Source: an uncultured SAR86 cluster bacterium
GTDB lineage: Bacteria > Pseudomonadota > Gammaproteobacteria > Magnimaribacterales > AG-339-G14
Direction: 5' to 3'
Length of the DNA stretch: 34,634 nucleotides
Assembly: GCA_902624765.1 (NCBI GenBank)
Contig: CACNYO010000011.1
Location: forward strand, 1-34,634
Positions 1 through 34,634 of this stretch are shown piece after piece; positions within the stretch are counted from its first letter, which is position 1; the number at the start of each line of letters is the position of its first letter. The position numbers and the translations under genes were made by a program. Below the pieces are notes generated by a model. That model searched no databases, was not told the DNA's origin, and worked only from the letters and a program-made list of their open reading frames with translations.

Positions 1-315
1 ACCGTCAACAAGAAAGTTTACTCTTTGCCCGCCCATTCCTCTGATAGAGATTCCATCGTTAAATGTTCTACCAGAATTGAAGTCTCTTGAAACTGTAACT
101 CCTGGAGTTGTTTCAAGTAAATCTTTTAAATCGGTAACCTGTCTATTTTCTATATCCTCGAAATTTACAACATTAACAGAACCTATAACTTCAGATAAAG
201 CAACTGGATATTTCGATGATATGACAACAATTTCCTCTGTTTCCTCATCTTGAGAAAAGAGAAGTGGACACAATAAAAGTGAGCAAAAGATAGAAAGTTT
301 AAGTAAAAGTCGCAT
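1..315 (-). CDS. TonB-dependent heme/siderophore receptor, N-terminal part (cut by window edge)
   Basis: The frame runs open from the ATG at 313-315 to base 1, giving the first 105 residues of a larger protein. Residues 1-20 form a typical signal peptide (MRLLLKLS, then a hydrophobic core, then a cut near LFSQ). Then come an acidic stretch with a TonB-box-like IVVIS (residues 27-31) and the start of the plug domain, with VNVVNFEDI, a TPGV motif, and ISIRGMGGQ near residue 93. These are hallmarks of outer-membrane TonB-dependent receptors. It diverges from hmuTUV-hugZ across a Fur box, so heme or hemoglobin is the likely ligand. That substrate is inferred from context, since the beta-barrel lies outside the window. 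Confidence 0.93.
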   Translation of the reverse strand, partial: MRLLLKLSIFCSLLLCPLLFSQDEETEEIVVISSKYPVALSEVIGSVNVVNFEDIENRQVTDLKDLLETTPGVTVSRDFNSGRTFNDGISIRGMGGQRVNFLVDG

Positions 316-328
316 AAAACCTCATTTA

Positions 329-334
329 ATTCTA
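329..334 (-). promoter_or_regulatory. Predicted -10 element for the TonB receptor gene
   Basis: On the minus strand this reads TAGAAT, 14 nt upstream of the receptor ATG, with a GAGG Shine-Dalgarno-like sequence between. No good -35 match is seen; the Fur box sits where it would be. The assignment rests on consensus similarity only. Confidence 0.4.
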
Positions 335-349
335 TGTACCTACCTAAAA

Positions 350-368
350 GAGAATGATTATCATTTAC
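350..368. promoter_or_regulatory. Fur box between divergent heme-uptake genes
   Basis: The core AATGAT-T-ATCATT (353-365) is a perfect 6-1-6 inverted repeat. Across 19 bases it matches the classical Fur consensus at 15 positions by my count. It lies between the receptor start (315) and hmuT start (399) and overlaps the -35 areas of both predicted divergent promoters. One Fur dimer pair could therefore repress both transcripts when iron is sufficient. Binding is inferred; the palindrome is seen directly. Confidence 0.85.
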
Positions 369-391
369 TTTTAAAAATAAAGCAATAGAAT
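364..391 (+). promoter_or_regulatory. Predicted promoter for hmuTUV-hugZ, possibly leaderless
   Basis: The -35 candidate is TTTACT (364-369) and the -10 candidate is TAGAAT (386-391), with a 16 nt spacer. The -35 overlaps the Fur box. The hmuT ATG begins 7 nt after the -10 and no Shine-Dalgarno sequence precedes it, so the transcript may have almost no leader. Confidence 0.4.
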
Positions 392-398
392 CTTATTA

Positions 399-1247
399 AT
401 GCGGATTATTCTTCTATCAATATTTTTATCTTGCTTCTACCTTTCTGGAAGCTGTGATCTAGCAGGTGATTCAAGCAAATTAGTGATAGCAGGAGGATCC
501 TTAACTGAAATTGTTTACGATCTTAATGAGGAAGAAAAACTCATCGCAGTTGACATCACATCCAACTACCCTTCCGAAGCAAAAAATTTACCTTCTATAG
601 GCTATGTTAGAGCCCTTTCTACCGAAGGATTATTATCGTTGAGTCCATCTTTAATTTTGGGTGAAGATGATATGGGACCTCCTTTGGTTTTAGATCAACT
701 CGATCTGGTAGGCGTTGATATAAGGATTATTCCTGAAGATCACAGCGTTGGTGGCATTATTAATAAGGTTAATTGCGTTTCAAAAATTCTTGGAACAGAT
801 AGAGATAAAAAAAGGAACCTCAAAAGAAAATTGGATAAAAACATTAATCTTTTAAAAAAATCTCAAGACAAGATTATTAGCAAAGAAGCTTCGGTAATGT
901 TAATTCTTAACTTACAAGGAACCTCGCCAATTGTTGCTGGAGTTTCTACCTCTGGAGATGGTTTTATAAAATTACTCGGCGCTAGAAATGCAATGGGTGA
1001 CTTTGAAGGATGGAAGCCGGTTAGCACTGAATCTATTTTAGAGAAAAATCCTGACTTCATAATAGTGACTAAAAGAGGAATGAGTTCCTTTGCTGATGAA
1101 GAAGCTTTCGGTCAACATCCATCCTTGAGACTCACCAATGCTGCAAGAGAGAGAAAAATCTTGGCTATCGATGGCATGTCAATGCTTGGTTTTGGTCCAA
1201 GGACTATTGAAACAGCGGTAACAGTTTCGGAAAAATTACTCAATTAA
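399..1247 (+). CDS. hmuT: Periplasmic heme-binding protein of the HmuTUV ABC importer
   Basis: This 282-residue protein has an N-terminal hydrophobic signal segment with a Cys at position 19. The -3 residue is Ser, so a lipoprotein cleavage is possible but weak. The mature part follows the type-III substrate-binding fold: an early AGGSLTEIVY segment (31-40), LPSIGYVR around 64-71, LSPSLILG (81-88), a central helical linker rich in Lys, and a C-terminal TNAARERKILAIDG. In this family it carries heme from the outer-membrane receptor to the permease. It starts the hmuTUV-hugZ operon; hmuU begins 1 nt after its stop. Heme specificity comes from similarity to HmuT/ChuT/PhuT and from the hugZ neighbour. 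Confidence 0.85.
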   Translation: MRIILLSIFLSCFYLSGSCDLAGDSSKLVIAGGSLTEIVYDLNEEEKLIAVDITSNYPSEAKNLPSIGYVRALSTEGLLSLSPSLILGEDDMGPPLVLDQLDLVGVDIRIIPEDHSVGGIINKVNCVSKILGTDRDKKRNLKRKLDKNINLLKKSQDKIISKEASVMLILNLQGTSPIVAGVSTSGDGFIKLLGARNAMGDFEGWKPVSTESILEKNPDFIIVTKRGMSSFADEEAFGQHPSLRLTNAARERKILAIDGMSMLGFGPRTIETAVTVSEKLLN

Positions 1248-1248
1248 C

Positions 1249-2286
1249 ATGACCTGGTTTCTTAATTATTTTAGTTTTCTAAAACACTCAACTAGTCAAC
1301 AAATCTTGATTTCTGTTTTGTTGATATTTTCTTTGGCCATTATTTTTCTTCTTTCGGTATCGTTTGGAAGTTTTAATTTTTCAATCTTAGAATTTCTATA
1401 TCCCTCAGAAAGCTCAATCCAAAAAACAGTTCTCTTTGAAATAAGAATTCCAAGAGTTCTTTTAGCTGGATTCGTTGGAGCAAGCTTGGGATTATCGGGC
1501 GCTTCTTTACAGGGCTTATTCAGAAATCCATTAGCAGATCCTGGATTGATTGGTGTTTCTGCGGGGGCTGCTCTAGGAGCTGCCTTGGTAATTGTTTTAG
1601 GATCAACTTATATTCCAGCCTATATTTTTAATACCTTGGCTTTACCAATTTCGGCTGTCGCTGGAGCTGCTTTAGTAATATCTCTCTTGTACTTTTTTAC
1701 TAGAGGGTTTGGTTATCAGGGAATAACTTATATGTTGTTAATTGGAATTGCTGTCAATGCATTTGCATCAGTTGGAATAGGAATTTTGACTTTCATAAGC
1801 ACAGATTCTGAATTAAGAGGCCTGACATTTTGGACAATGGGCAGCTTTGGCGGAGCCTCATGGCAAATCATTCTTCCTGCGTTGATGATTATAATTTTAT
1901 CAATGCTATGGATGATTCCGTCTTCAAGAAAGCTTGACCTACTGCAACTTGGTGAGCCTGAAGCTTACAGGTTAGGTATAGACGTTCAAAAGCTTAAATT
2001 TAAAGTCATTGTCTCTTCAGCAATAACAGTTGGCATAAGTGTCTCTTTATCTGGAATGATTGGTTTCGTTGGTTTAGTGGTTCCTCATCTCGTTAGATTA
2101 TTAGGCGGGGTTAATCATAGTTACCTCCTGCCTGCTTCTGCTTTCCTTGGTGCAAGTCTTATGATGGGAGCAGATTTATTATCCAGATTATTGATTGCCC
2201 CAGCTGAATTGCCAGTTGGCCTAATTACTAGCGCTATTGGAGCTCCGTTTTTCTTATGGTTAATTTTTAGATCAAGAAGAATATGA
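1249..2286 (+). CDS. hmuU: Heme ABC transporter permease (FecCD family)
   Basis: This 345-residue inner-membrane protein has about nine or ten hydrophobic segments and the usual FecCD length. Family signatures are visible: RIPRVLLAGFVGASLGLSGA early, RNPLADPGLIG, then GEPEAYRLGIDV near residues 235-245. The last is the cytoplasmic coupling loop that contacts the ATPase. GMIGFVGLVVPHLVRLLGG near 273-291 is also diagnostic. It would form a dimer channel with HmuV and accept heme from HmuT. Its last four bases overlap the start of hmuV in an ATGA, which indicates translational coupling. A siderophore or cobalamin substrate is the alternative, but the hugZ linkage favours heme. Confidence 0.88.
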   Translation: MTWFLNYFSFLKHSTSQQILISVLLIFSLAIIFLLSVSFGSFNFSILEFLYPSESSIQKTVLFEIRIPRVLLAGFVGASLGLSGASLQGLFRNPLADPGLIGVSAGAALGAALVIVLGSTYIPAYIFNTLALPISAVAGAALVISLLYFFTRGFGYQGITYMLLIGIAVNAFASVGIGILTFISTDSELRGLTFWTMGSFGGASWQIILPALMIIILSMLWMIPSSRKLDLLQLGEPEAYRLGIDVQKLKFKVIVSSAITVGISVSLSGMIGFVGLVVPHLVRLLGGVNHSYLLPASAFLGASLMMGADLLSRLLIAPAELPVGLITSAIGAPFFLWLIFRSRRI

Positions 2287-3053
2287 GCATTAAGACTTCT
2301 TCAATCTCCTATGAAATTAACAATAAAAATATCCTTAAGGATATTTCTCTTGAAGTGGAATTAGGAGAGATACTTTGTGTTTTAGGACCTAACGGAGCAG
2401 GAAAATCAACATTGCTTAATTTATTATCGGGAGATTTTAAGCCCTCAAGTGGAGAAATTTATTTTGATGGTAAAAACTTAAACGATATTTCAATTCAAGA
2501 AAGATCTTTCATGAGAAGCGTCATGGCTCAATCCCAAGCCATAGTCTTTGATTTTTCTGTAAAAGAGATCATTGAGATGGGCTGGCTAGATAAAGGTCTT
2601 TCTGGATATGCTGATAAGTTTCAGGAAGCTTTAGATGAGATTGCCGAAGAAGCGTCAGTAAAAGATCTACTCAACGAAAAATTTAATGTACTCTCCGGTG
2701 GTGAACAACGTAGAGTACATTTTGCTAGAACATTATTACAAACTTGGAGGCCATCAAATTCTTCTGATCCCATTTACTTATTATTAGATGAACCCACTGC
2801 CAATCTTGATATTCTGCATGAGAAAAAAATGATGCAAAAAATAAAAGAGAAAGCAGCAGATGGCATTGGAGTAATGATTATCCTTCATGACATTAATGTA
2901 GCTGCTAAATATTCTGATAAAGTTGCAATTTTCAAAGACGGTCAATTGAAGGATATCGGTCCGCCGTCTGCAGTGTTCGATGAAGAAAAGCTGAGTGCTA
3001 CTTACGGCCTACCCATGAAAATAAATGAAAATCCATATCGAATTACTTACTGA
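2283..3053 (+). CDS. hmuV: Heme ABC transporter ATPase
   Basis: This is a complete 256-residue ABC ATPase. Walker A is GPNGAGKST (35-43), the Q-loop Gln lies near 83-85, the signature is LSGGEQRR (137-144), Walker B is YLLLDE (165-170) and the switch His is H202 in LHDIN. It powers heme import through HmuU from the cytoplasmic side. The length and the DGQLKDIGPP segment fit the HmuV/FecE group. It overlaps hmuU by four bases, and its TGA stop shares one base with the hugZ ATG (TGATG), so these genes are almost certainly co-translated. Confidence 0.92.
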   Translation: MSIKTSSISYEINNKNILKDISLEVELGEILCVLGPNGAGKSTLLNLLSGDFKPSSGEIYFDGKNLNDISIQERSFMRSVMAQSQAIVFDFSVKEIIEMGWLDKGLSGYADKFQEALDEIAEEASVKDLLNEKFNVLSGGEQRRVHFARTLLQTWRPSNSSDPIYLLLDEPTANLDILHEKKMMQKIKEKAADGIGVMIILHDINVAAKYSDKVAIFKDGQLKDIGPPSAVFDEEKLSATYGLPMKINENPYRITY

Positions 3054-3769
3054 TGATTGAATACGAAAAAAAGGCTGTTGAGTTACTGAGAAATTGTAGA
3101 GAGGGAGTCTTATCGACAGTTTCTAAAAAATTTGAAGGCTATCCTTTTGGCAGTTTTGTCACGTTCATATCAGGTCCAGATAGAAGCATTATTTTTTACG
3201 CAAGTGATATAGCGCAACATACCATTAACATAAAAAACAATTCTAAAGCTTGTATAACATTGTTCAATTTGAACGAAGGAGATAAGCAGGACAGTTCAAG
3301 ACTAAGCTTACTTGGAGATATTCAAAAGATTGAAGATGATTCTGATGAAATTTCTGAGAAATTTATAGATTTCTTTCCGGAGAGTGCGCAATACTCAAAA
3401 ATGCACGATTTCAATTTTTATAAATTAAAAGTTAATGAAGCAAGATGGATTGGTGGTTTTGGAAAAATCGCTTGGCTAAATAATAATAATTGGAAGGCTT
3501 TAGAACCAAAGTGGCTCAAGCAGGAAGCATCAATGATTAAACATATGAATGATGATCATGCTAACTCCATAATCTCGACACTTCATGCAAAAAAGGGTTT
3601 GAAAGATAAGGATGCTAAGATGATAAGACTAACTATTGATGGCTATTATGTTTTATCAAAAGGAGTTATCTATTTTATAGAATTTGAAGAACCCTGCTTA
3701 AACGTCAAACAATATAGAGATAAATTAGTTACTCAAGCAAAAGAATTTAGGGATTATGAGCTGATATGA
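3053..3769 (+). CDS. hugZ: HugZ-type heme oxygenase/utilisation protein
   Basis: This 238-residue cytosolic protein has two parts. Residues 1-150 are a split-barrel (pyridoxamine-phosphate-oxidase-like) domain containing LSTVS, PFGSFVTF and a later ARWIGGFGKIAWL segment. Residues 155-238 are a DUF2470-type domain with HMNDDH (164-169), the signature found in HugZ proteins. HugZ enzymes bind heme and open the ring to release iron; they are unrelated to HO-1. The gene is the last of the operon and overlaps hmuV by 1 nt, so imported heme would be handed straight to iron release. Not every split-barrel/DUF2470 protein has proven oxygenase activity. Confidence 0.85.
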   Translation: MIEYEKKAVELLRNCREGVLSTVSKKFEGYPFGSFVTFISGPDRSIIFYASDIAQHTINIKNNSKACITLFNLNEGDKQDSSRLSLLGDIQKIEDDSDEISEKFIDFFPESAQYSKMHDFNFYKLKVNEARWIGGFGKIAWLNNNNWKALEPKWLKQEASMIKHMNDDHANSIISTLHAKKGLKDKDAKMIRLTIDGYYVLSKGVIYFIEFEEPCLNVKQYRDKLVTQAKEFRDYELI

Positions 3770-3793
3770 TCTTTTGCATGGCAAAATTTTGTT

Positions 3794-4831
3794 ATGTGGA
3801 GTAAAGATGAAATTCAAAATTGGTACGCTGACCAAAATTGGTTAGTTGGATGTAATTACCTTCCGAGCTCTGCTATTAATCAATTGGAGATGTTTCAAGA
3901 AGAAAGTTTTGATTTCGAAACAAATAAAAGAGAAATAGGCTGGGCAAATGACATTGGTTTCAATAGTTTACGAATTTATCTTCATGACCTTCTTTGGCAG
4001 GATAAAAAAAGTTTCAAAATACAACTCAACAAAACTCTTACTTTATGTAAGGATTTAAATATAAAACCTATCTTGGTTCTGTTTGATGATTGTCACAGAC
4101 CTTTTCCTAAGCTCGGAAAACAACCTTTACCGGTAAGAGGTGTTCATAATTCGGGCTGGAAGCAAAGTCCGGGGCATGAAATCGTTAAAGAAATAGTAAA
4201 AGGTAATCAGGAAGAAGAGGAGAGGCTTAAAGTTTTCACTCAAGAAGTTCTTGATGATTTCCGAGACGACGAAAGAATTTTAATGTGGGATCTTTACAAC
4301 GAACCCGGCCAATTTGGTATTGGGGATGAAACCAATATTCTATTAACTAAAGTTTGGGATTGGGCCTATGAAGTCCGTCCGTCACAGCCGCTAACAGCCT
4401 GCCTAGATGGCACAATAGGTGACAAAAACATTCAAACTAATAAAGAAAAATCTGACATCATCACTTTTCACGTCTATGAACATCAAAAAGTCATTCCTAT
4501 CATTGAAGAACTGAAAGAAATTGGTAGGCCTCTGATATGCACTGAGTACATGGCAAGAGAGTTTGGTACGACGTTCGAACATACCCTACCTATCTTTAAA
4601 GAGCACAACATAGGAGCCTATAACTGGGGCCTTGTTGCAGGCAAAAGTCAGACTCATTTTGGTTGGGAAACCATCTTAAAAATTAAAGAACTCAAAGATA
4701 AAGGCGATTTTGTTGAAGAAGGAGAGTCTCTTCCAGAACCAGAAGTTTGGTTTCATGATATTTTTAGAATAGATGGCTCTCCTTATGATCAAGAAGAAAT
4801 TAACTTTATAAAAACAATAACTTCAAGTTAG
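3794..4831 (+). CDS. Cytosolic glycoside hydrolase, GH5/clan GH-A-like
   Basis: This 345-residue protein lacks a signal peptide. It shows the (beta/alpha)8 pattern of clan GH-A: GFNSLRIYLHDLLW (55-68) for strand 2, KPILVLFDDCHRP (91-103) for strand 3, WDLYNEP (165-171) with E170 as the probable acid/base, FHVYEHQ (225-231), and LICTEYMARE (247-256) with E251 as the probable nucleophile. YNWGLVAGK (276-284) fits strand 8. Relatives are often labelled cellulase-like or 1,4-beta-xylanase, but the substrate is unknown. The cytosolic location suggests small glycosides or oligosaccharides. It follows hugZ by 24 nt on the same strand with no clear Shine-Dalgarno sequence. It is convergent with the next gene, 2 nt away. 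Confidence 0.78.
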   Translation: MWSKDEIQNWYADQNWLVGCNYLPSSAINQLEMFQEESFDFETNKREIGWANDIGFNSLRIYLHDLLWQDKKSFKIQLNKTLTLCKDLNIKPILVLFDDCHRPFPKLGKQPLPVRGVHNSGWKQSPGHEIVKEIVKGNQEEEERLKVFTQEVLDDFRDDERILMWDLYNEPGQFGIGDETNILLTKVWDWAYEVRPSQPLTACLDGTIGDKNIQTNKEKSDIITFHVYEHQKVIPIIEELKEIGRPLICTEYMAREFGTTFEHTLPIFKEHNIGAYNWGLVAGKSQTHFGWETILKIKELKDKGDFVEEGESLPEPEVWFHDIFRIDGSPYDQEEINFIKTITSS

Positions 4832-4833
4832 AT

Positions 4834-5766
4834 TCAAATAATCAGTTGTGGTCCTGCTGGAACGATGCGAAAGGGATTAATTTCTTTGTGACTGTAATAA
4901 TAATGACGCTTGATATGATCAAAATTTGTAGAGGATTTGACTGCCGGAATGGCGAGCATATCTTTTACGTACCTGGATAAATTTTTGTAATCAATAATTC
5001 TTTTTATATTGCACTTAAAATGGGTAACGTAAGCAACATCAAATCGCAGTAGCGTGGGAATCAATCTTAAGTCTGCCTCAGTAAGGTTATCTTCAATCAA
5101 ATACTTAGATTCTGAGAGCTTTTGGTCTAGTTCATCTAAGGCTTTGAAAAGGGCAGTGACAGACTCATCATAACTTTGTTGGGTTGTTGCAAATCCACAT
5201 TTGTAAACCCCGTTATTTACTGAGTGATAAATCCACTCGTTAAGATTATTGATTTCATCTTGCAAATGATCAGGATAAAAATCGCTACTGTTACCCGTTA
5301 ACCCATCAAATTCTGAATTAAACATACGGATGATTTGAGATGATTCGTTATTTACTATGGTTTCTGTTTTTTTATCCCATAAAACAGGCACTGTCACACT
5401 AGTTGTAACTTTAGGATCAGATTTTTGATAGAGCTCTCGAAGGTATTTAAAATCATATAATGATTCTCTGGTGGCAGCAGGATAACTTTCATCAAATGCC
5501 CAACCCTCTTCCAGTAAATCTGGATGCACTACATCAACTGAGATGTGATCTTCTAAAGATTTTAAACTTCGATAAATTAGTGTTCTGGTAGCCCAAGGAC
5601 AAGCGTAGCTTATGTATAAGTGATAGCGCTGCGAATCAGGAGTATAAATTGGGTTATCTGCTGAGATGATATTTTCAAACGTCCTGGGTAATCGCGCATA
5701 TGCACCGTTTTCATCGTTAGTAATAATTGAGCGTTTTTCCCATTTACCATCAATTAGTTTTCCCAT
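4834..5766 (-). CDS. yqjG: Glutathionyl-hydroquinone reductase (Xi-class GST, YqjG/ECM4 family)
   Basis: This 310-residue protein carries the Xi-class motif YACPWA (54-59) with catalytic Cys56, preceded by the family's long N-terminal extension (GAYARLPRTF, 21-30). The C-terminal helical domain has the expected DLRLIPTLLRFD and TNFDHIKRHYY segments (the latter near 285-295), which match the GS-hydroquinone reductase subgroup. These cytosolic enzymes use glutathione to strip GS- groups from glutathionyl-hydroquinones, as in chlorinated-aromatic or quinone detoxification. The gene is downstream of the aminotransferase with a 90 nt gap and may have its own promoter. gshA, which makes glutathione, lies elsewhere in this window. 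Confidence 0.9.
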   Translation of the reverse strand: MGKLIDGKWEKRSIITNDENGAYARLPRTFENIISADNPIYTPDSQRYHLYISYACPWATRTLIYRSLKSLEDHISVDVVHPDLLEEGWAFDESYPAATRESLYDFKYLRELYQKSDPKVTTSVTVPVLWDKKTETIVNNESSQIIRMFNSEFDGLTGNSSDFYPDHLQDEINNLNEWIYHSVNNGVYKCGFATTQQSYDESVTALFKALDELDQKLSESKYLIEDNLTEADLRLIPTLLRFDVAYVTHFKCNIKRIIDYKNLSRYVKDMLAIPAVKSSTNFDHIKRHYYYSHKEINPFRIVPAGPQLII

Positions 5767-5772
5767 GTGAAT

Positions 5773-5800
5773 TTAATAGAGGCAAAATTGTAATTTTCAA
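5773..5800 (-). promoter_or_regulatory. Predicted promoter for the YqjG-like gene
   Basis: On the minus strand TTGAAA (5795-5800) and TATTAA (5773-5778) are separated by 16 nt. The ATG follows only 6 nt after the -10, so the message would be leaderless or nearly so. AT-rich spacers produce such matches easily. Confidence 0.3.
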
Positions 5801-5856
5801 GATAAACGTCTTTTTAAAATAGCTGACTCAAGCAAACAAATTAAATTTTGACTCAA

Positions 5857-7230
5857 TTAATGAATTTTTGTTAATGCATCTTTCACTTCAATCAATGACA
5901 TTTTGAGTTTTTCAACCAATTCATCAATTTCATTTTTAGAGATGATCAATGGTGGGCAGAGGGCAATGGTATCCAATATTGGTCTTACGATAAGGCCATT
6001 TTTTTGACAGGTATCGCTCAATACCTTGCCGGCTTTTCCTGCTTGTTCAAAAGTAACTTTATTAGCAGGATCTTTGTACAATTCCACACCTGCGATTAGA
6101 CCAATTCCTCTAACTTCGCCAACAAAATCTTCTTCTAATATATCTTTTATTGAATCTTGAAAGTACTCCCCTACTTTTTTAGCATGCTGGAAAATTTTAT
6201 CTCTTTCATAGATTTCAAGAGTTTTCAAAGCAACAGCACATGAAACGGGGTGACCTGAATAAGTATATCCATGACCAAAAACTCCTATGTCGCCACTGGC
6301 CTCTTTAATAGGTTCAAATAATTCATCGTTAACGATAACAGCGCTTATTGGAATATAGCCGGAAGAAAGAGCCTTAGCCAAGCTCATCGAAGTAGGTTTG
6401 ATATCATAAGTCTCAGAACCAAAAGGATTTCCCGTTCTTCCAAAGCCAGTAATAACCTCATCAGCAATGAACGGAATATTGTATTTTTTTAAAACAGCTT
6501 GAATAGCAGGAAAATATCCCTCGGGCGGCAATATAACGCCACCGGCTCCCATTAAAGGTTCGGCAATCATTGCTGCGATAGTCTCTGGTCCTTCTTTTTC
6601 AATTAATTCTTCTAGGCTTTTAGTCAGTCGGACCAAGTAGTCCTGTTCGCTTTCGCCGTCCATTGCTTCTTTAAAATAATGAGGGGTCTCGGTATGGATA
6701 AAATGTTCCTTAGGTAAATCAAATAATTTATGCTGATTAGGAAGACCGGTCATGCTGGCGCTAGCAACCGTAACTCCGTGATAACCCTTTTTTCTAGCAA
6801 GGATTTTCTTCTTTTCCGGTTTGCCAAGCTTATTATTCGCATAGGTAAATAATTTGTATTGCGTGTCGTTAGCATCGGAACCAGATAAGCCAAAAAAAAC
6901 TTTTCCAGACGAAAGAGGAGACATTTCTATTAACTTTTCAGCTAAAAGAATGGCAGGCTCGTGAGATTTTGACGAAAATAAAGTTGAGTATCCCAGTTTA
7001 GACATTTGTTCTTTCGCGACTTCTGCCAACTCGCTAACCCCGTGGCCAAGAGAGGTGCACCAAAGACCCGCCAAACCATCAATGTATTGTTTCCCGTCCT
7101 TGTCAAAAACATAAATACCTTCACCTTTCTCCAAGATAAGCATGTCATCGGTTAAATGACTTTTCAGATTGGTAACGGGATGAAAAAGAAAATCTTTATC
7201 AAGAGATTCTAAATTGAAATTTTTATTCAT
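5857..7230 (-). CDS. Class-III (omega) aminotransferase, PLP-dependent
   Basis: This 457-residue protein is a full-length fold-type I class-III aminotransferase. GLSGSDAND (114-122) binds the PLP phosphate, AEPLMGAGG (223-231) and IADEV (255-259, D257) contact the cofactor, and MSLAKALSSGY (282-292) contains the Schiff-base Lys286. The opening HPVTNLKSH and DGLAGLWC (51-58) resemble putrescine/omega-amino acid:pyruvate aminotransferases such as SpuC, but the amine donor cannot be fixed from sequence. It overlaps the upstream nitrilase-family gene by 8 nt, so the two are probably translated together. A plausible joint role is release of an amino group from a polyamine- or amide-derived intermediate. 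Confidence 0.9.
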   Translation of the reverse strand: MNKNFNLESLDKDFLFHPVTNLKSHLTDDMLILEKGEGIYVFDKDGKQYIDGLAGLWCTSLGHGVSELAEVAKEQMSKLGYSTLFSSKSHEPAILLAEKLIEMSPLSSGKVFFGLSGSDANDTQYKLFTYANNKLGKPEKKKILARKKGYHGVTVASASMTGLPNQHKLFDLPKEHFIHTETPHYFKEAMDGESEQDYLVRLTKSLEELIEKEGPETIAAMIAEPLMGAGGVILPPEGYFPAIQAVLKKYNIPFIADEVITGFGRTGNPFGSETYDIKPTSMSLAKALSSGYIPISAVIVNDELFEPIKEASGDIGVFGHGYTYSGHPVSCAVALKTLEIYERDKIFQHAKKVGEYFQDSIKDILEEDFVGEVRGIGLIAGVELYKDPANKVTFEQAGKAGKVLSDTCQKNGLIVRPILDTIALCPPLIISKNEIDELVEKLKMSLIEVKDALTKIH

Positions 7231-8071
7231 CTTTATTCTTATATTCAGTCAATTTACCCAACGATTTTAGATATTTGTCATTCCGCTTTTCTTTGATCAT
7301 AGATGAAAAGGGATTATCTCGATAACTTTTTAAGTTTTGCCCTAACCCCATAATTCCATTTTTTCTAGAATTTCGAACAAAATCAAAATCAACTTCGACT
7401 GTAAAGATGTCTTCTTGATCGCCAGATATATGCAAAACATTTCCATCGGGATCGCAGGCAATGGATTGACCGCAACCTTGTTCGCCAACGCTATTTACAT
7501 CAACGTAATAACATTGCTGTTGCGCTGCGGTAGCTCGCACCATTATTGTTTCTATCTCTCTATCTTTTGTAGGTGTCAGAGTTGGATTAATAATCAATTC
7601 TGCTCCAGCCATTGCCAGCGCCCTACTGGTTTCTGGAAACCATAAGTCGTAACAAATATGCACGCCAATAATACCGGCTCCAGGATATTCAAAAGTACAA
7701 ATTTCATTGCCTGGGGTAATTTGATTTTCGTAAGGCAGCCATGGATAAAGCTTTCTAGCTTTAGCCACTAATTCACCCTTATCATTTATAACTGGGCAAG
7801 TGTTATAAATAACATCTTTCTCGAATTCGTGAAAAGAGCCAGGCAATAACCATACTTCGAATTTCTTTGCCAAGTCTGAGAATACAGGTAAGAATTTTTC
7901 AAGAGATTCATTTTTTTTTGGATAAATTCCTGTCGCTGATAGTTCGCTGAGAGCAAGAAGATCTATTTCATTATTTTTTTGAAGTAATTCATCTACAGAA
8001 TTTAATATTTTTGCTAAATTTTTCTCCTTAGCTAATGATAATTGAAGACAAGCGATTGTTAAAAGATTCAT
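7223..8071 (-). CDS. Carbon-nitrogen hydrolase (nitrilase superfamily amidase)
   Basis: This 282-residue cytosolic protein carries the Glu-Lys-Cys triad of the nitrilase superfamily: E43 in LSELSATG, K107 in KARKLYPW and C140 in HICYDLWFPE. LINPTLTP and the remaining family segments follow. Members hydrolyse amides, carbamoyl groups or, rarely, nitriles; candidates include N-carbamoylputrescine amidase, omega-amidase and beta-ureidopropionase types. The coupled aminotransferase downstream suggests this enzyme produces or consumes an amine for transamination, for instance in polyamine or beta-amino acid breakdown. The upstream SDR ends 21 nt away, so it appears to belong to the long minus-strand run. 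Confidence 0.88.
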   Translation of the reverse strand: MNLLTIACLQLSLAKEKNLAKILNSVDELLQKNNEIDLLALSELSATGIYPKKNESLEKFLPVFSDLAKKFEVWLLPGSFHEFEKDVIYNTCPVINDKGELVAKARKLYPWLPYENQITPGNEICTFEYPGAGIIGVHICYDLWFPETSRALAMAGAELIINPTLTPTKDREIETIMVRATAAQQQCYYVDVNSVGEQGCGQSIACDPDGNVLHISGDQEDIFTVEVDFDFVRNSRKNGIMGLGQNLKSYRDNPFSSMIKEKRNDKYLKSLGKLTEYKNKDE

Positions 8072-8092
8072 ACTTCAACGCTCATCAAAAAT

Positions 8093-9097
8093 TCAATTAA
8101 CAATAAAATCCTCTTCTATAGCATCGCAGCTTTTATCCCATATCATTTTTCTTATTTCAGGATTGTCGTATTTCGCCTCTAATTTAAAAGTAGTGGCGGG
8201 TCCTTTTATGCCTTTGGGACCAATGAAAGTACCTGATTCAATTGAAGGATCTGCTATGCCTCTAAGAATCCCCATGGTTCCATCTGCTTGAGACTGACCG
8301 AGTTTCATAAATTGCCCTGTAAACCATCTACCTAAGCCACCTTCTTTAACAGTAGTATCTTGGAGGTCGGTTTCAGCAAGCCCAGGATGAGCAACAATAG
8401 CTTTAATTTTTGATCCCTTTGACTGCAGTTTTTCATGCAAAGCCGCGGTGAAGGCAGCATTTGCTAGTTTAGTTTGACCGTAGCGAATCCATCTTCCACC
8501 TCCAAAGAACATGCTTTTACCATTCCCACCTAGTGATCCGCCTTTTTGTTCTAAAAATTCGGGTTCAAGTTTTTTTACGGAATTTCTAGCGCCGCTTGAG
8601 TGATTAACTACCCTTGCTTCGCCCTTTTCGTTTGCAGTTTTTTCAAGCGAAGGCCATAAAAGTTTCGTTAGTAGAAAGTGTGAAAGGTGATTGGTTTGCA
8701 TTTGAACGTCGTATCCATCGCCGGTTGGCATATCTTCCAAAGCCATGACACCAGCGTTGTTGCATAAAACATCAATGCCTTCAGGACAGAGATCGTTTAT
8801 TTTCGAAATACATTCTCTTACCGAGGCAAAACTTTGCAAATCACAATCGATAGGATGAAAAGATCCATTTGAAGTAGCCTCTTTTAATTTTTCGTATGAA
8901 GTTTTTGCTCTCTCTGAAGGTCTATTTAAAAGTACGACTTTTGCACCTAATTTACCGCATGCTTCTGCAGCGGTGTAACCAGTTCCAGAAGTAGTTCCTG
9001 TTATAACCACTGTCTTGCCTTCCAGTGAAGGCAAGCTTTCAAAGAGTTGATCAAAGTATTTCGATTCAAGGTTAGGTTTTTTATATCCTTTTTTCAT
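8093..9097 (-). CDS. Short-chain dehydrogenase/reductase, retinol-dehydrogenase/POR-like
   Basis: This 334-residue protein is longer than a classical SDR. It shows the nucleotide motif TGTTSGTG (33-40), NNAG (113-116), an active-site Ser in NHSSGAR (165-171) and YGQTK with Y206 and K210. Between the Ser and the YxxxK lies a Gly-rich insertion (about 186-202, GGSLGGNGKSMFFGGG). This resembles the retinol-dehydrogenase/protochlorophyllide-reductase-like SDRs with NADP preference, acting on a bulky alcohol, ketone or alkene. It starts 2 nt after the aldo/keto reductase ends and is probably co-transcribed. The substrate is unknown. Confidence 0.87.
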   Translation of the reverse strand: MKKGYKKPNLESKYFDQLFESLPSLEGKTVVITGTTSGTGYTAAEACGKLGAKVVLLNRPSERAKTSYEKLKEATSNGSFHPIDCDLQSFASVRECISKINDLCPEGIDVLCNNAGVMALEDMPTGDGYDVQMQTNHLSHFLLTKLLWPSLEKTANEKGEARVVNHSSGARNSVKKLEPEFLEQKGGSLGGNGKSMFFGGGRWIRYGQTKLANAAFTAALHEKLQSKGSKIKAIVAHPGLAETDLQDTTVKEGGLGRWFTGQFMKLGQSQADGTMGILRGIADPSIESGTFIGPKGIKGPATTFKLEAKYDNPEIRKMIWDKSCDAIEEDFIVN

Positions 9098-9099
9098 TT

Positions 9100-10083
9100 T
9101 TAGTTAAATAGATTTTCCAAAGTTAAAATTTGCTCCGCATCAAGCCTTCCTTTTTTTTCTGCGTCCAAGCATTCAATCAATTCTTCTCTATTTTTAATTC
9201 CCAGTATAACTGAGCCAACTTTATCAATACTCAGTGCGTATCGGTGGGCAATTGAGGCAGGAGATTCTCCCCAATCTTTGGCAAGATCACGAAAAGGTTC
9301 AGCTTTTTGATAGTCAGCAAAGTCAGGATGATCAAATCCACTTGGGTGAGGTTCTCTGTCCATTTGTGAAGTTAGTGCTCCTGCTTGGACAGCACGAATA
9401 GCTAAAATAGGAATATCTTTTTTCTGACACTCTTCTAGAACCATCTTTGGATTTGGTTTTATGCTCGCATATCCAATGGCGCCTAATGAATTAAGCAAGT
9501 TTACTCCGCACTGAACAGCATCCGGTGGCGTTTTTGAATTAACGACATCACACACAGCTTCTTCCTGACCTGGGCCAATGCCCCAATTCAAAATTTTGCC
9601 TTCTTTTTTTAAAGATTCCATTGCCGGCACAACAGCATCGTAAAAACTTTTTAAGTTTGTTAGATTGCCTTTAGCAACGAAAGAAGAATCAGGCTTTTGA
9701 GATTCATGATCATTTTCTACCAGTTGAGAATGGAGAAGGAATAGATCTACATAATCGGTGCCCATGGTATCTAAACTTCTTATTAGAGAGGTATTGAAAC
9801 GATCATAAACTTCTTCATCGGGCAAACTGCCAAGCGCACATTTCGTTGTCAGTCTAAAGGAATCTCTATCTCTATCTTTTATAGCCTCGCCAACGACTCT
9901 TTCAGCTTCCCCTTTTCCATACATCGGGGCAACATCTAAATGATCTATCCCTGAGTCTAACGCTAGATGAACCGATGCGATACTCTCTTCTCTGGAGGTC
10001 TCTCCCCAGACATTGCCAATACCACCTCCACCAAGAGTTAAGGCACTCACTTTTCCAAACGGTCTAAAATCTCTTGAATCCAT
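9100..10083 (-). CDS. Aldo/keto reductase
   Basis: This 327-residue TIM-barrel protein carries the AKR tetrad: D50 (HLDVAPMYG), Y55, K81 (RLTTKCALG) and H118 (LFLLHSQ). The SIDKVGSVILGIKNREEL segment near the C-terminus fits the phosphate-binding end of the NADPH site. The opening LGGGGIGNVWG resembles the L-galactose/D-threo-aldose dehydrogenase subgroup of AKRs, though subgroup placement by eye is weak. It lies 2 nt from genes on both sides, within the compact enzyme run. It would oxidise or reduce a carbonyl intermediate in the shared pathway. Confidence 0.9.
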   Translation of the reverse strand: MDSRDFRPFGKVSALTLGGGGIGNVWGETSREESIASVHLALDSGIDHLDVAPMYGKGEAERVVGEAIKDRDRDSFRLTTKCALGSLPDEEVYDRFNTSLIRSLDTMGTDYVDLFLLHSQLVENDHESQKPDSSFVAKGNLTNLKSFYDAVVPAMESLKKEGKILNWGIGPGQEEAVCDVVNSKTPPDAVQCGVNLLNSLGAIGYASIKPNPKMVLEECQKKDIPILAIRAVQAGALTSQMDREPHPSGFDHPDFADYQKAEPFRDLAKDWGESPASIAHRYALSIDKVGSVILGIKNREELIECLDAEKKGRLDAEQILTLENLFN

Positions 10084-10085
10084 GA

Positions 10086-11255
10086 TTAAGAAATATTTTT
10101 TCTGGTTATCAGTGGGACAATGGGCTTAACCTCATCATCTATTTCCTTTGAAAGATAACTAAAAAAATGTTCTGGATCAATTATGCCTGACTCTGGGGCA
10201 TGGACACCTGTATCTTTAATCAATCCATCTAAAATCATTTTAACTCCACAAGCCAAAGGGTAAGCTGTTGCCTCTCCCATAGATAATTCATCAACGCTAG
10301 CTTCGGTGTAAAAGGTAGCTGCTACAGAGATTTTCTTATCGTTCTTGATACCCTCTGCGTAACCGTATACTGATGGCAACATTTCAACGCCAGCTTTTTC
10401 AAGATCTGAAGTCTGTTTTCCTTCTAACCAAGTTAAAATTCTCGCAGCCATATTCTTTGATAAAAGCCTTATTTCAATAAAAAAACGAATTAATTTCAAA
10501 ACACTAATTAATGAGTCATCGTTGCTATGCATTAAATTAAAAGACTCCTTAATTTCTGGATAGTGATGAGGAAAACTTACCGCTTCAGGGTGACCAAAAA
10601 TATTAGCCTTGAAAATTCCGAGCTGTGGATAGTCAACTACAACCTCTTTGAGTGGGCGAACCATTTTAAATACCCCGGAGCTAAAAACTTTAACTTTGCC
10701 AACTATTTGTTCAATCCCATGAATCATTGCGGCGTTTACACCGGTCTGTGATGATTCTTCTTCGGGTTGTGCTGAAGACATATCCCAGCCTGTATAAACC
10801 TTGGAAACTTTATCAAGTTCTTTCATGGCGATAAGTCCGAGCATATTGGTGATCCCCGGGCTAGCGCCTAAACCAATAATGGCAGTTACTCCAGCTGCTT
10901 TAGCTTCATCATTTAGAAGAAACATCTTTTCTGTTGGTTCCCAGTCATCGCATATGTCTAAATAATGAGTTTTAGTCTCGATGGCTGCCTTTAATACCGG
11001 CTCGGCAAGTTTAAAGAAAGGTCCGGTCGTATTTATTACAACATCAACGTCGTTCATAGCCTTTACCAAAGCTTCCTTATCAGTAACATCAATGCCAATG
11101 CCTGATGTTTTTTCAGAAAGGTCGGAAGCAAACTTTTTTGCTGCCGATTCGTTTAAATCTCCAACCAAAATGGCTTCTACTGCGGGATGCTTAATTAGGG
11201 AATGAACAGCAAATCTTCCCATACCTCCGCTTCCGCCTAGAGCAAGAATTTTCAC
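10086..11255 (-). CDS. Saccharopine-dehydrogenase-family oxidoreductase
   Basis: This 389-residue protein starts with an N-terminal Rossmann motif, LALGGSGGMGRFAV (4-17), followed by VGDLNESAAKKFA, DVTDKEALVKAM and VVINTTGPFF. This is the order seen in saccharopine dehydrogenase-like NAD(P)-binding proteins. ICDDWEPTE and GLGASPGITN are also typical. The family acts on amino-acid, spermidine-precursor or lipid substrates, so the reaction here is open. The start is GTG (11253-11255), overlapping the TGA of the OYE-like gene by four bases (GTGA), which suggests coupled translation. The gap to the next gene is 2 nt. Confidence 0.82.
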   Translation of the reverse strand: MKILALGGSGGMGRFAVHSLIKHPAVEAILVGDLNESAAKKFASDLSEKTSGIGIDVTDKEALVKAMNDVDVVINTTGPFFKLAEPVLKAAIETKTHYLDICDDWEPTEKMFLLNDEAKAAGVTAIIGLGASPGITNMLGLIAMKELDKVSKVYTGWDMSSAQPEEESSQTGVNAAMIHGIEQIVGKVKVFSSGVFKMVRPLKEVVVDYPQLGIFKANIFGHPEAVSFPHHYPEIKESFNLMHSNDDSLISVLKLIRFFIEIRLLSKNMAARILTWLEGKQTSDLEKAGVEMLPSVYGYAEGIKNDKKISVAATFYTEASVDELSMGEATAYPLACGVKMILDGLIKDTGVHAPESGIIDPEHFFSYLSKEIDDEVKPIVPLITRKNIS

Positions 11256-12571
11256 TGAGCCTCGGAATATTTTTTAAAAGCTGCTGAATCAATTTTGGCA
11301 ATCTCTCGAAAAGCAGTAAAAGGTTTTTTTGTTAGGTCTGGATCTTCACCGTTACCCATTTTATTTATTTGGAGGTAAAACCAAGCTTGTGAGCTAAGAG
11401 CATTTACTGCTTGGATTAAACGGAATGGACTTCTGGAAGATAGCCATCCAGGGCCAATAGAAAGAGTTTTTTCATAATCTGGTAATTGATCAATTTCACC
11501 GTCGATCATTTTTTGAAGTGAATATGGGTCTGCGCATAAAGGTCTCCCGATTCCAATGACCTCGCATGCACCGTTTGAGAGAGCAGCATTTATTCCGGTC
11601 TTGGTTCTAAAACCACCTGTAACCATCAAAGGAATGGAAATAGCTTTTTTGATGTCATTTGCGTATTCCAAAAAGTAAGCCTCTCTAGCAATAGTGCTCT
11701 CCTTTCTTTTCTCCATCCTTTTTGGATTCATGCCAACGTTGTCATAACCAAGAAGACTAGGTTTTTCATACGTACCGCCAGAAATTTCCAACAGATCTAA
11801 TCCGGCATCGCTAACCATTTTTGCAACCTGAATTGATTCTTCATGCGAAAAACCCCCTTTTTGGAAATCTGCTGAGTTCATCTTCATTGCTATCGGAAAA
11901 TCATCACCGACTGCCTCTCTGCAGGCTTTGATAATTTCCAGATGGATTCTTGCTCTGTTTTCGAGTGAATCTCCCCAAGCATCTCTTCTTTGATTGATGT
12001 CAGGAGATAAGAATTCTGATAATAAATATCCGTGAGCAGAATGCAGCTGGATACCGGAAAAGTTTGCTTCGCGGGCGATTTTTGCAACAAATACGAATCT
12101 TTTAATCACATCCAAAATTTGTTCTTCGGTCATTGCTTTGGGTGTCCCGAAATTCCTGCCAGGTATTTTTAACGCTGTTGATGAAGGCGCCAAAGGTTCT
12201 TTATTTATCTCACCAGGAGTTTGTCTACCGGCGTGACTTATTTGCATCCATAGCTTCGAACCGTCTGTCTCAGAAACCTCTGCCCATTTTTTTAATGCTG
12301 GCATCTGATTCTGGTAGGAGTGTTCCTCAATGCAGACATTAGCAGGACCTTCCATGCAAGATCTATCAATCTGTACGTTTCCAGTTAGCAAGATGCCTGA
12401 ACCGCTTTTTGCCCATCTTTCGTAAATATTGTGATGACGTTCACAAGCGAAATTATCTGGTCCAGCAACCCTTTCGGTCATAGCTGCTTTGCAAAATCTA
12501 TTTTTAATTTCCTGGCCACATGGCAGGATTATTGGATCATTGAAGCAAGTCAAAATTAATCGTAAAAGCAA
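11252..12571 (-). CDS. NADH:flavin oxidoreductase, Old Yellow Enzyme family
   Basis: This is a single-domain FMN TIM barrel of about 437-439 residues. Seen are NRFCKAAMTE near the N-terminus, MQISHAGRQTPG, QLHSAHGYLLSEFLSPD (substrate and flavin contacts), NQRRDAWGDSLENRARI, VTGGFRTK, and an ACEVIGIGRPLCADP phosphate-binding end. OYE proteins reduce activated C=C bonds, nitro compounds and enones. The start is uncertain: TTG at 12569-12571 has an AAGGG sequence 4 nt upstream and overlaps the upstream gene by 16 nt, while TTG at 12551-12553 avoids the overlap. No in-frame ATG precedes the conserved region. It is coupled to genes on both sides. Confidence 0.9.
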   Translation of the reverse strand: MLLRLILTCFNDPIILPCGQEIKNRFCKAAMTERVAGPDNFACERHHNIYERWAKSGSGILLTGNVQIDRSCMEGPANVCIEEHSYQNQMPALKKWAEVSETDGSKLWMQISHAGRQTPGEINKEPLAPSSTALKIPGRNFGTPKAMTEEQILDVIKRFVFVAKIAREANFSGIQLHSAHGYLLSEFLSPDINQRRDAWGDSLENRARIHLEIIKACREAVGDDFPIAMKMNSADFQKGGFSHEESIQVAKMVSDAGLDLLEISGGTYEKPSLLGYDNVGMNPKRMEKRKESTIAREAYFLEYANDIKKAISIPLMVTGGFRTKTGINAALSNGACEVIGIGRPLCADPYSLQKMIDGEIDQLPDYEKTLSIGPGWLSSRSPFRLIQAVNALSSQAWFYLQINKMGNGEDPDLTKKPFTAFREIAKIDSAAFKKYSEAQ

Positions 12572-13380
12572 ATAGCCCTTACTTCTACACTTTCTCTCGG
12601 AGAGGCATCATCTCTGCCATTAATCGTGTCATCAAAAGCACTGTGTAAAGTTGGCATGAAAGGTTTTTCATTTGAATCATACGTTTTGAACATAACGACT
12701 TCGTCACGATTCATTTTTGGATAAAAATACCATTGATGATCATCGCTATTCATAGATTGGTAAATTTCAACAGTAAAACCATTTTCGTCAGCATGAGTCT
12801 CGTTTTTTTCTTCTTCTTTTCCGTAATTAAATAAATCTGTTGGTATAAGCTCTTTTTCTGAAACTGTGCGTGAGTCGCACAAAGCAAAAGGAGCATCGAC
12901 ACCGTCTTCATCAAAACGACGCCATAAATTGAATACCGCGACTCTGCTAGGCTTTGTTTCATTTTCATCCAAAAGCGGCTGAATGGTTTGTTTAAAATTT
13001 GGAGTAAAGTCATTGTGGACTAATCGGTGTGCTCCCAATCTTTTTCCCTCAGCAGCTTCTGCTTCGTTTCTGGTAATGTGAGATACGATAAATACTTGGC
13101 TAGCTCCAGTTTGTTTTTTAACCAGATTAGCCATCTCGTCGTAATAAACTTCTGTGACCTCTTTGTCGCTATAAAAATTTTCAACTTTAGATTTATGATC
13201 TAAAAGAATAAAGCCAGATTCGCTCAGAGAATGCTCTTCCTTGCGGGCATTTTTAACTTCTTTTATAAATCCTTTGTGGTCAGGTCTATCCGGATCTGGT
13301 TCGCTTAAGCCAAATGCTGGCTTGGCCTCTCCATCTTTTAAGGGCTTTCGGTAGAAAAATTCAGCTGTTATTGATTCCAT
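12556..13380 (-). CDS. CmcJ/NvfI-family (AsaB-like) oxygenase/methyltransferase-like protein
   Basis: This 274-residue cytosolic protein has the markers of the CmcJ/NvfI/AsaB group known from fungal and some bacterial secondary metabolism: RLVHNDFT (119-126), VFNLWRRF (149-156), ALCDSRTV (166-173), a YFYPKMNRDEVVMFKTYDS segment (218-236), then HSAFDD (246-251) and PRESVEVRA (261-269). H122, D124 and H246 are plausible Fe(II) ligands, as in 2-oxoglutarate-dependent relatives. It therefore probably hydroxylates, desaturates or epoxidises a small molecule. Its stop lies inside the start region of the OYE gene. The SDR upstream ends 30 nt away. Function within the bacterial pathway is unknown. 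Confidence 0.78.
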   Translation of the reverse strand: MESITAEFFYRKPLKDGEAKPAFGLSEPDPDRPDHKGFIKEVKNARKEEHSLSESGFILLDHKSKVENFYSDKEVTEVYYDEMANLVKKQTGASQVFIVSHITRNEAEAAEGKRLGAHRLVHNDFTPNFKQTIQPLLDENETKPSRVAVFNLWRRFDEDGVDAPFALCDSRTVSEKELIPTDLFNYGKEEEKNETHADENGFTVEIYQSMNSDDHQWYFYPKMNRDEVVMFKTYDSNEKPFMPTLHSAFDDTINGRDDASPRESVEVRAICFYD

Positions 13381-13410
13381 AATGTTAATTCTAGATAATT
13401 TTTCGTTTTT

Positions 13411-14145
13411 TTACATCTCTTGAGCAGTTGGCCTAATAATAATGTCGTTGATTGAAACGCCTTGGTCTTGTTCAAGAGCATATTTTATCGAAAGAGCTAC
13501 TTTTTCAGCAGGTTGAGCAATTTTGCCTAATCCTCTTTTCATAAACATCTCTATAACTGCTTCATCCTTAACAGACTTTGCCAGTTCAGTAACAAAAGCG
13601 CCCGGAAAAATACAGGTAACTTGAATCACGCCAGCTGATTCCATACGGGTGCCTTGGGATATAGCATCAACGGCATATTTTGTTGCCGAGTAGACTGCGG
13701 TCCCTGGATTGACTCTCTTCCCTGCAACAGAGGATATATTCACAATTTTGCCGTGTCCTTGATTCATAAAATGGTTAAAAACTGCGTTTGTACCGTAAAG
13801 CACTCCTTTTATATTTACATCGATCATGTCATCCCATTCTTCAATACGTCCAGATTTGATTAAGGATAAGGGCATAATGCCGGCATTATTTACGATGGCA
13901 TCAACGCCACCGAATGTATCGATAGAGGTTTTAACCAATGCATCCAAATCTTCTTTTTTCTTTACATCGGTAACTGAATAAGCTGCCGAATCCCCTAATT
14001 CAGAACATAATTCTTTTAAGCGATCTTCTCTTCTTGCACCTAAAGTCACCTTGCATCCTTCTTTTACCAAAAGCTTCGCTGCTTCCATTCCAAACCCAGA
14101 ACTAGCTCCGGTTATTACTACTTTTAAATCTTTCAAATTCGACAT
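13411..14145 (-). CDS. Short-chain dehydrogenase/reductase, YdfG-like
   Basis: This 244-residue classical SDR has TGASSGFG (12-19), NNAG (86-89), the catalytic Ser in NISSVAG (137-143) and YSATK with Y152 and K156. The basic residues in GARREDRL after the second strand favour NADP(H). It resembles the YdfG/serine-3-dehydrogenase group, but substrate assignment is not safe. A strong AGGAGG Shine-Dalgarno sequence precedes the ATG. It is the first gene of the long minus-strand enzyme run and diverges from the CoA-transferase gene across a 151 nt gap. Confidence 0.9.
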   Translation of the reverse strand: MSNLKDLKVVITGASSGFGMEAAKLLVKEGCKVTLGARREDRLKELCSELGDSAAYSVTDVKKKEDLDALVKTSIDTFGGVDAIVNNAGIMPLSLIKSGRIEEWDDMIDVNIKGVLYGTNAVFNHFMNQGHGKIVNISSVAGKRVNPGTAVYSATKYAVDAISQGTRMESAGVIQVTCIFPGAFVTELAKSVKDEAVIEMFMKRGLGKIAQPAEKVALSIKYALEQDQGVSINDIIIRPTAQEM

Positions 14146-14234
14146 TCATTCCTCCTATTAAAACGATGCTTCAAAGAATCATCTCATATTCAGAGAAATT
14201 GATTCAAGGAAAAACCTGAATTCTTGCTTTTAAT

Positions 14235-14263
14235 TTGCAGTATCTATGATTACTGAATATTTT
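14235..14263 (+). promoter_or_regulatory. Predicted promoter for the class-III CoA-transferase gene
   Basis: TTGCAG (14235-14240) and TATTTT (14258-14263) are separated by 17 nt, 33 nt upstream of the ATG. A strong AAGGGGG ribosome-binding site follows at about 14286-14292. Apart from this, the 151 nt divergent gap shows no clear operator or hairpin. Confidence 0.35.
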
Positions 14264-14296
14264 GCGTTAAATTTAAAATACAGATAAGGGGGATAT

Positions 14297-15523
14297 ATGT
14301 CTGGACCGTTAGATGGATACAGAGTAGTAGAATTAACTTCGACAGTTTCAGGGCCTTTTGCGGGCATGATGATGGCAGATCAAGGTGCTGATGTCATAAA
14401 AGTTGAACCGCCACTAATTGGTGATTTAGCCAGAGTGATGGGTAGCTCACGAGACGGCATGGCGGCAATGTTTTCAGTTATTAACAGAAATAAACGTTGC
14501 ATCGTTTTAGATTTCAAAGAACCGAAGGATTTTGATGTTTTAAAAAAACTTTTAGATACAGCCGATGTGTTGATAGAAAACTATCGTCCAGGGGTTGTGA
14601 AAAAATTGGGTATCGATTACGAAACTATAAAAAAGACTAATCCGAATATTATTTACACCTCTATTTCCGGTTACGGGCAATCCGGTCCTTACATAAATAG
14701 AAGAGTCTATGATCCGTTAATTCAAGCTACAGCCGGTTCAGCTGCTGCGCAAAATTCAGAGAAGCCAGAGTTCTTTAAAACCATAGTTTTTGACAAAGTT
14801 ACCGGACTGACAGCAGCTCAAGCTATCAGCACCGCATTGGTCCAAAGAGAAAGAACCGGTAAAGGACAGTATTTACCGATATCAATGCTGGATTCAGCGC
14901 TTTATTACATTTGGCCTGATGTCATGTGGTCCAAAACTCTCTTAGGAGATGGCGTGAAATATTTACCTGACCTTTTTGATGCTTTTCCAATTTTCAAAAC
15001 TAAAACACGATATTTAAGCGTCATTCTTTTACAAGACGCAGACTTTCAAAAATTTTGTGAACTTTGTAATTCTGATTTGCACACCAATGAAAAATATATG
15101 ACCACTGATGCAAGAGTAGAGAACTTAGAATCTTTACTTGAAGACGTGCAAGATCTACTCACCGACATCGATGCAGAATTTCTTTGCGATGAACTAGATA
15201 AAGCTGGAGTGCCGGTGGCGATTGTAAACTCTCTAGATGAAATTCATGAAGATCCTCAAGTCATTCAACAAGAATCCTTGGTCGAAGTTGAGCATCCAGT
15301 TGCTGGCAAAATGCGTATGCCGAAACCTCCTTTTAATTTTATCGATCAAAATGAATTCCCTAAATCACACGCTCCTAGTCTGGGGATGCATAACAGAGAA
15401 GTTCTCGAGGATTTAGGTATTGATGAAGCGGATATCTTGAGAATGGAAGAAAGAGAAAAAACTAACAAAGAATTAATAGATGCTATGACACTATCTGACG
15501 CAGGCAATCAATCTAGAAAATAA
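14297..15523 (+). CDS. Class-III (CaiB/BaiF/Frc) acyl-CoA transferase or racemase
   Basis: This 408-residue protein has the interlocked-dimer class-III signature: GPFAGMMMADQGADVIKVEP (19-38), a CIVLDFK segment (68-74), ENYRPGVVKKLG (94-105) with the RPG motif, and SISGYGQSGP (122-131). D166 in VFDKVTG (164-170) matches the catalytic Asp position of formyl-CoA transferase. It would move CoA between carboxylic acids or epimerise a 2-methylacyl-CoA. A strong AAGGGGG ribosome-binding site precedes it. It diverges from the SDR-led enzyme run and may activate the substrate of that pathway. Transferase versus racemase cannot be separated by eye. Confidence 0.9.
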   Translation: MSGPLDGYRVVELTSTVSGPFAGMMMADQGADVIKVEPPLIGDLARVMGSSRDGMAAMFSVINRNKRCIVLDFKEPKDFDVLKKLLDTADVLIENYRPGVVKKLGIDYETIKKTNPNIIYTSISGYGQSGPYINRRVYDPLIQATAGSAAAQNSEKPEFFKTIVFDKVTGLTAAQAISTALVQRERTGKGQYLPISMLDSALYYIWPDVMWSKTLLGDGVKYLPDLFDAFPIFKTKTRYLSVILLQDADFQKFCELCNSDLHTNEKYMTTDARVENLESLLEDVQDLLTDIDAEFLCDELDKAGVPVAIVNSLDEIHEDPQVIQQESLVEVEHPVAGKMRMPKPPFNFIDQNEFPKSHAPSLGMHNREVLEDLGIDEADILRMEEREKTNKELIDAMTLSDAGNQSRK

Positions 15524-15526
15524 AAA

Positions 15527-16309
15527 TTAATTAAGATTAATTGTTCCCTCCAAATAACGTTTTGATAATCCTCCAAGGATAATTCTCTCGTTGGAAATTT
15601 CACACTGCAGGTAGCCACCTCGTGGTGAAGCTTGATAAGCGTTTAACTTTTTTTTATTTAACTTCTCACTCCAGTATGTAGCGAGCATGCAGTGAGCGGA
15701 TCCGGTCACTGGATCTTCATCAACGCCTGTTTGAGGATAAAAACAACGCGATATGAAATCAAATTCAGAGCTTTCAGCAGAGACTACCAGGCCTCTCGAA
15801 TTAAGTTTCGCCATGAGAGAGAAATCGGGTTGTAAATTTTTTATATCTTTTTCGGAAGCCATAATAGCTAGGTAATCGCTTCTTCCTTTTAAGATTTCGA
15901 CTGGCTCGCACTTCAAACTTTCGCTGATGAGAGGTTCTGACTCTATTACCGTTGGGTGATCGATAGGAAAATCAAGATTGATCATGTCATCTTTTTGTAA
16001 AGCAATTAACTCGCCGCTTTTTGACTGAAAACTAATCTTAGTTTCGTTTTTAAAATACTCATCGAATAAGATTCTGGCGGTTGCCAAAGTTGCATGTCCG
16101 CATAACTCTACTTCAAGCGTAGGGGTGAACCATCGAATTTGCAGTGGATCTTCTTTAAGATTTACAAACGCTGTTTCGGATAAATTATTTTCAAAAGCTA
16201 TCGATTGTAGTGTGTCATCGCTCGGCCATTCTTCAAGAATACAAACTGCAGCTGGGTTGCCTTTAAAAAGTTCTTTAGTGAACGCGTCGACGTAAAAAAT
16301 ACGAATCAC
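15527..16309 (-). CDS. PhzF-family isomerase/epimerase-like protein
   Basis: This 260-residue protein shows VDAFTKELFKGNPAAVC (7-23) and E45 in NLSETAFV, the catalytic Glu position of PhzF, followed by RWFTPTLEVELCGHATLA and the C-terminal DPVTGSAHCMLATYW. Both halves of the pseudo-symmetric diaminopimelate-epimerase fold are complete. PhzF isomerises a dihydroxyanthranilate in phenazine synthesis, but most family members have unknown substrates and no other phenazine gene is present. The start is GTG (16307-16309), overlapping the TGA of the GST-like gene by four bases, which implies coupling. Confidence 0.9.
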   Translation of the reverse strand: MIRIFYVDAFTKELFKGNPAAVCILEEWPSDDTLQSIAFENNLSETAFVNLKEDPLQIRWFTPTLEVELCGHATLATARILFDEYFKNETKISFQSKSGELIALQKDDMINLDFPIDHPTVIESEPLISESLKCEPVEILKGRSDYLAIMASEKDIKNLQPDFSLMAKLNSRGLVVSAESSEFDFISRCFYPQTGVDEDPVTGSAHCMLATYWSEKLNKKKLNAYQASPRGGYLQCEISNERIILGGLSKRYLEGTINLN

Positions 16310-17055
16310 ATTTCTGCAATTTTTTTATTCACTATTTCAATGCCCTTCATGTTCGCACCCATGATCCTTTCCATTTCAGGTGCACCCTGACTGATATCGC
16401 CGAGTTCTTTTAAAACCAAGTGGGAATCATCGTGGCCATCAAGTTTAGTCATATCATCCAACCATCTGGAGACATTTGAAAATTCTGAATAATCAAAAGT
16501 ATTGGTAAATTCTTTTTTTAATTGACCGAGCTCAACGTAGGCAGCCATGTCTGCCACGGTTGGGGAATCGCCGGTAAGGTATTGGTTATTATCAAGCCAT
16601 TGAGTTTCCATCGCTTTTAGACCGTTGGTAAAAACTCGGCGCGACATTTCAATGACCGGTTCAGCTAATCCTAAATCAGGCCTAACTTTAGGGGCAAAAA
16701 AAGCAAGCGTAGCTTCTTTAAAACTGCGGTGATGATAATGCAAAATGGAATCAACTTTTGATCTGCGCTCTGGATCATCAGGATACAAATCTGTCCATCC
16801 GTGCTTGGTGCAAAGATAGGTCATTATCGCTAGAGATTCACCTAAGAGAAATCCAGAATCTGTCTCTTCAAGACCGGGAATGGTCGCGTTTGGAAATTTC
16901 TTCATGTATTCAGGATCGCGAGTACCGTTGGCTTTAGGCGAACCGGGAACGGTGACAACCAATTCAAACGGTAGTTTTTTATTAAGAAGTAGCCAAATGA
17001 CGGTTCTTACCGCTTGGGATAATGGAACTCCGTAGATTTTAAGTGGTGCGCTCAT
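16306..17055 (-). CDS. Glutathione S-transferase family protein, theta-like
   Basis: This 249-residue protein has an N-terminal thioredoxin-fold GST domain with LKIYGVPLSQAVRTV (5-19), S13 as the likely glutathione-activating residue, ATIPGL (57-62, cis-Pro60) and GESLAIMTYL (72-81, E73/S74 contacting the gamma-glutamyl group). An all-helical C-terminal domain follows. The pattern resembles theta-class GSTs, which often act on halogenated or epoxide compounds. A GGAG ribosome-binding site precedes the ATG. The downstream PhzF gene overlaps it by four bases and the membrane-protein gene lies 18 nt upstream. The substrate is unknown. Confidence 0.87.
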   Translation of the reverse strand: MSAPLKIYGVPLSQAVRTVIWLLLNKKLPFELVVTVPGSPKANGTRDPEYMKKFPNATIPGLEETDSGFLLGESLAIMTYLCTKHGWTDLYPDDPERRSKVDSILHYHHRSFKEATLAFFAPKVRPDLGLAEPVIEMSRRVFTNGLKAMETQWLDNNQYLTGDSPTVADMAAYVELGQLKKEFTNTFDYSEFSNVSRWLDDMTKLDGHDDSHLVLKELGDISQGAPEMERIMGANMKGIEIVNKKIAEM

Positions 17056-17073
17056 AATGTTTCTCCAAATTAT

Positions 17074-17760
17074 TTAATTAGCAAGACTCGAAGTCTTTTT
17101 TGATTCAAAAGCATACGTGATGAAATACATACAAACTATATTAATAAAGACGATGATTTTTTGCAGCGTTGCATGTCTCACCATTTCTGATTCACTCTCC
17201 ATTGGACTGCCGCTGAATATCTCATAGACAACGTAAGCTGTTATCGCGAACATCAAAAATAAAATGACATAAGCATAAGTCTTATCAATTCCTTTGTTTT
17301 TAAACATTAAAAATAAATACAAAAGAGTAGCTGGAATCAACAATCGAAAAGAATTGAGAGCAAAAAATACATGTTCATCGAAATACAAATCATGCGGAGT
17401 TAGGCCAACCAATGCAAAAAATGCCATACCAAAAAAAATAAAGACTGAACCTGCCAAGGCTATCCAATAATCAATACCGTCCTCCTTAAAAAGAGGCGGC
17501 ACAGAATTTAAAAATGCAATTCCAGCAAAAAAACAAATACCTAATGAAAAGGCAAAAAACACGGAGGATAAGAAATTAAGTTCTCCGTTGTGAGCTGAAT
17601 AGGCTCCTAAATCACTTAAGAAGTTATGCGATAAAGAATAGCCAACTTGAGACTCATCGTGGATATTGCCGCCCGGATAAAAATACATCGAACAAAGGAC
17701 AAAGACTAAGAAACCGATGACGGTAAGTCGTATTAAATTGAAGTTAAATAGATCCCTCAT
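17074..17760 (-). CDS. Uncharacterised multi-pass membrane protein, DUF998-like
   Basis: This 228-residue protein has about six hydrophobic segments (roughly 9-28, 63-85, 96-118, 132-150, 160-180 and 202-220). Conserved-looking polar motifs sit in the loops: HNFLSDLGAYSAHNG (45-59) after the first segment and GLTPHDLYFDEH near 117-128. An SDLG motif in the first periplasmic loop and GLxP later resemble DUF998-type proteins, whose function is unknown. It lies between an RhlG-like SDR (15 nt gap) and a GST (18 nt gap) in the same run. It could carry or sense the pathway compound, but nothing in the sequence proves this. Confidence 0.7.
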   Translation of the reverse strand: MRDLFNFNLIRLTVIGFLVFVLCSMYFYPGGNIHDESQVGYSLSHNFLSDLGAYSAHNGELNFLSSVFFAFSLGICFFAGIAFLNSVPPLFKEDGIDYWIALAGSVFIFFGMAFFALVGLTPHDLYFDEHVFFALNSFRLLIPATLLYLFLMFKNKGIDKTYAYVILFLMFAITAYVVYEIFSGSPMESESEMVRHATLQKIIVFINIVCMYFITYAFESKKTSSLAN

Positions 17761-17775
17761 CCTTGAGGAGCCTAA

Positions 17776-18570
17776 TTAGTTGCTGTCGGCTACTGCACCA
17801 CCATCCGATGCGATAGTTTGGCCAACGATATATTCCCCTGCTCTCGAGCATAAAAAGATGGCGAGTCCAGCAATGTCTTCAATTCCACCAACTCTGCCGC
17901 TTGGATTTGCATCGCCTACCTGACTCCAATCGACATCGGTATCGCCGCCGAAGCCCACCCCAGTACTTAACATCCAAGTTGGATAAGGGCCGGGTGCTAT
18001 AGCATTAACAATTATTTTTTCTTTAATCAAAAAAGCAGCTAGCACTCGAGACAAATGATGCACGGCTGCTTTGGAAGGACCGTATGCAAAATTTTCAAAT
18101 GCGCCTTTCTTCAGTCCATCGATCGAACCAATGTTAATGACTCTGGAAGGATCGGTTTTTCCAGCTTCTCTCAATAAAGGGAGAAGTTTTTGAGTTAAAA
18201 AGAAGATGCCTTTTACGTTGGTATCCATAACTTTATCCCAACCCATTTCAGGATATGTATCTATCGGTTCTCCCCAAGCAACTCCGGCGTTGTTAATTAA
18301 AATATCAAGTTTGTCCTCTTTTGCTTTGATCGCATCAGCTAGGGCTTCTATGCCTTCAACATTGGAAACATCTGCTGGAATGGATATGCACTCACCCCCG
18401 TATTCTTCGCTGAGTTTTTTTGCAGTCTCATCGCAAGCATCCGCTTTTCTGGAACTGATATAAACCTTCGCTCCAGAGGATAAAAAGCCTGCGGCAATCA
18501 TGCTTCCGATGCCCCTCGAGCCCCCCGTGACCAATGCCACTTTACCTTTTATAGAAAATATATCTTTCAT
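17776..18570 (-). CDS. SDR, RhlG-like NADPH-dependent 3-oxoacyl reductase family
   Basis: This 264-residue classical SDR has TGGSRGIG (15-22), NNAG (93-96), S149 in INIGSIDG and YGPSK with Y163 and K167. A GGIEDIAGLAIFLCS segment and the GQTIASDGG C-terminus complete the fold. SSRKADAC after strand 2 favours NADP(H). The opening IKGKVALVTGGSRGIGSMIA and the INIGS active site look close to Pseudomonas RhlG, a beta-ketoacyl reductase. Members have diverse substrates. A strong AAGGAGA ribosome-binding site precedes the ATG. It sits between the S51 peptidase and the membrane protein in the second minus-strand run. Confidence 0.88.
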   Translation of the reverse strand: MKDIFSIKGKVALVTGGSRGIGSMIAAGFLSSGAKVYISSRKADACDETAKKLSEEYGGECISIPADVSNVEGIEALADAIKAKEDKLDILINNAGVAWGEPIDTYPEMGWDKVMDTNVKGIFFLTQKLLPLLREAGKTDPSRVINIGSIDGLKKGAFENFAYGPSKAAVHHLSRVLAAFLIKEKIIVNAIAPGPYPTWMLSTGVGFGGDTDVDWSQVGDANPSGRVGGIEDIAGLAIFLCSRAGEYIVGQTIASDGGAVADSN

Positions 18571-18604
18571 GTCTTTCTCCTTTTATTCTCAAATACAAAT
18601 ATAA

Positions 18605-19306
18605 CTAATAAATTGTTAATTTAGAAAACGGTTTCTCATTAATCTTAGAATTCTTCTTGGTGACTTCATAAGCATTCTTTCTTTTATTGAAAACGACCGC
18701 CTTATGTGGTTTTTCGTCAATTAAATGCAATGCGCAACCGCCATCAATGGCGAAACATGCTTCAAATGATTTCCTTCTAAGCATTTTGTGTACCGTTGGT
18801 CTTCTTTGGGGTTCTTCATCGTAATGCGGACAGCAAACTCCAGAAACGAAATCTAGACAGTCCATGATTTTTAAATCTTTAGCCCAAGAATCAGTGATCC
18901 CCCTTTCAAACCAGCAAATGGCTCCAGCACTCACTCCGCTCATCACAGTTCCTTTTTCATAAGCTTCTTTTAATATTTGATCCAAACCCCAGTCGCGCCA
19001 GACTGCCAACATGCTTTTAGTATTTCCACCGCCCACAAAAATTGCATCTTGCGAGGAGATTAGCTTCTCCAAGTCTGGGGTACGTTTAAAAAAGTCCAAA
19101 TGAGTCGGTTGGCAGTTTAAATTAGCAAAAGTTGCGTAGTAATTGAGTTTGTAGGCTTCTAGGTCGCCTGTCGCAGTTGGAATAAAGCAAATCTTAGGTT
19201 TTCTCTTCTTTGTTTGGTCCAGAATGTACTGCTCGATTATGCCTTGACCGGGATTCCTACCAAACCCCCCGCCGCCAATGGATATAATTTGTCTTGGTTT
19301 GCTCAC
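18605..19306 (-). CDS. Peptidase S51 family protein (peptidase E/cyanophycinase-like)
   Basis: This 233-residue cytosolic protein shows ISIGGGGFG (8-16), PKICFIPTATGD (37-48), AIFVGGGNTKSMLA (88-101) and the nucleophile elbow SGVSAGAICWF (123-133) with S126. H161 in CCPHYDEE is a candidate triad member. S51 enzymes cleave N-terminal Asp-X dipeptides or cyanophycin-type isoaspartyl bonds. The start codon is GTG (19304-19306). It lies 27 nt from the aminotransferase and 34 nt from the SDR, so shared expression is likely. An amidase or cyclic-peptide role within the run is possible but not shown. Confidence 0.85.
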   Translation of the reverse strand: MSKPRQIISIGGGGFGRNPGQGIIEQYILDQTKKRKPKICFIPTATGDLEAYKLNYYATFANLNCQPTHLDFFKRTPDLEKLISSQDAIFVGGGNTKSMLAVWRDWGLDQILKEAYEKGTVMSGVSAGAICWFERGITDSWAKDLKIMDCLDFVSGVCCPHYDEEPQRRPTVHKMLRRKSFEACFAIDGGCALHLIDEKPHKAVVFNKRKNAYEVTKKNSKINEKPFSKLTIY

Positions 19307-19333
19307 TTAAATGATGACTACGAATTAGCCATT

Positions 19334-20731
19334 TCAAGCAACTCCCATTTCTGCTTCCCATAGACTTATTGAATGATCGACTTTCTCCATCATCTCTTCT
19401 ATTTGAGATTCGTTTATGCAGAGAGGAGGACTGATCATCAGAGGTAATCCTCTTTTAAATAGAGGCTCCCTTCTTCTACCGTACATAGTGCTATAAAAAA
19501 CGAGACCGTTTTGCATCGCTATAGAATGAAAAGTTCCCTCAGCTCCTTTGTCGATGGAAAAATATTCACCGCTGTCTTTGTTTTCAACCATTTCTAAGAC
19601 CCACATCAATCCCCAACCTCTCATGTCCTTCACAGTAGGGTGGGAAAGAAGCATCTCTTTATAAGATTCAATTTTTTTACCCATAGCTGCAGAGTTCTCG
19701 ATCAACTTATCATCTTTATAAATATCGATAGCCATGGAAGCAGCTGCGCATGCAAGAGGGTTGCCTGAATTAGTGAAGCCATGAGCAAAAACTGCATTGT
19801 TTTGAACAAATGCCTCGTTGATTTCGTCCGAAATGACAACGCCTCCCATAGGAACGTAACAACCCGACATGCCTTTGGCGATTGTCATGATATCCACTTC
19901 TACTCCAAAGTGCTCCATTGCAAACCATTTGCCAGTTCTACCAAAACCAGTTACCACTTCATCTGCTATCAAGAGCACGTTGTAATGATCACAAATTCTT
20001 CTGATTTCTTGCCAATATTCTTTTGGAGGAACCACAGCGTACTCACTTCCACATCCATGAGGTGTGGCGATATATGCGGCAACAGAATTTGCCCCCTCAA
20101 AGTAAATAGCTTTTTCAAGCTCTTGGGCTGATTTAACTCCCCATTCTTCTCTGCTCATGCCTTCAGGTTTTTCGTGATCAGAGTACTGATGAATATGGGG
20201 CCATTTATTTAGTATGGCACCGTATTTTTTTGCGTAAGCAGGATTTCCGGATAGTCCTTGAGTAGCCAAAGTCATACCGTGATAGCTTTGATAGTTAGAA
20301 ATAACTTTATGTTTATCAGTATTACCGTTGGTGACGTGATGCTCGCGAGCAACTTTTATAGCCGTTTCAACAGCTTCAGACCCACCTGAAACAGGGTATA
20401 CAGTGTTAAGTTTTGGAGGGGTTACTTCCTGCAATTTTGCTGAATAATTCGCTAGCGGACGATTTGCCATCGTTGGCGTTATGTGTGAAAAAGCCTCCAT
20501 TTGATCGGCAATAGCTTTCTTCATTCTTGGATCGTTGTGCGGCAGACTGAAGGCGAAAGGGCCGCTTGTTACATCTATGTATTTATTATCGTTAACATCG
20601 ATATAGTGAATACCTTCTGATCTTTTTAATTCAACATCCATAGGATGATAAGAAAAAATATTTGACCAATCCCCTTCGGGCTTCAAAGATTCTGGTCTGT
20701 TTTTTAATGAAATTTCCTCTTGTGATTTCAT
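19334..20731 (-). CDS. Class-III aminotransferase with altered EP motif
   Basis: This 465-residue PLP enzyme has PVSGGSEAVETAIK (113-126), YHGMT (150-154), IADEVVTGFGRTG (255-267, D257) and MTIAKGMSG (282-290) with Schiff-base Lys286. The usual (A/V)EP.xGxGG loop reads YIATPHGCGSEY (220-231), so the Glu of the EP pair is Thr. Many family members use that region for substrate or arginine-switch contacts, so its amino donor may be unusual. A strong GGGGAGGAG ribosome-binding site precedes the ATG. It is the first gene of a tight minus-strand run with the S51 peptidase. The substrate is unknown. Confidence 0.88.
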   Translation of the reverse strand: MKSQEEISLKNRPESLKPEGDWSNIFSYHPMDVELKRSEGIHYIDVNDNKYIDVTSGPFAFSLPHNDPRMKKAIADQMEAFSHITPTMANRPLANYSAKLQEVTPPKLNTVYPVSGGSEAVETAIKVAREHHVTNGNTDKHKVISNYQSYHGMTLATQGLSGNPAYAKKYGAILNKWPHIHQYSDHEKPEGMSREEWGVKSAQELEKAIYFEGANSVAAYIATPHGCGSEYAVVPPKEYWQEIRRICDHYNVLLIADEVVTGFGRTGKWFAMEHFGVEVDIMTIAKGMSGCYVPMGGVVISDEINEAFVQNNAVFAHGFTNSGNPLACAAASMAIDIYKDDKLIENSAAMGKKIESYKEMLLSHPTVKDMRGWGLMWVLEMVENKDSGEYFSIDKGAEGTFHSIAMQNGLVFYSTMYGRRREPLFKRGLPLMISPPLCINESQIEEMMEKVDHSISLWEAEMGVA

Positions 20732-20783
20732 ACTCCTCCCCTTTCTATTTATTGTTAAGACCCCGAGTTTTCATCTCCTCTTT

Positions 20784-20792
20784 AATATAGCA
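20784..20792 (-). promoter_or_regulatory. Predicted extended -10 promoter for the second aminotransferase run
   Basis: On the minus strand this reads TGCTATATT, an extended -10 (TG, one base, then TATATT), about 53 nt upstream of the aminotransferase ATG. The -35 region is poor. It sits in the 95 nt gap after the SGNH gene, the only gap in this run big enough for a promoter. Confidence 0.4.
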
Positions 20793-20826
20793 GTTTTATT
20801 CTGGCCTTAAAATTTTTAGATGATTT

Positions 20827-21708
20827 TTAGGTATTCAATTCCCCAGTCATTTCTTCAACGACGGGTTGTACATCGGGGGAGGAAAATTCCCTAGGACATC
20901 CAAATAGCCTCTCGCAAGGAAGTTCTTTACCCATTTCTATCGGATAATTCTCACTTAATATATCTCTGACTTTACCCGTCCAAATAGCATAGCCCCTAGG
21001 ATTCATGTGCAACATATCGGGGATGTATAGCTCCCTTCTAGGTTTTCCATCATCTGTGAACATGGTTTCAGAAACATTTACAACAAAAAGATTTGGATCT
21101 TGTTTTGCAAGATCTTCAATATGGTCGTTCCATTTAAGTTGAAGATTTCTTTGAAAAAAACGACTTGGAGACGGTTGGATTTCGATAACAAATAGTTTTG
21201 TGTTTGGTAGATCACGCTTCACACGGTTGTAAAAAATTTCAAAATCGAGTTTCACTTTCTCCACAGGGTTATAAGCTGCAATATCATTGGTGCCGCAAAA
21301 AAAGATTATAGCTTTCGGTTCGTAAGGTAAAACAATGTCATCAAAATGGCGATTGATATGTTTTATATGGGCTCCGCCAAATCCTCTATTTAAAACATTT
21401 AACGGCTTCATATCCTCCTTCAAAGTTTTCCAAAGTCTAATTGATGAGCTACCAATGAATAAAAATTCATTTTTTTTAGGCGGATTAATAAAGTCCTGCT
21501 CAACAAAGGCACTGATATCTTCATCAAACTTCTCGATATCGTTTGAGTTATATGATTTTAATCGTTCAATCCACATTTCTAACTCATCTTCAGAAAGTTG
21601 ATAACCCATAGCTTTGGCAGTTTCTCTTATGGTTTGGGCATATTGACTGTCATCCGAACTGAACAGAGGTACCGACGCAATAGCTAATATGATTATAAAA
21701 ATTTTCAT
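20827..21708 (-). CDS. Secreted SGNH/GDSL-type hydrolase
   Basis: This 293-residue protein has an N-terminal signal peptide (about residues 1-17, ending near PLFSS). The SGNH blocks are in order: FIGSSSIRLW (84-93, catalytic Ser likely S88), NRGFGG (107-112, block II Gly), GTND (139-142, N141) and DMLHMNPRGY (231-240, D231 and H234). It is therefore an esterase, acetyl-esterase or lipase acting in the periplasm or outside. A helical region (20-75) precedes the catalytic domain. The gene diverges from the DUF4345-like gene across about 44 nt. The substrate is not readable. Confidence 0.87.
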   Translation of the reverse strand: MKIFIIILAIASVPLFSSDDSQYAQTIRETAKAMGYQLSEDELEMWIERLKSYNSNDIEKFDEDISAFVEQDFINPPKKNEFLFIGSSSIRLWKTLKEDMKPLNVLNRGFGGAHIKHINRHFDDIVLPYEPKAIIFFCGTNDIAAYNPVEKVKLDFEIFYNRVKRDLPNTKLFVIEIQPSPSRFFQRNLQLKWNDHIEDLAKQDPNLFVVNVSETMFTDDGKPRRELYIPDMLHMNPRGYAIWTGKVRDILSENYPIEMGKELPCERLFGCPREFSSPDVQPVVEEMTGELNT

Positions 21709-21752
21709 AACTTCTTATATATTTTGCATCAAAAATGATATCTTAGAGAGTG

Positions 21753-22133
21753 ATGACAGACAAAATAATCCTCACATTAATTGGTTTAGAATGGCTAGCA
21801 TTTGGATTAATTGGACTATTTAATCCATTGCTCATTGCTTCAATGTTGGATATGCAACTTGGATCGTTGAATGCCATCAGTGAAATTAGAGCCAATTATG
21901 CATTTTTTGCTTGCATGGGTTTCATTGCGCTTTTCAGCCTATGGAGAGTGAAATTAATGAGAACTGCGTATTTACTTTTTTGTATTGTATTAGGGTGCTT
22001 TTTATTAGGGAGAATTTTAAGCTTTATCCTCGATGGATTTCCATCGACAGGTGGATTAATAATTTTTGTCAATGAATTGATCGTCTACTTACTAGCGATC
22101 TGGCGTTATCAAAAAAGAGAAGTTCTTTTTTAA
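21753..22133 (+). CDS. Small 4-TM membrane protein, DUF4345-like
   Basis: This protein has about 126 residues and four hydrophobic segments (roughly 4-28, 46-62, 69-92 and 99-116). Features such as a GLFNP segment after TM1, SEIRANYAFFACMG at TM2, a basic WRVKLMR linker and a C-terminal WRYQKRE resemble the DUF4345 family, whose function is unknown. An upstream in-frame GTG at 21750 exists, but the ATG at 21753 is better spaced from the TAGAG sequence. It is followed after 24 nt by the carboxylesterase gene and probably shares its transcript. Confidence 0.72.
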   Translation: MTDKIILTLIGLEWLAFGLIGLFNPLLIASMLDMQLGSLNAISEIRANYAFFACMGFIALFSLWRVKLMRTAYLLFCIVLGCFLLGRILSFILDGFPSTGGLIIFVNELIVYLLAIWRYQKREVLF

Positions 22134-22157
22134 GCGCTTTCAAATAAAGAGGATAAA

Positions 22158-23834
22158 GTGAAATATTTAATAAGCATTTTGCTTGCGATAACTTTTTTAA
22201 GTTGTTCACAAGAAGAAACATTAATTCCAACAAAAATCGTTAGCCTAAAACAAGGCGATTTGATTGGCTACGAAAAAGACGATACGGAATATTTTCTTGG
22301 CGTGCCCTACGCAGAAGCTCCTGTGAATGACTTCAGATTCAAAGCTCCACAATCGCATGAAGGATGGGGTGGAATTCTAAATGCACAAAGTACCAGTAAG
22401 ACCTGTATTCAGGCGCAAGAAGGAGATGGATTACTGGGAAGGTTTGCTGAAATATTTATTACCTCTGCTGGATTGGAGTGGTGGCAAGAACGATTGATCA
22501 CAGACGGCTCTTTCTTGTTGAGCTACTTACCAGATTTAAATTTAAGCCCTGAACAATCGGAAGATTGTTTGTATCTGAATATCATTAAGCCTAAAAAACT
22601 TGAAAACGGTTCTTTACCAGTGATGGTATGGATTCACGGTGGCGGCTATCGTGGAGGAGATGGGGGTGGCTTTTATATCTCTGATAGCTTTGCGAAAGAA
22701 GGGATTATTTTGGTAACAATAAACTATCGTTTAGGCCCACTGGGTTTTATGGCTCATCCTTTGCTATCCGCGGAATCTCCAAAAAAAGTATCCGGTAATT
22801 ACGGAACTCTTGATCAAATTCATGCTCTCAAGTGGGTGCAAGCTAACATTCATAAATTTGGTGGAGATCCTAATAATGTAACTATATTTGGCGAATCTGC
22901 AGGCGGAGCATCGGTGGAGACCTTAGTTTCGACTGGTTTAGCCAAGGATTTATTTCACAAAGCTATAGCCCAAAGTGGCTACACGGTAGGACGAGCTAGA
23001 AAATTAACGGAGAGTGTTGGAGAGTTTTCATCGGCAGAAGAAATGGGAGCATCTTTTGCTCAGTTTTTCACAGGGAAAGATAACCCTACGTTGGAGGATT
23101 TAAGATCAGCGCCGGCAAATGCTTTTTACTACGAAGACTCCGATCATGAAGATAAGGACTGGTCTTGGTTTCCGATTCAAGATGGCTGGGTTTTTTCTGA
23201 AACCACCCAAGCTAGTTTCACGAAAGGAAACACCAATGACATCATTTATGTAGCTGGATTTAATGCCAATGAAGGAACGAATCTTTTTCCTCTTATTTAC
23301 TCTGGCGATCCGCTCGAAGAGGACTGGATAACCCAAGTTTGGAATTTTTCTGACTTTTCATTTATTCCGCTGCCTAATGAGGTTAAGCAGTATGCAGAAA
23401 ATCTTGATTATTCGTCTTTAAGAGCAGCAAAAGAACTTTACGGCGATTTATCATTTGGAGGAGATGGCTACTTCATGGCGAGTCAGTATGCAAAAAATGG
23501 AGGCGATACTTATCTTTATTATTTTGAAAAAACGCCTTCTTCGGAAAATCAAACTTTGGATGCAACCCATGGCTTAGAGTTATTTTACCTATTTAAAAGT
23601 CCCATACCTTTTTGGCCATGGAATTATAAAGACATTAGAGTATCTAGAGTTATGATCAAGGACTGGGCAAATATTGCCAAATACGGAAAACCAAAATCTA
23701 ACTGGGATAAATTTGATCCAAGAGATCCCAAGGCAATGCATTTTGGAAATGAGATTCAATTTAAGGAACTGCAAAAAATTGACCTTTATCAGGATTTAGA
23801 AAAAGTTTATTTAAAAGAAGGGGAAAATTTCTAA
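22158..23834 (+). CDS. Type-B carboxylesterase, predicted lipoprotein
   Basis: This 558-residue protein starts with GTG, with AGAGGA just upstream. An N-terminal signal with TFLSC (C16) suggests a lipoprotein anchor, although Phe at -3 is not the best lipobox. The esterase domain shows VPYAEAPVNDFRF (49-61), WIHGGGYRGG (158-167, oxyanion hole), FGESAGGAS (244-252, S247), an acidic E372 in NANEGTN and H471 in DATHGLELF. The triad is complete and the length normal. It would cleave carboxylic esters at the envelope. An SGNH hydrolase and a DLH-like hydrolase are nearby, giving a small ester-cleaving neighbourhood. Confidence 0.92.
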   Translation: MKYLISILLAITFLSCSQEETLIPTKIVSLKQGDLIGYEKDDTEYFLGVPYAEAPVNDFRFKAPQSHEGWGGILNAQSTSKTCIQAQEGDGLLGRFAEIFITSAGLEWWQERLITDGSFLLSYLPDLNLSPEQSEDCLYLNIIKPKKLENGSLPVMVWIHGGGYRGGDGGGFYISDSFAKEGIILVTINYRLGPLGFMAHPLLSAESPKKVSGNYGTLDQIHALKWVQANIHKFGGDPNNVTIFGESAGGASVETLVSTGLAKDLFHKAIAQSGYTVGRARKLTESVGEFSSAEEMGASFAQFFTGKDNPTLEDLRSAPANAFYYEDSDHEDKDWSWFPIQDGWVFSETTQASFTKGNTNDIIYVAGFNANEGTNLFPLIYSGDPLEEDWITQVWNFSDFSFIPLPNEVKQYAENLDYSSLRAAKELYGDLSFGGDGYFMASQYAKNGGDTYLYYFEKTPSSENQTLDATHGLELFYLFKSPIPFWPWNYKDIRVSRVMIKDWANIAKYGKPKSNWDKFDPRDPKAMHFGNEIQFKELQKIDLYQDLEKVYLKEGENF

Positions 23835-23845
23835 AAGATATTATT

Positions 23846-24787
23846 TTAAAGCAAATGCTTTTTCATGAAAGAAAGCGCTTGATCCATAGCGTCTCTTCTT
23901 ATCGACCAATCTCCACCCGAATGAGCGCCAAACTTTACTTCGCCGGTTTCAAATATTTTAACTCTATCTTCAAATGAGTTAGCACTCATTGCTTTTCCTT
24001 CATCGGTAATAAAAGTGATACTTCCATCGTTTTTCAATTGTGCAAACTTTTCATTTATAGCCAGCGCTTCTGGCCAGAAAGTCACAGGATGAATAGAATC
24101 AAAAGAGTGATGCCCTTTTTTGAATTCATATACCTCAACATTCGCACCAGCTTTTTTCATTTCTTTACAAATGTCTTTAACAAGAATGCCAGGCGTGTAG
24201 TCATCATCTGAACCAATTAAATTTAAAATTGGAGCTTTTGACCATCGGTGTTCATCCGGATTCAAAAATGTTGGAGGGTAGAAAGGCAGATGAGCACAAA
24301 ATCTCTCCCCATCTGGTGCAAGCTTCTCCATGATAGGTTCCCATGCAGCATAGAAAGCTACCATGCCGCCTAAACTCCAACCGGTAATTGCGATTTTATT
24401 AGCATCTAGATCAGGATGCCTTGATAAAAACTTCAAAGGTTCTACCACATCAACCATCATCATGGCTGTTGTCACAGAGAGTTGATCTTCGACAGTGGAA
24501 GCAACCCCCCTTGAGTCAAAACTGTGCGCTTTAAAGACTGCAATTCCATTATTGAGAAAATTGAGTATATGTTCATGATGGTGCCCGGCCCAATTATCGC
24601 TTCCATGCGCGCAAACTACTACTGGATAGGGTTTTTTCCCCTGTTCTGGAAAAATTAACCAACCAAAACTATCTTGAGTTTCGGCTTCATCTAATTCATT
24701 GAATATTTGATAAAACTCGTAAGGATTTTTGGATTTATACTCTATGTATCCGAATTCGTTTTCTTTAAAATTTATTTTTTCGTTCAC
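23846..24787 (-). CDS. Alpha/beta hydrolase, dienelactone-hydrolase-like
   Basis: This 313-residue cytosolic protein has CAHGSDNW (59-66) at the oxyanion region, TGWSLGGM (135-142, nucleophile S138), GSDDDYTPG (192-200, acid near D195) and KGHHSFD (224-230, H226 or H227). The HSFDSRG (88-94) insertion and overall order fit the dienelactone hydrolase family. A Ser nucleophile instead of Cys suggests a general esterase or peptidase rather than a true dienelactonase. The start is GTG (24785-24787), with no strong Shine-Dalgarno sequence seen. It is convergent with the carboxylesterase 11 nt away and divergent from pckA. Confidence 0.85.
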   Translation of the reverse strand: MNEKINFKENEFGYIEYKSKNPYEFYQIFNELDEAETQDSFGWLIFPEQGKKPYPVVVCAHGSDNWAGHHHEHILNFLNNGIAVFKAHSFDSRGVASTVEDQLSVTTAMMMVDVVEPLKFLSRHPDLDANKIAITGWSLGGMVAFYAAWEPIMEKLAPDGERFCAHLPFYPPTFLNPDEHRWSKAPILNLIGSDDDYTPGILVKDICKEMKKAGANVEVYEFKKGHHSFDSIHPVTFWPEALAINEKFAQLKNDGSITFITDEGKAMSANSFEDRVKIFETGEVKFGAHSGGDWSIRRDAMDQALSFMKKHLL

Positions 24788-24800
24788 GCCTTATAATTAA

Positions 24801-24815
24801 TGAGAATAATTCTTC
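24801..24815. promoter_or_regulatory. Weak Fur-like palindrome upstream of pckA and the DLH-like gene
   Basis: AGAAT-A-ATTCT (24803-24813) is a perfect 5-1-5 inverted repeat inside TGAGAATAATTCTTC. It resembles the 7-1-7 Fur model in its left half only. In AT-rich DNA such a palindrome is not rare, so regulatory use is uncertain. Confidence 0.2.
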
Positions 24816-24842
24816 TTTGTTGATTAAATTTGTCTTATAAAG

Positions 24843-24851
24843 TGTCATAAT
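24843..24851 (+). promoter_or_regulatory. Predicted extended -10 promoter for pckA
   Basis: TGTCATAAT is a TG-extended -10 (CATAAT, 24846-24851) and leaves about 19 nt of leader before the pckA ATG. TTGATT lies about 20 nt upstream, a little too far for a standard -35. Confidence 0.45.
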
Positions 24852-24876
24852 ATTCCACCGTACTTTACGAAGCTTA

Positions 24877-26400
24877 ATGAATCACAATATTCCGATAGAT
24901 AATCTTATAGAAATTGCCCTCAATAACAAGGAAGGGGTTACTGCTTCAAACGGAGCTTTGGTTGTCACTACCGGCGGAAGAACTGGGAGAAGTCCTAAGG
25001 ATAAATTTATTGTTGAAGATTCAGTTACCAAGGATGTTGTTGATTGGAGTGAAAACAATCAGCCTATCGAATCTGAAAAGTTTGATCGACTTTGGAATGA
25101 ATCAGAAGACTATCTAAAAGGGAAAGAAACCTATACTGCAGACCTACATGTAGGAGCTAGTGCAGAGCATTACCAACCTGTTCTGGTTGAGAATGAACTT
25201 GCTTGGCATAACGTATTCTGTCAAAGCTTGTTTATCAAGCCTGAATCTTTTAATCCTAAAGGCAAAGAATTATGGAATCTTAGATCTATTCCAAGCTTTG
25301 CTTGTGATCCGAAAGTTCATGGAACTAATTCGGACGGAACAGTAATGATTAATTTCACTGAAAAAAAGGTTCTTATTCTCGGTATTGCTTATGCAGGTGA
25401 AATGAAGAAGTCTATGTTTGGGGTTTTGAACTTTATCCTGCCTGAACATGATGTCTTACCAATGCATTGTGCTGCAAATGCTGGGGAAAATGGTGATGTT
25501 TCGCTTTTTTTTGGTCTCTCTGGAACGGGTAAAACAACTTTATCAGCTGATCCGAGCAGATGGTTGATTGGTGATGATGAACACGGCTGGGGTGAGGGAA
25601 TTGTCTTTAATTTTGAAGGCGGATGTTATGCAAAAACCGTAAATCTATCGCAAAAAAACGAACCTATTATTTGGGATGCTATCAAAAGAGGTTCTGTGGT
25701 TGAAAACGTAGTGCTCAAGCCAAATACAGTTGATATTGATTATACTAATCAATCTATTACCGAAAATACCAGAGCTGTATATCCTCTATCTCATGTAGAC
25801 AGTCATTTAAAAGATAATTTTGCAGGCGAACCTAATGCAATAATTTTCCTCACTTGTGATTTAACCGGAGTACTCCCCCCAGTTTCTATTTTGAGCAAAG
25901 AAGCAGCCGCATATCATTTCCTGAGTGGTTACACAGCAAAGGTTGGTTCTACCGAAATTGGTTCTTCTAAAGATTTAGATTCAACCTTCTCTCACTGTTT
26001 TGGTTCGCCGTTTTTCCCAAGGCCCCCAAGAGTTTATGCTGAGCTTCTAATGAAGAGAATCGAAAGTTTTGGCAGTAAAGTATTCATTGTTAATTCTGGT
26101 TGGACTGGAGGTCCCTACGGAGTTGGCAATAGATTCGATATTCCTGTCACTAGGAGCGTAATAAAAGCTATTCAGAATGGTTCAATCCATGAATCATCAA
26201 CAGAAATGCTTGATATTATGAATGTTGAAATACCCGTCAATCTTGATGGGGTAGATTCAAAGCTTTTAAATCCGTCTGCTACATGGGGAAGTAAATCAGA
26301 TTACGATAATGAGGCAAAACAACTTGCTGAAAAATTTAGAAATAACATAGAAAAATTTAATCTTTCATCCGAAGTAGTAGCAGCTGGTCCAAAGGTATAA
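24877..26400 (+). CDS. pckA: Phosphoenolpyruvate carboxykinase (ATP)
   Basis: This 507-residue protein is clearly ATP-type [17 protein letters not shown] near 33-44 binds substrate phosphate, GEMKKSMF contains the metal/substrate Lys, GLSGTGKTT (213-221) is the kinase-1a P-loop, IGDDEHGW follows, and [11 protein letters not shown] is the adenine/metal region. The length is slightly short of the usual 520-540, mainly at the N-terminus. It converts oxaloacetate to PEP with ATP for gluconeogenesis in the cytosol, fitting an organism that grows on organic and amino acids. It has its own predicted promoter. gshA follows after 12 nt on the same strand. Confidence 0.97.
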
Positions 26401-26412
26401 TCTATACCTGTA

Positions 26413-27963
26413 ATGTCCAAAAAATTTCTTAATTCCCTAGAAAATCTAGATGCATTGAATGTCTCTGATTTCATGGAATTTTCACAAAGAGGAATTGAGA
26501 AGGAAAATTTAAGATCAAATAACTGCTCCATATCTTTAAGCGCTCATCCTAAAGCTTTCGGATCATCTTTAACAAATTCTCGCATTACCACCGATTTCTC
26601 AGAAGCCCTAATTGAGTTGGTAACCGGTCCTAATGAAGATTTAAATGACTGCCTAAAAGAATTAGAAGATATCGTTTATTTTTGTTTAAAAAATACTAAT
26701 GATGACTTTTGGCCAGCAAGCATTCCTATGTCAATAGAAGATGAGTCTTCAATTCCAATTGCGGACTATGGTAATTCTAACTCTGGCAAACTTAAGAAAC
26801 TTTATCGTGTTGGATTATCACATAGATATGGGAGCATGATGCAAACAGTCTCCGGGATACATTACAATTTTTCTTATGATAATCACTTATTTGAAGAATG
26901 GGCAAAAAAAGAAAAACAAACATTAAGAGAATTTAAAGATAAAAAATATCTAAGCCTGGTAAGAAACTTCCGACGAAATGCATGGCTAATTACCTATCTT
27001 TTTGGGTGCAGTCCAATTATTCCAAAAGCCTTTGCAAAAGGCAGAGAGCATAGTTTAAAGGAATTAAATCAAAATGATCTTTTCCTAGAAAATGCAACTT
27101 GTTTAAGGATGGGCGAATTAGGCTACATATCAAAATCTCAAGATAACCTTAATATTGCCTACAATAATCTTGATGAGTATTTAGATGATTTAAAAAAAGC
27201 CTTAACCACTGATCATCCCAGGTATAAAACTTTAGGTACAAAAGTTGATGATGAATACATACAACTAAATACTGCAATAATTCAAATTGAAAATGAGTAT
27301 TACAGCTCTATAAGGCCTAAAAGATTAGTGGGTAGCGGAGAAAGACCTATAAATGCTCTAAGAGAAAATGGTATTGAGTACGTTGAAGTAAGAGCGCTTG
27401 ATAATAATATCTACGATCCATATGGCATTTCAGATGAAACAGCCATCTTTTTAGAAGCTTTTCTCTTTTATTGTCTGCTAAAAGAAGATCAACCATGCAA
27501 ACCAGATGAAATAAAAAAAATACAGTCCAACTGGAACAACGTTGTCCAATCTGGCAGAGACATAGACCTAAAGCTAGATTTTAAAGAGGGATCATTTTTT
27601 TTAAGAGATAGAGCAGCCGAAATTATTGATGATATGACAACATTTGAAGCTCTGATAGGAAATCAAAAATACAAAAATATTTTTAAAAAATCTCTTGAAT
27701 CTCAACGACAAAAGATAAATGATTCAGACAAAACACCTTCTGGAAAGCTTTTACAAGAAATAATTTCATCAGGAAAAACGTGGGATGAATACACTGATCA
27801 TATTGCAAAAAATCACAAAGAAGAAATACTTAAGAAAAAAAGGGAAGTTGATTACCTTGAAAAGCAGGCCATTGCATCTTTAAAAGAATTCGATCTAAAA
27901 GATTCCGAGGAAGAAGAAGACTTTGATTCTTTTCTTACAGAGTACCTATCTGCGATTGAATAA
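26413..27963 (+). CDS. gshA: Glutamate-cysteine ligase
   Basis: This 516-residue protein matches the gammaproteobacterial GshA family in length and markers: RGIEKENLRS (28-37), TDFSEALIELVTGP (60-73, metal and ATP-binding Glu residues), HRYGSMMQTVSGIHYNFSY (137-155), MGELGY, then IQIENEYYSSIRPKR and YVEVRALDNN. It performs the first, ATP-dependent step of glutathione synthesis in the cytosol. The C-terminus is Lys/Glu-rich. It lies 12 nt after pckA and is likely co-transcribed. Its product would serve the Xi-class and theta-like GSTs in this window, a functional link rather than an operon. Confidence 0.96.
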   Translation: MSKKFLNSLENLDALNVSDFMEFSQRGIEKENLRSNNCSISLSAHPKAFGSSLTNSRITTDFSEALIELVTGPNEDLNDCLKELEDIVYFCLKNTNDDFWPASIPMSIEDESSIPIADYGNSNSGKLKKLYRVGLSHRYGSMMQTVSGIHYNFSYDNHLFEEWAKKEKQTLREFKDKKYLSLVRNFRRNAWLITYLFGCSPIIPKAFAKGREHSLKELNQNDLFLENATCLRMGELGYISKSQDNLNIAYNNLDEYLDDLKKALTTDHPRYKTLGTKVDDEYIQLNTAIIQIENEYYSSIRPKRLVGSGERPINALRENGIEYVEVRALDNNIYDPYGISDETAIFLEAFLFYCLLKEDQPCKPDEIKKIQSNWNNVVQSGRDIDLKLDFKEGSFFLRDRAAEIIDDMTTFEALIGNQKYKNIFKKSLESQRQKINDSDKTPSGKLLQEIISSGKTWDEYTDHIAKNHKEEILKKKREVDYLEKQAIASLKEFDLKDSEEEEDFDSFLTEYLSAIE

Positions 27964-27998
27964 GGCAAAATATAAATAAGTTTTGATTGGAGAGAAAT

Positions 27999-28988
27999 AT
28001 GAAAGCATTTGTTTGTAGTGAATTTGGACCTCTTGATATACATAAGGTAGAAGAAGTAGCAGAGCCAGAATTATTGGATGGCCAAGTAATCATTGATGTT
28101 AAAGCTGCTGGAGTTAGCTTTCCTGAAGTACTGATAGTTCAGGGCCTTTATCAGTTCAAACCTCCTTTTCCTTTTACCCCAGGGGGAGAAGTAGCTGGAG
28201 TAATTAGCAAAATAGGAGTTGGCGTTGAAGGTTTCAAAGAAGGAGATCGAGTTATTGCAATGACTGGAACTGGAGGAATGAGTGAAAAAGTAGCTGTTTT
28301 TGCAGCCTCATTATTTAAACTACCGGATTCTATGGGTTTTGCTGAAGGAGCTGCATTTCCTTTGAATTATGGAACTACAATTCATGGGCTTAAACAAAGA
28401 GCAAAACTCCAAGAGGGTGAGACTTTAATGGTCTCTGGAGCAGCAGGTGGTCTTGGAATTACTGCTATTCATCTAGGCAAAGCAATGGGAGCTAAAGTAA
28501 TTGCTACCGCATCGTCTGAAGAAAAATTAGAAATTTGCAAACAAGAGGGTGCTGATGAGGTTGTCTTATATCCCAGAGATATGGATAAAGATAAACAGAA
28601 GGAATTTTCTAATAATCTAAAAGCTGTTGCCCCAAATGGAATCGACGTTATTTACGATATTGTTGGTGGCGATTACGCTGAACCTTCTCTAAGAGCTATT
28701 GCAAGAAACGGAAGGTATCTAGTTATAGGATTTACCGCTGGCATACCAAAAATGCCATTGAACTTGACCTTGTTAAAGGAGTGCCAAATTGTAGGGGTGT
28801 TTTGGGGACAATTTGTAGGTTTAGAGCCTGAGGTAAATAAACAAAATTTTGATGACTGTTTCAAAATGGCTAATGAAGGTAAATTTAAACCCCTTGTCTC
28901 TCATACTTATAAGATTGAAGATTCAGTAGAAGCTCTGAAATTCATTCAAGACAGAAAAGCAACTGGAAAAGTTATTGTTGAGATGTAA
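27999..28988 (+). CDS. NADPH:quinone oxidoreductase-like MDR protein (zinc-less)
   Basis: I place the start at the ATG at 27999, 5 nt after GGAGAG, giving 329 residues; an upstream TTG at 27987 would add four residues but lacks a ribosome-binding site. The protein has GroES-like residues 1-120 (PGGEVAGVISKIG) and a Rossmann domain with MVSGAAGGLGITA near 146-158. No catalytic zinc ligands are apparent. This fits quinone/enoyl reductases of the MDR superfamily (QOR, acrylyl-CoA reductase-like). A strong bidirectional terminator begins right at its stop codon. The substrate is unknown. Confidence 0.9.
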   Translation: MKAFVCSEFGPLDIHKVEEVAEPELLDGQVIIDVKAAGVSFPEVLIVQGLYQFKPPFPFTPGGEVAGVISKIGVGVEGFKEGDRVIAMTGTGGMSEKVAVFAASLFKLPDSMGFAEGAAFPLNYGTTIHGLKQRAKLQEGETLMVSGAAGGLGITAIHLGKAMGAKVIATASSEEKLEICKQEGADEVVLYPRDMDKDKQKEFSNNLKAVAPNGIDVIYDIVGGDYAEPSLRAIARNGRYLVIGFTAGIPKMPLNLTLLKECQIVGVFWGQFVGLEPEVNKQNFDDCFKMANEGKFKPLVSHTYKIEDSVEALKFIQDRKATGKVIVEM

Positions 28989-29014
28989 AAAAAAGGGGCC
29001 AAAGCCCCTTTTTT
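28987..29014. terminator. Bidirectional rho-independent terminator
   Basis: GGGGC (28995-28999) pairs with GCCCC (29004-29008) around a CAAA loop. It is flanked by six A before and six T after, giving a U-run on either strand. It ends transcription of the quinone oxidoreductase gene on the plus strand and of the 3-TM gene at 29023 on the minus strand. Confidence 0.93.
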
Positions 29015-29022
29015 AGCTTAAG

Positions 29023-29433
29023 TCAGTCGGAACTATTATTCATCCATAACGGAAGAATAATATAGAGTCCTAGAATTACCCAAAATAAGGTTATGAAAGG
29101 ATCTCCTATCAAACTATAAGTAGGCTCTCCTTCTGAAGCAAAAAAAGCCACAAAAGAATCAAATCTTCCAGAAGGCTCTTCAACTTGACTCAAAGCATAT
29201 GCAGCTCCTTCGGTTGTCCAAGTTGTAAATGCTTGTTGAATTAAACCAAAATAAACAATCAAAAGCCCAAAAACTGTGGTTACCAGTTTTGTGAACATAT
29301 TTGCATTTCCGGAATTTACAAGATTAAGTGTCACTCTAGCTGCAAACCAAGCAGCAAAAAATACAAATAGTGTGAAGATTGCTCTACTTACCATAGCAAG
29401 TTGATATGTTGACCATATTTCGTATTCATTCAT
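29023..29433 (-). CDS. 3-TM membrane protein, paralog A of a tandem triplet
   Basis: This 136-residue protein has three hydrophobic segments (about 14-36, 49-66 and 112-130) and no recognised domain. It aligns almost without gaps with the next two genes: R33 and N37 at the end of segment 1 (ARVTLN), K49 and FGLLIVYFGL (55-64) in segment 2, ALSQ (80-83), FDSFV (91-95), SLIGDP (107-112) before segment 3, and W130 near the end. A strong AGGAGAG ribosome-binding site precedes the ATG after a TTTAATTAATTA leader. I do not recognise the family. Position in a row of paralogs suggests subunits of one inner-membrane complex, but this is inference. Confidence 0.8.
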   Translation of the reverse strand: MNEYEIWSTYQLAMVSRAIFTLFVFFAAWFAARVTLNLVNSGNANMFTKLVTTVFGLLIVYFGLIQQAFTTWTTEGAAYALSQVEEPSGRFDSFVAFFASEGEPTYSLIGDPFITLFWVILGLYIILPLWMNNSSD

Positions 29434-29490
29434 TTTTCTCTCCTAATTAATTAAATACTTTCTTATCTTAATATACTTACAATCAAATAA

Positions 29491-29520
29491 AAAAAGAGGA
29501 GCGGCTGCTCCTCTTTTTTT
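29491..29520 (-). terminator. Rho-independent terminator after paralog B
   Basis: AGAGGAGC (29495-29502) pairs with GCTCCTCT (29507-29514) around a GGCT loop. Read on the minus strand, the hairpin is followed by a T-rich tract (TTTTTTTATTT). It lies 11 nt past the stop of the 3-TM gene at 29531 and upstream of paralog A. Confidence 0.92.
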
Positions 29521-29530
29521 ATCAAAGATT

Positions 29531-29935
29531 TTAGCTTCTTTTGATCCAAATACCGCCAAGAATAATTGCAAGTATGACAAGGTACCAGACCATAAACACT
29601 GGGTCAGCAGGTATCAAACTAAATGAAGAGTCCCCCACACCAATTGAGTCAACAAATTGTTGGCCATTGGCTGTCAGATTATCAAGCTCTGCTAAGGCGT
29701 TTACAGTGCCTTGCCAGTTCGCGTATAAAAAACCTACCGTTTGTAGATTGTAATAAACAACACCTAAGCCAAATAAGGTTGCTAAGACTTTATTAAGCAT
29801 TGGTGTGCCTGGATCATTTTGAACATTGACCACCATTCTAAAAGCAACCCATATAAGAAAAGCTCCTGCTGCAAGATATACAGAGTTGCTAATCAAAAAA
29901 ACATTGAATTGATTAATTATTTCCATTTCAGTCAT
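29531..29935 (-). CDS. 3-TM membrane protein, paralog B of a tandem triplet
   Basis: I choose the ATG at 29933-29935, spaced 5 nt after AAGGAGAG, giving 134 residues. A longer frame from 29977 would start inside the leader and has no ribosome-binding site. Three hydrophobic segments (about 13-37, 52-64 and 110-130) and the shared markers are at the same positions as in paralog A: FRMVVN (32-37, R33 and N37), NKV (48-50), LFGLGVVYYNL (54-64), ALAE (80-83), FSLIPADP (105-112) and W130. The leader TTTAATTAATAAGGAGAG nearly repeats that of paralog A, which supports a fairly recent duplication. Function unknown. Confidence 0.8.
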   Translation of the reverse strand: MTEMEIINQFNVFLISNSVYLAAGAFLIWVAFRMVVNVQNDPGTPMLNKVLATLFGLGVVYYNLQTVGFLYANWQGTVNALAELDNLTANGQQFVDSIGVGDSSFSLIPADPVFMVWYLVILAIILGGIWIKRS

Positions 29936-29983
29936 ATTTCTCTCCTTATTAATTAAACTGATGTGACATGGTATCACTTAGCA

Positions 29984-30013
29984 TAAAAAAAAGGAGGCTT
30001 TAGCCTCCTTTTT
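29984..30013 (-). terminator. Rho-independent terminator after paralog C
   Basis: AGGAGGC (29992-29998) pairs with GCCTCCT (30003-30009) around a TTTA loop. Eight A at 29984-29991 give a U-run on minus-strand transcripts. It separates paralog C from paralog B and leaves only about 50 nt for any paralog B promoter. Confidence 0.92.
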
Positions 30014-30026
30014 TTATTTTATAAGC

Positions 30027-30443
30027 TCAATCTTTAGGCGCAGGAGCTGTCCACATTCCGCCTAACAGCCCTATTAAAACTGCCACCATGAAAACCAATC
30101 CGAGAGGATCAGAAGGAATAATAGAAGGATCTACATACCCAGTTGCTCCCATCCTATCTACAAACATCTGTAGACCTCCCGGGAGATCTTGCCCTGATTC
30201 AGATAGAGCATAAGCCCAATTGTTTACTAAAGAAGTAACGTTGCCGTAGGTACCAAAAAAGAACCCAACTATGCAAAGAGACATTACAGAATGAATTACT
30301 TTGCCAAAAGTATTAGCTCCGTAGATATAAGCATTTGATACTCCTCTAAACATCATCCAAAGAAGCAAGACATTTCCTACGAAAAAGGCAGCATTAGCCG
30401 TCATAAGTCCTATGTTTGCATCCATAATTTGTGAAATTTCCAT
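30027..30443 (-). CDS. 3-TM membrane protein, paralog C of a tandem triplet
   Basis: This 138-residue protein is the most divergent of the three but keeps the same layout: N-terminal helix, TM1 with FRGVSN (32-37, R33 and N37), GKVI (47-50) leading into TM2 (about 50-68), ALSE (79-82), MFVDRM (93-98), SIIPSDP (107-113) before TM3 (about 112-131) and GGMW (128-131). Segment 2 has lost the FGL motif (VMSLCIVGFFFG). A TAGGAGA ribosome-binding site and its own upstream region precede it. It is the first of the triplet in transcription order. Function is unknown, and I know of no named family. Confidence 0.8.
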   Translation of the reverse strand: MEISQIMDANIGLMTANAAFFVGNVLLLWMMFRGVSNAYIYGANTFGKVIHSVMSLCIVGFFFGTYGNVTSLVNNWAYALSESGQDLPGGLQMFVDRMGATGYVDPSIIPSDPLGLVFMVAVLIGLLGGMWTAPAPKD

Positions 30444-30469
30444 ATTTTTCTCCTATTTATGAAACTTTT

Positions 30470-30482
30470 AATGAATATCATT
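30470..30482. promoter_or_regulatory. Fur-like palindrome upstream of the 3-TM triplet
   Basis: On the minus strand this reads AATGATATTCATT, matching the 13 nt Fur core (AATGATAATCATT) at 12 positions, but the flanks match poorly (about 13 of 19 overall). It lies 27 nt upstream of the paralog C ATG, just downstream of a TATATT -10 candidate (30488-30493). The lipoprotein gene lies on the other side. Iron control is only a hypothesis. Confidence 0.3.
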
Positions 30483-30595
30483 TAGTCTAATATAAAAACT
30501 TTGATAAAAAATTAATTTTTTAAAAAAATAAAATTTAGGTGAATTCTAATAGTTTAAATAAAATGGATATTTAGATTCAATAAATGAGAGAAATT

Positions 30596-30964
30596 ATGAA
30601 ACTATTTTTCCTTACTTTTATAGTGATTCTTTTATCGGCTTGTGGCGTAAAAAGTGTTACGTCTGCTTCAGTTCAAGCTGATATTGTATCTGTTGCGGAA
30701 TACAAAGATTATTCTTGCAAAGAACTTGCTTTGGATGCGCTTAATATTCAAAACAGAATACCTGAAATTTCTTCTGTGATTGACAAAAAGAAAAAAGATA
30801 ACGATGCATATATAGCAACTGCTGTTGTATTTATGCCCATCCTAGCTGCAGGAATTAAAGGCAATCAAGAGGAAGCGGCTAAGTTAGCGCTTTACAAGGG
30901 TCAACTAAATGCAATCAGACAGGCTGCGATTATGAAAGATTGCGAGATTGTAGTTCAAAACTAA
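30596..30964 (+). CDS. Small predicted lipoprotein of unknown function
   Basis: I choose the ATG at 30596, which follows GAGAG by 5 nt; an ATG at 30584 would add four residues. The 122-residue product has a clear lipoprotein signal ending in LLSAC with the lipid-modified Cys at about position 16. Then comes YKDYSCKEL with a second Cys, a helical region (ALDALNIQNRIPEISSVIDKK, split across turns), a hydrophobic VVFMPILAAGIK patch, and a C-terminal helix ending in KDCEIV. The two later Cys could form a disulfide. Similar short lipoproteins with a YxxxSCxxL motif occur widely in gammaproteobacteria without known function. Confidence 0.75.
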   Translation: MKLFFLTFIVILLSACGVKSVTSASVQADIVSVAEYKDYSCKELALDALNIQNRIPEISSVIDKKKKDNDAYIATAVVFMPILAAGIKGNQEEAAKLALYKGQLNAIRQAAIMKDCEIVVQN

Positions 30965-30966
30965 TT

Positions 30967-31617
30967 TTATCTGTTGTAGGTCAGAACGCTTTCTAGGACA
31001 GTTACCATGTTTAGTGGATCAACTGGTGATTTAAAGAATCCGTAATATCTTCCAGATGGGCTTAACAAAGCGAGATTCATACTGTGATCCATATCGTAAT
31101 CAGTACGTTTTGAATCCACTACTGGAACAAAGGGAAGAGTAAGCTGTGTTGCTAAAGTGTATATCGTTCCAATGTCCCCGCTTACTCCAATAAAAGATGG
31201 ATCAAAAGATTTAGCGTATGTGTCGATCAGATCAGGAGTGTCCCTATCTGGATCAACTGAGATAATCATAAAGTTAATTTTGTTCCTTAATTGAATATTT
31301 CTCTCTGCTAGTAAATTTGATGTTTTTTTCATCTTTGCCATAGTCATTGGACACATGTCTGGACAAGATGCAAAACCCATAAATACCAAATGCCACTTCT
31401 CTAATAAATTGGTCTGTTTAAAAACATCTGAACCAGATTTAAGTCTAAAATCTGTTAGTTGTCTTGGTGCTGAGAGTTCATAAAATTTAAGCTCTTTATA
31501 TTCGTCTTTAGTTAATTCTTTAGGAGATACTATGCTGTACACAAAAACACCGATCACCATCGAGACTAGTACTAGACAAGATAAAACGGTCAACCGGATG
31601 TTTGAAGTTTTAGACAT
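30967..31617 (-). CDS. sco: SCO1/SenC-type copper chaperone for cytochrome oxidase
   Basis: I start at the ATG at 31615-31617 (216 residues), which overlaps the ctaB stop by 8 nt; the longer TTG-start frame reads further back into ctaB. One N-terminal TM anchor (about 9-30) is followed by a thioredoxin-fold domain with FASCPDMCP (82-90; C85 and C89) and H178 in DMDHSM. These are the CxxxC plus His copper ligands of SCO proteins. ISVDPDRDTP (119-128) is also diagnostic. It delivers copper to the CuA site of cytochrome c oxidase on the periplasmic face. It is the last gene of the SURF1-ctaA-ctaB-sco block. Confidence 0.93.
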   Translation of the reverse strand: MSKTSNIRLTVLSCLVLVSMVIGVFVYSIVSPKELTKDEYKELKFYELSAPRQLTDFRLKSGSDVFKQTNLLEKWHLVFMGFASCPDMCPMTMAKMKKTSNLLAERNIQLRNKINFMIISVDPDRDTPDLIDTYAKSFDPSFIGVSGDIGTIYTLATQLTLPFVPVVDSKRTDYDMDHSMNLALLSPSGRYYGFFKSPVDPLNMVTVLESVLTYNR

Positions 31618-32482
31618 AAGCGATAACCGCCCTGTCAGCAACCATCAACAAAAAGATTAAAGTTAGGTAAACGATAGAATATAAAAACAAGTTCATTGAA
31701 TAATCAGCCCCATTACTATTTTTTAGCATCCATGATTTTTGGATAAAAATTCCACCTAACAATGAGGCTCCAAATAAATATAGGTAGCCGAAATAGCCGG
31801 TGGCGAACAATAGCAGTGACACAAGCAACAATAAAATTGAATAAAGTACAATTTGAATTTTTGTGTATTCAATGCCTTTTACTACTGGCATCATTGGAAT
31901 ACCTGCCCTCGCATATTCATCTTTTTTATTGATAGCTAAAGCCCAAAAGTGAGGCGGTGTCCAAATAAAAATTAAAAGCACAAGCAATAACGGTAAGGGA
32001 TCTATTGTGCCCACAACTGCCGTCCAACCTAACAATGGAGGCATCGAGCCAGCTAAACCTCCGATCACTATATTTAGAACTCCTGAGAATTTTAAGATCT
32101 TGGTATAAACAAACGCATAAAAAACCCAGGTTGCAAAGGTAAGAGACCAAGTAAGAAAATTATTGAAGTAAAGTATTAAAGCCGATCCACAGATAAGCAA
32201 AATAACGGCAAATAAAGTTGCTGAGGAAACACTTATTTTTCCAGTAACAATAGGTCTTTTACCCGTTCTTTCCATGACAGAGTCATACTTAAAATCAAGT
32301 ATCTGATTGATTGCAGCTGATGATCCAGCTATCAAAGCTATTCCCAGAAAACCTGAAAAGGCGGTTACAAAATTCAAGTCAAAATTGGTTGCCAAAACCA
32401 TAGAAGCTCCGGCTGTGATCATGAGTAAGTACAAAACACTGGGTTTTGTTAGTTTGTAATATTCAATGATTGTCAGGCTCAT
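31610..32482 (-). CDS. ctaB: Protoheme IX farnesyltransferase (heme O synthase)
   Basis: This 290-residue UbiA-superfamily membrane protein has about nine hydrophobic segments. The first prenyl-diphosphate/Mg site is NQILDFKYDSVMERTGKRP (59-77) with N59, D63 and D67, and a second conserved region is WTPPHFWALA with KKDEYARAGIPMMP. It transfers farnesyl to protoheme to make heme O, the step before CtaA. It overlaps ctaA by an ATGA and sco by 8 nt, so the three are tightly coupled. The name cyoE is used for the same family in bo3 operons; ctaB fits this aa3 assembly context. Confidence 0.95.
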   Translation of the reverse strand: MSLTIIEYYKLTKPSVLYLLMITAGASMVLATNFDLNFVTAFSGFLGIALIAGSSAAINQILDFKYDSVMERTGKRPIVTGKISVSSATLFAVILLICGSALILYFNNFLTWSLTFATWVFYAFVYTKILKFSGVLNIVIGGLAGSMPPLLGWTAVVGTIDPLPLLLVLLIFIWTPPHFWALAINKKDEYARAGIPMMPVVKGIEYTKIQIVLYSILLLLVSLLLFATGYFGYLYLFGASLLGGIFIQKSWMLKNSNGADYSMNLFLYSIVYLTLIFLLMVADRAVIAYV

Positions 32483-33483
32483 GCGGTGCTTATTGTAGAG
32501 GATTTTAGCCTAATAAAGGATAAATACATCAACAAGAAGAGCGCACCCAAGTTATGAGCTATGGCTACGTATAAAGGGACTTGAAAATAGATATTCGACA
32601 TTCCCAAGGCAAATTGAAAGCCAATTAAAAAAGCAAAACCGAATGACGCTAATCGATAGTTTTCTTTATAAAAACGCCAAGTGAGCAAAAGGAATACGAT
32701 GGAGACTGCAATAGCTCCTATCCTATGTATAAAATGAATTGCAACTCTGGACTCCACATCCAGCTGTCCTCCCAAATAATCTGGGCCTATTTGCTGAAGA
32801 AAGTTAAACCCTTTGGTGTAATCTGCCGGAGGCAACCATTGCCCATGACATTTAGGAAAGTCAGGACAGGCTAAGGCTGCATAATTTGAGCTGAGCCACA
32901 CACCAAGAATAATTTGTGCAATTAAAAAAGGAAAAGCCCAATTTAATAAAGTTTTTGTTTTGTTAAGCACTGAAAAGCTAACATTAAAAGTAGACCTGAG
33001 TTGCGATGATCTTAAGAAGATTAAAAATACTAGCGTGGTTGTAAAAAAACCTCCCAGTAAATGCAAAGTTACGACCTGAGGCCATAGCTGCAAGCTTACT
33101 GTTAAGTATCCAAACAATGACTGTATGCAAACCAGTACCGTTGCAGCAAAAATTAAATTATTGAGTCTTCTATCTTTTATTTTCGAGAAAATAGCTAAAA
33201 AGAAAAGACCAAAAATTAATAATCCCAAAGATCCTGCAAAATATCTATGAACTACTTCAGGAACTGCCTTAGCTAATTCAAATTGTCTTTCAGGAAAAGT
33301 TACGTTTGCTTGTTTAATCTCTGACTCAGTCACCGGCATCCAAAGGTGGCCGTAACAACCTGGCCAATCAGGGCATCCCAGTCCAGCGTCTACTAATCTT
33401 GTCCAAGCCCCGAGACCAACAACTACAAAAGCTAAAAATATTCCTATTAAGCTGATTATTTGAATCTTTTTAAAGTTATCCAA
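32479..33483 (-). CDS. ctaA: Heme A synthase
   Basis: This 334-residue COX15/CtaA membrane protein has eight hydrophobic segments in two four-helix halves. GAWTRLVDAGLGCPDWPGCYG (25-45, split motif) carries C37 and C43, with H79 in EVVHRYFAGS. Later heme-ligand His candidates lie in LHLLGG, HFIHRIGA and AHNLGAL. A second Cys pair lies in ACPDFPKCHGQW. It oxidises heme O to heme A. The start appears to be TTG (33481-33483), overlapping the upstream stop by 8 nt; no ATG is nearby. It overlaps ctaB by four bases. Confidence 0.95.
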   Translation of the reverse strand: MDNFKKIQIISLIGIFLAFVVVGLGAWTRLVDAGLGCPDWPGCYGHLWMPVTESEIKQANVTFPERQFELAKAVPEVVHRYFAGSLGLLIFGLFFLAIFSKIKDRRLNNLIFAATVLVCIQSLFGYLTVSLQLWPQVVTLHLLGGFFTTTLVFLIFLRSSQLRSTFNVSFSVLNKTKTLLNWAFPFLIAQIILGVWLSSNYAALACPDFPKCHGQWLPPADYTKGFNFLQQIGPDYLGGQLDVESRVAIHFIHRIGAIAVSIVFLLLTWRFYKENYRLASFGFAFLIGFQFALGMSNIYFQVPLYVAIAHNLGALFLLMYLSFIRLKSSTISTA

Positions 33484-34063
33484 TTTTTGACACTCTTAAT
33501 AATTTTTTTAAGTCCTCCAAGATTTGCTTGAAGTTCTCGTTTTTATCTTCTTTATGACCATAAAACATAATAACGTTTCCAAGAGGATCAACAATAAATA
33601 AGGAGCCATCCTCGAAAGGATTTATGTTTTGGTTTTGAAATTCTTGGACTATTTTTGAATCATCGTTATAGGTGGCATGATTTAGAGGTTGATATTTTTC
33701 TATAATTTCGAAATTTTTATTTTCCGCAGTCAGTAAAAATCTTGCCACCCTAATACTTTCTCTGTTGAGCGCAATGTTTGTTTGTCTAGCAACATAAGCA
33801 GCATCATCACAAATATCAGAACAAACATCTTTGATAAATTGAAAAATCATCCAATCTCTTTCAATAGTTTCAATATTGAAAGGTTGATAATCAAATGTAA
33901 CACCCAATTTCCCCATTTCAATTGGCGGAGATAGCAGTTGACCATTGTTTACTCTTCCCTCGGGAAGATAGGTGCCAGAGTAGTACCAAATAGTACTGGA
34001 AAGAATTACCAAAATTGGAGTTAAAAAGATTAACAAAGCTATGATGAAATTTTTTTTAATCAT
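33476..34063 (-). CDS. Membrane-anchored thioredoxin-like protein of the cytochrome oxidase assembly block
   Basis: This 195-residue protein has one N-terminal TM (about 6-28) and a periplasmic domain. WMIFQFIKDVCSDICDD (71-87) has a CxxxC (C81, C85) like the SCO copper motif, and SLFIVDPLGNVIMFYG near 153-168 resembles the late strands of a thioredoxin fold. The SCO-type distal His is not obvious. Proteins at this position between SURF1 and ctaA are common in gammaproteobacterial oxidase clusters and are usually called hypothetical. A copper or disulfide role in CuA assembly is plausible inference. It overlaps SURF1 and ctaA by 8 nt each. Confidence 0.75.
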   Translation of the reverse strand: MIKKNFIIALLIFLTPILVILSSTIWYYSGTYLPEGRVNNGQLLSPPIEMGKLGVTFDYQPFNIETIERDWMIFQFIKDVCSDICDDAAYVARQTNIALNRESIRVARFLLTAENKNFEIIEKYQPLNHATYNDDSKIVQEFQNQNINPFEDGSLFIVDPLGNVIMFYGHKEDKNENFKQILEDLKKLLRVSKIG

Positions 34064-34634
34064 TTGCTTTGAATCCTACGAAAATAAAACCTGCTAAAGC
34101 GACTAAAGCTAAACCTAGCCACTGAATAGCATAGCCAAAGTGACGATTTGCCTTTAAGTAAACTGGTTGCCAAATCCTAGTGAAACCGTCCATAGAAAAC
34201 TCATCCAACTCAAAAACCACAGCTGGATAGCTTGTGCTCCACTCTTTATTAATCATATCGATGTCAAAGGTTTGCATTTCCAGAATGTTTTCTGATGTTT
34301 GGTTGATCTGGTTATCTAAAGAGAATGCTTTTTCGATTGGTCTAAAAATTCCTTGTAAAAAGTATTGCTGATTTTGGTTTTTCATGGGCTCATCAAATGA
34401 AGAAGTCCAACCTCGAGACACTATTAGCGATTCTCCATCAATTGGTTTAAATTCTTGATAAATGGAAAAGCCACGCGATCCCTCAAAAATAGCGTTATCG
34501 ATCAATGTTACTTTTGGTCTAAATGTACCTTGCATATAAAAGGGTCTGTACCACTGGCTGGGAGATGAGTATTCTAATGAAATATATTCTGTTGGGGGTA
34601 ATGTTTGTTGATTATTAATAAAACTTTCAAGCTT
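34056..34634 (-). CDS. SURF1-family oxidase assembly protein, C-terminal part (cut by window edge)
   Basis: The frame is open to the last base of the window, so the true start is outside; 192 residues are visible. QWYRPFYMQGTF in the visible part, IVSRGWTSS further on and the final TM HFGYAIQWLGLALVALAGF follow the SURF1 order, including the family's (Y/F)xxQWxG-like C-terminal TM. The N-terminal TM is missing because of the edge. SURF1 supports heme a insertion into cytochrome c oxidase subunit I. Its stop overlaps the CxxxC gene by 8 nt. A methionine at 34533-34535 is internal, not the start. Confidence 0.9.
   Translation of the reverse strand, partial: KLESFINNQQTLPPTEYISLEYSSPSQWYRPFYMQGTFRPKVTLIDNAIFEGSRGFSIYQEFKPIDGESLIVSRGWTSSFDEPMKNQNQQYFLQGIFRPIEKAFSLDNQINQTSENILEMQTFDIDMINKEWSTSYPAVVFELDEFSMDGFTRIWQPVYLKANRHFGYAIQWLGLALVALAGFIFVGFKAND

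Follow-up and report, generated by a model that had tools for sequence, protein, structure and literature searches.

The window, by which we mean the whole stretch of 34,634 nucleotides analysed here from a SAR86-cluster genome, carries on its minus strand a tandem array of three paralogous genes, A, B and C, for small membrane proteins of a family that is confined to the SAR86 order among the genomes sampled. In three sister genera (g2 to g4) the array lies behind a predicted Fur box. The protein family is undescribed; the Fur regulation behind which it sits is of a known kind. On the overall reading, that this is a new small inner-membrane family, probably abundant and with an ancestral link to iron starvation within this branch of SAR86, the evidence leaves us about evenly divided.

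Transcription runs from C through B to A, and an AGGAG or close variant stands ahead of the start of each gene (Table 1). An earlier sequence-only reading had described three small membrane proteins of 136, 134 and 138 amino acids (A, B and C, respectively), each with a ribosome-binding site, and both the coordinates and the reading frames are confirmed here. Gene B starts at the ATG at 29935; the longer form with a GTG start at 29977 is a mechanical ORF only. The same reading took the three for paralogues, which is borne out by a search of the window's own genome with B: it recovers both A (E 1.2e-11, 29% identity) and C (E 1.9e-9, 31%). Within the window's genus the orthologues of B are 53-99% identical, and the B protein of the SAR86 isolate AH-736-O06 is 99% identical to that of the window. 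Divergent from the array lies a small lipoprotein-like gene (30584-30964, with a signal peptide containing LSAC), found in several genomes of g1 only.

Table 1. Features of the array and of Fur-box candidates in the window, with the evidence for each.
Feature	Coordinates	Strand	Evidence
Gene C, 138 aa, 3 TM, class C; first gene of the array	30027..30443	-	ORF; AF2 pLDDT 94.3; family match
Gene B, 134 aa, 3 TM, class B	29531..29935	-	ORF; AF2 pLDDT 95.1, pTM 0.83; orthologues
Gene A, 136 aa, 3 TM, class A	29023..29433	-	ORF; B-family match; three hydropathy peaks
Ribosome-binding site of C (AGGAG)	30450..30455	-	sequence
Ribosome-binding site of B (AAGGAGAG)	29940..29947	-	sequence
Ribosome-binding site of A (TAGGAGAG)	29438..29445	-	sequence
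Intrinsic terminator after C (GGAGGC-UAAA-GCCUCC, U8)	29985..30016	-	hairpin scans, folding
Intrinsic terminator after B (GAGGAGC-AGCC-GCUCCUC, U7)	29489..29521	-	hairpin scan, folding
Bidirectional intrinsic terminator after A, common to the convergent dehydrogenase gene	28989..29014		hairpin scan, folding
Candidate decayed Fur-box remnant upstream of C (AAATGATATTCATTAAAAGTT)	30463..30483	-	PWM 5.1, 93.6th percentile
Strongest Fur-box match of the window (AAAAGAGAATGATTATCATTT), upstream of a haem-uptake-type operon	346..366		PWM 22.6

The proteins could not be placed in any known family, as the sequence-only reading had also found. A, B and C have no match in Pfam, NCBIfam, PHROGs or PADLOC above the curated cut-off or at E < 1e-3, and none among the PDB sequences; Pfam searches with 41 members gave one isolated weak match below 1e-3, to TrbL_2 (4.2e-4). 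There is no confident fold match either. The best Foldseek E-values were 1.1 against the PDB and 0.66 against viral structures, all to generic helical bundles, and a fold search gave a best Z of 9.0 (VIA), with SPX and designed bundles among the others, a score level that is common for helical models. No description of the family was found in the open-access literature.

Among SAR86-order genomes of at least 70% completeness the family is present in 128 of 176, and in 35 of the 40 good ones, with one to four copies per genome, and none outside the order matched among the 274 genomes sampled from the class and the 398 from the phylum. In family f1 two to four members stand in tandem at a single locus, which lies 3' of oxidase assembly genes and has a zinc-type dehydrogenase gene as its convergent neighbour. 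Families f2 to f4 mostly have one or two copies, at other loci and sometimes as a divergent pair, and genomes with a single copy occur outside f1. In the tree the members fall into several old paralogue classes, differently sampled genome by genome. In one genome, G003, the family domain forms the C-terminal part of an open frame of 466 residues close to the end of a contig (L023:5950-7350), which may be a fusion or an assembly artefact.

AlphaFold2 models of B and C have an identical order of helices: two helices of 37-39 residues, a short helix near residues 89-98, and a third transmembrane helix near 112-131. With the hydropathy of A, which agrees, they uphold the three transmembrane helices ascribed to each protein. 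The loop between TM1 and TM2 is basic, the N-terminus and segment 70-112 are acidic, and on these charges the N-terminus is predicted to lie outside. In the resulting topology model TM1 would run from out to in and end at W29..R33, a short cytoplasmic loop would lead to TM2, starting at K49..T/S53, and after it would come an acidic periplasmic segment with the short helix, TM3 ending at W130, and a C-terminus inside. Only some of the motifs listed in the sequence-only reading belong to the family at large. Among 82 members R33 is kept in 79, the lysine before TM2 (K49) in 81, with arginine in the other, and the tryptophan at 130 in all, to which W29 (79) and T/S53 (82) are to be added. N37 occurs in only 30 of them, and the positions of the P-x-D-P motif are conserved in 60 (P109), 40 (D111) and 62 (P112). 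The true family signature is W29, R33, K49, T/S53 and W130, not N37 or DP.

Conservation in these 82 proteins is strongest in this basic and aromatic cluster at the cytoplasmic interface. No histidine or cysteine is conserved among the members, which speaks against a direct iron site, nor is there an invariant acidic residue able to bind iron. Two members of 90 residues in f4 (L051:6510-6779 and L055:9887-10159) have lost most of the periplasmic part; they retain the three-helix core with R, K, S and W, which points to the cluster at the cytoplasmic interface as the working part shared across the family.

Each of the three genes is followed by a GC-rich hairpin with a U-run, as the sequence-only reading had noted; folding and a strict scan agree on this. 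The folding energies after A, B and C are -16.2, -24.4 and -20.4 kcal/mol (z -3.5, -7.9 and -5.2), and across the 34.6-kb window the strict scan finds hairpins with at least five G-C pairs at these three places only, the chance level being 0-1 in 20 Markov-simulated windows. A simple scanner detects one of the three, probably because A/T flanks are absorbed into the stem. Rfam gave 36 sub-threshold matches, mostly over terminator hairpins. In the f1 loci a terminator follows 44 of 65 array genes; the 313 other genes yield 17 cases, all at the convergent neighbour. This neighbour, the sole non-family gene with a terminator there, has it in 17 of 25 loci by using the array's bidirectional hairpin. 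The enrichment at array genes (Fisher p 1.5e-27) counts related genomes as independent. Many internal gene pairs in the sister genera are 9-24 nt apart without an intervening hairpin, and a terminator after every single gene is mostly a habit of the window's genus.

A 400-kb sample of the finished genome G009, with 422 ORFs, gave eight genes flagged for strong terminators. Proteorhodopsin, the ammonium transporter (Amt), Hsp20 and a TonB receptor are among them, as are the array and its convergent neighbour; the other two are an ORF on the TonB receptor's bidirectional hairpin and a weak match. A hairpin of the same type lies 3' of proteorhodopsin in the window's own genome. Strong expression in ocean bacteria is to be expected of several of these genes, and since the terminators are rare and shared with such genes we read the array as highly expressed, its proteins probably being made in large amounts. 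The array thus resembles the SAR86 proteorhodopsin and ammonium transporter genes in coding for membrane proteins and in having a rare, strong intrinsic terminator at the gene end; it differs in that the families are unrelated and that those are single genes rather than arrays. Codon usage is uninformative on expression, because the ribosomal genes of a relative show no usable bias. From each hairpin to the next start there are fifty or so bases, with room for a -10 element and any -35 falling within the T-run, a spacing that makes separate promoters for the array genes of the window plausible. The earlier suggestion of individually set, possibly high expression is in this way supported indirectly, by the rarity of the terminators and the company they keep.

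A palindrome, TGAGAATNATTCTCA, lies upstream of the first array gene in genera g2 to g4. At one mismatch or fewer it occurs 1-9 times per genome, against 0-1 for the reversed control, and its other sites lie upstream of TonB receptors, FTR1 iron permeases, an Fe(III)-type binding protein and ferritin-like genes, with some further sites inside or beside genes that have no iron link. A Fur-box weight matrix (PWM) was derived from 16 sites at iron genes, no array site being included, and 786 upstream regions were scored. In all 16 genomes of g2 to g4 a box stands 41-52 nt before the array's first gene (PWM 15.5-25.2, at or above the 98.9th percentile), and in these 16 genomes the scan finds none before the internal array genes. 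Further g2-g4 genomes, checked later, have the motif just before the array in nine cases of eleven; in G317 and G320 it was not found there at one mismatch. Three genomes of family f2, G031, G037 and G422, have the box as well.

A single confident Fur-family protein (PF01475) is encoded in each of 10 genomes tested, that of the window included, which makes Fur the likely reader of the predicted box. The sequence-only reading had not noticed this tie to iron. The Fur regulon of Gammaproteobacteria has a 7-1-7 Fur box before iron-starvation genes, and the sister-genus arrays would on sequence grounds belong to its SAR86 version, having near the promoter, at a fixed position, the same palindrome as the TonB-receptor, FTR1, Fe-binding-protein and ferritin-like genes. 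They depart from the known regulon in two ways: neither an iron role nor a relative is known for the array family, and the window's genus lacks the box. At those f3 and f4 loci that were scored the box is absent, and the window's array has no convincing one, so iron control is not family-wide.

Arrays in the window's genus, where nearly every array gene also has its own terminator, have no Fur box, the best PWM score being 6.4. Upstream of C, at -40 as compared with -41 to -52 for the intact boxes of the sister genera, there is a candidate remnant that we infer to be a decayed Fur box, at a score which 6% of ordinary upstream regions also reach. Fur control appears otherwise intact in the window: its strongest match, outside the array, serves as an internal positive control and precedes an operon (399-3769) for a binding protein, a FecCD permease, an ATPase and a HugZ-like protein, in a haem-uptake layout. 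For this reason the array has probably left the Fur regulon in this genus. The operon and its box (346-3769) are divergent from an apparent TonB-receptor gene that runs off the window start; FecCD is absent in 11 of 12 relatives searched, and the haem-type FecCD operon may be patchy in SAR86. Another Fur-box-like site (24798-24818, score 16.4) lies between a divergent dienelactone-hydrolase-type gene and the ATP-type PEP carboxykinase gene (pckA) and is kept in G002, G004, G005 and G007, which suggests that a gene of central carbon metabolism is under iron control.

We lean, with some reserve, towards a general role of the family in the physiology of iron starvation at the inner membrane. In the sister genera the array would be a Fur-repressed unit; when iron is scarce Fur would leave the promoter and two to four paralogues would be produced jointly. 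In the genus of the window the Fur box would have decayed and each gene would form a unit with its own ribosome-binding site and terminator, so that expression would be set per gene and no longer by iron. The proteins may assemble into a homo- or hetero-oligomeric module whose members work or dock through the conserved cytoplasmic R-K-W cluster that they share, while the acidic periplasmic part, which diverges between them, would be the variable side that faces partners. That such an inner-membrane module aids the use of scarce iron across that membrane is the specific activity we think likeliest, though a tentative proposal. Participation in iron uptake proper is likewise rather doubtful, and no iron gene adjoins the array in family f1. 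We also considered whether the family fills a gap left by missing FecCD siderophore permeases, an argument that is weak because the window itself carries FecCD in its haem-type operon. The boldest version, a new iron-starvation machine of the inner membrane in which three-helix oligomers carry or gate iron or an iron chelate, paralogues are swapped to suit the ligand, and one genus makes them constitutively, is improbable.

The alternative that survives best, unlikely though we hold it to be, is an abundant structural or membrane-adapting protein without specific iron chemistry, for which Fur control in the sister genera would be a secondary input. The lack of conserved metal ligands and the concentration of conservation in the cytoplasmic-interface cluster would both suit such a protein, as would terminators of a kind common to bulk membrane proteins, and the loss of Fur control in one genus and its absence from two families would mean that the function is independent of that control. 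Against this, the Fur box is fixed in place across three genera, and G010, G013, G014 and G016 have no perfect match to the motif anywhere in the genome other than the one at the array, which suggests a selected link.

Respiratory function was considered on account of the neighbourhood, since in those f1 loci that reach far enough the array is constantly found directly 3' of coxC/SURF1/ctaA/ctaB/SCO1 on the same strand, SCO1 and SURF1 being confirmed by Pfam. Small three-helix subunits are found in oxidases, and in size and number of transmembrane helices the array proteins resemble the CyoD/COX4-type subunits and the SdhC/D anchors. The neighbourhood carries little weight, however, because the entire block is syntenic, unrelated flanking genes included; the copies in f2 to f4 are located elsewhere, so that the linkage holds in f1 only, and the sister-genus array has a Fur box of its own. 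The family differs from these small respiratory subunits in having no sequence or profile match, to any oxidase subunit among others, and no conserved histidine, and we know of no CyoD/COX4-type or SdhC/D family with the invariant W-R-K-T/S-W core. That the proteins serve the aa3 cytochrome oxidase, as small accessory subunits or as partners in its assembly, seems a poor prospect.

The sequence-only reading had proposed that A, B and C are three subunits of one membrane complex, a proposal it set against random copy number and unconserved R33, N37 and DP positions. At least two different paralogue classes are nearly always represented in an f1 array, as a heterotrimer would lead one to expect. 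Copy number nevertheless ranges from one to four, with single-copy genomes in other families, the classes present vary among close relatives, and neither N37 nor DP is conserved, R33 being the part of that expectation that stood. Single members are moreover exchanged between genomes that are about 95-99% identical around them. G005 and G007, for instance, are 97-99% identical around the array and gene B alone falls to about 70%; between G002 and G004 it is gene C that has been replaced, with B 95-98% identical. We have accordingly rejected the fixed A-B-C heterotrimer, as a very improbable arrangement for proteins of variable copy number and shifting class. Mosaic replacement of single genes affects 10-22% of genes between close SAR86 genomes (L126-L145), pointing to frequent recombination, and the excess at the array (3 of 6 against 28 of 187 ordinary genes, p 0.054) is marginal. 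A recombination hotspot under diversifying selection was likewise set aside, the replacements being genuine yet only marginally above this background.

Small transmembrane proteins replaced singly between close genomes might also be selfish, defensive or lytic (a holin, toxin or bacteriocin immunity protein), but this is hardly credible given that ordinary genes are replaced as well, that the chromosomal locus is fixed in f1, that the array has Fur boxes, and that PADLOC, PHROGs, viral contigs and phage records gave no match. The only holin match was weak (E 0.23), and a viral origin was rejected, there being no relatives among the viral contigs or phage records.

SAR86 bacteria are among the most abundant of the surface ocean and have been cultured only recently (PMC11582366), and their TonB transporters have already been reported to respond to iron stress (PMC11069385). 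A membrane protein specific to the order, probably abundant and under an iron switch, would mark a definite gap in what is understood of how SAR86 copes with low iron, and beside the TonB transporters the array could be used, as transcript or as protein, to mark iron stress in SAR86. With the Fur box lost in one genus, iron-controlled and uncontrolled versions of the same array would lend themselves to a natural comparison.
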